From positions 7,704,551 through 7,768,550 of the forward strand of contig OZ036013.1 in the NCBI GenBank assembly GCA_964035015.1: a stretch of 64,000 nt of DNA, given 5' to 3'. Source of the DNA: Corallium rubrum (lineage: Eukaryota; Cnidaria; Anthozoa; Scleralcyonacea; Coralliidae). The translations under genes were made by a program, and so were the position numbers. The notes under the pieces are model-generated. The model was not told the DNA's origin, searched no databases, and saw only the letters and a list, made by a program, of their open reading frames with translations. Below, in pieces: positions 1 to 64,000 of this stretch; the stretch's first letter is position 1, and every line of letters starts with the position of its first letter.

Positions 1-157
1 AATATACGTCCTCCGATGTCGAAGAGGCATACCCCATTTTTCGGCTGTTAGACTCGGACCACGAAGGAGACAGTGACATTGATATAGAAAGAGAAAAGTG
101 ACAAGAGTGCTCTAGTCACCAGAAACTTAGCCATTACCTAAGACAGTGAACGGTTCA

Positions 158-158
<1 letters not shown>
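1..158 (+). other. Possible 3' coding tail, unidentified
   Basis: Frame 3 is open from the window edge to a TGA at about 100. It encodes an acidic tail rich in Asp and Glu, ending in a run of D-I-D-I-E-R-E-K. This could be the end of a gene or of another retroelement that begins outside the window. About 33 residues are too few to identify it, and chance is possible. The rest up to 158 shows nothing recognisable. Confidence 0.2.

Positions 159-247
<89 letters not shown>
159..247. repeat. (AT)n microsatellite at left edge of PLE1
   Basis: This is an uninterrupted AT dinucleotide run of about 90 bases. It directly abuts the left end of the PLE1 palindrome, and a second (AT)n run abuts the right end at 8149. 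Confidence 0.95.
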
Positions 248-251
<4 letters not shown>

Positions 252-464
252 CTAAAAATACTAAAATTGCAGCCAGGAATAAACATATTGAAAGTATAGG
301 GCTTGACACTGGCTTATAAAAACGTTAAGAACTACGTTTATTAAAAACTAAACAAGACGTTTCGACCAACAACTTAGGTCTTCGTCGGTTAAAATAGTGA
401 ATAACTGAGAGTCAAAACTGACTTTATAAAGGTTCAGAGGTTATGTAAATTAGCTTTAAAACGG

Positions 465-2915
465 TTAGAATGACTCGTAAACATCCGGTATGTCAATATG
501 GTCGTTTCCTGAGTTAGGGATCCTTTGGGAATACCAAGCCTCTAAAAACAAACGTTCATGGTAATTCCTAGCGTGATTGATGACAAGAACATTGTCAAAA
601 TCAGGGTAATGATCGTATTGTTCAGCGTGTTTAGCTATTTTTGAATATTTATCACAATTGGATACAGCTCGTTTATGTTCTTTTATTCTGGTCTTAAGTG
701 CTCTGTCCGTTTGACCAACGTATGTGAAGTCACAACTAGAACAGCAAATCTTGTAGATGACACTTTTGGTTTGCTCGACTTCTAATTTATCCTTAGGTTT
801 AGGAAATTGGTGATGGAGGGTAGATAAGGGCTTGTAACCGACTTTGATATTTTCTCTTCTTAAAATTCGTGAGATCTTTTCAGAGACACCTTTGATATAA
901 GGCAATACAACAAAACTTGGTTTAGAAGGATGATCGAGGTTATTGGAATTGCTGTCATCAATAATAGAGTTATTGTTACTGTTATTAGGATGAGAAGTTG
1001 TTCTTTTTAAATCACAACTCTTGATGAATTTTCGTGGGTAGCCATTTTCCCTCAATACCTTAAATACGTGTTTTCTCTCTCTACGTTTTCCTCTGTTAGA
1101 AGAAGGTATTTTCTCAGCTCTATCGAGGAGGGTATTTACGACCGATCGTTTGTGTTGTGTAGGATGGTGGGAGGAATAATCTAGATATCTGTCCGTATGG
1201 GTTTGTTTTCTGTATACGTCTACCTGTACGTGATTATTTCTTCGGATAGTTACGGTGTCCAAAAATGGAAGGCGATTTTGGGTTTCTATCTCAAAAGTAA
1301 ATTGTATATGACTATCAATGGAGTTGAGATGATTGTGAAATTGATCTACAAAATCTTTCTTTAAGCAGGAATGGCTGTCATCCACATATCTGTACCACCA
1401 GCGAGGAGGATGTGGTGCGGTGGAAATTGCAGTTTCTTCGATGTACTCCATAACAAGGTTGGCAATGGTAGCGCTAATTGGAGATCCCATAGCGCAGCCA
1501 AAAATTTGTTGGAAGTATTCATGTTTGTATGTGAAATAGCTGTTACGGAGAACAAATTCTAACAATCTCAAAATATTGGGGACGGATAAATCAGTCCGAC
1601 TTGACAACTGCTTATCTCGTCGAAGTCTCTGTTGAGTTACCTGTAAGGCAAGGGCGATCGGTATTGATGTAAATAAGGACACTACGTCAAACGACACCAT
1701 AACTTCATCATCTGAAATGTGTTGATTCTTGACCTGTTGAGCAAAGACAACACTATTTTTTACTGAATGATTTCCATTAAGGAGAGGAGATAGTATGGTT
1801 ACCAGATGTTTCGAAAGATTGTAGGTCGAGAAATTAACACAGCTAGTTATAGGACGAAGGGGTATGTTTGGTTTGTGGATCTTAGGCAAACCATAAAACC
1901 TCGCAGGAATTGCATCAGTGCTGTGAAGATGGTGATAAAGTTTTTCATGTATTTGGTTCTTGTCCGGGTTATGTTCAGATGGTAGTTTCTTAATTTCTTG
2001 TAACAATTTAGTGAGATCCTTGTCGACTTTTGATGTTGGATTTCTTCGCTTGTCTGTTATTTTTAAGTAGGTTTCTTTGTCACTTAGTAAGTCATTAATT
2101 TTAGTCTCGTAATCAGTGGAGTCCATAACCACGATTGCTTTTCCTTTGTCCGCAGAAATTAACATGATATCACGGTCTTCTTTAAGATTCTTTAGAGCAC
2201 GACTCTGCTGGATGGGCATGTTGCGGCCTATAGGAGGTCTGCTATGTTTTAGAAGATTAACAACTGAAGCACGTATGATTGCCTTCTTGCTGTCGGGAAG
2301 ATTATAAATTCCTGATTCAATGCTTGCCACAATGTTTGGTATAGGGATCGATTTAGGAGTTAATGCGAAGTTCAATCCATGGCGTAGAGCTTGAGTTTCA
2401 ATGGTGTTTAATTGGCGGCTGGATAAGTTCACTACCCATCGGTCTTTATCTAAATAATTATTGCTGTTGTTGAAAGCTCCAATCTCGGTAAGTTTACGGG
2501 TATGTCTAGTCTGAATTATGTTCTTTGTTATTTGTGTGTTGTGTTTTACAGCGTTGGTCAACATGTCAAAATGATCTTGCGATAAAGTAGAGGATAAAGT
2601 CCGTAGATATTCTGAACAATTTTGTTCTAGTTGCTTGATTCTTTGATGTCCATGTTGTATACGTAGCCTCATGAAACTCCACCCAGCTTTTGTTGTAATC
2701 CTACGACCTTCATTACAGTTGATAGGTGGACTAAAACGAAGGCTTTTAGGTAAGATATTCGCCTTTTTCAGTTCATGATTGAACGTTAGATGTTGCTTCT
2801 GTTTGACAATATTGATGGATTTCTTCTCCAGGTTTCTGGCAATTTTCATAACTTGTGAACCATAACGCGAGTTAATTAAACTAAAAATGCTAAAATTGCA
2901 GCCAGGAATAAACAT
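465..2915 (-). CDS. Penelope-like reverse transcriptase with C-terminal GIY-YIG endonuclease (PLE1 copy A)
   Basis: An intact 816-codon ORF, a typical length for an endonuclease-positive Penelope-like element. Residues about 250-580 form the reverse transcriptase: a FYGLPKIHKP motif near 340, the catalytic Asp in FDVVSLFTS (D410), MGSPIS near 476, YVDD at 510-513 and PFLDT near 550. A CCSSC cysteine motif (724-728) leads into the GIY-YIG nuclease at about 730-795, with TYVGQT and Arg743 in KTRIKEH as the expected catalytic features. Penelope proteins nick DNA and copy their RNA at the target. The first ATG lies just after the pseudo-LTR, and a second Met at codon 23 is an alternative start. 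It differs from the right-hand copy by very few residues (for example P4 versus L4), so the palindrome looks young. Confidence 0.92.
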   Translation of the reverse strand: MFIPGCNFSIFSLINSRYGSQVMKIARNLEKKSINIVKQKQHLTFNHELKKANILPKSLRFSPPINCNEGRRITTKAGWSFMRLRIQHGHQRIKQLEQNCSEYLRTLSSTLSQDHFDMLTNAVKHNTQITKNIIQTRHTRKLTEIGAFNNSNNYLDKDRWVVNLSSRQLNTIETQALRHGLNFALTPKSIPIPNIVASIESGIYNLPDSKKAIIRASVVNLLKHSRPPIGRNMPIQQSRALKNLKEDRDIMLISADKGKAIVVMDSTDYETKINDLLSDKETYLKITDKRRNPTSKVDKDLTKLLQEIKKLPSEHNPDKNQIHEKLYHHLHSTDAIPARFYGLPKIHKPNIPLRPITSCVNFSTYNLSKHLVTILSPLLNGNHSVKNSVVFAQQVKNQHISDDEVMVSFDVVSLFTSIPIALALQVTQQRLRRDKQLSSRTDLSVPNILRLLEFVLRNSYFTYKHEYFQQIFGCAMGSPISATIANLVMEYIEETAISTAPHPPRWWYRYVDDSHSCLKKDFVDQFHNHLNSIDSHIQFTFEIETQNRLPFLDTVTIRRNNHVQVDVYRKQTHTDRYLDYSSHHPTQHKRSVVNTLLDRAEKIPSSNRGKRRERKHVFKVLRENGYPRKFIKSCDLKRTTSHPNNSNNNSIIDDSNSNNLDHPSKPSFVVLPYIKGVSEKISRILRRENIKVGYKPLSTLHHQFPKPKDKLEVEQTKSVIYKICCSSCDFTYVGQTDRALKTRIKEHKRAVSNCDKYSKIAKHAEQYDHYPDFDNVLVINHARNYHERLFLEAWYSQRIPNSGNDHIDIPDVYESF

Positions 2916-3093
2916 ATTGAAAGTATAGGGCTTGACACTGGCTAATAAAAACGTTAAGAACTACGTTTATTAAAAACTAAACAAGACGTTTCGACCAACA
3001 ACTTAGGTCTTCGTCGGTTAAAATAGTGAATAACTGAGAGTCAAAACTGACTTTATAAAGGTTCAGAGGTTATGTAAATTAGCTTTAAAACGG
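2916..3093 (-). repeat. PLE1 3' non-coding segment (pseudo-LTR part)
   Basis: This lies between the stop codon of partial copy B and the start codon of copy A, read on the minus strand. The same roughly 180-base segment recurs at 248-464, 5343-5520 and 7972-8148. It contains a conserved stem-loop, GACC...GGTC followed by GAAAC, which resembles the core of a hammerhead ribozyme but has C in place of the invariant U4. By analogy with other Penelope elements it probably holds the promoter of the downstream copy. That role is inferred. Confidence 0.6.
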
Positions 3094-3723
3094 TTAGAAT
3101 GACTCGTAAACATCCGGTATGTCAATATGGTCGTTTCCTGAGTTAGGGATCCTTTGGGAATACCAAGCCTCTAAAAACAAACGTTCATGGTAATTCCTAG
3201 CGTGGTTGATGACAAGAACATTGTCAAAATCAGGGTAATGATCGTATTGTTCAGCGTGTTTAGCTATTTTTGAATATTTATCACAATTGGATACAGCTCG
3301 TTTATGTTCTTTTATTCTGGTCTTAAGTGCTCTGTCCGTTTGACCAACGTATGTGAAGTCACAACTAGAACAGCAAATCTTGTAGATGACACTTTTGGTT
3401 TGCTCGACTTCTAATTTATCCTTAGGTTTAGGAAATTGGTGATGGAGGGTAGATAAGGGCTTGTAACCGACTTTGATATTTTCTCTTCTTAAAATTCGTG
3501 AGATCTTTTCAGAGACACCTTTGATATAAGGCAATACAACAAAACTTGGTTTAGAAGGATGATCGAGGTTATTGGAATTGCTGTCATCAATAATAGAGTT
3601 ATTGTTACTGTTATTAGGATGAGAAGTTGTTCTTTTTAAATCACAACTCTTGATGAATTTTCGTGGGTAGCCATTTTCCCTCAATACCTTAAATACGTGT
3701 TTTCTCTCTCTACGTTTTCCTCA
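3094..3723 (-). pseudogene. PLE1 copy B, 5'-truncated (end of RT to GIY-YIG)
   Basis: The open reading frame matches the last roughly 208 codons of the 816-codon PLE1 protein, starting near G-K-R-R-E-R-K and including the whole GIY-YIG domain. The reverse transcriptase is absent because the copy stops at the palindrome centre. The apparent ATG at 3684 is internal to the original frame. It sits just upstream of copy A in the same orientation and so forms its pseudo-LTR. Confidence 0.88.
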
Positions 3724-5342
3724 GTGACAAAGAAACCTACTTAAAAATAACAGACAAGCGAAGAAATCCAACATCAAAAGTCGACAAGGATCTCACTAAA
3801 TTGTTACAAGAAATTAAGAAACTACCATCTGAACATAACCCGGACAAGAACCAAATACATGAAAAACTTTATCACCATCTTCACAGCACTGATGCAATTC
3901 CTGCGAGGTTTTATGGTTTGCCTAAGATCCACAAACCAAACATACCCCTTCGTCCTATAACTAGCTGTGTTAATTTCTCGACCTACAATCTTTCGAAACA
4001 TCTGGTAACCATACTATCTCCTCTCCTTAATGGAAATCATTCAGTAAAAAATAGTGTTGTCTTTGCTCAACAGGTCAAGAATCAACACATTTCAGATGAT
4101 GAAGTTATGGTGTCGTTTGACGTAGTGTCCTTATTTACATCAATACCGATCGCCCTTGCCTTACAGGTAACTCAACAGAGACTTCGACGAGATAAGCAGT
4201 TGTCAAGTCGGACTGATTTATCCGTCCCCAATATTTTGAGATTGTTAGAATTTGTTCTCCGTAACAGCTATTTCACATACAAACATGAATACTTCCAACA
4301 AATTTTTGGCTGCGCTATGGGATCTCCAATTAGCGCTACCATTGCCAACCTTGTTATGGAGTACATCGAAGAAACTGCAATTTCCACCGCACCACATCCT
4401 CCTCGCTGGTGGTACAGATATGTGGATGACAGCCATTCCTGCTTAAAGAAAGATTTTGTAGATCAATTTCACAATCATCTCAACTCCATTGATAGTCATA
4501 TACAATTTACTTTTGAGATAGAAACCCAAAATCGCCTTCCATTTTTGGACACCGTAACTATCCGAAGAAATAATCACGTACAGGTAGACGTATACAGAAA
4601 ACAAACCCATACGGACAGATATCTAGATTATTCCTCCCACCATCCTACACAACACAAACGATCGGTCGTAAATACCCTCCTCGATAGAGCTGAGAAAATA
4701 CCTTCTTCTAACAGAGGAAAACGTAGAGAGAGAAAACACGTATTTAAGGTATTGAGGGAAAATGGCTACCCACGAAAATTCATCAAGAGTTGTGATTTAA
4801 AAAGAACAACTTCTCATCCTAATAACAGTAACAATAACTCTATTATTGATGACAGCAATTCCAATAACCTCGATCATCCTTCTAAACCAAGTTTTGTTGT
4901 ATTGCCTTATATCAAAGGTGTCTCTGAAAAGATCTCACGAATTTTAAGAAGAGAAAATATCAAAGTCGGTTACAAGCCCTTATCTACCCTCCATCACCAA
5001 TTTCCTAAACCTAAGGATAAATTAGAAGTCGAGCAAACCAAAAGTGTCATCTACAAGATTTGCTGTTCTAGTTGTGACTTCACATACGTTGGTCAAACGG
5101 ACAGAGCACTTAAGACCAGAATAAAAGAACATAAACGAGCTGTATCCAATTGTGATAAATATTCAAAAATAGCTAAACACGCTGAACAATACGATCATTA
5201 CCCTGATTTTGACAATGTTCTTGTCATCAACCACGCTAGGAATTACCATGAACGTTTGTTTTTAGAGGCTTGGTATTCCCAAAGGATCCCTAACTCAGGA
5301 AACGACCATATTGACATACCGGATGTTTACGAGTCATTCTAA
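3724..5342 (+). pseudogene. PLE1 copy C, 5'-truncated (RT and GIY-YIG)
   Basis: The frame is open from the palindrome junction and corresponds to about codon 278 onward of the PLE1 protein, beginning at the segment S-D-K-E-T-Y-L-K. It keeps the RT motifs (FDVVSLFTS, YVDD) and the complete GIY-YIG nuclease but lacks the N-terminal 270 or so residues. The first ATG at 3801 is an internal Met, not a native start. It stands upstream of the full copy D like a pseudo-LTR. Confidence 0.88.
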
Positions 5343-5520
5343 CCGTTTTAAAGCTAATTTACATAACCTCTGAACCTTTATAAAGTCAGTTTTGACTCTC
5401 AGTTATTCACTATTTTAACCGACGAAGACCTAAGTTGTTGGTCGAAACGTCTTGTTTAGTTTTTAATAAACGTAGTTCTTAACGTTTTTATTAGCCAGTG
5501 TCAAGCCCTATACTTTCAAT
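5343..5520 (+). repeat. PLE1 3' non-coding segment between copies C and D
   Basis: This is the inverted equivalent of 2916-3093. It ends in CTTTCAAT directly before the ATG of copy D. It carries the same GACC/GGTC stem followed by GAAAC, a hammerhead-like core with the U4-to-C change. Confidence 0.6.
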
Positions 5521-7971
5521 ATGTTTATTCTTGGCTGCAATTTTAGCATTTTTAGTTTAATTAACTCGCGTTATGGTTCACAAGTTATGAAAATTGCCAG
5601 AAACCTGGAGAAGAAATCCATCAATATTGTCAAACAGAAGCAACATCTAACGTTCAATCATGAACTGAAAAAGGCGAATATCTTACCTAAAAGCCTTCGT
5701 TTTAGTCCACCTATCAACTGTAATGAAGGTCGTAGGATTACAACAAAAGCTGGGTGGAGTTTCATGAGGCTACGTATACAACATGGACATCAAAGAATCA
5801 AGCAACTAGAACAAAATTGTTCAGAATATCTACGGACTTTATCCTCTACTTTATCGCAAGATCATTTTGACATGTTGACCAACGCTGTAAAACACAACAC
5901 ACAAATAACAAAGAACATAATTCAGACTAGACATACCCGTAAACTTACCGAGATTGGAGCTTTCAACAACAGCAATAATTATTTAGATAAAGACCGATGG
6001 GTAGTGAACTTATCCAGCCGCCAATTAAACACCATTGAAACTCAAGCTCTACGCCATGGATTGAACTTCGCATTAACTCCTAAATCGATCCCTATACCAA
6101 ACATTGTGGCAAGCATTGAATCAGGAATTTATAATCTTCCCGACAGCAAGAAGGCAATCATACGTGCTTCAGTTGTTAATCTTCTAAAACATAGCAGACC
6201 TCCTATAGGCCGCAACATGCCCATCCAGCAGAGTCGTGCTCTAAAGAATCTTAAAGAAGACCGTGATATCATGTTAATTTCTGCGGACAAAGGAAAAGCA
6301 ATCGTGGTTATGGACTCCACTGATTACGAGACTAAAATTAATGACTTACTAAGTGACAAAGAAACCTACTTAAAAATAACAGACAAGCGAAGAAATCCAA
6401 CATCAAAAGTCGACAAGGATCTCACTAAATTGTTACAAGAAATTAAGAAACTACCATCTGAACATAACCCGGACAAGAACCAAATACATGAAAAACTTTA
6501 TCACCATCTTCACAGCACTGATGCAATTCCTGCGAGGTTTTATGGTTTGCCTAAGATCCACAAACCAAACATACCCCTTCGTCCTATAACTAGCTGTGTT
6601 AATTTCTCGACCTACAATCTTTCGAAACATCTGGTAACCATACTATCTCCTCTCCTTAATGGAAATCATTCAGTAAAAAATAGTGTTGTCTTTGCTCAAC
6701 AGGTCAAGAATCAACACATTTCAGATGATGAAGTTATGGTGTCGTTTGACGTAGTGTCCTTATTTACATCAATACCGATCGCCCTTGCCTTACAGGTAAC
6801 TCAACAGAGACTTCGACGAGATAAGCAGTTGTCAAGTCGGACTGATTTATCCGTCCCCAATATTTTGAGATTGTTAGAATTTGTTCTCCGTAACAGCTAT
6901 TTCACATACAAACATGAATACTTCCAACAAATTTTTGGCTGCGCTATGGGATCTCCAATTAGCGCTACCATTGCCAACCTTGTTATGGAGTACATCGAAG
7001 AAACTGCAATTTCCACCGCACCACATCCTCCTCGCTGGTGGTACAGATATGTGGATGACAGCCATTCCTGCTTAAAGAAAGATTTTGTAGATCAATTTCA
7101 CAATCATCTCAACTCCATTGATAGTCATATACAATTTACTTTTGAGATAGAAACCCAAAATCGCCTTCCATTTTTGGACACCGTAACTATCCGAAGAAAT
7201 AATCACGTACAGGTAGACGTATACAGAAAACAAACCCATACGGACAGATATCTAGATTATTCCTCCCACCATCCTACACAACACAAACGATCGGTCGTAA
7301 ATACCCTCCTCGATAGAGCTGAGAAAATACCTTCTTCTAACAGAGGAAAACGTAGAGAGAGAAAACACGTATTTAAGGTATTGAGGGAAAATGGCTACCC
7401 ACGAAAATTCATCAAGAGTTGTGATTTAAAAAGAACAACTTCTCATCCTAATAACAGTAACAATAACTCTATTATTGATGACAGCAATTCCAATAACCTC
7501 GATCATCCTTCTAAACCAAGTTTTGTTGTATTGCCTTATATCAAAGGTGTCTCTGAAAAGATCTCACGAATTTTAAGAAGAGAAAATATCAAAGTCGGTT
7601 ACAAGCCCTTATCTACCCTCCATCACCAATTTCCTAAACCTAAGGATAAATTAGAAGTCGAGCAAACCAAAAGTGTCATCTACAAGATTTGCTGTTCTAG
7701 TTGTGACTTCACATACGTTGGTCAAACGGACAGAGCACTTAAGACCAGAATAAAAGAACATAAACGAGCTGTATCCAATTGTGATAAATATTCAAAAATA
7801 GCTAAACACGCTGAACAATACGATCATTACCCTGATTTTGACAATGTTCTTGTCATCAACCACGCTAGGAATTACCATGAACGTTTGTTTTTAGAGGCTT
7901 GGTATTCCCAAAGGATCCCTAACTCAGGAAACGACCATATTGACATACCGGATGTTTACGAGTCATTCTAA
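5521..7971 (+). CDS. Penelope-like reverse transcriptase with C-terminal GIY-YIG endonuclease (PLE1 copy D)
   Basis: Intact 816-codon ORF, nearly identical to copy A but on the opposite strand. All RT motifs (D410, YVDD at 510-513, PFLDT) and the GIY-YIG motif with Arg743 are present without stops or frameshifts, so the protein could be functional. The N-terminal roughly 250 residues are basic, as in other Penelope proteins, with no separate domain that I recognise. The ATG follows the pseudo-LTR directly. Confidence 0.92.
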   Translation: MFILGCNFSIFSLINSRYGSQVMKIARNLEKKSINIVKQKQHLTFNHELKKANILPKSLRFSPPINCNEGRRITTKAGWSFMRLRIQHGHQRIKQLEQNCSEYLRTLSSTLSQDHFDMLTNAVKHNTQITKNIIQTRHTRKLTEIGAFNNSNNYLDKDRWVVNLSSRQLNTIETQALRHGLNFALTPKSIPIPNIVASIESGIYNLPDSKKAIIRASVVNLLKHSRPPIGRNMPIQQSRALKNLKEDRDIMLISADKGKAIVVMDSTDYETKINDLLSDKETYLKITDKRRNPTSKVDKDLTKLLQEIKKLPSEHNPDKNQIHEKLYHHLHSTDAIPARFYGLPKIHKPNIPLRPITSCVNFSTYNLSKHLVTILSPLLNGNHSVKNSVVFAQQVKNQHISDDEVMVSFDVVSLFTSIPIALALQVTQQRLRRDKQLSSRTDLSVPNILRLLEFVLRNSYFTYKHEYFQQIFGCAMGSPISATIANLVMEYIEETAISTAPHPPRWWYRYVDDSHSCLKKDFVDQFHNHLNSIDSHIQFTFEIETQNRLPFLDTVTIRRNNHVQVDVYRKQTHTDRYLDYSSHHPTQHKRSVVNTLLDRAEKIPSSNRGKRRERKHVFKVLRENGYPRKFIKSCDLKRTTSHPNNSNNNSIIDDSNSNNLDHPSKPSFVVLPYIKGVSEKISRILRRENIKVGYKPLSTLHHQFPKPKDKLEVEQTKSVIYKICCSSCDFTYVGQTDRALKTRIKEHKRAVSNCDKYSKIAKHAEQYDHYPDFDNVLVINHARNYHERLFLEAWYSQRIPNSGNDHIDIPDVYESF

Positions 7972-8145
7972 CCGTTTTAAAGCTAATTTACATAACCTCT
8001 GAACCTTTATAAAGTCAGTTTTGACTCTCAGTTATTCACTATTTTAACCGACGAAGACCTAAGTTGTTGGTCGAAACGTCTTGTTTAGTTTTTAATAAAC
8101 GTAGTTCTTAACGTTTTTATTAGCCAGTGTCAAGCCCTATACTTT

Positions 8146-8212
<67 letters not shown>
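7972..8212 (+). repeat. PLE1 right 3' end and adjoining (AT)n tract
   Basis: The 3' non-coding segment of copy D runs to about 8148, ending CTTTCAAT, and passes straight into an (AT)n run of about 64 bases. The left end of PLE2 begins a few bases after this tract. Two unrelated Penelope families therefore share one AT microsatellite junction. Confidence 0.85.
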
Positions 8213-8217
<5 letters not shown>

Positions 8218-8241
8218 GAATAAAATAGTTAAAATGGTTTC

Positions 8242-8284
8242 GTCACTACTCCGAGTTTCACGCGTATTGCGATCTTCAGGTAAC
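8242..8284 (-). ncRNA. Hammerhead-ribozyme-like motif, PLE2 left end
   Basis: On the minus strand: stem I strand GTTAC, core CTGAAGA, stem II CGC/GCG with a flanking U-U pair, GAAA, one C-G pair closing a five-base loop, cleavage triplet GTA, then GTGAC completing a 5-bp stem I. This fits a type I hammerhead with a minimal stem III, the kind known from Penelope-like elements. The U-U pair at 10.1/11.1 is unusual, so activity is uncertain. Confidence 0.6.
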
Positions 8285-8309
8285 TGACAGTTCGGCTTCA
8301 ATTATTCGT

Positions 8310-9516
8310 TTATATCATAGTCGGTGGGTTATTAATAGTTCTGACGTTCTCGTGCGGTGTTCGTCTGTGGTCGTTATTTAGTCGGTACTTGCTCGTGTGT
8401 CGGCACTTGGCGAATATTTCTGAACGTTTATTCAAAAGTGTTCTCTTGTCGGCTTTCATAATCAGCAATTTCTCTTCCAGGCAGAGGTTGCATCGTCTAG
8501 AACCATTTCGGTAGGCTGTAGCGTGTTTGATGATTGACCATTTTATTCTGAAATCTTGTTGTTTTCTCTTAAGTTCCCAAACGTATTTTGAGAGCTCCGT
8601 CTCGTTCGCGTGCTTTTTGTTTCGAAAAGATTTCGTGTGGTTGCGATAGCGCTGTTTGAAATCATTGGCAGTCATGCCGATGTATTTCCTGGATTCTCCG
8701 TCATTGCTCGTAACTATTTCAGCTTGGTAGATGACGCTTTTTGCTAAACAGTTTCCAGGGATAGGGCACTGATGGATGTTGCGTTCTCGGCAGTTACATT
8801 TTTCTTCATTTGTACGTGTGGTTCTTCGTTTCGTGAGAATGCGGCTGTTATGTCTTTGGATAACATTCTGAATATTCTCCATACAGCAGTAGCTGACCTT
8901 CACTGTGTTTCTGTTGAAAATGTTGTGTAGTTTGTTTGATTGTGGGAAGTGTTTGTCGATAAGGTTAAGAAAATTTCGTCCTATGTTTGTCTTCACGTTC
9001 TTACTGTAGGGGGGTTGTACCAAGTTACATTTCTGTTTCGTCTGCGTCGGTTAGTTGTCGTAGTGTTGTTTTTGTTTGTGTCTTCGTTGCTGGTGTAAGT
9101 GAGCGTCACGTCAAAGTTGCTGTGTTTGAGAGCGTTTTCGTAGATTGGCACTGCTGCGTTAAACGTTTCTCGGTCGGAAGAAAGTTTAGATATTCTGTTA
9201 GCTATTGAGTTAGGTAGTTGTCGTATGATTGAGGGTGGGTGATTAGACTGGCGGTGGATGTATAATGGTTCGTCGTTCGGTTTGCGATATGGTTTGAATG
9301 TGCCGTTTGTCAAGTCGAAAGTTATGTCAAGGAAGTTTACTGTTTTCAAGTTAGTTTGTGCTGTAATATTTAGTCCGAAATCGTCTTTCAGGATGGAGAT
9401 GAGATCGTTTCTGGCTCTGTCAGCTAATCTTCCAGAGCATGTGTTTAGGAGAGCTATAGGCCATCATCCCTGTAGAGACCGATATTCTTCCCGAAGCGTT
9501 TTTCTAACGAATTTAG
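8310..9516 (-). pseudogene. PLE2 left copy: RT fragment plus GIY-YIG, frameshifted
   Basis: Reading on the minus strand, the fragment starts near the RT active site. Here the motif is intact (Y-R-D-D-G), but a 2-base TA insertion right after it shifts the frame. The frame is regained for FLDITFDL and runs to a C6 run at about 9010 where one base appears to be missing. The GIY-YIG part follows in another frame (8310-9023) with YIGMT, a basic helix and a downstream Cys-rich segment (CNLC). The same C6 shift is present in the right arm. Confidence 0.82.
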
Positions 9517-10909
9517 CAATTGCTTGGGCCCGAGAGATCACTCCCATCACAGATGAAAATATCAAGGTGACAAAACACTGTCGTAAATCTCTTTTGTTCA
9601 ACAACGGCCAACCTTGGGTAAAGAAAGAAAGTGACAGCAATTTCGACGTTATCATGGGAAGCTACGATGGAGCGGAGATATGCGAACTCGTAGGTCTCTT
9701 CATACTAAATTCGTTAGAAAAACGCTTCGGGAAGAATATCGGTCTCTACAGGAATGATGGCCTAGCTCTCCTAAACACATGCTCTGGAAGATTAGCTGAC
9801 AGAGCCAGAAAAGATCTCATCTCCATCCTGAAAGACGATTTCGGACTAAATATTACAGCACAAACTAACTTGAAAACAGTAAACTTCCTTGACATAACTT
9901 TCGACTTGACAAACGGCACATTCAAACCATATCGCAAACCGAACGACGAACCATTATACATCCACCGCCAGTCTAATCACCCACCCTCAATCATACGACA
10001 ACTACCTAACTCAATAGCTAACAGAATATCTAAACTTTCTTCCGACCGAGAAACGTTTAACGCAGCAGTGCCAATCTACGAAAACGCTCTCAAACACAGC
10101 AACTTTGACGTGACGCTCACTTACACCAGCAACGAAGACACAAACAAAAACAACACTACGACAACTAACCGACGCAGACGAAACAGAAATGTAACTTGGT
10201 ACAACCCCCCTACAGTAAGAACGTGAAGACAAACATAGGACGAAATTTTCTTAACCTTATCGACAAACACTTCCCACAATCAAACAAACTACACAACATT
10301 TTCAACAGAAACACAGTGAAGGTCAGCTACTGCTGTATGGAGAATATTCAGAATGTTATCCAAAGACATAACAGCCGCATTCTCACGAAACGAAGAACCA
10401 CACGTACAAATGAAGAAAAATGTAACTGCCGAGAACGCAACATCCATCAGTGCCCTATCCCTGGAAACTGTTTAGCAAAAAGCGTCATCTACCAAGCTGA
10501 AATAGTTACGAGCAATGACGGAGAATCCAGGAAATACATCGGCATGACTGCCAATGATTTCAAACAGCGCTATCGCAACCACACGAAATCTTTTCGAAAC
10601 GAAAAGCACGCGAACGAGACGGAGCTCTCAAAATACGTTTGGGAACTTAAGAGAAAACAACAAGATTTCAGAATAAAATGGTCAATCATCAAACACGCTA
10701 CAGCCTACCGAAATGGTTCTAGACGATGCAACCTCTGCCTGGAAGAGAAATTGCTGATTATGAAAGCCGACAAGAGAACACTTTTGAATAAACGTTCAGA
10801 AATATTCGCCAAGTGCCGACACACGAGCAAGTACCGACTAAATAACGACCACAGACGAACACCGCACGAGAACGTCAGAACTATTAATAACCCACCGACT
10901 ATGATATAA
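9517..10909 (+). pseudogene. PLE2 right copy: RT plus GIY-YIG, frameshifted, active-site change
   Basis: This copy extends further 5' than the left arm, through the unique loop that includes the RT motif S-Y-D-G-A-E. The catalytic motif reads Y-R-N-D-G because of a single GAT-to-AAT change. The first of the two Asp residues is therefore lost, and the RT should be inactive. FLDITFDL follows. At 10205-10210 a run of six C breaks the frame (a seventh C would restore it), and the remainder (10196-10909) encodes the CNC cysteine cluster and the GIY-YIG nuclease (YIGMT). The ATG at 10196 is internal. Confidence 0.83.
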
Positions 10910-10934
10910 ACGAATAATTGAAGCCGAACTGTCA

Positions 10935-10977
10935 GTTACCTGAAGATCGCAATACGCGTGAAACTCGGAGTAGTGAC
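10935..10977 (+). ncRNA. Hammerhead-ribozyme-like motif, PLE2 right end
   Basis: An exact inverted counterpart of 8242-8284. The core CTGAAGA is at 10940-10946, stem II at 10948-10958, GAAA at 10960-10963, GTA at 10970-10972, and the predicted cut is after 10972. Stem I pairs 10935-10939 with 10973-10977. Both copies being intact fits selection or recent duplication. Confidence 0.6.
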
Positions 10978-10999
10978 GAAACCATTTTAACTATTTTAT

Positions 11000-11083
11000 T
11001 ACGCTCTACCTTTCATGGTATCGAGCACTCTTGAACCATCCGCCAGCTTTGTAACATCCATGTTACAAACTTGCTTTAGTATA

Positions 11084-11116
<33 letters not shown>

Positions 11117-11480
11117 CATACTTAAAGACATATAAACTTTATTTTTTGGGGATAAGTGTTAAAATTGGTTATGAATTTGAATTAAACAATAAATTCACAG
11201 TTGATGTTAAAAAACATTACAATAAACGCCGCCCTTGAATAAACGCCACCCTCGAATAGACGCCGCACCCGCAATGCGAAAAAATTTAATAAACGCCGGC
11301 CGCGGCTTTTATTCAAGGTAATACGGTAATTGATCTGCTCGCCACTTACAAATCACGATATTTTGCTCAACATCGTCCAATAATTGTTAATAATTTGATT
11401 CGTTTTTATTATACTACTTAGTTTTATATTAATATCAAGTTTTGTCCAGTTATCAGTTTACGTTCCAGATTGTGTTTATT
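11000..11480. repeat. (AT)n tract and AAACGCC-type short repeats, no gene
   Basis: An AT tract lies at about 11080-11115. At 11221-11310 a diverged short unit of the form AATAAACGCC is repeated about four times. Nothing coding is visible. Confidence 0.6.
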
Positions 11481-11530
11481 AAAGCCGTGTTTACACTGCA
11501 AGCCTCTTGGCCTGGCCTGGCCTTGGCTAA
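11481..11530. repeat. Terminal-like segment AAAGCCGTGTTTACACTGC
   Basis: This segment recurs inverted at about 15950-15996 (GCAGTGTGAACACGGCTTT). The two could be the ends of a roughly 4.5-kb element, or two copies of one MITE end. The interior shows no transposase. Confidence 0.4.
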
Positions 11531-11820
11531 CCTGAGTATCAGTCTCTCTTTGAAAGAGAGCCTGACACAAATCATTGATTCTTCTCCTCCTCCTCCCCCC
11601 CCCCCCCCCTATTCATGTGACGCACCATAGCCAATAAAAATCACTTCCTGTTTTGTATTGCGTGTATCTATAAAAAGCCTCACCGAACAAATTAACAATT
11701 TAACATCCAACCAAATCGAACCTCAACAAATTCATTGCTTGTGCATAAACATCTTCAAACACACGTTTATTCAGTTTTCAAGTAATCTTTCGAAGTGGCA
11801 ATGCCGAAGTAAAATCTATA

Positions 11821-12405
11821 CATCCTCGTTCCCAGGGCCTCCTCGGTACACTGGGAAATCAGAGGCCCTGGTCAGATGAAAACCGGATGTCCTAGATTCT
11901 AGGACATTGAGTCATTGAATATATCACATCGCCCTTGGTTGCGAACATGGACATAATATAACGAAACAAACGAGATAAACTCAGATATTTGAAGAAAAGC
12001 TGCTTTATTATGACGTCCCAAAGGTTTGGTGTTTACTGTTCTTCTCGCTGGACAAAATAATACAATTTCGCCTACCGAAATGCTATTCAAGGGTAGGTTG
12101 TTTACGAACATAATTTTCCGTCGCCGACGAATGAGTCACCGAGTCACGCTTTGTCTAAAATCGATCGATTTTGAGAGTTAAATGATGAAATTCATCGCAG
12201 TTCCAATTCGCTTTAGGAATCCTACTTTGTTGGCTTTATTTGTAGACTTTTCCAGTGTTATCTGAGCGATAATCTTCACTCTATTCACACAGTTGTTTGA
12301 CAGTTGAAAATATATTTTCCCACTTCCTGTTTTCGACAATAGCTTTCGTCCAGCCAATCACACGCTTCAATCGTTTTCATCTGGGAGGCGCTGGGAACGA
12401 GGATG
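11821..12405. mobile_element. Non-autonomous TIR element, 585 bp
   Basis: The ends are inverted: CATCCTCGTTCCCAG at the left and CTGGGAACGAGGATG at the right. The flanks are AATCTATA and AATCTAGTA, an imperfect 8-9 bp target duplication. The terminus resembles that of the RecQ elements at 48.7-60.9 kb. No ORF of note lies inside. Confidence 0.6.
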
Positions 12406-12431
12406 AATCTAGTACTGCATACTGCAATGAA

Positions 12432-12563
12432 CTACCCTGGGTGCCAGAGGTTTTTCGACGCTCGTGGGGGATAACGGGGACACGCGAGGACGCCAGGCGG
12501 TAAAGTGGCAGGGGCCAACCCGGAAGGCGAGCGCGAAAAACCTCTGGAACACCGAGCCGTGTT
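12432..12563. mobile_element. Hairpin MITE (CCAGAGGTT family), copy 1
   Basis: The ends GTGCCAGAGGTTTTTCG and CGAAAAACCTCTGGAACAC form an imperfect hairpin. An inverted relative lies at 13548-13664. Confidence 0.7.
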
Positions 12564-13547
12564 TTACCGTTTTGATTTGAATTTGAAACCGCCGTACCCG
12601 AGGGCCGTACGGATAAATGATATTATATTTTAACAATGAATCCAGAGTCAAGTCAATTTTGTTTTTCTCAAACAAGTAATAATGCTATCGTCTCGACAGT
12701 CTTCTATACATTAGACCACTAAAAATTGCTCAAATTTAATAAAACTGGCTTGATTTTAGTTCGGGACGTGACAACTATAAACTTTCAAATCCGCCGTCTA
12801 GCTGTTACTTGTCATGCAGACACTCAAACAGTTATAACTTCCAAACTATGCATTGTTGAACGATATCTTGTACGTATGTTGTTATAAACTTCCCTTTGAT
12901 GTGTGGCTGATGTTTCTGGGTTATATGGAACTTTTTCAAATGTCCAAAATGTTCACTCAATAATAAATACATATTTATTTACACATGAAGTCGATTATAG
13001 AATTTCAGATGTTTCATTATATTAAACGCAGGAACTTGAACGACTTGAACTACACTTCAAATGAAAGCTTATAGGTTTCTACAACATACTTACAGGATAT
13101 ATTTCAACGAATCGATGCTATCTTGTTGTTTGTTATATATATTTTCAATGACGAAGACGTCTCGTCGCGGAATGAAGCTAAAGTAAACAGGTAGTCGCTT
13201 TGATGCTCGTTAAGCTCGTAACGAGTCGAGACTTTTCCCACGCAATCAAGAACAAAGGCAATCCAAAAAAATGTGAGTTGTATATCAACGTGGAGCGAAA
13301 GTATAGGCTCCAAAAGGACCAAAACCGAGACAGAATATATATAGAAGGAAATCACTGGAGATGACTGCACCTTCTATACCAGACGAAGTTTAATATTATA
13401 CTCATGTTATTATTATTCAAGATGTGCGATAGCCAATGAAACTTATTGTTAACAAAAAGATCCTTCGCTTGACCAATCAACGTCTTACGTCCATATTTTG
13501 GAACGTACTGACCCAGACAACCTTTTCATTGGCTCGGCGCGATCAGA

Positions 13548-13664
13548 GAAACGGCTCGGTGTTCCAGAGGTTCTTCCCGCTCGCCCTGCGAATTTACCGC
13601 CTGGCGTCCTCCCGTATCCCCAATTGTCCCTACGAGCGTGGAAGAACCTCTGGCACCCAGGGTA
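13548..13664. mobile_element. Hairpin MITE (CCAGAGGTT family), copy 2 inverted
   Basis: This has the same termini as 12432-12563 in the opposite orientation, with GGTGTTCCAGAGG at one end and CCTCTGGCACC at the other. The stretch between the two copies has no gene that I can support. Confidence 0.7.
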
Positions 13665-15144
13665 GCAATGAACCAGCAATTTGCAATTAGGGAAATTATT
13701 TAACAATCGGGATTTGGGACCACCAAATATTTTAATATTTGATTACAATAATTCTCAAATATATTCCCAAATATTTTAATTAAATCACAACGGCAATTCC
13801 GATTTTCCGAATAGCCACAACATGCATGTTAAATGTTTTCACCAAACGTTTTGATGTTTCATTTCAACAACTGCTTTAGCTTGGCGACGAGATCATTTAA
13901 ATTTCGGTCTCACGCGTTTCAGTTCAGATTCAGACATTCAGTCAAGCAAAGGCTGCAAAGCGGCCTTGATATGGTTTGTATTCAGACTTTATACCTATAC
14001 AGTACTATAAGTGTATAAGTTCCAGTAGACTATAAATTACGGACACTGCGTTCGCTTTTCAGATCAGAACGAACTTTCAAGCCCAACTGTTTCTTCCCGT
14101 AGTCAGACGACAAGACAGCAGCAGTGTTTTGTTTTGACAGCTAGGCTGGTTTCAATACACATTGTACAGTTCTTGCTCGGAGGTTCCTTCTTTAGCTTCT
14201 TTAATCGCTCTTGTCCATGAAAATGGCAAAAATGCTAACGGTAAATTTGAGAAAACACAAACTTTCTAGTCGGAGTCTGGGCGGCTTGAATCAGTTAATT
14301 ACTTAATTTCCGTTGATTATTTCCGGCTTTTGTCTCTCAACCAATCAGGGTTTCGTTCAGATTCTGGACGAAGAACACGGGTCTATGAATAGATTTGTGT
14401 CAGCCCCCTAGGCCTTGGCGTAACTTTGGCCTACTTTTTGTTTCGTTCCCCGCAGGAACGAAACTGTTACTGTGTTAGCTTTCCATTGATATCACAAAAG
14501 AAACTGTCATCACAGATGAAAATAGTCCAATCACAGTGCAGTGTTGTTGGCAGCATAAGCCAAAACTTCGATCTTATCCAATGAAATCAAAATTCCGCAT
14601 AAAAAAATTTAGTTGTAGGCGTGGTTAAACGCCAAAACGAAGTGAAATAATATTGCTGATATAGCATAATTAGCTGAACGACGCAAACAATCCCGTGAGA
14701 AGTGAATCACACAATATTATCGAACAAGCGAATGCCGAGACTGTTGGAACTTTCCTCTCTTTGAATTCTCCGAAATTGCACTAACTGCTCGTTGCCGCTT
14801 TAGATTTAATAATAAAGATTGAGATTGGGCGAATAGCATTCCGAAAGGTCGGGTCGAGTCAGTGCTCAATCACTCCAGTATTTATTCCGATCAAATACAA
14901 ACTTTGAAAGAATTACACACAGTTTGAAGATTATTTAATAAATTTTAACTTAAATATATCGGTGGCATATAAATGACCGCTAATGTAGCGGGCTTTCCTA
15001 AACAGCGACATTTTATGTATCTACATATAAATAACCGCAAAATTTCAGTCGTACTGACGCCATATGTGACCGTGTATAGGAGGCAAATAAAACGTTGCCA
15101 AAATAATTGTGTTCTCAAGAAAATTGCGAGACGCTAGCAGGTAA
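13665..15144. other. No gene seen
   Basis: AT-rich sequence with only short, low-complexity ORFs on either strand. No recognisable domain, RNA gene or clear repeat structure. Confidence 0.5.
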
Positions 15145-15479
15145 GGCCTGGTTTATATATCGCACAATCGTCGCATTTAATTAAGACAAATTTATAATTC
15201 ATATTAACTTAGTCGATTAGATGACGTCAATGCGACTTCGTTTTATACGACGAAATTAATTCAGACGAATTTAATGTTTTGCACATTAAAACACAAAAAA
15301 TTAAATTAAGAGCAGGAAATTTATACATTTAATTCGTTGCCCCGTGACGCGCATTTCAGTCTGATCACGACGGATGTCACGGACACAACGTCTTAGACGA
15401 ATTTACTCCCCATTTAATTGATTAATTACTGTAAATTCGTCTGAAATACGACGATTGTGCGACGTATAAACTAGCCTAA
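15145..15479. mobile_element. Non-autonomous TIR element, about 335 bp
   Basis: The left end (GGCCTGGTTTATATATCGC) and right end (GCGACGTATAAACTAGCC) are imperfect inverted repeats that continue inward through ACAATCGTCG. There is no coding capacity. Confidence 0.6.
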
Positions 15480-15528
15480 AAGAAACAGGAAGTGTGACTG
15501 TCCCGCTGTATGTTTTGTTGATGTTGAT

Positions 15529-15574
15529 GTTTATCCATTGAATGACATCATTGATGTCATTCAATGGATAATCT
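15529..15574. repeat. Perfect short palindrome
   Basis: TTATCCATTGAATGACATCA is followed directly by its reverse complement. It would form a strong hairpin of about 20 bp. Function unknown. Confidence 0.8.
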
Positions 15575-15849
15575 CATAATCATCAACAAAACATACACAT
15601 CAAGTTCAAATTGAATCTGTTCAAATTCAGTTCCCCCGTAGGCCAACAACCAATTGTAACGTTACCTCTCCGCGACAGCGTAACCATCAAAAAATTTTGC
15701 TTCCAAAATTGTAGGCCTTGTCGCGTCAGACCACTGGCGCGAATTGGCCGAGCTAAAATTCGTCATTGCCACCCAATCGACATGCAACAGCTCTTATAAG
15801 AGGCTGGCGGGAACGAAACAGCTATTTCTTTTTAGAAATAGTTTCTTGT

Positions 15850-15996
15850 TGGCAGTGTAAACACGCCCTGGGCTGGCTAGGCCAGGCCTTGGCCAGAATA
15901 TCTGGTCTTGCTTCTTTCGTTGGCCTATAAACACGACACATTTACCCCGGGTCAGGCCAAGGCCAGGCCATGGCTTGCAGTGTGAACACGGCTTTA
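15850..15996. mobile_element. Hairpin MITE with CAGTGTAAACACG ends
   Basis: The ends GGCAGTGTAAACACG and GTGTGAACACGGC are inverted, with nested GGCCAGGCC / GGCCAAGGCC stems inside. It is related to the terminal-like segment at 11481-11530. Confidence 0.55.
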
Positions 15997-16235
15997 GAAA
16001 ACGCACGCGGCTATTGGCTTAAAGCCGTGTTTCTATAACTGTATGTAAACATGGAGAAAATGTCCACGCCGTCCAATACGCCATTGTTCGCCGTAAAACC
16101 TGCAGCATCATACATACGCCATCCAGTACGTCATCATACGCCATTTTGAACAGTAAGGAATTTACGCTTTTATGCTATGGCTATTTTTATGTTATACCTA
16201 TTCTCGATGAGTTATTTTATAAAAGAAATATATAT

Positions 16236-16372
16236 TATTTACCGGCTGGGAGGTCCGTATAGAGAAATATTTCCCGAGGTCTCAAAAACTGCCCGAGGCC
16301 GCAGGCCGAGGGTCGTTTTTGAGACCAAGGGAAATATTTCTCTATACGGACCGACCAAAACGGTAAATAATT
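16236..16372. repeat. Hairpin of the R1 repeat family, solitary
   Basis: TTATTTACCGGCTGGGAGG at one end and its near complement CCAAAACGGTAAATAA at the other enclose a GAGGCCGCAGGCC core. The same hairpin forms one end of longer R1 copies at 16688, 31757 and 39826. Confidence 0.75.
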
Positions 16373-16997
16373 TTTTTTTTAATTATCTTCGCTTGGTTCT
16401 TTTGGTCTTCATCAGTGTTTAGAGTGAATAAAAAAGGGAAGTTTCTGCTGTTTCTTTCGAAAAAGAAAATTAGATTTTAGGTCTCTTTCACGGATGAAAA
16501 ACTCGATTTCAAAATTTTTGATTTCGTTTAAGTTTATTTTCAAACGTTTTAAGAATATTTTACGGCCTATAAAACACATTTAAAAAAAATTTGTTTTGAG
16601 CGGTCCGTACGGGCTCATACGGACAGCTCGTTAGCCAATCAGAAAGCAGGATTTGGTAAAATACGGTTCGAAAAAAAATAAATATATGTTATTTACCGGC
16701 TGGGAGGTCCATATAGAAAAATATTTGCCCGAGGTCTTAAAGAAGGCCCGAGGCCGCAGGCCGAGGGACATTTTTGAGACGGAGGGCAAATATTTTTCTA
16801 TACGGACCGACCAAAACGGTAAATAACGTATTTATTTTTTTATTTATTGTTGCATAATTAGATCAATTAACATAATTGAATTAAGTTGCGTAATCGAATG
16901 ACGTTCACGTGATATTCAAAAGTCCAAGGTTTATCGTTCGACAGTAAACTATGGAAAGCCATAACTGTCTTAAGTGATGAAGTATCTTTATATTAGG

Positions 16998-17355
16998 TGC
17001 TTTTGTCATTATACGCGGTGCTGTTGTCATTATACGCGGTGCTTTCAGCATTATACGCGGTGCTTTCAGCATTATACGCGGTGCTTTCAGCATTATACGC
17101 GGTGCTTTCAGCGTTATACGAGGTGCTTTCAGCGTTATACGAGGTGCTTTCAGCATTATACGAGGTACTTTTGTCATTATACGCGGTGCTTTGGACGTTG
17201 TACGAGGTGGTTTCGTCATTACGTGCAGTGCTTTGAACATTATACGCGGTGCTTTTGTCATTACGTGCTGTAGATTGATTATACGCGGTGCTTTTGTCGT
17301 GCCGTGAATATATTTTACCGTACGGTGAATATATTTCACCGTACGGTGAATATAC
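16998..17355. repeat. 21-bp tandem array, left arm
   Basis: The unit is close to GCATTATACGCGGTGCTTTCA, about 13 copies with variants, followed by a GTACGGTGAATATATTTCACC unit of the same period that is itself palindromic. Because 21 is a multiple of three the array is open in several frames and gives artefactual ORFs with a seven-residue period. I do not regard these as genes. Confidence 0.9.
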
Positions 17356-17770
17356 CTCACCAACGTTCTTCTGAACAGCGGTCTCTGTCAATACAACAGA
17401 GGTAGGTACGTCATGTTAGGGTGCACATAGTGGTTTTTATGCATATATGTTGGTTGATACTTCATGTATGCCTATTATAAGGTCTAATATGGAAAGCGTG
17501 ATGAAATATCTTCATATTAGTATGAGGGGGGATTTCCGCCAAAATTCAACTTACATTATGTAATTAACAGAGGCATTTTGTTAACCTGTTTGGTATTCTA
17601 TTATGCTGTTTTGCATTTCGTTGTGCCGTTTCGTATTTCATTATGCTGCTTCGTATTTTGCTTTCATTATGTTTCATTATGCTTACGTCATGTTCTGCAT
17701 GACTCTCAGTAACACTTTTTAGCACACACGGCCGCGCAAAACTGGAACTAAGTTATATATATGTAAAAAC

Positions 17771-18437
17771 ATGGCTGAGGATTTGGAAGGACGGCAGTTT
17801 ATAATAAATCGCATTGGATGTTGTATTTTAAACATTTTGCATCAAGTCGAAGCTCGCGGTGGAGAAGCTGAATGTTGGGATAATGCTCTCTTTAGACTAG
17901 AATGGCTATTTGGTGTCGTAACAAGACACTATCAATGTGGTTTTATTGATCGTCATGTTATCGATCTTCTTGCCGAAGCTTTGATTGATTTAACTTCAAT
18001 ATGCAGCTCAGAAGATATTAACGTTGAGCCCGAAGTTATTTTCACAGGCAATCGAGGAAGACCAAGGTTTAATATTCCTTACGAACAGTTGAGCTTTCTT
18101 GTGGAGAGACTGTTTAACCATTAAGCAAATCGCAGCCGCACTCGGTGTAATTGAGCGTACAGTCGAGCGACGATTACAGCACTTTGGGATGTCAATAAGG
18201 GGGACATATACAAATCTAACTCTGGAAGAGCTGGACTCAACAGTTAGGGGAAATATTAAGAACTCAGCCTTACACTGGTTATAAAAGAATGACAGGTTAC
18301 CTTGCTGCTCGAGGTCACAGAGTTCAGCAAAGAAGAGTCCGGGAATCAATGCGTCGGGTAGATCCGAAGGGAACTCTTATACGAGCACTAGAGTTGAATG
18401 TGATTAATCGTAGGAGTTATTCAGTAAGTTTCATCTC
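17771..18437 (+). pseudogene. IS3EU-like transposase, N-terminal part, left arm
   Basis: It begins M-A-E-D-L-E-G. A helical N-terminal region is followed by GRPRFNIPYEQL, a helix-turn-helix (L-T-I-K-Q-I-A-A-A-L-G) and a GYKRMTGYLAARG segment typical of the HTH_21 region before the integrase core of IS3-like transposases. From my knowledge of the family this matches the eukaryotic IS3EU group, in which an rve-type DDE domain follows. A frameshift at about 18110 is shared with the right arm. A further G insertion at 18249 is specific to this arm. The sequence stops at the palindrome centre just after S-Y-S-V-S-F, before any catalytic residues. Confidence 0.75.
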
Positions 18438-18456
18438 ATGTGCCAAAGTGCTAAAG

Positions 18457-19122
18457 GAGATGAAACTTACTGAATAACTCCTACGATTAATCACATTCAA
18501 CTCTAGTGCTCGTATAAGAGTTCCCTTCGGATCTACCCGACGCATTGATTCCCGGACTCTTCTTTGCTGAACTCTGTGACCTCGAGCAGCAAGGTAACCT
18601 GTCATTCTTTTATAACCAGTGTAAGGCTGAGTTCTTAATATTTCCCTAACTGTTGAGTCCAGCTCTTCCAGAGTTAGATTTGTATATGTCCCCCTTATTG
18701 ACATCCCAAAGTGCTGTAATCGTCGCTCGACTGTACGCTCAATTACACCGAGTGCGGCTGCGATTTGCTTAATGGTTAAACAGTCTCTCCACAAGAAAGC
18801 TCAACTGTTCGTAAGGAATATTAAACCTTGGTCTTCCTCGATTGCCTGTGAAAATAACTTCGGGCTCAACGTTAATATCTTCTGAGCTGCATATTGAAGT
18901 TAAATCAATCAAAGCTTCGGCAAGAAGATCGATAACATGACGATCAATAAAACCACATTGATAGTGTCTTGTTACGACACCAAATAGCCATTCTAGTCTA
19001 AAGAGAGCATTATCCCAACATTCAGCTTCTCCACCGCGAGCTTCGACTTGATGCAAAATGTTTAAAATACAACATCCAATGCGATTTATTATAAACTGCC
19101 GTCCTTCCAAATCCTCAGCCAT
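18457..19122 (-). pseudogene. IS3EU-like transposase, N-terminal part, right arm
   Basis: This is the inverted duplicate of the left-arm fragment. It keeps the frame through G-Y-K-R-M-T-G-Y-L and R-V-D-P-K-G-T, without the extra G found on the left, but has the same frameshift between the first 117 codons and the HTH. Ends at the palindrome centre with no DDE domain. Confidence 0.75.
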
Positions 19123-19569
19123 GTTTTTACATATATATAACTTAGTTCCAGTTTTGTGTGCTAAAAAGTGTTACTGAGAGTCATGCAGAACATGACGTAA
19201 GCATAATGAAACATAATGAAAGCAAAATACGAAGCAGCGTAATGAAATACGAAACGGCATACTAGAATGCAAAACAGCATAATGAAATACGAAACGGCAC
19301 AACGAAATGCAAAACAGCATAATAGAATACCAAACAGGTTAACAAAATGCCTCTGTTAATTACATAATGTAAGTTGAATTTTGGCGGAAATCCCCCCTCA
19401 TACTAATATGAAGATATTTCATCACGCTTTCCATATTAGACCTTATAATAGGCATACATGAAGTAGCAACCAACATATATGCATAAAAACCACTATGTGC
19501 ACCCTAACATGACGTACCTACCTATGTTATATTGATGGAGACCGCTGTTCAGAAGAACGTTGGTGAGGT

Positions 19570-19972
19570 ATATTCACCGTACGGTGAAATATATTCACCG
19601 TACGGTAAAATATATTCACGGCACGACAAAAGCACCGCGTATAATCAATCTACAGCACGTAATGACAAAAGCACCGCGTGTAATGTTCAAAGCACTGCAC
19701 GTAATGACGAAACCACCTCGTACAACGTCCAAAGCACCGCGTATAATGACAAAAGTACCTCGTATAATGCTGAAAGCACCTCGTATAACGCTGAAAGCAC
19801 CGCGTATAAGGCTGAAAGCACCGCGTATAATGCTGAAAGCACCGCGTATAATGCTGAAAGCACCGCGTATAATGCTGAAAGCACCGCGTATAATGCTGAA
19901 AGCACCGCGTATAATGACAAAAGCACCGCGTATAATGACAAAAGCACCGCGTATAATGACAAAAGCACCTAA
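19570..19972. repeat. 21-bp tandem array, right arm
   Basis: The inverted counterpart of 16998-17355, with about four more units than the left array. The unit is close to TGAAAGCACCGCGTATAATGC. Confidence 0.9.
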
Positions 19973-20859
19973 TATAAAGATACTTCATCACTTAAGACAG
20001 TTATGGCTTTCCATACGATGAGGTTGGCATGTATTGTTGGCAAAATATTTGACTAAAAGGTAAACTGACTTGTAGCGGTTTTGTTGAGCATAGCGGTTGG
20101 ATAACAGAAGAAAGACAGTTCAGTGTTAAAAGGTTTCAGCTTTTCTATCTTCTCGTGGTATGATTTTTTATATATATACTTCTATATAGTCAAATACTGT
20201 GTTCACAAGCTGATGTATGTTTTTCCTACCGTTTAAAACTGTTTTGTTTATAAATATCGCTCGTAAATTTTGCTTTTTCACAGTTTTCCGCTTGTGTTTC
20301 TTTTAAAATTCGCTGTTTACACATGAAGTTGTCAAAACCATTTGGATAATAAAACTCATTTGCATCCCCATAGCTCTCTGCTGAATATATTTTTTCTGTG
20401 TCAAGCGAAATAGTTATGAAAATCGATCAATTTTAAATGACAGAATGTAAAAAATAACTTTTTGGACCGCGGTCCAAGATATCATGAAATACGGCCCGCT
20501 CACGTAGCCAATCAAATTGCAGGAAAGCCCAGGATTCCGCCCGCTCACGACTAATAAAAAAATGAATAGAAAACATTTTCCGTGTTTACATACAGTTATA
20601 GAAACACTCGTGAAAGTTTGGGAGAATTCGAAAGTGTGAAAGTTTGGGAGAACTCGCCCTGTGGGCTCGTGTTCCCACATCAATTTCTCGTTCTTCCAAA
20701 CTTCCACTCGCGTGTTTCAAAAACTGTATGTAAACACGGAAATGTTTCCCATTTCTTAAACATAACGCAAAAACTTGAATTATACACGAAATAAAAGCCA
20801 GTTTATCAGAAAATTTTTAAAGTTCTAAAGTTCTAAAGATATTTAGCCACGACTGCATG

Positions 20860-20975
20860 TTTACACTATTACGGTACGGTCAGTCTTCCGTATATAGTCA
20901 CTACGCTTAGCACTCCGGCTGCAAATCACTACGCTATGGTAAATTTACCGTACCGCCATAGTGTAAACAGACGAT
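20860..20975. mobile_element. Hairpin MITE with GTTTACACTAT ends
   Basis: GTTTACACTATTACGGTACGG at one end and CCGTACCGCCATAGTGTAAAC at the other form an imperfect hairpin. Short and non-coding. Confidence 0.65.
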
Positions 20976-21851
20976 TTTTTTGTAACGGAACGCTCACCTC
21001 AATCCGGACCACCACCGTACCATAATATAAACAAAACCTTACTTTGTTCCAGTAGAATTCCCGCTGTCAGCGGTCCAGAACGGCAAGTGCCATGCAGACC
21101 ACTCAGGAACCAATCAAATTGCTGGATTCTTTTCCGATCAAATTCCGGACCGCTTACGAAATTATTCATATAATAAAAAATCTTGCAGGCAGCCATCTTG
21201 AATAAAGCCTGGTTACACAAAAAAATCTCGCTTCAAACACAAAATGACTTAGGAGTCATTTCAGAAGCTCAGTTATTTTTTTTTTGATCTGAGCTTTTAT
21301 ATTTACTTTCATATTAAAGTTTGTATTTCCAAAATAGTACATAAAGATAAATTATAATTTGCATACACAATGTCCTGTTGCAGAAGAAATATTTCCCAAT
21401 AGACCATTTATTTGCACGTTGCCGCGTACGATGGCGTTGGGTGACAACAACTACCAGAATACTTTGCAAGTATTCTATATAGGTTTCGACTAAAATGGAT
21501 GAGTCCTTCCGCGGCTTTTCCAAAATCTGTCGTTAAATTTGCTTTTTTCCAAATTACAGAAATTTCGTAAAATCTACCTATTGATTACTTAAATTTGAAG
21601 AAATGTTTTAATGCAAAAAAATTGGGAGTCGCAGAACTCGTTTTTGTAATTAATTAAATTAAATTTAAATTTGCGGCCATTTTGTTACGTATTCTATGCA
21701 TAACGTCAGCGCTGTTTCATTCTTTTCCAAAATATTCAAATTATATTAAAAAAATATTCGAAAACGACCAGCTTTACTAGATTTTATTTATAATTAAGAT
21801 TTTTACATGTTTAATTTAGAGTTTTTCAGAACATCACATGAAAAGTATCTA

Positions 21852-22345
21852 ACTTAACTATCCGACTTAGTTAGGCTATTCACCGGTTTAAAAGTTTTTG
21901 AATGCGACTTAAAAAAAGTTACTGTTTATGACCCAACGTTTCAACACATCAATCTAGTATCTTCATCAGGGGTGATAGTTGTGAAGAAATACTGAAAACT
22001 ATCTAACTTAACTATCCGACTTAGTTAGGCTATTCACCGGTTTAAAAGTTTTTTGAATGCGACTTAAAAAAAAGTTACTGTTTATGACCCAACGTTTCAA
22101 CACTTCAATCTAGTGTTTTCATCAGGGGTGATAGTTGTGAAGAAATACCCTCAGATAACCGATGTTGAAGGTATCTATCAACATGAAAAGGGATTCTGTA
22201 ATAGACCGCCGGTTTACTGGAGCGTGGGCGCTATTTATGTGAAGCCTATTTCTAGACCTTTTTTTCACAATGATTACCCCAGATAAAGAAACTTCATCGG
22301 AGTGTCGAAACGTTGGGTCGTGAACAGTAACTTTTTAAGCTGCGT
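21852..22345. repeat. Tandem duplication with hammerhead-like motif
   Basis: A roughly 148-base unit is present twice in tandem (about 21852-21995 and 21997-22147), and a third, partly matching piece lies inverted at 22270-22345. On the minus strand each tandem unit holds CTGATGA, a five-pair stem (GATAC/GTGTT), GAAAC and GTC, which resembles a hammerhead core with an extra A after CTGATGA. This is probably a terminal fragment of another Penelope-like family. Confidence 0.55.
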
Positions 22346-22529
22346 TCAAAAAACTTTTAAGCCAGAGTAGCGATAAACTATGTTGGACTCTTCACGGGGC
22401 TGCCTTGGTAATCTATTTGTTATCTAACTTTCTTTGTCTTCGGATCCTTGAATGTCTAGAACTAGAAGTGCCAAGCTTTGACAAGTGCTTTCATTGCTCT
22501 ACGTGCTGGTGTCCCTGACAGAACGTTAG

Positions 22530-22789
22530 TTAATTATGGGGTCGAATTTTCATTTCAGTGTTTATTAAGATACGGCCGATCTCCTCATTGCCGAGTTTCC
22601 ATCGCATCCCTAAAGAACCTGAGCGGTTATGGTACGGACCATTCAGGTTTACATCAAAGCAGTGTTTGTACCACCAGCCAGATTTATAATCGCTGGCACA
22701 GTGCTTATTACTTGTCATGTCATGATCTACGTCTGCAGTGCTAAAATTCATTCCACTGTGATAGTTAAGCGAGTCTGTAGTTACATTGC
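22530..22789 (-). CDS. Fibrinogen-domain gene, last exon (C-terminal half of FReD)
   Basis: It encodes the calcium-binding end of a fibrinogen-related domain: D-S-L-N-Y-H-S-G-M-N-F-S-T, then a D-x-D-x-D stretch, K-H-C-A, the invariant S-G-W-W-Y and C-x(4)-L-N-G-x-Y, and ends with M-K-I-R-P and a stop. The acceptor AG lies at 22791-22790 and the exon starts with two bases that complete the codon left by the exon ending at 33119 (phase 1), joining S-G to N-V-T-T. Secreted FReD proteins usually bind carbohydrates or act in adhesion and immunity. This is the 3' end of the minus-strand PAN-FReD gene. Confidence 0.88.
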
Positions 22790-23206
22790 CTGCAATAAAA
22801 TCAGAAAGCAAAGGTCTTTTTAATTGCAGTTTCGTTTTTTCTTAGCTTGTGCAAAAAAACGTCTGTCTAACAGGGTGGGGAGAAACAGTACCAATTTGGG
22901 TGTTTACAATGAAAAGGCCAGCACTAGTGACTATTAGAGGGCTGGATTCAATCTCGCATTTTATGTAATATTTCCAATCCGAGTTATATAGTGTTTGCAA
23001 CGTGGTTTCTAAATCATATTGTTGTTAAGAATGGCGAGGCGTCGCCGAGGTAGCGCTATTGCATGGGATTTGGCAACCAAGTCTAATAACTAAGGGGGTG
23101 TTCATATTATCCCGGTAAGTGGGCTGGCCGAGGTAAGCGAGGCGAAGTCTGTCTGGTGTTCGTATGGTAGTTTTCATCCCCGCTTAACCGACCAAAACGG
23201 TTTTGG

Positions 23207-23487
23207 CTAAAAGGGATGACTCAAAAGACCCGGCCGTCCAGTCCTTTCGCGGCTTTTCCAAAATATGTCGTCAAATATGTTTTTCCAAAAATCTAAGCGG
23301 TAAACCAGATTTCTGATTAGGGTTAGAGTTTATGTTGTAGTAAGGGTATCAAAAAGATTGCTAAAATCTTGAGACTCACTGAAGCTTGACGACAAATTTG
23401 GAAAAGCAAATTTGACGACATATTTATTTCGCGGAAAAGCCGCGAAAAGACTGGACGGGTCATTCTTTTTGAGTCATCCCCTTTAAC
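23207..23487. mobile_element. Non-autonomous TIR element, about 280 bp
   Basis: The ends AAAAGGGATGACTCAAAAG and TTTTTGAGTCATCCCCTTT are inverted, and the repeat continues inward through CCGTCCAGTC and CGCGGCTTTTCC. No coding capacity. Confidence 0.7.
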
Positions 23488-24270
23488 CTCGACCCACGAA
23501 AGCGTCTTCACGACGACGAGTCTAGGTTTCGGCATTTTATTTTTCTTTTGGGAGGGAGGGGGGGGGGGGGGGCGGAGGCGGTTCCACAAAATGGCAAAAT
23601 ATACTTCAAAATATACAACAAATTAAAGAGAACTACCTTCACTAAAAGAGGCCGTAAATACGAAGAAATTCCGACGCGGCTCTATTGCCAAGCTCTGAAG
23701 CGAACTCGTATTAAAATTTTAATGTCTTCTGTCCCGCCGAGTAAACATGGCGATGAGCCACACTTGGCAAATACCTACTTTGAACGGAATGTACCACAAT
23801 CACAACTGTTCGAAATTCAAACGAGTTAATACCAGGTAGCCAAACCGCCAGAATCGAAAACGAAAGGAAAATTTATATTCCAAACAACTGTCGATGATCT
23901 TGTGTCCAAGTCCCAAACCGCGAACTTAAACGCATGCGCTTTTGAAAGAACACCAAAGAATCTTGGTGTTCCGGTTTGGATTCCCCCAGCGCCTTTTCCG
24001 CGCGCCAGCATGGGAGAGGCTCTGGGGACGAGAATGAGCACATCACTGAAGCAATTTACTTGGAAAACCTACCAACACTTTGGCTAAAGGCGAAGCTGGT
24101 TTAAAAGAAAGAACCCGCAAAATCGAGCACGGATTACCACGGAACATCAACAGCGTAGAGCATAAGAAAGATGCCTCGTTGGAAGCGATTTCGAAACCGA
24201 AGTTGTTGTGTCATTGAATCACAGTGAAACGTTTATGTAAGACCTCCAAATACGCAAACTATGGATATTA

Positions 24271-24650
24271 ACAAACACAAACACAAACACAAACGCAAAC
24301 GCAAACGCAAACGCAAACGCAAACGCAAACGCAAACGCAAACGCAAACGCAAACGCAAACGCAAACGCAAACGCAAACGCAAACGCAAACGCAAACGCAA
24401 ACGCAAACGCAAACGCAAACGCAAACGCAAACGCAAACGCAAACGCAAACGCAAACGCAAACGCAAACGCAAACGCAAACGCAAACGCAAACGCAAACGC
24501 AAACGCAAACGCAAACGCAAACGCAAACGCAAACGCAAACGCAAACGCAAACGCAAACGCAAACGCAAACGCAAACGCAAACGCCAGCGCCAGCGCCAGC
24601 GCCAGCGCCAGCGCCAGCGCCAGCGCAAGCGCAAGCGCAAGCGCAAACAA
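24271..24650. repeat. Hexanucleotide tandem array (CAAACG)n with GCCAGC and GCAAGC variants
   Basis: About 60 hexamers: a few ACAAAC, then about 48 almost perfect GCAAAC units, seven GCCAGC and three GCAAGC. It is open in several frames (Lys-Arg, Ala-Phe or Leu-Arg runs), but these are artefacts of the period. It is not the TTAGGG telomere repeat. It lies inside the long intron of the PAN-FReD gene. Confidence 0.95.
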
Positions 24651-25745
24651 AGTTTGTTCATGAAGACAGAATGGACGAGTTGCAAAAGACAGGAATATGC
24701 ATGCTATGTTTACACCAGTGCATTTATAAATACATAAGGAAGTTGACCCAAACCGCGCATTTTGCCAAAAATTGACTGAAAACATGTTCCATGCTCGCCA
24801 TTTCCTGCGCATTTTACGCAATTTTGGCGATCTGTCCGCGCAAAAACGGCAATGACGATCGAAAATCCTCCGCGCAGTAGGCCAACTTTACAGTCTTGAC
24901 CCGAAGACATACAAGAAACAAACGCCACAGTACATAAAAAAAAACGTATATACTGTTTACTGAGTAACAACAACTACAAAACGCAAATAATAATCACTGG
25001 ACAATGCAAAAATATGAACATGTTGCGGAACCGTTTAGTGTATGTCTAGATTTCATGTAAGATTGTAGGTGTCGTATTACATTTCGAAACTGTTTCTGTT
25101 TGCTCGATATAAACAAATTTTATATCGAAATGATCACTTGAATGTCCCGAATCCAGCACTGTATGTTTTGTTACTGAAAGTATTTAGATCGTCGTTGTTA
25201 TTCGGGAAAACGGACTTGTTTACATGCATCACCTCTGACATGCAAACTCTTTATGCACACTGTACTTCATATAAGACCTCGTTCGATTTGTAAAAAATTA
25301 TGCACAGGTGGTATTCCAAAATTGCGAAAATGGCAAAACATATAAATTAGACCTTATGAACTCGTTTTCATGTGGGAAATTCAAAAGAGTTTTTACTTTA
25401 AAATGAATGATAAGTTGGAAGTCGGAACTCACGGCGTAAACTTTCTTCGTGGATACGGTGTGATAGCAGAAATCAATGTCGGTGAAAGTCAACAGAATAT
25501 TCAAGTCGAGAGGAAGGTATTAATTAAACTCCAGCTTAGTATATGCCGAACACTTTGGCCGACGAAGACTGGTTGGAAAATTACAACAGAGAAGAACAGT
25601 GGAGATAAGCGAATGATGTTTAGCGATGTGTTTACACTCTGGTCTTTGCCTTTGGTCATGAATACTTGGAAATACACAAATCCTGAGATGATCAGTCCTT
25701 AATGTTTGATAGTTCGGTTTTGTTTGACCATGCATGTAACATGCA

Positions 25746-25964
25746 TTATCTTCTCTCGAATTCCTTAGGCTTGACATTATCTGAGCAAAGGGTTGAAGTT
25801 TTCGAAGGTTCGAAGACACATTTTGTCTTCACGAAATCTGAATCAACCCAAATTTTTCTTCGCTTCTTAGCGTCAGACTGGTCATCGTTGAAATATGGAA
25901 TGGTGTCATCATTCTTGAGACAAGCTTTATTCGTACAATTGGCAGCAACACAACTAAACACCAT
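25746..25964 (-). pseudogene. THAP-type zinc-finger remnant
   Basis: It starts M-V-F-S-C-V-A-A-N-C, the usual THAP opening with C5 and C10, followed by a conserved W and F-V-K-T-K, then P-S-K-T-S-T-L-C-S-D. The family motif C-x2-H-F reads C-S-D-N-V here, so the zinc-binding His is replaced. The frame ends soon after at E-F-E-R-R. THAP domains bind DNA and occur in many domesticated and active transposases. Given the intronic setting and the lost ligand I treat it as a decayed transposon piece. No catalytic domain is visible nearby. Confidence 0.65.
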
Positions 25965-26994
25965 CTTTTCACAACCTTTCTAACGATACAGCAATCGCAA
26001 ATATATGTAGATATCGAAATTTATAGCATAAAAGCCTTGAAGGCGCTATAGTCTACGAGTACCTTGCGTGACGTCACAAAATACACTCGTTCCAGCCTCC
26101 TCGAAGCGAATTATTTTCACGGAAGTGTGCCAGCTAAGATTGCTGTTTTGCCAATTTCAAACTGCCATAAAAATCGGAGATTTTTAAGAAATTAAATTTT
26201 GTTTTCGCAGAAACACTAGAAATTATGCCACGATTTGATATAGCTAAAAAAGGTTTTGGGGGTTAGGGGCACTTTAATACTCGCAAGTCGCAAACCGATA
26301 ATTAAAAATACCTCTAACCGTGCAGTTCTGCATAACTTCATTGCGTCGGAAATGTATGTACATTTAAACAAACGTACGTTTGTGTGCACTGTTCCGTATA
26401 CATGGGCTATGGCATGCCATTAAGGTTCAGCAGGTTGCAGCAATCACTCAGTAGCCCGAGTATACGCCTAAGCAGGCGTCTTGTTAATTTATTAAGTCTT
26501 CACTATGATCACGAAACACACGAACAACGTTTTGATGTTCTATTTCAGTTCCTTTCAGCACTATTTATTCACGCAGTCAAGTAAACGAACGCGTATCAAA
26601 GCGAGTTCAACAGTTTGCTAGCCCGGTTTGTCGGGATGAAAACGATTACATGGACATTTTCATTCGCTAGCCCGGTTGCGACAACCGGGAGCCCCGCAAA
26701 TCGAGCTAGCCCGCTTCCTATGTAATCAAAATGTTAAAAAAACATGCGTTTTATATATAAAGCGAGCTGGACCGGTTACCGGTCCATGTCATCGCCCCCA
26801 TAAACAAGCTAGGAGTTTTGTTTCGCATTGGATAACATGCAACTATGTCGAGCGGTATTCAGTATAAATTAAGCCACTGCGAGGACTGTTGTTGAGTAGA
26901 GAAACATGCATGGCAGCTGGAGTAATGTTGAACTTGATACACCAAAGAAAACGGAAGAAAGCGTACCGACTATGTACTTATAAATGAGGTATGT

Positions 26995-27128
26995 AATATA
27001 TCATACACGAGGAGGAGTGTTTCATCAGGATATCCAAACACCTCGAAGTTTGTTCAAAAACCTCGGCTTCGCCTCGGTTTTCAACAAACGTCTCGGTGTT
27101 TGGATATCCTGATGAGACACTCCTCCGA
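26995..27128. mobile_element. Hairpin MITE
   Basis: Inverted halves: CATACACGAGGAGGAGTGT with CAGGATATCCAAACACC, and GGTGTTTGGATATCCTG with ACACTCCTCCGAGTGTATG. They are separated by a short CCTCGGCTTCGCCTCGG core. Confidence 0.8.
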
Positions 27129-27275
27129 GTGTATGGCATAGCATCTCAAACAAATCAGTATTTTAAGAGAAAATCAAGGTAAAAGTTTGCTTAATTTATG
27201 TAATTTCTTCCTCCAATATCCAAACGACCGACACGGTACTGATTTCCTTTGTGTTTTCCTCATGAATTATTAATG

Positions 27276-28304
<1,029 letters not shown>

Positions 28305-28352
<48 letters not shown>
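28305..28352. repeat. (AT)n microsatellite
   Basis: An AT run of about 48 bases. It separates the palindrome from the hammerhead ribozyme and could extend stem I of that RNA. Confidence 0.9.
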
Positions 28353-28355
<3 letters not shown>

Positions 28356-28360
28356 CAATC

Positions 28361-28400
28361 TACAGACACGTGTTTCGCTGTACTACAGCTCATCAGTGTA
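28361..28400 (-). ncRNA. Type I hammerhead ribozyme, near-consensus
   Basis: Read on the minus strand. TACA (28400-28397) forms stem I with TGTA (28364-28361). CTGATGA is at 28396-28390. Stem II is GCTG/CAGC with a five-base loop. GAAA is at 28376-28373. Stem III is a C-G pair with a four-base ACGT loop, followed by the cleavage triplet GTC ending at 28365. Every invariant core position of the hammerhead is present. The TA-rich sequences on both sides could pair to lengthen stem I. Minimal stem III hammerheads of this kind are known from Penelope-like elements and retrozymes, so this probably marks a terminus of such an element. Confidence 0.82.
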
Positions 28401-28639
28401 TATATATGTGGTTGTATATTAGGTCCATCTCCGCTCTAAAACATTGAAAATGAGCTTTTTCTGAATTAATTTGAACAAATATTACTCATATTAACATCAA
28501 AGACTTGGAGTATTTTAAGCTATTTACAATTGATTCGTGTCCGTGTTGTATTGGATATGACAAGCTCTCGCCTTCGGCTGGAGCTTGTATATCCAATACA
28601 ACATGGCCACTCATATTGTAAATAGTACATATATTTAAC

Positions 28640-29512
28640 AATTATACCATGAGCTCGAGTCGTATGAGCTCATAGCCAACGAGGCGCTTCGCCGAGTTGG
28701 CTATGAGTTCATATACGACGAGAGCGAATATAATATAATATAGCAAAATATGTTATGATAATTAATGCAAAATTGTTGATTTATTGCAATAAATTATATT
28801 AATTGAATATCCGCCACATATGAGCTTCCGTCATGCGTATTGTAGTTTATGCTTTCAAGTTTCTTGCTGAGTTGAAAACAGCTTCAGAATTTTCTCTCAG
28901 AGCCAAAAAAATACGTTGAAAAGATTGAATGAAGAATAAAAACAGCTTTGAAAAGTCAAAAGGTGGGTGATTTATTTCTTAATCTGTCGTGGTTGTGAAT
29001 CTTTGGCTTTTTAAATGGACAAAGAAGCTAAAAATATAATTAATAGCGAAAATTACGCGTTGTTTTTCAATATTTCTAACCTGAAAGAATAACAGTCTTT
29101 ATCCATAATGATTTATTACTTCAAAACCCACTTTGCTGAGTAATAATAATGGTTGTTCTCATAAATTCAATTTTTGTGGATTTTAATTTGTCTGACAAAA
29201 CATTGTTGTCAACCTGACAATTCAAATCGGGTTTTGTAAACTCTTAAGACGGTTTTTAAAATGGATTTACCATCTTAAGTTTGTAAATTGTGCATTTGGG
29301 TTGTGTATTTTGTGTTAAATGTTAGTTTCCCCTTCTTAGCTCACGTTTTTCTGAGCTATACGTTGAAAAAACCAGCCAGTTTCATCTGCAATAGTTTAAG
29401 AAAACTACGCCGCCAGTTTGTTTTTCACTACTCGCTGTATATGAGCTGATATACAGTTAGTAATGCAGCCAATCAGATTGCAAGATAGCTCATATACCAT
29501 TAGTAGCTATAT

Positions 29513-29515
<3 letters not shown>
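28640..29515 (+). repeat. R2 repeat, copy 1
   Basis: About 870 bases shared in direct orientation with 36330-37118, starting near ATTATACCATGAGCTCGAG and ending near CAATCAGATTGCAAGATAGC. It is followed by an (AT)n tract in both cases. No ORF with recognisable content. Confidence 0.8.
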
Positions 29516-29549
<34 letters not shown>

Positions 29550-29565
29550 GATAGATGAACACATG

Positions 29566-29930
29566 TAACATCTTTTGCAGATCTTCGTTTCCGTGCTTCG
29601 TTGTTGAGATATTTCAGTTTCTTTGATATGCAAATTAAATACTTTGACATCACACGTGTATAATGAGTTATTGGAGAAAGTTCTATATCTTTGCTATTAT
29701 CAAACGAAATCACTTCGAAGCCGATCCTGTGCGTCTATTTCGCATACAGCATTAGACATACAAATTTTTAATTGATTTCGTTCGATAATAGCAAAGATAC
29801 CGAACCTTCTCTGATAACTCATTATACACGTGTGACGTCAAAGTGTTTAATTGCATATCAAAAAAATTGAAATATCTCAACAACGAGGCATGGAAAAGAA
29901 GATCTGCAAAAGATGTTACTTTGGCGTTTT
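29566..29930. repeat. Inverted repeat with about 150-base arms
   Basis: The left arm (about 29566-29715) and right arm (about 29775-29930) contain GATATGCAAATTAAA and its counterpart TTTAATTGCATATC. Related single pieces lie at 30600-30720 and 32935-33090. Confidence 0.7.
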
Positions 29931-30049
29931 GAGAGTTCTTTCATTTAAGACAGTGATAATTTTCGCTTCATAGGCACTTTAAGATAAAACAAAGTCCTTT
30001 CAACGTTCTAGTTCACCTTTAAAGTGCCCGCTATGAAGGGAAAATTATG

Positions 30050-30180
30050 TCTATCAAGGGCGTAGGAACCGGGGGGCTAAGGGGCTGCAGCCCCCCCCCA
30101 ATATTTTATCTTGCTGATATTACCCCCCCCCCCCCACCCACCCCCCCACCCCCACCCCCCACCCCCGCCCCCCAATATTT
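30050..30180. repeat. C-rich low-complexity tract
   Basis: Long poly-C with scattered A. It is liable to assembly error and has no coding value. Confidence 0.9.
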
Positions 30181-30729
30181 TGCCAACTACGGTTTGAGAT
30201 TAAATGAGTTAAAGAGATCGTTGGTAATAATTTATAAAAATAAAAAACAAATCCTCCTAACACCATAAAAATATGAATTTCTTTCGTACAGAACTGGAAA
30301 TTCGTGATATGACCGAAATCTATTTCTCTGCAGGCATCACCAGGCAGGGACGCGAGGGGCCTGGGCTGCAGTAGAACCCAGTACGCACAGCGCATAGGTA
30401 GAACCCCCATGCTATGTGACCATTTTTCTGAAGCTGAAAACTAGTCGTGGACCCCCTAGGCGGATTAATTTGTGGCAAAGCCGCGAATGCGCATTACACA
30501 AACTCAAGTAGCCCCCCCAAAGTAACACTGCTTCCTACGCCCCTGATATCTATCATATCTTATTTGAAATAACTCTAAAAAATTACAGAGTAACACTTTT
30601 GAGGTTTTTCATTTCTTTGCTTTGTTGTTGAGATATTTCACATTGTTTGATATGCAAAGTAAACATCTTGACGTTTCACGTGCATAATGAGTTATTGGAG
30701 AAAATTTTATATTTTTGCTATTATATATT

Positions 30730-31903
30730 TTATATTTATTTTTTTGCGGTCCGGTATCCATCTGATTCGCGCGCTCTGATTGGCTTAGCGAGCGGTCCGT
30801 ATCACACCCGATACGGACCGCTGCGGATTTCAAAACAAAAACAAAAAATAGTTTATTTTTTTACATTTTGTCATTTAAAATTGATTGATTTTCATAACTA
30901 TTTCGCTTGCCACAGAAAAAATATATTCAATAGAGAGCTACGGGGATGTAAATGAGTTTTATTATCCGAATGGCTTTGACAACTTCATGTGAAAACAGCG
31001 AATTTTAAAAGAACGCGAGAAAACTGTGAAAAAGCAAAATTTCAGCGAGCGACATTTATAAAGTTTTAAAGTTATTGTTCAACGACGTATGAAAACAGTT
31101 TAAAACAGTAGGCAAAACATACATAAAACTTGTGAACACAGTATTTTGAATCAGTAAATGAAACTATATATATTAGAATATATTAAAAAAACATACCACG
31201 AGAAAACAGAAAAGCTGAAGCCTGTTGATACTAAACTGTTATTCTTCTGTTGTCCAACTATACTCAACAAAACCGCTACAAGTCCTTACCCTTTAGTCAA
31301 ATATTTTCCACATGCCAACCTCATCGTGTCATGTCTTTGAAAAAAGTTACAAATGGCTTATGACAAGCATTTTCGTCTTCAAACTCGAACGACCCACTTT
31401 CAATTTCCATGCAGTCAGCCAGTATTGAAAGCGATTTTCCAAGCGGACAGCCAAAAACGAGCAAGCGACGAACAAGAACGATCGAAGAATCTTTATCAAC
31501 TAAACTTTAAGAACACTAGGACAGCATTCTGACTTCCGTTCGTAACTAGATCTTCACGTTTTGACTGGGTTTTTTTATCACAAAAGAGGTTCCAAGCTTC
31601 CCTGTGAGACTGCATGTCGGCAGTTGTTTACTGTCGAACGATAAACTTTGGACTTTTGAATATCACGTGAACGTCATCCCGATTACGTAACTTAATTCAA
31701 TTATGTTAATTTACTAATTATATAAATTATAAATTGTACGATTAGCAAAAAACTAAATATGTTATTTACAGCTTTGGTCGGTCTGTATAGAAAAATATTT
31801 GCCCTCGGTCTCAAAAATGTCCCTCGGCCTGCGGCCTATAGCTCGGGCCTTTTTTAAGACCTCGGGCAAATATTTTTCTATACGGACCTCCCAGCCGGTA
31901 AAT

Positions 31904-31906
<3 letters not shown>
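30730..31906 (+). mobile_element. R1 repeat, full copy
   Basis: It starts with a hairpin around CGGTCCGGTATCC...GATACGGACCG and ends with the ACCGGCTGGGAGG hairpin (about 31757-31905), after which an (AT)n tract follows. The body has only short ORFs. The same layout is seen at 38836-39966 and, broken and reversed, at 16688-20560. Confidence 0.75.

Positions 31907-31967
<61 letters not shown>
31907..31967. repeat. (AT)n microsatellite
   Basis: An AT run of about 60 bases at the right edge of the R1 copy. Confidence 0.95.
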
Positions 31968-31972
<5 letters not shown>

Positions 31973-32024
31973 ACGAGGTAACTACATCAACGACCGCGGT
32001 ACATCAAAGAAAACCGAGGTGATC

Positions 32025-32665
32025 ATGAGCTAAATATTATACACTTGTTGACTGGCGCCGAGGGAAACATCGAGTTTTACGGACCCGGAGGGTGACATTG
32101 AAACCTGAGGGACCGTAAAACTCGATGTTTCTCGAGGCAAAAGTCAACAAGCGTTTTGTTATATACCAAAGACTTTTAAAATACAAAATACCAAGTTGAC
32201 TCGATACTTGCAAAAGGCAAAAAGACTTACCAAAACACTTTGACTTTGTCTTCGTAATTTCAATTCAACTAAACAAATACACCAGACTCAACAAGTACAA
32301 AGAACAGCTTTAAATGTATCCAGGTTTTCTTCAGACCTTCTTTGAAGATGTGTATAGATATTCTTTCCTTTGGAAAATGGACTATTTCATAGCAACAAGC
32401 TCGAAACAGCTCTTGTTTTCAAAATGTTCTGAAAAGTCCAAAGTTCTTGATCTGATGCAATAATCATTGTGTATTCACGAGAACAACGCATTGATTAAAG
32501 CTGACGTCAGAGGGAAACATTGCACTGTTTCCTTCTTCGTTGTTGACGTCAGAGGGAAACAGTGCAATGTTTCCCTCGGCAGAAAGAAACATTGAGTTTG
32601 TTGAACAACACGTGACCATGATTTGACCAATAGGATTTCATCTTTGGCAAACGAAAGTCTTTGGT
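32025..32665. repeat. Compound hairpin repeat
   Basis: Two hairpins: 32038-32155 (CATCGAGTTTTACGG and its complement) and 32505-32580 (GAGGGAAACATTGCACTG and its complement). Both lie between TTGTTATATACCAAAGAC and GTCTTTGGTATATAAC sequences. Probably a non-autonomous transposon with nested parts. Confidence 0.55.
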
Positions 32666-33118
32666 ATATAACAATAATAATTACTGACCTTTATCAAATC
32701 CCATTGTTCTGTCTGCATTATATCAACGATTTCAGCAAGTACTGTAATTTTTTTAATATTGCAGGTATCACACTGCAATATTAGAAATATTGGAAGCCAG
32801 CTCGTTTACAAGTCTTTCGTTTCTCGTTTACAAGTATGCCCCCAGCTAGCTGCAATATATTCAATAGTGTCGTTGGCCTCAGTATAATTATCTATTAATT
32901 ATCTATTTATTATTTTTGGTTATATTTGTCATTCTTCACAATCATGTGACGTCAAGTTGTTTAATTTGTGTATCAGTCAAACTGAAGTATGTCAACAACA
33001 AAGCGAGGAAATCGGAAAAACTGCAAAAGATGCTATAACTTTGTCATTTTAAGCGTTCTTTCAAATAAGGCAGACTTCATAGACACTTTAACGTTACAAA
33101 ATATAAAGTATCACTTAC

Positions 33119-33499
33119 CTGAATAATTTCCCACAGTTAATTTATAGAAATCTGCCTCATTAGACACATTAAAGATGTTGCACTTAGCGTAATTCGTTTT
33201 GTTTTCCAAATGTTTAAATTTCATATCGATTCTTAAGACGTTTAGCCCACTCATTGACAATCGATTTATCTTATCCAGTCCGAGCCAAAATTCTCCACTG
33301 AGATTACCAAACCCATTTTTGTAATCAGTCCAGTTTCGATTAAAGTCTTCACTTCCGTCCATTCGTTTTTGAAAAACAGTCCAACCTCCTCCATCAGTTT
33401 TCATGTCGCACCTTACATCAAAAGCTCCTTGACCATCTGGGTCAATTCTGTAGATACCATCTGATTTGTTTTTCGCTAAACTGTCGCAACTTTTGGGCT
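33119..33499 (-). CDS. Fibrinogen-domain gene, internal exon (N-terminal half of FReD)
   Basis: It encodes S-C-D at the start, then G-I-Y-R-I-D-P-D-G, R-C-D-M-K-T, the hallmark G-G-G-W-T-V-F-Q-K-R and G-S-E-D-F-N-R-N-W, and G-E-F-W-L-G-L-D-K-I, all diagnostic for the fibrinogen C-terminal domain. The acceptor TAGAG allows a start at 33499 or 33497. The latter gives phase 0, matching the PAN exon upstream. The donor CAG/GTAAGT at 33119 leaves phase 1, matching the exon at 22789. Confidence 0.9.
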
Positions 33500-34365
33500 C
33501 TATTAAGATATTGGTTGAATATGTTCATACTGAAAACTACCGAATTTAATCAGCAGAATGGGCCATTTGCATGATAGCGTACAATGACCACTATGACGCT
33601 GGGTGACTACACCAATACCAGAATGCCTTGCCAGTATCTACTAGCGCTAGATTCACTAATCTCAATAAAACTGGATGGAGCATGAGTCCGAATTTAGCGT
33701 GCCAGTTGTATGATGACGTGGCCACTACCTAAAATGGCTGCCACTGAAGTTCATAGCTTTCGTAGATTGAAAACAGACAAAAAGAGTTATTTTAAGAAAA
33801 TTTAAACGAATGTAAGGACACAAGATGTACTTAATAAGGTTTAAGACGCTAATTTCTAGCAATTTTTTCTGTTACTGAGCTGCAAAACCTTTAAATTTAG
33901 TTGTTTTTCTTCAGTGCCGACAACGAAGAAACTTCACGATAATATCAGAAACTGAAAAATAGACCATAAAATCTAAAAAACGAAGAATTCATTTACAAGT
34001 CTTAAATTGTACTTTTTATAGTAATCTTAATGCTTTAACAATATCTCGTGTTGTGTACTTGCCATCTTTTGACTGTCTTTGTTGTTAAACAGTGAAACTA
34101 AACGAACCGGCATCTCTTGTTTGCAGGCTTTTCACTTCCGACTCCCCCGGCACAGAATACTTAATATTCCTACCCCGGATAATCTGATCGTGCCAACGTC
34201 AATATTGCTTATGCTAGTAAACTTTGGGATTGGGAACAAGTTCTAAGGCCGCAATGCCTCATATGTTCCACTACGTAAGATGGCAGCGACTGGCACGAAA
34301 TGTTTGACTGCTGGCCATAGGGAATGCCATATCCAGTTTATATAGAAATCAGTGACTACAATACT

Positions 34366-35475
34366 TAACCTCGTCTCCAGGGCCATTTGTGAGTGCTTGG
34401 CGCAGATGGCGGACAAAAGCAAGATGGCCGGGAAAAATCGCCCTGGCGCAGGCTGAGCTATCACCACGTCTGATTGACCGAAATAACATTGGATGTTTTA
34501 GGTATTCTGATTGGCGGAAGCAAGGCTGGCGCGCAGGCTAACTCGCGGGCATCGGGTTAAAGGGCTCAAATTCTAAATAAGTGATGGCGGCAAATTTAGA
34601 AACAACTTCAAAATAAATGAAAATGTGAGCAAAGCTGGCGAAACACCCAAAACAAACGTCGAAAGAGTGTGTAATGATGGGTTGTGTCGTCTTTGTGTCC
34701 TGCCATAAAACCAAGACCGTGGGGCGACCAAATTGTTTTTAATCATCTGATAGCCTCTTCTGCGCGGTTGTTCCATGCCATGTGGTCAGGTTTTTCTGAT
34801 TCCAAAAAAAATCAAATATTCCTGCATGGATCAGAACTGCCTAGTTTCAAAGATAAAAACTAAACGATCAAATGATCAGTAAGTTGGGACTATATCAGCA
34901 ATTTCTGACCGTTTTTCAATTATTTTACTTTGTGTGTCCTTTTCTTTTCTTTTTTTTTTTACAATATAATTTAATATTATCAGCTAAATCTTTTCTTTTT
35001 TTATCGTATATCAAACGAACTTTGCTCTTTCCCTTTAAAAAACTCTTTAGTGACTTTGTAATATTATATTTCGACATAATCTCCCTAGATGAGCTTTGCT
35101 CTTGGAGAAAATGTTTGTACTCCAAAATATGTTTAAATATAAAAAAAAAATGTTTTCTAAATTGTTAACGGACTTTCCTTATCCGGTTGGCAAGACGCCA
35201 ATGGTATCCAGCCCAGTGATAGCGACTCAAGAATAACAGTTATTTTGGTTTTAAGAAAATGTGTTGTAGTTAGACTTATCCAAAGCATATCGAACGCATG
35301 CAGTGAACGAACACATTTAACGTGAGACGCGATAAACTTAGTAAAGACTGGGTCCGGGTCCATTATATGGCGCATTTTTGGCAGCCTTTCCCAGGGCCAT
35401 TTGTTCCCGCTATTTTGTTTTTGGCCGCCATCCTGGCCCAGCCCAACAAATTAAATGGCCCTGGAAACGAGGTTG
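34366..35475. mobile_element. Non-autonomous relative of the RecQ-ZAD element, 1.1 kb
   Basis: Its two ends, 34366-34458 and 35386-35475, are diverged copies of the 92-bp TIRs of the RecQ-ZAD element, in the correct inverted orientation (AACCTCG...CCAGGGCCATTTGT at the left, CCCTGG...CGAGGTTG at the right). The flanks TACAATACT and TAGAATACT form a 9-bp target duplication with one mismatch. The flanking DNA is a repeat seen elsewhere in the window (reversed at 21430-21500), which supports a clean insertion. The interior has no helicase. Confidence 0.75.
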
Positions 35476-35781
35476 TAGAATACTGCCAAAGTATTCTGGT
35501 AGTCTCAGTCAACCAACACCGTCGTCACGTCATCGTGCAAGTGGTCTATTGAGCAGCGTCAACTTTTCTGTATTTTGGACTCAAATTAAAACCTAATAAA
35601 TAGCAGTTACACGACAATCTTTATTTTAGTATTTTACTGACCGTCAATCAATCTTCGATCATACACTATATTTTATATGGCGGTCTCTTGTCGTAGACAG
35701 ATTTTAATTTTTCCATTTGTAGTACACTTTGAATTAAGAAATTAAAGATTTTCAAATGAAGACACAAAACACTTAAACTAT

Positions 35782-35791
<10 letters not shown>

Positions 35792-35842
<51 letters not shown>
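35792..35842. repeat. (AT)n microsatellite
   Basis: AT run. Another lies at 35934-35961. Confidence 0.9.
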
Positions 35843-35846
<4 letters not shown>

Positions 35847-35930
35847 GAATGACATAGCCTACTGCACGTGTGCGGCATTTGTTTGTTTGTGGAACTCGTA
35901 CGTCCAAAAAATACTTGAAATGCACTGTTT

Positions 35931-35962
<32 letters not shown>

Positions 35963-35967
<5 letters not shown>

Positions 35968-36050
35968 ATGAGTGGCCGTTCTGTATCGGGGTATACAGTC
36001 ACGAGGCGAACCGAGTGCCTGTATCCCGATACAGAACGGACACGAATTCT
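35963..36050. mobile_element. Hairpin MITE
   Basis: CCGTTCTGTATCGGG and CCCGATACAGAACGG flank a short core with GTCACGAGGCGAACC. Confidence 0.65.
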
Positions 36051-36329
36051 GTAAATTACTTCTAAAACCATCCGGTTTGGTAAATTCGTAGTAATTTTTT
36101 CTAAAAAAACGTTGTCTAAGTCGAGAAAATCAAAGCTAAAGTTTATGTAAATCAAGACGAATCTGTATCACATATACAGACACTCTTTAAATATGGATTT
36201 TCTTTGTGTTTTCCTCATGAATTATTAATGAGTTATGAATTAATAATCGCTGTATATGAGCTGATATACAGTTAGTAATGCAGCCAATCAGATTGCAAGA
36301 TAGCATATGTACCATTAGTATAAATTAAC

Positions 36330-37116
36330 AATTATACCATGAGCTCGAGTCGTATATGATCTATCATCTTATGATAATTAATGCAAAATGTTGATTTATT
36401 GCAATAAATTATATTAATTGAATATCCGCCGCATATGAGCTTCCGTCATGCGTATTGTAGTTTATGTTTTCAAGTTTCTTGCTGAGTTGAAAACAGCTTC
36501 AGAATTTTCTCAGAGCCAAAAAATACGTTGAAAAGATTGAGTGAAGAATAAAAGCAGCTTTGAAAAGTCAAAAGGTAGGTGATTTATTTCTTAATCTGTC
36601 GTGGTTGTGAATCTTTAGCTTTTTAAATGGGCAAAGAAGCTACAAATATAATTAATAGCGGAAACTACGCGTAGTTTTTTAATATTTCTAACCTGAAAGA
36701 ATAACACAGTCTTTATCCATATTATAATGATTTATTACTTCAAAAACCCACTTTGCTGAGTAATAATAATGGTTGTACTCATAAATGTGTTGTTAGTTCA
36801 ATTTTTGTGGATTTCAATTTGTCTGACAAAACATTGTCAACCTGACAATTCAAATCGGGTTTTGTAAACTCTTCAGACGATTTTTAAAGTGGATCTACCA
36901 TCTTAACTTTGTAAATTGTGCATTTGGGTTATGTATTTTGTGTTAAATGTTAGTTTCCCCTTCTTAACTCAAGTTTTTCTGAGCTATACCTTGAAAAAAC
37001 CAGCCAGTTTCATCTGCAATAGTTTAAGAAAACTACGCCGCCATTTTGTTTTTTCACTACTCGCTGTATATGAGCTGATATACAGTTAGTAATGCAGCCA
37101 ATCAGATTGCAAGATA

Positions 37117-37118
<2 letters not shown>
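36330..37118 (+). repeat. R2 repeat, copy 2
   Basis: The direct repeat of 28640-29515 with small indels. It ends at an (AT)n tract (37119-37190). An isolated R2 end also occurs just before it at 36245-36305. Confidence 0.8.
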
Positions 37119-37194
<76 letters not shown>

Positions 37195-37244
37195 AAAGTA
37201 GTGTGCTGCGTAGGCAGTGTTGAAACAACAATCGAAATATGGTA

Positions 37245-37384
37245 TAGTAGGTTAATACTGCCGAAACAGAGAACGTAAGTGGTCTAACGTTTCGAGCGAA
37301 GGCCCTTGGTCAGAAAGAAACGTGGGAGGGGCCTTCGCTCGAAACGTTAGACCACTTACGTTCTCTGTTTCGGCAGTATTAACC

Positions 37385-37388
<4 letters not shown>
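37245..37388. repeat. Hairpin with hammerhead-like halves
   Basis: Two inverted copies of a segment reading GGGCCTTCGCTCGAAACGTTAG then CCACTTACG and TCTCTGTTTCGGCAG. Related segments occur at 40855 and twice in 62945-63600. The motif GACGAAGGGC...GCTCGAAAC resembles a hammerhead core with an extra A. It is flanked by (AT)n at 37119-37190 and 37387-37444. Confidence 0.55.
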
Positions 37389-37446
<58 letters not shown>

Positions 37447-37499
37447 AATATATAAACAGTGCATTTCAAGTATTTTTTGGACGTATACGAGTTCCACAA

Positions 37500-38270
37500 A
37501 CAAACAAATGCCGCACATGCACGTGCAGAAGGCTCTGTGATTTACCTTTAATCCTTTAATTATGATCAAAGTGATTATGAAAATAAAAATCATACGAGAT
37601 CTAAGTTTATTACCTTGGCTACACTTTTTTCCAGTAAAATTTGACTAGAAAAAAAGAGACGTAAAATAGTAATTACTATAAGTCTAATTTCTTATACCGT
37701 TCTCAGTTAAGACGTAAATGCATGTAAAATCGACAATAGCGACTGTAAAATATCCCACATGAAGTTAAGTTTGTTTTAAAGCAATTCAATCTTAAAAAGA
37801 AGATATTTAAATTAAGCGGAATTTGCCGAAAACTTTAATGAATTTAAATTGTATTAAATATTAAAAACATAAGCAGAAGTGTTTTTATCAGGGCAATAGC
37901 CAAGTTTTAATTATAGATCTGATAAAACACGTACTGCGAGTGTTTAAAACAACTTTGAAAACGGTCTATTTTGTAAATTCATTGGAAATAATTTTGAAAA
38001 AAACCCATAAAAATCAAAGTTAGAGTTTATGTAAATCAGAATCAGAGTTAAACAACAGTACTGAATTTTTTTTCTGTTTTCCTCATAAATTACTTTTGAG
38101 TCTTTGAAATATGTTCATTTATATTGTTTATTTGCAAACTATTATGTTATTCATATCCTTTTCAATATTGTAAATTGTTCTGTTATATTTTCCTCATTTG
38201 TATACGAAACTGAATTAGAGTGTCTATACGATATCACAGTTTGCTAATTAAGGGAGTTAGTTTTCCGTTA
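37500..38270. other. No gene seen
   Basis: AT-rich intronic sequence with only short ORFs. Confidence 0.5.
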
Positions 38271-38271
38271 A

Positions 38272-38640
38272 GTAAGTTATTTTTGCTATAAAGTAAATAC
38301 GTTTGCTAAGTAAGTTAGTTTGCTAAGTAAGTTAGTTTGCTAAGTAAGTTAGTTTGCTAAGTAAGTAAGTTAGTTTGCTAAGTAAGTTAGTTTGCTAAGT
38401 AAGTTAGTTTGCAAAAAAAAATTAGTTTGCTAAGCAAATTATTTTGCTAAGTAAGTTAGCTTGCTAAGTAATTTAGTTTGCTATAGGTAAGTTAGTTTGC
38501 TAGGTAAGTTAGTTTGCTAAGTAAGTTAATTTGCTAAGTAATTAAGTTAGTTTGCTAATTAGTTGGTTTGCTAAGTAAGTTAGTTTGCCAAGTATAAGTT
38601 AGTTTACTAAGTAAGTGAGTTAGCTTGCGAAGAAAGCTAT
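38272..38640. repeat. 17-bp tandem array
   Basis: The unit is GCTAAGTAAGTTAGTTT, roughly 18-20 copies with variants. Two or three copies of the same unit lie at 62316-62355, in each case next to the CACTGTTAATTTCAAG terminus, so array and terminus belong together. Confidence 0.9.
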
Positions 38641-38671
38641 TTTGCTGCCATAACGTTAGTTATTTTGTTAT

Positions 38672-40090
38672 CACTGTTAATTTCAAGGAGTTAATTTGAC
38701 TCCAAAAGTGGAGTTAAAAAAAAGTTACAGAATAACTCCTTTTCTGGAGTTATTGTTTACTCCAAAATTTTAACTCCTTTTTCGGAGTATAAGCGTAACT
38801 TCAAAACCAGAGTCCAAATAACTCCTATTTATTTTTTCCCGGTCCGGTATCCATCTGATTCGCGCGCTCTGATTGGCTTAGCGAGCGGTCCATATCACAC
38901 GATACGGACCCCGATACGGACCGCTGCGGATTTCAAAACAAAAACAAAAAAGTTTTTTAATATTTCGTATACTCGACGCTTTTCACTACTTTAGACTACA
39001 ATAGAATGCCAGTAAAAACAAAGTAAGATGGTTTATCCAAATGGTTTTGACAACTTCATGTGAAAACAGCGAATTTTAAAAGAAATGCTGGGAAAACTGT
39101 GACAAAAAAAAATTTACGAGCGACATCTATAAAGTTTTCAAGTATTATTGCTCAACGACGTATGAAAACAGTTTAAAACTGTAGTCAAAACATATACATG
39201 AACTTGTGAACATAGTATTTTGAATCACTAAATGAAACTATATAGACTATATATGTAAAAACATACCACAAGAAGACAGAAAAGCTGAAACCTTTTGACC
39301 CTAAACTGTCTTTCTTCTGTTGTTCAACTGTACTTAACAAAACCGCTACAAGTCTTTACCTTTTAGTCAAATATTTTCCATGCCAACTTCATCGTACCAT
39401 ATGTTTTTGAAAAAAAGTTACAAAACAAGCATTTTCGTCTTCAAACTCGAACAACACACTTTCAATTTCCATGGCGTCAGTCGAGTATTCAAAGCGACTT
39501 CCCAAGCAAACAGCCAAAAACGAGCAAGCGACGAAGAAGAACGACGAAGAATCTTTATCAACTAAACTTTAAAAACACTTGGACTGCATTCTAAATTCCC
39601 TTCGTAACTGGATCTTCACGTTTTGACTGTTTTTCACCACAAAAAAAGGTTCCAAGCTTCCCTGTCAGACTGCATGTCGGCAGTTGTTTACTGTCGAATG
39701 ATATAAAACTTTGGACTTTTTAATATCACGTGAACGTCATCTCGATTACGCAACTTTATTCAATTATGTTAATTTACTAATTATGTAAATTATAAATTGT
39801 ACGATTAGCAAAAAAATAAATATGTTATTTACCGTTTTGGTCGGTCCGTATAGAAAAATATTTGCCCTCGGTCTCAAAAATGTCCCTCGGCCTGCGGCCT
39901 CGGGCCTTTTTTAAGACCTCGGGCAAATATTTTTCTATACGGACCTCCCAGCCGGTAAATAACATATATATAGGAGTAGATATTACTCCAGAATTGGAGT
40001 AAAAAGAGCAATAATTTGACTCCAGAACCGGAGTAAAAATTAAACACATCAGATAACTCCTTTTGTGGAGTTATATATTTATACTTACAC
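38672..40090. mobile_element. ACTCC-rich repeat element with nested R1 copy
   Basis: It begins CACTGTTAATTTCAAGGAG and consists of alternating ACTCC and GGAGT motifs. An R1 copy (38836-39966) is inserted in it, and GGAGT-rich sequence resumes to about 40080. A second copy of the element end is inverted at 62080-62311. Confidence 0.5.
38836..39966 (+). mobile_element. R1 repeat, second full copy
   Basis: It starts with the CGGTCCGGTATCC hairpin and ends with the ACCGGCTGGGAGG hairpin, as at 30730-31906. It is nested within the ACTCC-rich element. Confidence 0.75.
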
Positions 40091-40411
40091 TGCATGGTAT
40101 TGACAAATTTCACAAATGAATATAAACACCAATTGGTTGAAAACTTTTTATTCCATAGATTCTACGGCTTGAACTTGTCTTACATATAAAGTTTGTTATA
40201 CTCCGTCACATTTGTAAGAAAACGTCTTCTCTTCAAGAACGTTCTCGTCACCACTCACGCCCGTAGTATACATGCATTTATAAGTTCTGAAATTATCGCG
40301 ACATTGGTTCTCTGCCATGCAAGCATGTATTCAGCCAACACATATTTCTGTAGTTGTCATAGCCTCGTAGGCGTAGTACTCGGAGCGTATACTCCTTGTT
40401 GTGAATATTTA

Positions 40412-40608
40412 TTTAACAAATAGATGACATTTTTCCGTGCGTGTGTACTGTAATAACGCACAGATGACGTCACAGCGTGTAAAGAACAAAAAAGTACGCC
40501 ACGAGACGCAGTCGAGTGGTGTGACTGTTGTTCTTTACACCCTGTGACATCTTCTATGCGTTATTACAGTAAACACGCACGGGAAAATGTCATCTATTTG
40601 TTTTATAC
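40412..40608. mobile_element. Hairpin MITE
   Basis: The ends AATAGATGACATTTTTCCGTG and CACGGGAAAATGTCATCTATT are inverted, with inner GTAATAACGCA arms. No coding. Confidence 0.8.
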
Positions 40609-41764
40609 ATCTAATTTTATTATTTTAATAAGAAATGTTTGATATTTTTTGAATCGTCGAACCGGTAGGGCTATTGAAAAGGAAGTAAAATATTTAATTC
40701 AGGGTTAATTACGTCATAAGTGATCTATATAAATAAAGCAATCTGATTGGGCGACAGAATTTGTTTTTATTGGCTTACATGTGTTCACGTGATTCCCATT
40801 GTAGCTCTGCTATAAATACGCGTGACCACATGTGAGTTGTTTACTAATTTCTCCTGACGAAGGGCCTTCGCTCGAAACATCGAGAAGATTTTTCTCTGTT
40901 TTTCAGGCCACTTAACCCTGGTAATATATAGAAGAAATAAGGCTGTCCTGATTGGCTAATTTTTCAGCTTCCGGTTACATCACGTATAATTTATGCAAAT
41001 CATGATCATGACAAATAGATTTAATAGCAGAGAAAACTTCGTGTCTTCGTCGGCATTTCTAGCCAAAATATTCATCGTTGAACAAACAGATTAGTTCTTC
41101 TGGACGGGATCTTGCTGTCCCATGTATATTTGGACGCTTCTATCTTATACTGCAAATTCAGCTGGGAAAGCATTTATCGTTGGAGAAGACCGAAAAGCAC
41201 GCGTACAAACCAGCGAAATTATATGTTCTGTGTTTGGAAATCTTGTTGACAATGGCTGATATCTCCTGGATTTGTACGGCTGAACAGTATTTCCATGAAG
41301 AGGAATGGAAATTGTATCAGAAAATTTCTGAAGCTGTGGAGTAGACAGCGTTGTGCGCCGGAGACGAAGGTATTTAATAAATGAACGTATTTATGTCGAT
41401 AATTTTAATATGTCTGTGTCGTCGGACAACGACTTGATGGCCGTGTCTCTCATCACTGAGTGATATGTGTAATCCTCAGACAGTTGAAATGCACTTTATT
41501 TTGTACCAAGTTGCATCTTCAAACGTGTAATTTGATCAAATTTTTATAAAACAAGTTTTTTTTGCGACTTCGTTACGTCAGCTGTGCATGTGTACTTTAT
41601 TCTAAAATAAGGTGTCCTCTACGCACGCTCTGATTGGTTGGGCTCCGTGCATTTATAAGAGAACAGATCATGAATGACGTAGAATGGCGTCCGCTGGCCA
41701 GAAAGCCCGCCAAATTCTAAAAATTCCTCACTTTTAGTTTGATTTTCTTATTATTTTATAAAAC

Positions 41765-41960
41765 AAGTAAAACATACCGCTCCTGTGCATATGTACTCTT
41801 ATAAAGGTACGTTTGACGTGATTTGAACACGAAAGAAGTGTAAAGGCACTCGGCTATCGCCTTGTGCCTCTACTCAACTTCTTTCGTGTTCAAATGACGT
41901 CAAACGTGCCTTTATAAGAGTACATATGCACGGAGCTTTATGTTTTATTTGTTAAATAAC
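41765..41960. mobile_element. Hairpin MITE
   Basis: The arms AAACATACCGCTCCTGTGCA and GCACGGAGCTTTATGTTTT flank inner arms that include GTACTCTTATAAAGG and CCTTTATAAGAGTAC, around a GTGCCT core. Confidence 0.8.
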
Positions 41961-42408
41961 GCATAGTTCTTAGCCAATCAGATTGTTTGTTTTCCTTAGG
42001 TTGATGTGTAAATAATAATAACAACCAAACGATTGACATGATCGTTCAATGCTTTAGTATATGGTTGATACTCCCCAGCCAATCCTTTGAAGTGACATCC
42101 TCCAATAGTCAAGTAATGCAAATTTAATAACTTCAGTGCGAATAATCCCATAGCATACTAATGTGATTAGGGAGGAAGTCGTCGTCTCGTTCGCTACAGT
42201 AGAGAGGTTTATATTGGGGACGAGGACGAAGACGAGGCTGAGGTTTCCTTCTGCGCACCCTAACTGCGCATGTTGCTGGGAAATCTCATCCTGATCATAC
42301 TCGTTCAAGACGACATTTCGAAAAAAGTTTGTTCTGAAGAAGACGAAGTATTTTCCGAAAGAAAAACCTTGATATTTTAGCAAAAAAGGTCCAAAACCAT
42401 TTCCTAAA

Positions 42409-43191
42409 ATGGAGAAGAACGACACGGGACAACAAAAAGAATCAAGAGAAGTTTTTGTATGGAAATTAGTACACGAAAAGCGTTTAATTACCGAACTTCT
42501 GGTAGTGGAGCCATACATGCACAAACCGAACTCAAAAGAAAGAGGTATAGCGTGGAAACAAATTGCTGATAATCTCAACGGCCTAGAAGACCCCAAGTTT
42601 CGTGTCACTGGAAGGGTTATACGTGACAAGTTCAAAAAAATGCTTGAAAAATTTGAGAAAAATGAACAATTCGAGAAGACAGCGTCTGGTATAGTGAAAC
42701 GAGGAAGAAGTATATTGTGGTCTAATGGACATCCGTGAAAAAATGGGTGAAGCTAAAGTAATTTGGGAAGAAGCACAAGATTCAAATCGTGAGAAAGAGG
42801 ATAACGAAAAGAAAAAAGCAGAAGATATCCGAAGAAAGGCCACAGAAAGACTTGGAGAGACGATGAAACGTAAAGAAGAAGAGGAAGGAAAAGAAACTCC
42901 AACAAAGAAAAAAAAATATACACTGAAGCCGTTGCCCTCACCGAAGAAGGACTAAAGATCAAACGAGAAACTACCGAGATGAATAAAAAATTGAGGGAAG
43001 AAGAACTAAATGAACGGCGCCAAGCCCGAGAAAGTCATCACCAGATGATGGAGATGCAACAAATCTTTCTGAGCAACATGCAGAATCAGCAGCAACAGTT
43101 CATGTTGGAAATGCAGCAAAGTCAAATGAATAGTCTTGTATTGATGAAAGATTTTTTTTCTTCCTTGGCTGCAGACAGTAAAGACCAGTGA
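42409..43191 (+). pseudogene. PIF/Harbinger second gene: Myb/MADF-like DNA-binding protein, frameshifted
   Basis: It begins M-E-K-N-D-T. Residues about 15-90 look like a Myb/SANT-MADF module (W-K-L-V...W-K-Q-I-A-D-N-L-N-G...R-V-I-R-D-K-F-K-K-M). A charged coiled coil rich in Glu and Lys follows, then a Gln/Met-rich tail. Two single-base shifts break it: one near 42700 and one in an A9 run near 42910. The three pieces read 42409-42738, 42725-42955 and 42979-43191. In Harbinger elements this partner binds DNA and helps carry the transposase to the nucleus and TIRs. It is divergent from the transposase, as usual for the family. Confidence 0.75.
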
Positions 43192-44484
43192 TGAACGTTT
43201 GTTAACTTTATATTTTGATAACAAATTAGCAAAAAGTACTCTTAATTTAATATATGTTGTTTAATATATGGCATGTTGAGCTGTACTATTCTTGAGAGCA
43301 TTCATAATTTATAGGGGGGGGGCCTTTGGTAATTTCTTAAATAAAATTTCTTAAATAAAAAAACACAATAAAAACAAACTAGCAACTTAGTGTTGACAAA
43401 CCATAACACACCCCCCCCCCCCCCCTTCTAGGTAAATTATGAAGGCTCCATGTTGTTCAGCCAAACTGGTAATTCATTATTTATGGTCATTGTGGAAGAT
43501 CACACAGTTTTTTGTTTTTTTATTTTTACATTTAATTAGTATTACTGTACATGTACGTATAACAATACTTTATGTTGTAGTGATCCAAGTTACTGAACAT
43601 AAGTAACAAATGGTTGTTAACAAGTTGATTGACTAAATGTTATGTTTACATACATATACGTATATTAAAGGTTGTTGTGTTTATACTAAACAAGTGGACG
43701 AAAGTACTCTTCTAATGTGGGTGGGTTGATTTCCATAAACTTGCTTCTAGATGATCCATACAAGCATGTCCTTGCATTATGAAGGAGTGCACAGGTTTGG
43801 TACATGGTTCCAATTTCTGAAAGACCTATTTTCTGATTCTTTTTGAAATCAACAAATGCAAAATACTCCAGAATTTCACCGAATACCCACTCAACAGAAA
43901 CACGTACTTTACTCATTGCTTGATTAAACGCTCTCTGGCTTTCATTCAAATCATTGTTCTTATATGGTGCTTGTAAGTGTGGTCTTTGGGGGTATGCAGC
44001 ATCTCCATATATGCATAATGGTGTCTCATCCAAATTATTGCAATATGCTTCAAGCATATGAATCAAAGCAGACTCTCTCAGCATTCCTGCATCATGGCGC
44101 CTTCCCTCTATAAATGAGAAATTAGAAATACAACTTAAGTAAGACCACAATAAAGTATAGACAATAATAATTCAAAAATCCTAGGTTATGAAAATTGAAC
44201 AAAAACTTCATATTAATCAGGAGAATTTTTTATCAATTTACAACACCTGATTAAACATTCATTTCTCTTGAGTATTTTTCATGTTTTAATACTCATTAAT
44301 AATTTTTCAAATATTAATGAGCATTAAAAGACTGCAATATACATCTATGTATATATAGATTAGTATACCCAGGATTGGAAATTTATTTTCTTACTAGAGA
44401 AAATTATACAATTTATAAGAATGGGAACATCATATACATATTTGGGAAGTATTTTTCTAATATTTTGGTGACAAAATGGCTTAC

Positions 44485-44785
44485 CAGTCAAAACGTCCTC
44501 TTGTCAAAACGTCCCCGGGTCAAAACGTCCCCGGATCAAAGTCAAAACGTCCTCAGGTCAAAACGTCCCCGGGTTAAAACGTCCCCGGATCAAAGTCAAA
44601 ACGTCCTCAGGTCAAAACGTCCCCGGGTTAAAACGTCCCCGGATCAAAGTCAAAACGTCCTCAGGTCAAAGCGTCCCCGGGTTAAAACGTCCCCGGATCA
44701 AAGTCAAAACGTCCTCAGGTCAAAACGTCCCCGGGTTAAAACGTCCCCGGGTAAAAGTCAAAACGTCCCGGATCAAAGTCAGAAG
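44485..44785. repeat. 54-bp tandem array inside the Harbinger intron
   Basis: Each 54-bp unit contains three roughly 16-bp subunits of the form TCAAAACGTCCCCGG. There are about five units. Translation gives a repeated S-K-R-P-R-V-K-T-S peptide, but the position inside the intron argues against coding. Confidence 0.9.
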
Positions 44786-45164
44786 TTTTTCTTTTGAAAA
44801 CAGAGGCAGAAGAGTGAAACAGCATAGGTATGTAGCACAAAATTATATTTATTTACAAAATTACCTAACTAAGAATCTTACCATGATTTCTTACACTGCT
44901 AAATATTATATTTAGCAGCGTAAGAAATCGTGAAAAAAAATTTCCTCTGTTTCTCTGTTACTCGCTCACTTACTTACTTACTTATATATTTTTTATATTT
45001 TTTAAAGGGGGCAGGCTTTTTTTATTTTTAAAATGCAAAATAGTAAAACTGCCGCAGTAATGTTGCAGTAATTCAATTAATGGATTTACTAGACACCTGG
45101 CTTAATAGAATGATGGTGCTTTCCACAGTTTAGAAAAAATATGATAATCGAAGGCCTTGTGTAC

Positions 45165-45650
45165 ATGGTAACCCTTCTAGAAGGGTTTACCATTAAAATG
45201 AGACAAAAGATAGTCCTTCTTTACATGGAGGTATGGTAACCCTTCTAGAAGGGTTTACCATTAAAATGAGTCAAAAGATAGTCCTTCTTTACATGGAGTG
45301 AGGGTGACCCTTGTGGAAGGGCTAACTCTTCTAATAGGGTCACCTTGGTTCGGCGTGACCTTTACTATATTTTCGGTTTACATGTTATTGTTGGTGTCAT
45401 TTCCTTGATATCGTCAAAATATTTCACAAGTCCTGGTGTATAAGAACAGGAAGGACCAGCTACAATGCTAAAATCATTAAGCTATTTTGTTCGGTACACG
45501 TGAAACATAACCCGTCTCCCAGGGTCACCCTAGAAAACACATTTACATGGCTTATGTAAACAAAAAGATAGTCCTGCCACCAGGGTTACCCTAGCAAGCA
45601 GATAGGGCAACCCTCCTCCTAGGGTAACCCTCCCTCTCATGTAAAACAAA
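45165..45650. repeat. Tandem duplication within a GGGTAACCCT repeat
   Basis: A segment of about 73 bases around GGTAACCCTTCTAGAAGGGTT is present twice (45168-45300). Related GGGTNACCCT motifs continue to 45650, where the end TCATGTAAA is inverted relative to TACATGG at the start. Probably a MITE lodged in the Harbinger intron. Confidence 0.55.
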
Positions 45651-46422
45651 CCTTAAAATAAACAGGGAAATACAATAGAGGTTACCCCTACCCAGGCAAA
45701 TACACAGCAAAAAGTTTTTGATATTTTAGCCCAACTGCCTACTTACCCACAGGACCATACAAATTAGCTATCATTCCATTGGCAGCTATAACAGATTGGT
45801 ATTTTAGAGCGTGACCCGTTTGTGACCATTGTAGACAGTCCTTTGGTGCTGTCCTGGACGGCAGATCGGTCTAACGGTTCCATCCACAAACCCCCAACAG
45901 TTATCAAGTGCCTGGCTCTTTTCATAAATAGCCCTGGCATATTCTTGGAGCTTCTCTCGGTGCAATAAAGGCTGCTCAAACGTTGTTAGCAAATGTCCAA
46001 ATAGGCCTACCACACGCCTCATGGTTTCGTTGACTATTAAGCGCAATTCAGGTTTCGATCTGCCAAACCTTGGTATCATATCACTGTAACGACACGGGTA
46101 TGAAAATCTTCGCAGAAGCATACAAAGAGACTCCACGCTATTTGCTGTGGTACCATTTCGACATACAACTTTGTGTGGTATACGAAGAACGTGAGCAAGA
46201 CGTTGAATATCTTCTTTCTGAAATCGAAATTCAGCAAGGCATTCATCTTCATTACAAATTCCAACGAAAATCGTGGATATCTCCAATACTGAAAACGAGG
46301 GGCATTTTGTTCGCTGGCTTCCAAAAGCATTAAAAACACATCTTCTTCAATTATATCATTAGTGTACAATGATAGAGCAGCAAAAAAAAGTTCATCGTCA
46401 GCCATATTTGTTTACCAAGCAT

Positions 46423-47216
46423 CAATCTCGAGCCCATAGTCACCCCCTTTTTGGTCAGCGGGAGAGCGCGGGGAGACTCTGGGGAAACTGGATTGATTCT
46501 CCGTTGTGATTGGTTCATTTAAATTTATTGAATTCATCGATTCAAAACATAACCACAGATTGTGAAATAATGAATGTCATATATTGCTTTATTCAATAAA
46601 CATATATATCTTCAAATTTAGACGCCTTGTCTCTTCTCTTTGTTTAATTATATCTGGGTCTCAGTCACAAACAAACTTGAAGTCTTGAAACCCCATAGCA
46701 AAGACGAATTCAGAATAACAAATTGTTGCAATGAACAAAACAAACCCTGGTGCGATTTGTCGTTATATTTAATGTATAAATGTAAAACAATTTAAACAAC
46801 GAAAAAGCATATATATTTAAAACAATTAAAGAAGGAATCAGCCTTCGCAATCGCAACCCGTATTAAAAGGCTTGTGATCGAGGTCTCGAGGACGATATTG
46901 GCGTCGTGAATTGATATTTTACCTTGGATTTCAATAACGTTTATGTCAAGTGCCACCCCAAGCAGTGTCAGTCCCTCTCCAACAATTTTAACGTGCATTT
47001 ATGCAGGATTCTCACAAATATAGTATTTGCGATTTCAAACAAACATATGAAACGAACTCATGAACACAACGAACATTCTGCACAGCAGCTGAGGCTACGA
47101 TCATGCGCTTAACAACCGGAACCCCTCATTTCAGGGGTAATTAAATCCAATTTCCCCAGAGTCTCCCCCGCGCTCTCCCGCTGACCAAAAAGGGGGTGAC
47201 TATGGGCTCCAGATTG
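46423..47216. mobile_element. Non-autonomous TIR element, 794 bp, with 9-bp target duplication
   Basis: It is bounded by a perfect ACCAAGCAT duplication (46414-46422 and 47217-47225). TIRs of about 65 bases begin CAATCTCGAGCCCATAGTC and continue through CCGCGCTCTCCCGC. The interior has no transposase. The terminus CAATCTCG and the duplication length link it to the RecQ elements. A 9-bp duplication is otherwise typical of Mutator-like elements. Confidence 0.85.
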
Positions 47217-47248
47217 ACCAAGCATAAGCATGGCATAAGCCAAAAACC

Positions 47249-48592
47249 ATAGAGATCATATAAATACTAGAGTGGGCATCCAATCCTAATTTCAGCCAAC
47301 CACAGGTAACCAATTGAAGGCTGCCATCTTGGATAAATTGGTTGGCAAAACAACGATGCCCGGATGAAATTTCTTGGTTCCAGGCCTTTTTCTGTATCCG
47401 AAGCTAATTTTACATTTCTTGTTTATCTCGCCACATTTGTTTATGGAAAAAGAAGGTGGAAAACTCACGAACTACGTATTGTTAAAATACATCGTGTACG
47501 TATGTTGTCACAAATTTCATAAGCTTTTAATTTGTTTCATATATAGTTGAAGTTTCTTCGTTATCTGTAGCGTTTTAAAACGTTCAAAATGTTCACACCT
47601 TTGTTCGTCAAATGATGAGAAATGGACTTATCACAAGTGCTTAGAATTTTGGCTATTGTTTTTGAAATACTTATCGCACAACCTTGAGCAACATATCAAA
47701 CAGAACATATTGTAAAATTCAATTTCTGGTAGAACTTTTAAGTTCTTATCTGAACCAGAAGTGTTCTAAAATTGTGAAAACATTTGTCATTTTGATCTGG
47801 CCTGGGTGAAGTTGGTAATGTGAGAAGCCGTTTGTTTTGTCTTTTGCAGTTTTGGCAATTAATTCGCAACTAAAACTTCTTATGCTTCAACTAAAAAGCT
47901 AGACACTTTTCCACACCTTCACATTTGAATTAGATTTTGTTTAAGATATATCTAAAGTTCATACCTAAAGTATTCCAAAAGTTATAGATGAAAGCAAACA
48001 CCAAAACTGCAAAAGACAAAACAAACGGCTTCTCACATTACCAACTTCACCCAGGCCAGATCAAAATGACAAATGTTTTCACAATTTTAGAACACTTCTG
48101 GTTCAGATAAGAACTTAAAAGTTCTACCAGAAATTGAATTTTACAATATGTTCTGTTTGATATATTGCTCAAGGTTGTGCGATAAGTATTTTAAAAACAA
48201 CAGCCAAAATTCTAAGCACTTGTGATAAGTCCATTTCTCATCATTTGACGAACAAAGGTGTGAACATTTTGAACGTTTTAAAACGCTACAGATAACGAAG
48301 AAACTTCAAGTATATATGAAACAAAAGCTTATGAAATTTGTGACAACACACGTACACGATGTATTTTAACAATACGTAGTTCGTGAGTTTTCCACCTTCT
48401 TTTTCCATAAACAAATGCGGCGAGATAAACAAGAAATGTAAAATTAGCTTCGGATACAGAAAAAAGGCCTGGAACCAAGAAATTTCATCCGGGCATCGTT
48501 GTTTTGCCAACCAATTTATCCAAGATGGCAGCCTTCAATTGGTTACCTGATTTATCCCCCAATGCCCCCTCTAGTTTATATATGATCTCTAT
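47249..48592. mobile_element. Foldback element with about 600-base arms
   Basis: The left arm (47249-47861) and right arm (48004-48592) are inverted around a roughly 140-base unique spacer. The outer ends read CATAGAGATCATATA and TATATGATCTCTATG. Inside lie AACCAATTTATCCAAGATGG and its complement. No gene inside. Confidence 0.85.
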
Positions 48593-48893
48593 GCCAAAAA
48601 CATCGTCGTCGACGCTGTTTTGCCTCAAAATCTAAATACTTGGTCTAGTAGAGAACGAGGATGAGCCCGTCCCATTCCATTCCAACGTGAAGTTCGGCAA
48701 TCTCGTACCCAGAGCCAACACGCGAGCTGGGGAAAAAAGGCTCTGGGACAATCGATTTGAAACTTGACTCTGATTGGTTAAACGTTCGACACCTACTGCG
48801 CTGCGCAGATAATTTCACACCCATGCTCCCAGCGCGGTCTTCATGTCTTGCTGTTGTTTTCGTGAGAAGGAGTGAAGAAGAATACATGTTTAT

Positions 48894-49250
48894 TTGGGAC
48901 TAAAATCTGACAAAATGTGCGACAAGAGACAAGAAATACTTTTTTGCCTTTGTAATATGTTTGGAATTCCGAATTCGAGTTTCCATCCGAGAAAAAGAAC
49001 GTTTGGGTATGACAGATATGGCACCGATTTCAACATTGTCGATAGTTCCAGTTCCACATTGTCGATTGCTCGTGGCGAAATATACAGATTTCACATTCCC
49101 GTGCTTGTATGTACAAAAATAAATATCATTGGGAGTGAAACTTTATTGATAAAGTTTCCGTTGGAATATTGTCATGACTATTTGAATAATAACTTTAATA
49201 GATCAATTCATAATTATCTGAGTTTACCGGTTTATAAAAGGTACATGTAA
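48894..49250 (+). CDS. Unidentified 118-codon ORF near the left end of the outer element
   Basis: The protein starts M-G-L-K-S-D-K-M-C-D, has C-L-C near residue 18 and is otherwise rich in Ile, Ser and Tyr with no motif I recognise. It runs inward from the left TIR, the same position that RecQ occupies in the inner element. It may be a first exon or a chance ORF. Low confidence that it is expressed. Confidence 0.3.
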   Translation: MGLKSDKMCDKRQEILFCLCNMFGIPNSSFHPRKRTFGYDRYGTDFNIVDSSSSTLSIARGEIYRFHIPVLVCTKINIIGSETLLIKFPLEYCHDYLNNNFNRSIHNYLSLPVYKRYM

Positions 49251-49701
49251 ATCTTTTATGACTTTTTATGTTATGTATCCTGTGATTTTAACAAAAATAT
49301 ATTATTTTAGCAATATGACACTGTCGTTTATAGCTTTTATATATGTAAAATTACTATTCCTTAATTTGCAGTATTGCCTGGCAGAAGGCATTGCTTTCTT
49401 AAAATTATAATGTGATAATCTATATAGTGGTCTAAAGTTAATTAGAAAAGTGCATTATTTTACATGGTTATATCCAAATGGGTTAAGCATTAGTTGCCAA
49501 ATTACACCATCCTGTTTTAGACAGGGACTGCAGAAGATGTTTTTGAGTGTAGGGGCTATGTGGGCATGCTTGAATTTTTACACGTCCTGGGTAGGAACGC
49601 ACTAATAAAGCACCTAGATAAACCTTTTATGTCCTAACTTAAGACAATATTAAGTGAACAAATATATACTTGCATCAGTTCAAAGTTTTGTCAGACTGTT
49701 T

Positions 49702-49945
49702 AATAGGCCATTTTCAAAATCACATGGTTTATACATATATTATAAAGACAAAATGTTTAATATGGCATCAATCTCATTGAGAAAGTGATGTAGGATCAGT
49801 TTATCATGCTTTGCCCATACAGCTGTTGTTTACTCAAATCCTAAAACATTTCCCCCCCAATATCAATGGCATTATAAAATGTTGTCCTTCCAGAATAATA
49901 TATGTATGAACCATACCATGTGATTTTGAAAATGGCCTATTGGAC
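49702..49945. mobile_element. MITE with AATAGGCCATTTTC ends
   Basis: AATAGGCCATTTTCAAAATCA at the left and its complement TGATTTTGAAAATGGCCTATT at the right, continuing into CATGGTTTATACATATAT. Nested in the outer RecQ element. Confidence 0.8.
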
Positions 49946-50199
49946 ATGTCTAATAGGTATACAGCTGTATATCATGCATATACCTGCATGGTAGTTTCTT
50001 AGCTTTCATTTCAATCCCATTGTTATAATGTATTAGGTTAAGTTAGTTAAAAATTTTGTGGGGGTGAAAACGGTTTGTCACCCCCACATGGGGCACGCTT
50101 CCACCACCCCTGCTCATGTCAATGATTTAATAATGATACTAAGAGATGGTATAATTGTAACTTAGGCATTCATTTATGAAGTGAACAGTCAGTAATGGT

Positions 50200-50300
50200 T
50201 ACAAATCAAATTATAGTAAGGTTTAATGCTGCTGAAAATATCACGTTAGAAACTACTACTTAATATTTTCAGCAGTACTCAAACCTTACTATATTTCGAT
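50200..50300. repeat. Short inverted repeat
   Basis: AGTAAGGTTTAATGCTGCTG and CAGCAGTACTCAAACCTTACT form a hairpin around a 50-base loop. Confidence 0.6.
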
Positions 50301-50984
50301 TTGTATTTCAACATTACTAGCTACGCAGCACCACTACTTTACTTCAGTGATGGTTACAGGTCAGGTTTTTTATTGTTATTGTTTTTTATGGCACCTGGTG
50401 GCATAACAGACATGAAACAGAGAGTTAGAGGCCCCCAACTCCTAAGCGCCCTCCATCCAATCTATGATCTCATAATTGTGACAATTGAAATTAATTAGTG
50501 GAAATATATCCCATGAAAATGTTTTTTCAGGTGTGTTACTGTGTGAAATTACCAATGCCTGTAATTATAATAAACACTAAATGACTTAAAAAAGCTAGTG
50601 GTGTGTTGGCATTAGTACTGTTACTGTTTGAGTCATTAATATTTCATGGTCCAAGTTCTCACCAGCAGTCTTTACCACCAAACTAGTAGGTACTTTACAG
50701 TATGAATTTGTGTTAGAGCCACATGACATTCAGATGGTATTTGTTCTGTGTAGCAAAATTGAAAAAAAAATTTTTTTTCAATATTGAATACAGTAAAAGC
50801 CCACTCAGTTGGTAAAATTTTGATTTTCAGGCTCTAACCCAATTCATCTTCAAAGTCTTGAAATAGATAGAAAATAATAATACATGAAAAAAAAAATCAC
50901 TGTATTTAACCAGGGTAACTAGAATTACAAGTGTAATTTTCATCTAGGCCCTAAATCTAAAGTCTAATAAGGGTTCTAAGGGTT

Positions 50985-51225
50985 CCTAGTAGCAGTGGTG
51001 GCACTACGGGTGTGCAAATGGTGCGCTGCACTGGGCCCATCAGCCCATCCAAACCCCAAACTATTAACAGACTGTGAGGTTGTCACTCAGATTTTACTCA
51101 AAAGTGCTCTCAAAATGCTCTGGACCCCCTACATATGTTGTCACTTTGTGGGAAGGGGGACCCAAATTTTTTTCTCACACTGGGGCCCACACCCACATAG
51201 TGCCACCACTGCCCAGTAGTTCTGT
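50985..51225. mobile_element. MITE with GCAGTGGTGGCACTA ends
   Basis: GTAGCAGTGGTGGCACTACG and the near complement ATAGTGCCACCACTGCCC are inverted, with inner GTGTG/CACAC arms. The interior has no real gene. Confidence 0.75.
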
Positions 51226-51229
51226 GTTG

Positions 51230-52080
51230 GATCACTAATAGTATTGTGGTAATGATTTATTGTTGAGTCTAATAATCTAGCATTATGTGTATCCAATTGA
51301 TTTCTAAATCAAAGCAACTCTACTGTTAAAATGTTCAGTCATGGTAGATTATACATGTAGCTATCCATCTTAGAGAAATTTTATTTTGTTTACATGTTAT
51401 CCTAGAAGTTCTTTCTCTCAAAATTCTAAATTTCTTGTTATACTAGAAACAACTCGGTCTTGCTGACACTGTGCACATCGAGCTATTATAGTTTAATAAT
51501 AATATACTGGATGGTGTCACACATCAAATGTCATCATCATCTGATCCAAGTATATACCATAACATCCATTGTACCATACAGTACACTAATGTCTTTGGTG
51601 CATTTATTTTCTTCTGTCTAAGTTCATCAGCAAGTCAGGTTAGGATCTGGTGTGGCTTGTTTTCTCCTGTGTTTGGCTGCCTTGCCACAGCAAAATATAT
51701 ATTTCACTGCTCTGGGTTTACTTCAATAATGTTTGCATTGATAATTAGTAAGCCCTAAAGACTCACACTCTCATTTTCTCTGGTTTGGGTTGCTGTTGCA
51801 GTTAAAGCCAATTTAAATTAATCAGGAAATCTTGTAGTAAGCAAGCCCAGTTTCCCATAAGCATGGTGAAAATCTTTCCTAAAAGACCAAATAAATACAC
51901 ATCAAATCAAATGAGTTTAAATAAACAAATATATACTAAAATTAGAACCATACATATATTTTGGCTTGGTTTTAAAATGTATTATTTCACCAGATTATTA
52001 ACCCACGATAACATACCTAACCACACTACCACGGTAATTCAAAAACAAGCATTTATGAGAAAAGCATACCTTCATATATT
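51230..52080. other. No gene seen
   Basis: Only short ORFs without recognisable domains. This may be the decayed body of the minus-strand RecQ-like gene, since the readable fragment stops at about 52085. Confidence 0.4.
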
Positions 52081-52084
52081 TGTC

Positions 52085-52458
52085 GACAAATACTTCTGGA
52101 TGGGCAAAAATTAGTTGATACTTCAACAGCAGATCATACAGTCGAAGTGGTACCACCATATTATAAAGGAACATCTGCGTTGACTCTCCCCTTTCAGAAA
52201 ATCGTACACGAAAGGCAATAGTTGAAAAATTAAGGATTTACCAAAGCCAGTTGGCAGCAAGCACATCTTGGGAGTTACAATTCAAATGCCAGTTCACATA
52301 CCAGTTTAAATGCCAGTTGTTAATTAAATGCCAGTTCACGCGAATAGCGTCCTCTGCTGAGGCTTCACTTTTAAGCCGCTTTTCCCCATTTTGTTTCCAA
52401 AGAAAAATCAATGGCAGCATCCAGCGAGCAATTATCGTCTCCTCCACCGTCTGTCATA
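52085..52458 (-). pseudogene. Second RecQ-like helicase, decayed N-terminal fragment
   Basis: Reading on the minus strand from an ATG at 52458 gives M-T-D-G-G-G-D-D, then S-L-D-A-A-I-D-F-S-L-E, comparable with the region before the Walker A motif in RecQ1. A stop and a degenerate short repeat (AATGCCAGTTCAC, four copies) follow. Next comes a clear Walker A, L-P-T-G-F-G-K-S (about 52258-52235), with L-I-F-Q-L-L-P-F-V-Y-D, then after a shift V-V-P-L and F-A-H-P-E-V-F-V-D. These match motifs I, Ia and the H-P-E-A-F segment of the intact helicase. It belongs to the outer element and is head-to-head with the inner RecQ gene. Confidence 0.7.
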
Positions 52459-52555
52459 ATGAATTAAAGTAATATTTTCGCCAATATTCTGAAAACCTCT
52501 CCAAGAGTGCTGAGCCGTGAGTTGCAATCAATTTTCGACCGCGTAATCACTGATC

Positions 52556-52564
52556 TATAAAAGG
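52556..52564 (+). promoter_or_regulatory. TATA-box-like TATAAAAGG
   Basis: A canonical TATA sequence. About 36 bases downstream lie CCGGAAGTG, an ETS-like site, and a GGCGGCC segment that, once the inserted element is removed, continues as GGCGGCCATCTT, a YY1-like site. An inverted copy of the same arrangement is at 60764-60756. Promoter role inferred from sequence only. Confidence 0.45.
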
Positions 52565-52609
52565 ACTGGATAGAGCATCTATTGTTCAGGAATTGATGCC
52601 GGAAGTGAG

Positions 52610-52619
52610 CGTGGCGGCC
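52610..52619 (+). repeat. Target-site duplication, left (CGTGGCGGCC)
   Basis: A perfect 10-bp direct repeat with 58275-58284. It flanks the RecQ-ZAD element, and removing one copy plus the element restores a sequence seen uninterrupted, in inverted form, at 60690-60720 (GCGGCGGCCATCTTAC). Confidence 0.85.
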
Positions 52620-52873
52620 CAACCTCGTACCCAGGGCCATTTGTAGGGGCTGGGCCAAGATGGCGGCAAAAAACAAAATGGCGGGAACAAATGGCCCTGG
52701 TGGAGGCTAGCTCAAAATGCGCAGTATATTGCGCATTTTTTTAACTAGAACTCAGTCCTTTACACAATAATTATACCTAATTATTGCATAATTATGTTTT
52801 ATTTAAAATATATTTTCCCACGCCGCGGAGCAAGACCAACCTGACATTGCTGACAAGGCCAAAATACAAAAAT

Positions 52874-54631
52874 ATGTCGCTCACATTAAATTTTTTCTTT
52901 CAATGCGTTCGGTACGCACTTGAAAAGTTTAGTTGTAACGATGTATTCCTTAAAGTAAAGCAGCTTATTATTCTGGAATCACTGCTCCTTGGGCGAGATA
53001 CAATTGCTATTTTGCCGACCGGATACGGGAAGTCAATTATTTTTCATTTGCTTCCCTTTCTGTTTGAACGTTACCATGGACCGGAGACTGGAGAACGAAT
53101 TGTGTTGGTCGTTGCCCCCCTGAACTCTATAATCTTCGACCAGCTAAAGGAATTGAACAAAAGGGGAATTAAGAGTGGAGTTTTGAAAGCTAAATGTGAG
53201 AAAAGAAGTCAAAAGCACGATGTTAAACTGGAAGAGCAAGGCGAAGTCGAAGGTAATGTTGATGTTGACGATGTTGACAACGATATAAATGAATACTTTA
53301 TTGAACAGGACGGTGAATTGAGTTTAATACAAAGTGGTTCGTGTCGAGTAGTTTTCACCCACCCTGAAGCATTCATTTCATGCAAAGAAGGCAGAAAATT
53401 ATTACGCAGCGATGTTTATCAACAACGGGTTGTTGCGTATGTTATCGACGAAGCCCACATCATGATCGAGTGGGGACATGATTTTAGAGTTGATTACAGC
53501 CGTCTTTGTGTCTTAGCATCCATATTCCCACATTCACCAGTAGTTGTCCTAACTGCAACAGCTCCTACCAAGCACATCAAAGCTATAAAAAACATTTTGG
53601 TAATAGGGAAATGCAAAACTGTCATTGGCGATCTAGATAGGCCCAACATATATCTAGAGAAGAAGAGAAGGAAGCCGGCTCGCCTAGGTGCTGAAAGCTA
53701 TGAGTCAGTGCTTTTACCTTTTGCCATGGGGTTAAGAGATATGTTGGTCAATTATCCCCTAACCATTATTTATCTTCCATTAAAATGGTGTGGCTACGCT
53801 TACAAGTTTTTTCTTGAGGTGCTAGGCAACAAATCCCATTACCCACATGATGGTATCAAAAATTCTCAAACCAGCCTAATTGCCCAGTATCATGCACCCC
53901 AAACAGCAGAAATGAAAGCTGAAATACTTAGGCAGTTGACAGGGGATTCCAGTCAGTCAGTCATTCGAGTAGTTTTTGCCACAGTTGCAATTGGTCTTGG
54001 TGTTAACATCCTAAATGTCAGACAAGTTGTCCATTGTGAAGTGCCAAGGACAATGGAGTCCTATTATCAGGAAATAGGTAGAGCAGGTCGGGATGGCAAA
54101 CCTGCAAAAGCCATTCTGTATTTCAATGCCACCGATATTGCACCAAATAAACCAGGCATGACGGAAGAGATGCGCAACTTTTGTCTGGATGAAGACACTT
54201 GTATGCGCAAATGCATTCTCTCATATCTTGGTTCAAAAATTTCAAATTCATATAGTGCAAACAACTGCTGCAGTAATTGTCAGGAGAACACAGATAGGAC
54301 TTATTTATCAGCTACTAGCATATCACTAGTACATGATCCTTTAAGTGACGAGAAGTGTCATCCTTCCGCTGTTCGAGTTACAACACAGGAACAACGAGTA
54401 CAATTGCTTGTTAAATTGAAACAATATCGCCGGAAATTGGGCAGCAGTCGCTGCAAGTTTGGCAGTATTGATTTAAACACAGGTATCACTTTGCAGTTAC
54501 TTTCTGAAATTACTGCCAAATGTGAATATGTTTCAAGTGCAGAAGACATGTACAATTTGTTTCAGATCTGGGACATCACTGATGCTCATGCAATTTATGA
54601 TATAATCCAACAAGTTCATAGTATTGATTGA
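52874..54631 (+). CDS. RecQ-type superfamily 2 DNA helicase of the RecQ-ZAD transposon
   Basis: The frame is open from 52784. I prefer the ATG at 52874 (M-S-L-T-L-N), giving 585 codons, because the preceding 30 codons are AT-rich and unlike helicase sequence. In numbering from 52784: Walker A L-P-T-G-Y-G-K-S at 77-84, motif Ia V-A-P-L-N-S near 110, an acidic insertion at about 150-175, H-P-E-A-F at 193-197, motif II D-E-A-H at 222-225, motif III T-A-T-A at 257-260, motif V A-T-V-A-I-G-L-G-V-N near 400, motif VI Q-E-I-G-R-A-G-R-D-G at 429-438. A Cys cluster (C467, C473, C477, C496, C499) fits the RecQ zinc-binding module. There is no HRDC domain. RecQ enzymes unwind DNA 3' to 5' using ATP. The gene is intronless and intact. 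It probably serves transposition rather than host repair. Confidence 0.85.
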   Translation: MSLTLNFFFQCVRYALEKFSCNDVFLKVKQLIILESLLLGRDTIAILPTGYGKSIIFHLLPFLFERYHGPETGERIVLVVAPLNSIIFDQLKELNKRGIKSGVLKAKCEKRSQKHDVKLEEQGEVEGNVDVDDVDNDINEYFIEQDGELSLIQSGSCRVVFTHPEAFISCKEGRKLLRSDVYQQRVVAYVIDEAHIMIEWGHDFRVDYSRLCVLASIFPHSPVVVLTATAPTKHIKAIKNILVIGKCKTVIGDLDRPNIYLEKKRRKPARLGAESYESVLLPFAMGLRDMLVNYPLTIIYLPLKWCGYAYKFFLEVLGNKSHYPHDGIKNSQTSLIAQYHAPQTAEMKAEILRQLTGDSSQSVIRVVFATVAIGLGVNILNVRQVVHCEVPRTMESYYQEIGRAGRDGKPAKAILYFNATDIAPNKPGMTEEMRNFCLDEDTCMRKCILSYLGSKISNSYSANNCCSNCQENTDRTYLSATSISLVHDPLSDEKCHPSAVRVTTQEQRVQLLVKLKQYRRKLGSSRCKFGSIDLNTGITLQLLSEITAKCEYVSSAEDMYNLFQIWDITDAHAIYDIIQQVHSID

Positions 54632-57495
54632 TACTGTACTTATTATTATTATTATTATTGTTAATTATTAATAATGTATGTTGACTGCTTTTTAGATTTG
54701 ACCATTCATCTACAATACAGTAAAAGGTTGTAAGTGTTGATTAACTAGTGATTAGTGACATGTTATTATTTTTGGAGGGGGAATTTTGTTTTTTCCTGAT
54801 TTTTAAAAATGTACAAAAGATCCCCTTAGAAGATAGCTAGAATTTGATGACACATTCTGACTATTACCTGCTTGAATCAAATTATAAATTGAATTAGTTA
54901 TCTGATGGTACATTTTAAACACATCAAATTACTTTTAAAGGAATTGTATTACATGGTTATACTACAGTATATAAATGCTGCTGTATAAATTGCTATGAAA
55001 CTCTGCTCTTCAACCACTGTTTCTTATTTAAAGTGGTCTGAAATTTACTTCCCTCAATTTCTAAACAAAATATTGAACATTTTCCCTCATTGCATTGCTC
55101 TCTTCCACCTTCACAAATAGTACCTTGTTCTTTATATAAATACTTTATATAGTTATTTACTGTATTATACTTTAAAATACTCATTAATAATTCATGAAGA
55201 AAATTAAAAAGAAATAAATGTTTAAACAGGTGTTGTAAATCAGATACAGCATTGTATTAGCATACTAATCAGGACCCATTGGCTCAAATTGAGCTTTTTC
55301 CTTGTTTAAATAATATGTTTTTGCCTTTTCTATGACTGCTAAACAAAGTATTCATGATATAAACTCATCGTAGTGTAGGTAAGATTGATACATGTACCTG
55401 TATGGGATTTACAATGGCTCGCCTTTGGCTCACCATTGTGAATCCCATACAGTTCAGCCACTCATAATTATTGTATCTATTACTTGTAATGGACTGTATG
55501 AAATTACTGTGTTGTAAAACTGTGTTTTTTCCCCCAGATATTATAAAGCCATTTGCTTTTTTACTATTCAGGGTTCAAAATAATGGCTGATTAGAGGAGT
55601 TGTGAGGTCAAACTCTTGCCTTGCCAGTCATTTTGACCAGTTAGTTTGATTCAATTGATAAATAAAGTGCAAACATTTTTTCTCATAAATTTATAATTGC
55701 TGACAAGTGGAAATACAATAGCAAGCCAGGCAAGAGACTACAACTCAGTTTAGAAACTTATGTTTTTGTTTTTCCCCAGCCTTATACTATGTTATTAAGT
55801 ATCACACATTTGTGTATCAGTGTATATGACTGATGCCTTAATGCCTTTAAACTTTAGTTACAAGAAAGTATCTACATAGTTTGAAACATTTGACCAACCA
55901 AAACAGCAGTACTATAATCTAAGCTAAATTTGACTTGGTTTTTTATCTTGATGTGCAACCTGCCAGCCATTGTTTCGAAGCTTGCTAATATATTTAACAA
56001 CATGATCTGATGATTGTGATACATGTATACAAACGGTTTCAAAATCATTTCATTTGTAAATACCTGTAGTCAGTTAATTTTTCTTGTGTTACTAATTCTG
56101 CATAAAGGCAGGAATGTGAAAATTTTATTTATATACATTACTATATTACATTGTATTTACAGTCAAAATGGAAATACCTTCCCACCTCTTCTTCTGTAGT
56201 TTGTTGCGGAAGATTGCATTGTTACTAAGGAAACATACAGAAACGTGAGAAAAATCTAGTGATAAAAGTCGCTTATTCTTGATTTATATTTGTTTGTTGA
56301 TATCGATTTGGGAGGAACATTCGTTATATTATGATTAATTCCATGAAAGCTAAATGATATTTTTATTCACATTTTTCGACAAAAAATTTTCCTCACGCTT
56401 CAGTAGCGACTACAGAAATACAGTAATACACAACAAACTACACTGTACAGAAGCGGAAGTGGGAAAGTATTTCCATTTTGACTGTAGATTTTGGCCTAAA
56501 ATGGCCTCACAATTTATTTAAAATAATTGACAGATAAATTTAAAATAAATGACAAATCAAAATAGTTGCTTCAGATTACTTCAAATCCAATAAAAAAGGA
56601 CCCCTATCTAAAGCCTCAGGGCTTGAAATTTGACTGAATTTTCGGCGTAATTTCTTGTCCACTTTTTCTTGAAGGCCGTACACATGAACAATTATTCCCT
56701 GCATGCTCAAAACTTGGCATCTCGGCCAGCTTTTGAACAAGGCTACTTGTCAAGGAAAAAACTTGTCAAATTGTGTCATACACACGAGTAAATAACTTGT
56801 CAAAAGAATTAAAACTCGTCAAGAAAAACGTGTTCGTGTGTGTGCAAAGTTTGTTGGTTGCTGCAGTTTTGCACATTACAGATGTTTTCTTTTTACTGAA
56901 ATTGTCTTTGGGTACTTTTGTTTATTCAGTATAAATCTAGTAAACAGGCAGTTCGACAGTCTGTTTTCGTTTGTCTGCAAACAAGCAATGTGTCCAAGAT
57001 ATTGATATATTATAAATATTAACGATTTTTCCTGAGGTTTTATCTCAGTTGTAGCTGGTTTTATGGCTGTACGTTTAAGTGAAATTAACCTGTCTGTCAA
57101 ACAAGTGTATACACTTGTATTTCAAAAATACAATTTTATTTATAAAAACCTCTTTGGCAAGAAAGTAAAATCATAGAGGGAAAATCTAGTCATTGAAAGT
57201 AAAAGTAAAGTATTGCCTATATTTGCAAGTGAATTGTTATTTTTCACACAAACATTTTTAATGTGTCGAGTCGCTCTTGGACTTTGTCTACACATATGTT
57301 TTTGACTAGAAATATAAATGTCTTTGTTTTTTATGTAGTAAACCAATGGTATAGAAAAGTAGGCTTTCTTGGTTGCTTCGTTAAATCACTGAATGTGCAT
57401 AAACATGTATTTTACATGTATTATAAAATTGGAAAATAATAGTCGCGTACGTGAGTCGTCAAGTAACTATCTGACCAAAGACAAATTTTGTCATT
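54632..57495. other. Central region of RecQ-ZAD element, no transposase found
   Basis: AT-rich, with stops in all frames and only short ORFs. It contains a hairpin at 55396-55456 (GTATGGGATTTACAATGG and CCATTGTGAATCCCATAC) and a MITE at 56158-56489. Later exons of the ZAD gene would have to lie here, but none is recognisable. Confidence 0.5.
56158..56489. mobile_element. MITE nested in the RecQ-ZAD element
   Basis: TACAGTCAAAATGGAAATACC at the left and GTATTTCCATTTTGACTGTA at the right are inverted, with TTCCCAC / GTGGGAA adjoining. It interrupts the intron or non-coding centre of the element. Confidence 0.85.
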
Positions 57496-57519
57496 TTATA
57501 TAAACTGAGAAACACGTAC

Positions 57520-57954
57520 CTGTGACTGTGTCTGTGGTTCTGATAACTGAGTGTCATTTTCTAGCAACTTGCTTCTTTTCGAGTAGTTAATCTCCGTGCA
57601 CTCCGAAAAATCTATGTACCTTTTTGTTGGGTTTTGGCTTTTCAAACTGAACGAAAGCTGCGCTTCGCCGACCATAGTATTAAATTTCTCCCAGCGTTGT
57701 AATTCGCTTTCGCATTTCCTGCAAATACATTTAGGAAGACCATCATCTTTTGATATCTGGATAGACAGGAAGTTTTCAATTTTCGTGGCCAAGTCTTTTC
57801 TTTCTCCAGATTTAGCGAAGATTTTAGTTCCTCCATGGCTTACTTCGTACGGCTGGGCGCATAGACGACAAGAACTATCGGTATCAAGTTTTCTTCTCTT
57901 GTGTTTTGTTTCAGGAGTCTCACGAATCCATGTAATATCAACGTTTTCACTCAT
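57520..57954 (-). CDS. ZAD-like zinc-finger protein, first exon, at right end of RecQ-ZAD transposon
   Basis: An ATG at 57954 starts M-S-E-N-V-D-I-T-W. A basic patch (K-H-K-R-R-K-L, about 18-23) could be a nuclear signal. C29-x2-C32 and C78-x2-C81, about 45 residues apart with I-F-A-K and D-G-L-P-K between, match the zinc-finger-associated (ZAD, zf-AD) fold that mediates dimerisation in insect C2H2 factors. Similar ZAD-like modules occur at the N-terminus of transposon-related proteins in cnidarians. The coding part ends at a CAG/GTACGTG donor at 57520/57519. The downstream exons are not visible, so the rest of the protein (possibly the catalytic part) is missing or unrecognised. Confidence 0.7.
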
Positions 57955-58274
57955 TTTACATTATGGAAAAGAAACGTTTGTTTAAATATCCCGCTACTTC
58001 GTCTTTGTTATTAATTTTACGATCCTTTTAAACCTAACCTGCGAATTGGGGTTGGTTTCGGGCGGGAGGGATATTTGTCAAACCTGAGTTTATTATTATA
58101 ATTTGATTTTAAAATAATAATAAAATGACGTAAATATCTAATTTATGCAATATGCTCTTGACCAATCAGAGGCTGAGATAGCCTAGCCTCCACCAGGGCC
58201 ATTTGTTCCCGCCATTTTGTTTTGATTCGCCATCCTGGCCCAGCCCCCAACAAATGGCCCTGGGTACGAGGTTG

Positions 58275-58284
58275 CGTGGCGGCC
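58275..58284 (+). repeat. Target-site duplication, right (CGTGGCGGCC)
   Basis: The perfect match to 52610-52619, immediately after the right TIR (…CGAGGTTG). Confidence 0.85.
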
Positions 58285-58690
58285 ATCTTACTAGGACCCG
58301 GAGTGGAAAGCAGTTTAACGACGTTTTTCGCCAAATTCGGGAAGTTTGCGAAGATTTACCACCAAATTAAGGTTCGTAATCTTATCTTATATAATAGTTA
58401 AGTGTTTTGAACTCTTTATTCCTATTACCAAGTCTTTTTTTTTTTGCGAAAGATACGTGCCTATGTATTTGCTTCACGAATCACGGTATTAACAAAATAG
58501 TCGGTAAACAAATGTCTTCCAAGTCCGCATGTGTACTTGTTTCTCTCTTTATTTTGTAGTATAAACGCCGTATTATGAAATGGTTTACTGTGATGGGTTT
58601 CCTTTAAGTTTTGATTGATTTATTGCCGATTATTAAATCCAAATGGGAATTCAAATTTGGAAAAGTTTTAGCATAAAACCTTGTACGTGC
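58285..58690 (+). repeat. Left arm of inverted promoter/exon-like segment in outer element
   Basis: Together with 52540-52609 this matches, inverted, 60268-60780. The part 58299-58371 could encode G-V-E-S-S-L-T-T-F-F-A-K-F before AAG/GTTCGT. This arm lacks the ATG present in the right arm. Confidence 0.6.
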
Positions 58691-59914
58691 AATTTATATA
58701 ACTTAGTAAAAATCTTTAACGTGAACGCATAAATTCAGTGAGATATTAATTATAAGTTGTCTTTTTGAATTAGTATTTTAATTTGGACCCTTGATTTTAC
58801 TAACCGGTCAATGACTCAATGACTATAAATGGGTGCCACACTCCCATTGACCCATAAATTAGATGCTTGTGTTTATAATCTGCTAGGCTAATGTCTAGAC
58901 TTGGCATTAGTATTGTTTCTAATTTTTAAATAACCAAAGATAAGTTTGTGCTACTTCAAACGGTTCAGTGGTTCACATAGTTTTCTAATGTAGTATTTTC
59001 AGTTTGACTCTTTCAATCACCACTTAGGCAGCATGTGTTAGTATTTTTCTATTTGTCAGTTTGCTACCCTTGCTTATCTAGTTCAATAGTTCAGCATATC
59101 TCACTAATCATCAAAACTTGCTGCAAGTGATCTTTGCTCTATCATCTTAGTAAGACTGTAATCTTTAGTTTATCAGTTTTACAGGTTGTACACAAACATG
59201 TAATTGGCTTGGCTTTAGTGTCAGATTTTAATACATGTATTTTATTTTGTAGTCCAGTGGCTCAGGTGCTAATCTGGATACAGATTGTAACCCTATGTAA
59301 CATTTGCTCTGTTATTGTAATAATTGTTGTTCAATGATTAGAGACTTCAAAAGTGATCACAAGGTTAAGGGTTCAGTTGATTTTTGTTAATACTGTATGC
59401 ATGTATATATTAAAAGCTTCTATTTGTGGACTTGCATTTCTATAATTTTAAGTAAATATTTATAAATATTTAGTTTTTTACCACAATTAGCATTAGGCCT
59501 ACTTGTCTTCCAAAGAACACTATAGTAACTGACTTTTTAACTGGGTTTTTACCACAAAGGTTGGCTGTGAATTCCTTCTCAAGATGGCAAACCCAAATTT
59601 TGCTGTACTGAGTCCATTGCTATGCATTTGATAAGGGCAAAAGTCCCCAAAACATAGAGTTTATACTGACAAGAGAATTCTATGATGGGATTATGAGAAG
59701 CACTGAACATCAAGATGTGTCATTGAAAGTAGCTTCAACTGAAACAAGAGAATTAATGATAATGTTTTTACAAATATAGAAATATTAAAAATAGATTATG
59801 TAAATGACTCTTGTATTGATGTGACTGTTGTATTGTTGTGAATATTTATTTGCAGGTGGCTATTAATCCTATCAGTCAATACAGGAAATTATATTTCATT
59901 TATGTAATAATAAA

Positions 59915-59977
59915 CTTGCAGAGTGTCTGGGATACTGTTTATAGAGTTTTAGTTGGCATCCTAGACACTCTGCAGAA
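59915..59977. repeat. Hairpin
   Basis: TGCAGAGTGTCTGGGATAC and its near complement CATCCTAGACACTCTGCA enclose about 25 bases. It lies between the two promoter-like arms. Confidence 0.7.
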
Positions 59978-60267
59978 ATGGTAATATCAACAGGTGCATT
60001 TGCTTGTAAACAATGTAAAATTTAGCTGGTTTTCATTGGAAAGTCGACCATTTAAACAAAAATTATGATTCAACTTTAGTGGCAAAACTCAAAAAGACAA
60101 GTCATACTTATAATATCTCACTATTATTTATGCCTCCATGAAGACTTTTATTGTATAAATTGAATTGCAAGCTAATTTATTTCTATAGATCCAAACTATA
60201 AAAAAACCCAATACACTTCTGATGGCAACAAGGTTGCCTAAAGAAACATATAAGGTGGCAAATGGAC

Positions 60268-60780
60268 TATAAGGTTTTATGCTAGAACTTTTCCAAATTT
60301 GAATTCTCATTTGGATTACTCTGCAATAAATCAATCAAAACATAAAAGAAACCCATCACAGTAAACCATTTAATAATACGGGGTTTATACTACAAATAAA
60401 GAGAGAAACAAGTACACGCGCGGACTTGGAAGACATTTGTTTACCGACTATTTTGTTAATACCATGATTCGTGAAGCAAATACATAGGCAGCTATCTTTC
60501 GTAAAAAATAGCTTTTGCAAAGGGAAAAGAGAGTTGAAAACACTTAACTATTATATGAAATAAGATTACGAACCTTAAGTCGGTGGTAAATCTTCGCAGA
60601 CTTCTCGAATTTGGCGAAAAATGTCGTTAAACTGCTTTCCACTCCTATGTACGCCATATTGTTTACGACCCAAGTGGGTCCTAGTAAGATGGCCGCCGCT
60701 CCTCGCTTCCGGCATCAAAACCAAGGCGCGAGAAACAATAGATGCGCTATCCAGTCCTTTTATAGAGATCAGTGCGCGTA
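60268..60780 (-). repeat. Right arm of inverted promoter/exon-like segment in outer element
   Basis: On the minus strand: TATAAAAGG at 60764-60756, an ETS-like CCGGAAGCG, GGCGGCCATCTT, then an ATG at 60657 opening 28 codons (M-A-Y-I-G-V-E-S-S) to AAG/GTTCGT at 60574. It looks like a promoter with a short first exon directed toward the element centre. The protein is not recognised and the splice donor is weak. Confidence 0.45.
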
Positions 60781-60989
60781 ATAGGTGCTAGAAGAGGCTA
60801 GGTACGAAATAACTACTGCGCAGGTCACGGGACACCCAAAAATTGGGTGTCTCAAATCGATTTGCCCAGAGCCATTCAACTTGCCCGCGCGACCGGGCAT
60901 ATTTGGCTCTGGGAACGAGATTGGAAAGTTCGGCGTCCTCGTCTTCGTTGGTCCCCAATCTAAACCTCTCTAGTCTTTGCTGGAAAGAC

Positions 60990-61215
60990 TTGATGCAGTC
61001 GTCGTTGTGTGTCCGAACTCGGCGAGATATTCAGCAACGAAAGTTTCTTTGTGGAGTTTTAATCGTTGACGAAACTATTAAGTCTAGTGTAAAAGCTTCT
61101 GTCGATAACGCTTGTCTTCGAAGGAAAAGATTGAGTCAAATCAATGCGGTCCTCGTTGTGTATCCGAGTTATTCAGCGATAGAACAAATGGCCTTCCTTT
61201 GCGGAGTTTGTTGAT
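60990..61215. repeat. Imperfect tandem duplication, about 110-150 bases
   Basis: The motifs GTCGTTGTGTGTCCGA and CCTCGTTGTGTATCCGA, each followed by TTCAGC and a TTTG(T/C)GGAGTTT segment, mark two diverged copies. Not coding. Confidence 0.4.
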
Positions 61216-61329
61216 TGGGATCTTTAAAACTGTTAGTATAAAATTTTCTATTCTTCTCATCCACAACGTCAACGGTGCATGAAGCTTGATTGTGAGTGAG
61301 ATCATTAACCATGGCGAGATCAACCGTAT

Positions 61330-61495
61330 AGCTTGATTGCCGAAGAGCATCAAAATTTGCGATTTCTGATTGGTTGAGCCCTGGCGGACCTATGCGAAGA
61401 CTACTTACTGTCAATTGTTTGTCTTCGCAGAGGTCCGCACGGGGCTTAACAAATCAGAAATTGCAAATTTTGACCTCTTCAGCAATCAAGCCGGC
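61330..61495. mobile_element. Hairpin MITE
   Basis: AGCTTGATTGCCGAAGAG with CAAAATTTGCGATTTCTGATT, and the inverted counterparts AATCAGAAATTGCAAATTTTG with CTCTTCAGCAATCAAG, flank a GCGAAGAC core. Confidence 0.75.
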
Positions 61496-62079
61496 TCATA
61501 ACCAAACGTCGTCTTGTCGATAAGAAAACATTTTATGCCAACATGCTGTTTTAAAGATTCAACGAAAAACTTAATAAAAAGCTGTCAGGATTTAAAGCAG
61601 CGAAATACCGACGTATAGAATAAAACCCTGATTTTTTAGTCGTAAGTATTAAAATCGAAATAACGAATCATTCATGGTCACGGACGTTCGATCTGTCTAG
61701 ACTCTGGCAGCCTTTCAGTTGTGGATATATCTCCAGAGTAGTCCTTTTACTCGAGCTTTTATTCTGATCTGTGAAGAATTGGAGGGCGCCGCTGGAAACG
61801 GCAATATTTTTATTTCAATAATTTAAAACGTCGTCAGTTAATAATTTTACGTTTTACTTCAATGAAACAAGGGTAGCAAGCCGAAACAGTTATCCCCGCG
61901 ACTATTGTTGCTCCAGGTAAAGTCAAACAAGGATGAAATTAAACTCTTAATTATACAATGCCGTCAATATACCATAGTCTACCATAAACTCTTCTCAACT
62001 CTCATTAATTATAAAATAAGAAATTTTTCTTCTCCAACTCGCCGTTTAGGTAGCACTCGACTTCTGAACTCAAAGCTAA

Positions 62080-62355
62080 GCCAACATGCTGCGAATATCT
62101 TCTCATTTGGAGTTAAATTCAGCTCCGTTATTCAAGATCAAATTAACTCCATTATTTAGAGTAATTTTTAACTCCATCAATTTATCTCCATTATGCAGGA
62201 GTTAAAACAACTCCTGGAGTAGAATAATGTGGATGGACTCAAAACAACTCTGAAATTTTTACTCTACCAAAGGGAGTTATTTTTACTCTTGTGGACTTGA
62301 AATTAACAGTGTAAAGTTAGTTTGCTAAGTATAAGTTAGTTTGCTAAATAAGTTA
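62080..62355. repeat. ACTCC-rich element end plus 17-bp units, inverted relative to 38.3-38.8 kb
   Basis: Alternating ACTCC/GGAGT motifs end at CTTGAAATTAACAGTG (62311). GTAAGTTAGTTTGCT-like units follow, as on the other side of the terminus at 38672. Confidence 0.6.
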
Positions 62356-62519
62356 ACGACTATTTAATTTACATATGAAACAAACTGAAATGTCTCAAAA
62401 ACCAAGAATAATACAGAAAGTCGTTATTAGTTTTCTATTACAATTTCACAAGTTCTTTCAAATTATTCAAATTGAATTTAAATTGCCAATTCATTTTATA
62501 CGTGACATTACTTTTAAAG

Positions 62520-62640
62520 TCCATGATCATCATCATAATCATCACCACTATCACTACTATCACCACTATCACCACTATCACCACCATCACCATCACCATC
62601 ACCACTATCACCACTATCACCAGCATCAGTACTTCTTTTC
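62520..62640. repeat. CAC/CAT/TAT trinucleotide-like array
   Basis: A low-complexity run of CACTATCAC and CACCATCAC units, about 110 bases, in the intron directly beside the PAN exon. Confidence 0.9.
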
Positions 62641-62653
62641 TGTCCCCACTTAC

Positions 62654-62883
62654 CTTAACTGGTTGAAGCAATATGTAATAATCATAACGCTCGTCTTTCT
62701 TTAGGTCTTTAAGTTGTTCGGATGCCAAGGCATGAAGTAACTGGCAATTTTCGTTCCCGTCAAAGGAGTCGTGTTTTCTGAAATTTGTTGATCTGCAACA
62801 TGGTTCATGAACACAGTAAACAACGCAATCCACTGCTGACAGAGAAGAGAGATTCTTAATTACTCCGCTGTTTAAACGGTGAC
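62654..62883 (-). CDS. PAN/Apple-domain exon of the PAN-fibrinogen gene
   Basis: Starts after a TTGGTAG acceptor (62885-62884). The protein is G-H-R-L-N-S-G-V-I-K-N-L-S-S-L-S, then C-V-x-Y-C-x4-C-C-R-S-T-N-F and N-C-Q-L-L, the cysteine and core pattern of a PAN/Apple domain, ending Y-I-L-L-Q-P-V-K before a AAG/GTAAGT donor. It ends in phase 0. PAN domains bind proteins or sugars, and PAN followed by a fibrinogen domain is a common secreted architecture in corals and anemones. A signal-peptide exon should lie further right but was not found in the last 1.1 kb. Joining to the 33.5-kb exon is inferred from strand, order, phase and family architecture. Confidence 0.75.
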
Positions 62884-62944
62884 CTACCAAACAAAACAAT
62901 AGAATTCTTTTGATAAGACCGTAAATTTTCAGACCTCGAGTATC

Positions 62945-63600
62945 AGTGGAACTAAAAGCAGCGTGCTGCGTAGGCAGTGTAGAAACAACAATCGAAATAG
63001 ATATACTGCCGAAACAGAGAACGTATAGGAGTCTAACGTTTCGAGCGAAGGCCCTTCGTCAGAGAGAAACATTAAGGCGGATTTCCATTCAGCTTTTTTT
63101 GTCGAGCGAGCAACTTTTTGCGATCGCTCTCTTTGTCTCATAAACCCTCGGGTGGAACGGATCCAGTCGAGAGCCCACAATTCAAAAGAAAGCGATCACA
63201 AAACGTCGATCGCGCGACAAAAAGCACTGAATGGAAATCGGCCTTTAAGGCCGATTTCCATTCAGTGCTTTTTGACGCGCCCGACGGCTCATGAGACAAA
63301 GAAAGCAATCGAAAAAAGTCGCTCGCTCGACAAAAAAAGCTGAATGGAAATCCGCCTTAAAGCCGGTTTTCCACTAGGCGACTTTTTTCGCGCGAAGCGA
63401 CTTTTTCTTTTGTCTCGTGAGCTCCGAGCTGGAACTAATCAGAAATCTATTGAATTCGAACAAAAGAAAGTCGCTTCGCGCGAAAAAAATCGCCTAGTGG
63501 AAAACCGGCTTAAGACTCCTACGAAGGGCCTTCGCTCGAAACGTTAGACTCCTACGTTCTCTGTTTTGGCAGTATATCTAACCTTATTATATTTCGATAT
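62945..63600. mobile_element. Inverted Penelope-like terminus pair with nested MITEs
   Basis: The outer parts 62945-63070 and 63515-63600 are inverted copies holding GACGAAGGGCC/GGCCCTTCGTC and CGAAACGTTAGACTCC. They correspond to the hairpin at 37245-37388. Between them are three hairpin MITEs back to back: 63072-63245 and 63245-63361 (ends GGCGGATTTCCATTCAG or GGCCGATTTCCATTCAG) and 63358-63512 (ends AAGCCGGTTTTCCACTAGG). Confidence 0.65.
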
Positions 63601-63604
63601 CAGT

Positions 63605-64000
63605 GGAACTGGATCGAGTACTGAACTGCATGTTCGACAAAGTCAAAATTAAGCTCATGAAATGTCGATTTGGTCGGTCCCTTGCTAATGGCGCCGGTTG
63701 CAATTGTCAGATACGAAAATAGGTAATTCGAGACACAATGCTGTGTTTTTCGTTGTAAAAGAAATGAATGAAGGAGAAATTGACGGATTCTGGCTCCATT
63801 TTCCAAACAGTAGTTACTCGATCCAGTTTCTTTTTAAAGATTAGAGATCAAACCCCACAAAATGTCAAGAATAACACGGAGTGCTGCAACTGACTGTCAA
63901 CGTTATACATGCGTCTTACATGCATCAAAATTGCGTTTTCTTATATTTTAATGTATATTTGACAATTATAGACAACGAGCCCAAGTTGTGGTGAGCTGAT
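63605..64000. other. No gene seen; weak inverted repeat
   Basis: AACTGGATCGAGTACTG at 63606 and CAGTAGTTACTCGATCCAGTT near 63820 are inverted, suggesting another short TIR element of about 220 bp. Nothing else is recognisable to the window end. Confidence 0.45.

Follow-up and report, generated by a model that had tools for sequence, protein, structure and literature searches.

The window analysed here, a stretch of 64,000 nucleotides from the genome of Corallium rubrum (contig OZ036013.1), contains between positions 52620 and 58274 an element bounded by terminal inverted repeats (TIRs; 92% identity over 92 columns, E = 3e-33, for 52620-52710 against 58183-58274) and flanked by a perfect 10-bp target site duplication (TSD), CGTGGCGGCC. 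A search of both strands of the window revealed only two exact matches to this sequence, both of them flanking the element (Table 1), and because one G is common to the TSD and the TIR end, the duplication may also be read as 11 bp. The TIRs and the duplication agree with a preliminary description made from the sequence alone, and together they identify a discrete mobile element, as had been claimed there. The empty-site copy reported nearby is indeed inverted and uninterrupted, and it carries one copy of the target, AGCGGCGGCC, but with 2 differences from the TSD of the element; it is a diverged repeat copy of both flanks, so that it can stand in for the empty site without being this very locus in its empty state. 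The element carries an intact open reading frame (ORF) for a RecQ-type helicase of 585 aa, with the motifs PTGYGKS, DEAH and QEIGRAGRDG, for which the comparison with the PDB identified human RECQ1 as the closest solved chain (E 9.4e-39). Facing it, on the minus strand, is an ORF with a match to the zf-AD (ZAD) family in Pfam (E 1.3e-15), so that the pair of facing ORFs is as first described. Within the element, at 56155-56489, the 44-bp arms of an inverted repeat are 89% complementary and separated by 247 nt; they may mark a small nested insertion. Elsewhere in the window, long ORFs are found in inverted, near-identical arms at 465-7971; judged by eye, they recall Penelope-like elements in showing what looks like a reverse transcriptase and a GIY-YIG-like end.

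Table 1. Features of the element and related features in the window (positions from the first letter of the window)
Feature	Position	Strand	Basis or remarks
Second short element, ~1.1 kb	34366..35476	+	Related TIRs (80-85%), 9-bp TSD with 1 mismatch
Left TSD, CGTGGCGGCC	52610..52619	.	Exact match to right TSD
Left TIR, beginning CAACCTCGTACCCAGGG	52620..52710	+	TIR alignment; compared with ends of other copies and families
Intact RecQ-type helicase ORF, 585 aa	52874..54631	+	First Met at 52874, stop codon ends at 54631
Deletion junction, ~5.7 kb of the C1/C281 middle absent	56645..56646	.	~2 nt (GC) common at the breakpoints
ZAD exon (exon 1 in the model of the ZAD-DUF6589 gene)	57520..57954	-	Met at 57954; ends at GT donor
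Right TIR	58183..58274	-	TIR alignment
Right TSD, CGTGGCGGCC	58275..58284	.	Exact match to left TSD
Uninterrupted, diverged repeat copy of both flanks (empty-site proxy)	60606..60759 (about)	-	Inverted; sequence match

Searches of the genome (474 Mb) for relatives identified two complete elements, at C1 (11,390 bp) and C281 (11,438 bp), each with a perfect 10-bp TSD of its own, to which the window copy aligns either side of a single junction, with 98.3-99.6% identity across the two common blocks. The relative at C201 retains both ends, with a TSD of 9 bp, and its large insert includes 5 kb of N, the one at C8:1.6M matches apart from about 300 bp at the right end, which is unmatched there, and those at C8:28.7M and C122 are partial within the sequence compared. 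In C1 and C281 a five-exon gene can be modelled on the minus strand, with GT-AG introns and all exons in phase 0; its product of 963 aa contains no internal stop and differs between the two readings by one residue. Exon 1 corresponds to the ZAD, and the body of the protein corresponds to the Pfam family DUF6589 (PF20231), two of the exons scoring higher than the curated cut-off. According to this gene model, the window copy has lost the four downstream exons and retained the RecQ gene and the ZAD exon, and the ZAD is the first exon of a transposase gene and not, as had been assumed, a protein in its own right. The odd gene set of the window copy is explained by this deletion: the probable transposase, of which the preliminary description saw no recognisable trace, is encoded by the ZAD-DUF6589 gene of the C1 and C281 relatives, and about 5.7 kb of the middle of these relatives is missing here. 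The fear that TIRs elsewhere in the genome would never flank a RecQ gene did not come true either, as on other contigs RecQ is enclosed by the same TIRs in relatives of the element, and the suggested recent activity is plausible, because C1 and C281 keep perfect TSDs and hardly differ from the window copy across the common blocks.

Target duplications were analysed in 28 copies of the window TIR family, 27 of which have both ends (the right end of L065 was unrecognised). When no more than one mismatch is allowed, 26 of the 27 two-ended copies show a duplication of 9 bp or longer (23 perfect; L053 fails); none of the 754 mispaired combinations of a left and a right flank passes the same test. 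In 18 of the 27, the matched end motifs are separated by 385-386 bp, and such copies would be non-autonomous, having moved with a transposase supplied from elsewhere. L025 and L026, each with one end unrecognised, were excluded from the set of 28; both loci contain elements of about 715 bp (L025:1220-1938 and L026:1246-1958) with related TIRs around a ZAD coding fragment, which seem to derive, in shortened form, from the same transposon group. The ends of eight elements from about five other families (C82 and C87 represent one of them, C18, C39 and C8:29.27M another) begin with CAACCTCGT. Six of the eight are flanked by a 9-bp TSD, which is perfect in five and has no more than one mismatch in the sixth; the exceptions are C8:29.27M, with no TSD, and C1:67.0M, in which only 7 of 9 bases agree. 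The C8 pair L082/L083 was compared as well and left out of this set.

The RecQ search yielded 99 matches in 68 merged loci and the DUF6589 search 107 matches in 102 merged loci, all of these counts being lower bounds, as scoring was confined to the top candidates (TIR: 40 of 1303, ZAD: 150 of 160, DUF6589: 102 of 377, RecQ: 74 of 1059). A DUF6589 locus was found at most 10 kb away from 36 of the 68 scored RecQ loci (about 0.3 would be expected by chance), with convergent orientation in all 36 pairs, and the RecQ sequences at co-located loci are 26-51% identical to the window copy. Similarly, 10 of the 52 merged ZAD loci have DUF6589 within 12 kb, in each case with ZAD upstream and on the same strand. 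The scoring of DUF6589 left out the exons of the window element's own family, and among the 32 RecQ loci with no scored DUF6589 are the window copy itself and its family members at C1, C201, C281 and C8; the RecQ-DUF6589 pairing is therefore undercounted. Since RecQ faces the putative transposase gene even in widely diverged families, it is likely that the helicase takes part in transposition.

DUF6589 is a Pfam entry whose function is given as unknown, and the word DUF6589 was not found in the literature searched. Some public protein sequences carry ZAD and DUF6589 together; of the proteins found, 42 were aligned and six were scanned against Pfam, five of the six having been chosen because ZAD was already listed for them. 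Those homologues that carry a species name belong to Hydractinia and Clytia. The DUF6589 profile identified no chain in a PDB sequence search up to E 10, and Foldseek with the predicted DUF6589 structure returned no significant match; on re-alignment only, the predicted structure resembles the transposases of the P element, Hermes and Transib as well as RAG1, and transposase families missing from these matches are not thereby excluded. From the predicted structure and the conserved acidic residues we infer that DUF6589 is an RNase H-fold DDE transposase. An unusual transposition mechanism, one of the two options offered in the preliminary description, is not needed, as the full element encodes a DUF6589 protein with a predicted fold that, on re-alignment, resembles DDE transposases. 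A likeness to the P element and hAT (Hermes) would lie in the predicted fold of the putative transposase body; these transposons are not known to carry a RecQ gene and make 8-bp TSDs, in contrast to at least 9 bp here, and the DUF6589 profile matched no PDB chain by sequence.

AcademX transposons carry a nuclease gene of the XPG type, and of the 43 XPG_I matches in the genome, none lies as close as 15 kb to a scored locus of DUF6589, RecQ or ZAD. These 43 matches outnumber the cellular XPG-type nucleases that would be expected, and the loci may represent another transposon group; one of them, L084 (8 kb), contains a HIRAN domain and what looks by eye like an EXO1-like gene, with no recognisable transposase over the 8 kb. 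AcademH, in the available text of a secondary paper, is described with TSDs of 9 or 10 bp and AcademX with 3 or 4 bp, the lineages being tied to a helicase and a nuclease (PMC10045372), and the accessible parts of two further papers give DEAD and Helicase_C as the AcademH-type domains and report AcademH in three fungal phyla (PMC10799480), and mention a RecQ helicase in Academ (PMC3627910). The TSD of AcademX is thus set apart from the duplications of at least 9 bp in 26 of 27 copies here, whereas AcademH resembles the window element and its relatives both in the helicase gene and in the 9-10-bp TSDs. ZAD is not mentioned in those descriptions of AcademH, on which the comparison is based. KolobokH, reported from fungi only, also carries a RecQ helicase, and the rhodophyte transposon Kolobok-1_CCri has one on the complementary strand, but the Kolobok TSD, in the part of the source available, is TTAA (PMC9587614), i.e. 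4 bp against at least 9 bp of varied sequence in the window family. No description of this RecQ and ZAD element was found in the available portions of the literature, including PMC9587614, PMC3627910 and PMC10027918. AcademH is the best-supported name, based on the helicase and the 9-10-bp TSD as given in the secondary paper, and this described lineage fits an element that the preliminary description matched to no named superfamily.

Taken together, the window element is probably non-autonomous, a copy with an internal deletion that derives from a cut-and-paste DNA transposon of the AcademH type. The same anatomy could belong to a new superfamily, with a DUF6589 unrelated to Academ and with the helicase and the 9-10-bp TSD acquired by convergence, and this reading could draw on the status of DUF6589 in Pfam, on its absence from the literature searched and on the lack of XPG_I matches near it; it is nevertheless unlikely, as the helicase with a TSD of 9 or 10 bp is what the available description of AcademH specifies. 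The title of the AcademH paper (Kojima 2020, Mob DNA 11:15) also places the lineage in animals and fungi. Much less probable is the capture of two host genes, RecQ and ZAD, by a simple TIR transposon. The window copy does show these two genes only, but the convergent RecQ-DUF6589 pair recurs in families with strongly diverged RecQ sequences and the ZAD is joined to DUF6589 in an open gene model, and this explanation was rejected on both grounds. An assembly artefact behind the TIRs and the 10-bp repeat, feared in the preliminary description, or a chance match is barely conceivable and was likewise rejected, given that elements on other contigs are flanked by TSDs that differ from this one and that mispaired flanks uniformly fail.

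A complete element is about 11.4 kb long, with TIRs of about 92 bp enclosing a plus-strand RecQ gene and a convergent, minus-strand ZAD-DUF6589 gene, modelled with five exons, for the putative transposase. The putative transposase would bind the TIRs, and cut and insert the element with a 9-10-bp stagger, the ZAD possibly serving in end binding or dimerisation, and the RecQ helicase in the unwinding of the ends or the repair of gaps. Internal deletions, which may arise via gap repair or end joining, would generate non-autonomous copies like the one in the window, expected to be mobile only with a transposase provided in trans. THAP and BED domains have been taken into host proteins from other transposases, and by analogy DUF6589 might be a large DDE transposase family with ZAD as its DNA-binding module, from which the ZAD of the insect ZAD-C2H2 transcription factors was taken; we regard this as quite improbable. 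When the ZAD part of P0034 was used as a protein query, P0034 itself was the only match. The odd pair of RecQ and ZAD genes becomes a readable transposon, a function is suggested for a Pfam family with at least 102 merged loci in this genome among the candidates that were scored, and the ZAD, a domain known above all from transcription factors of insects, has in this exon a possible origin that can be tested.
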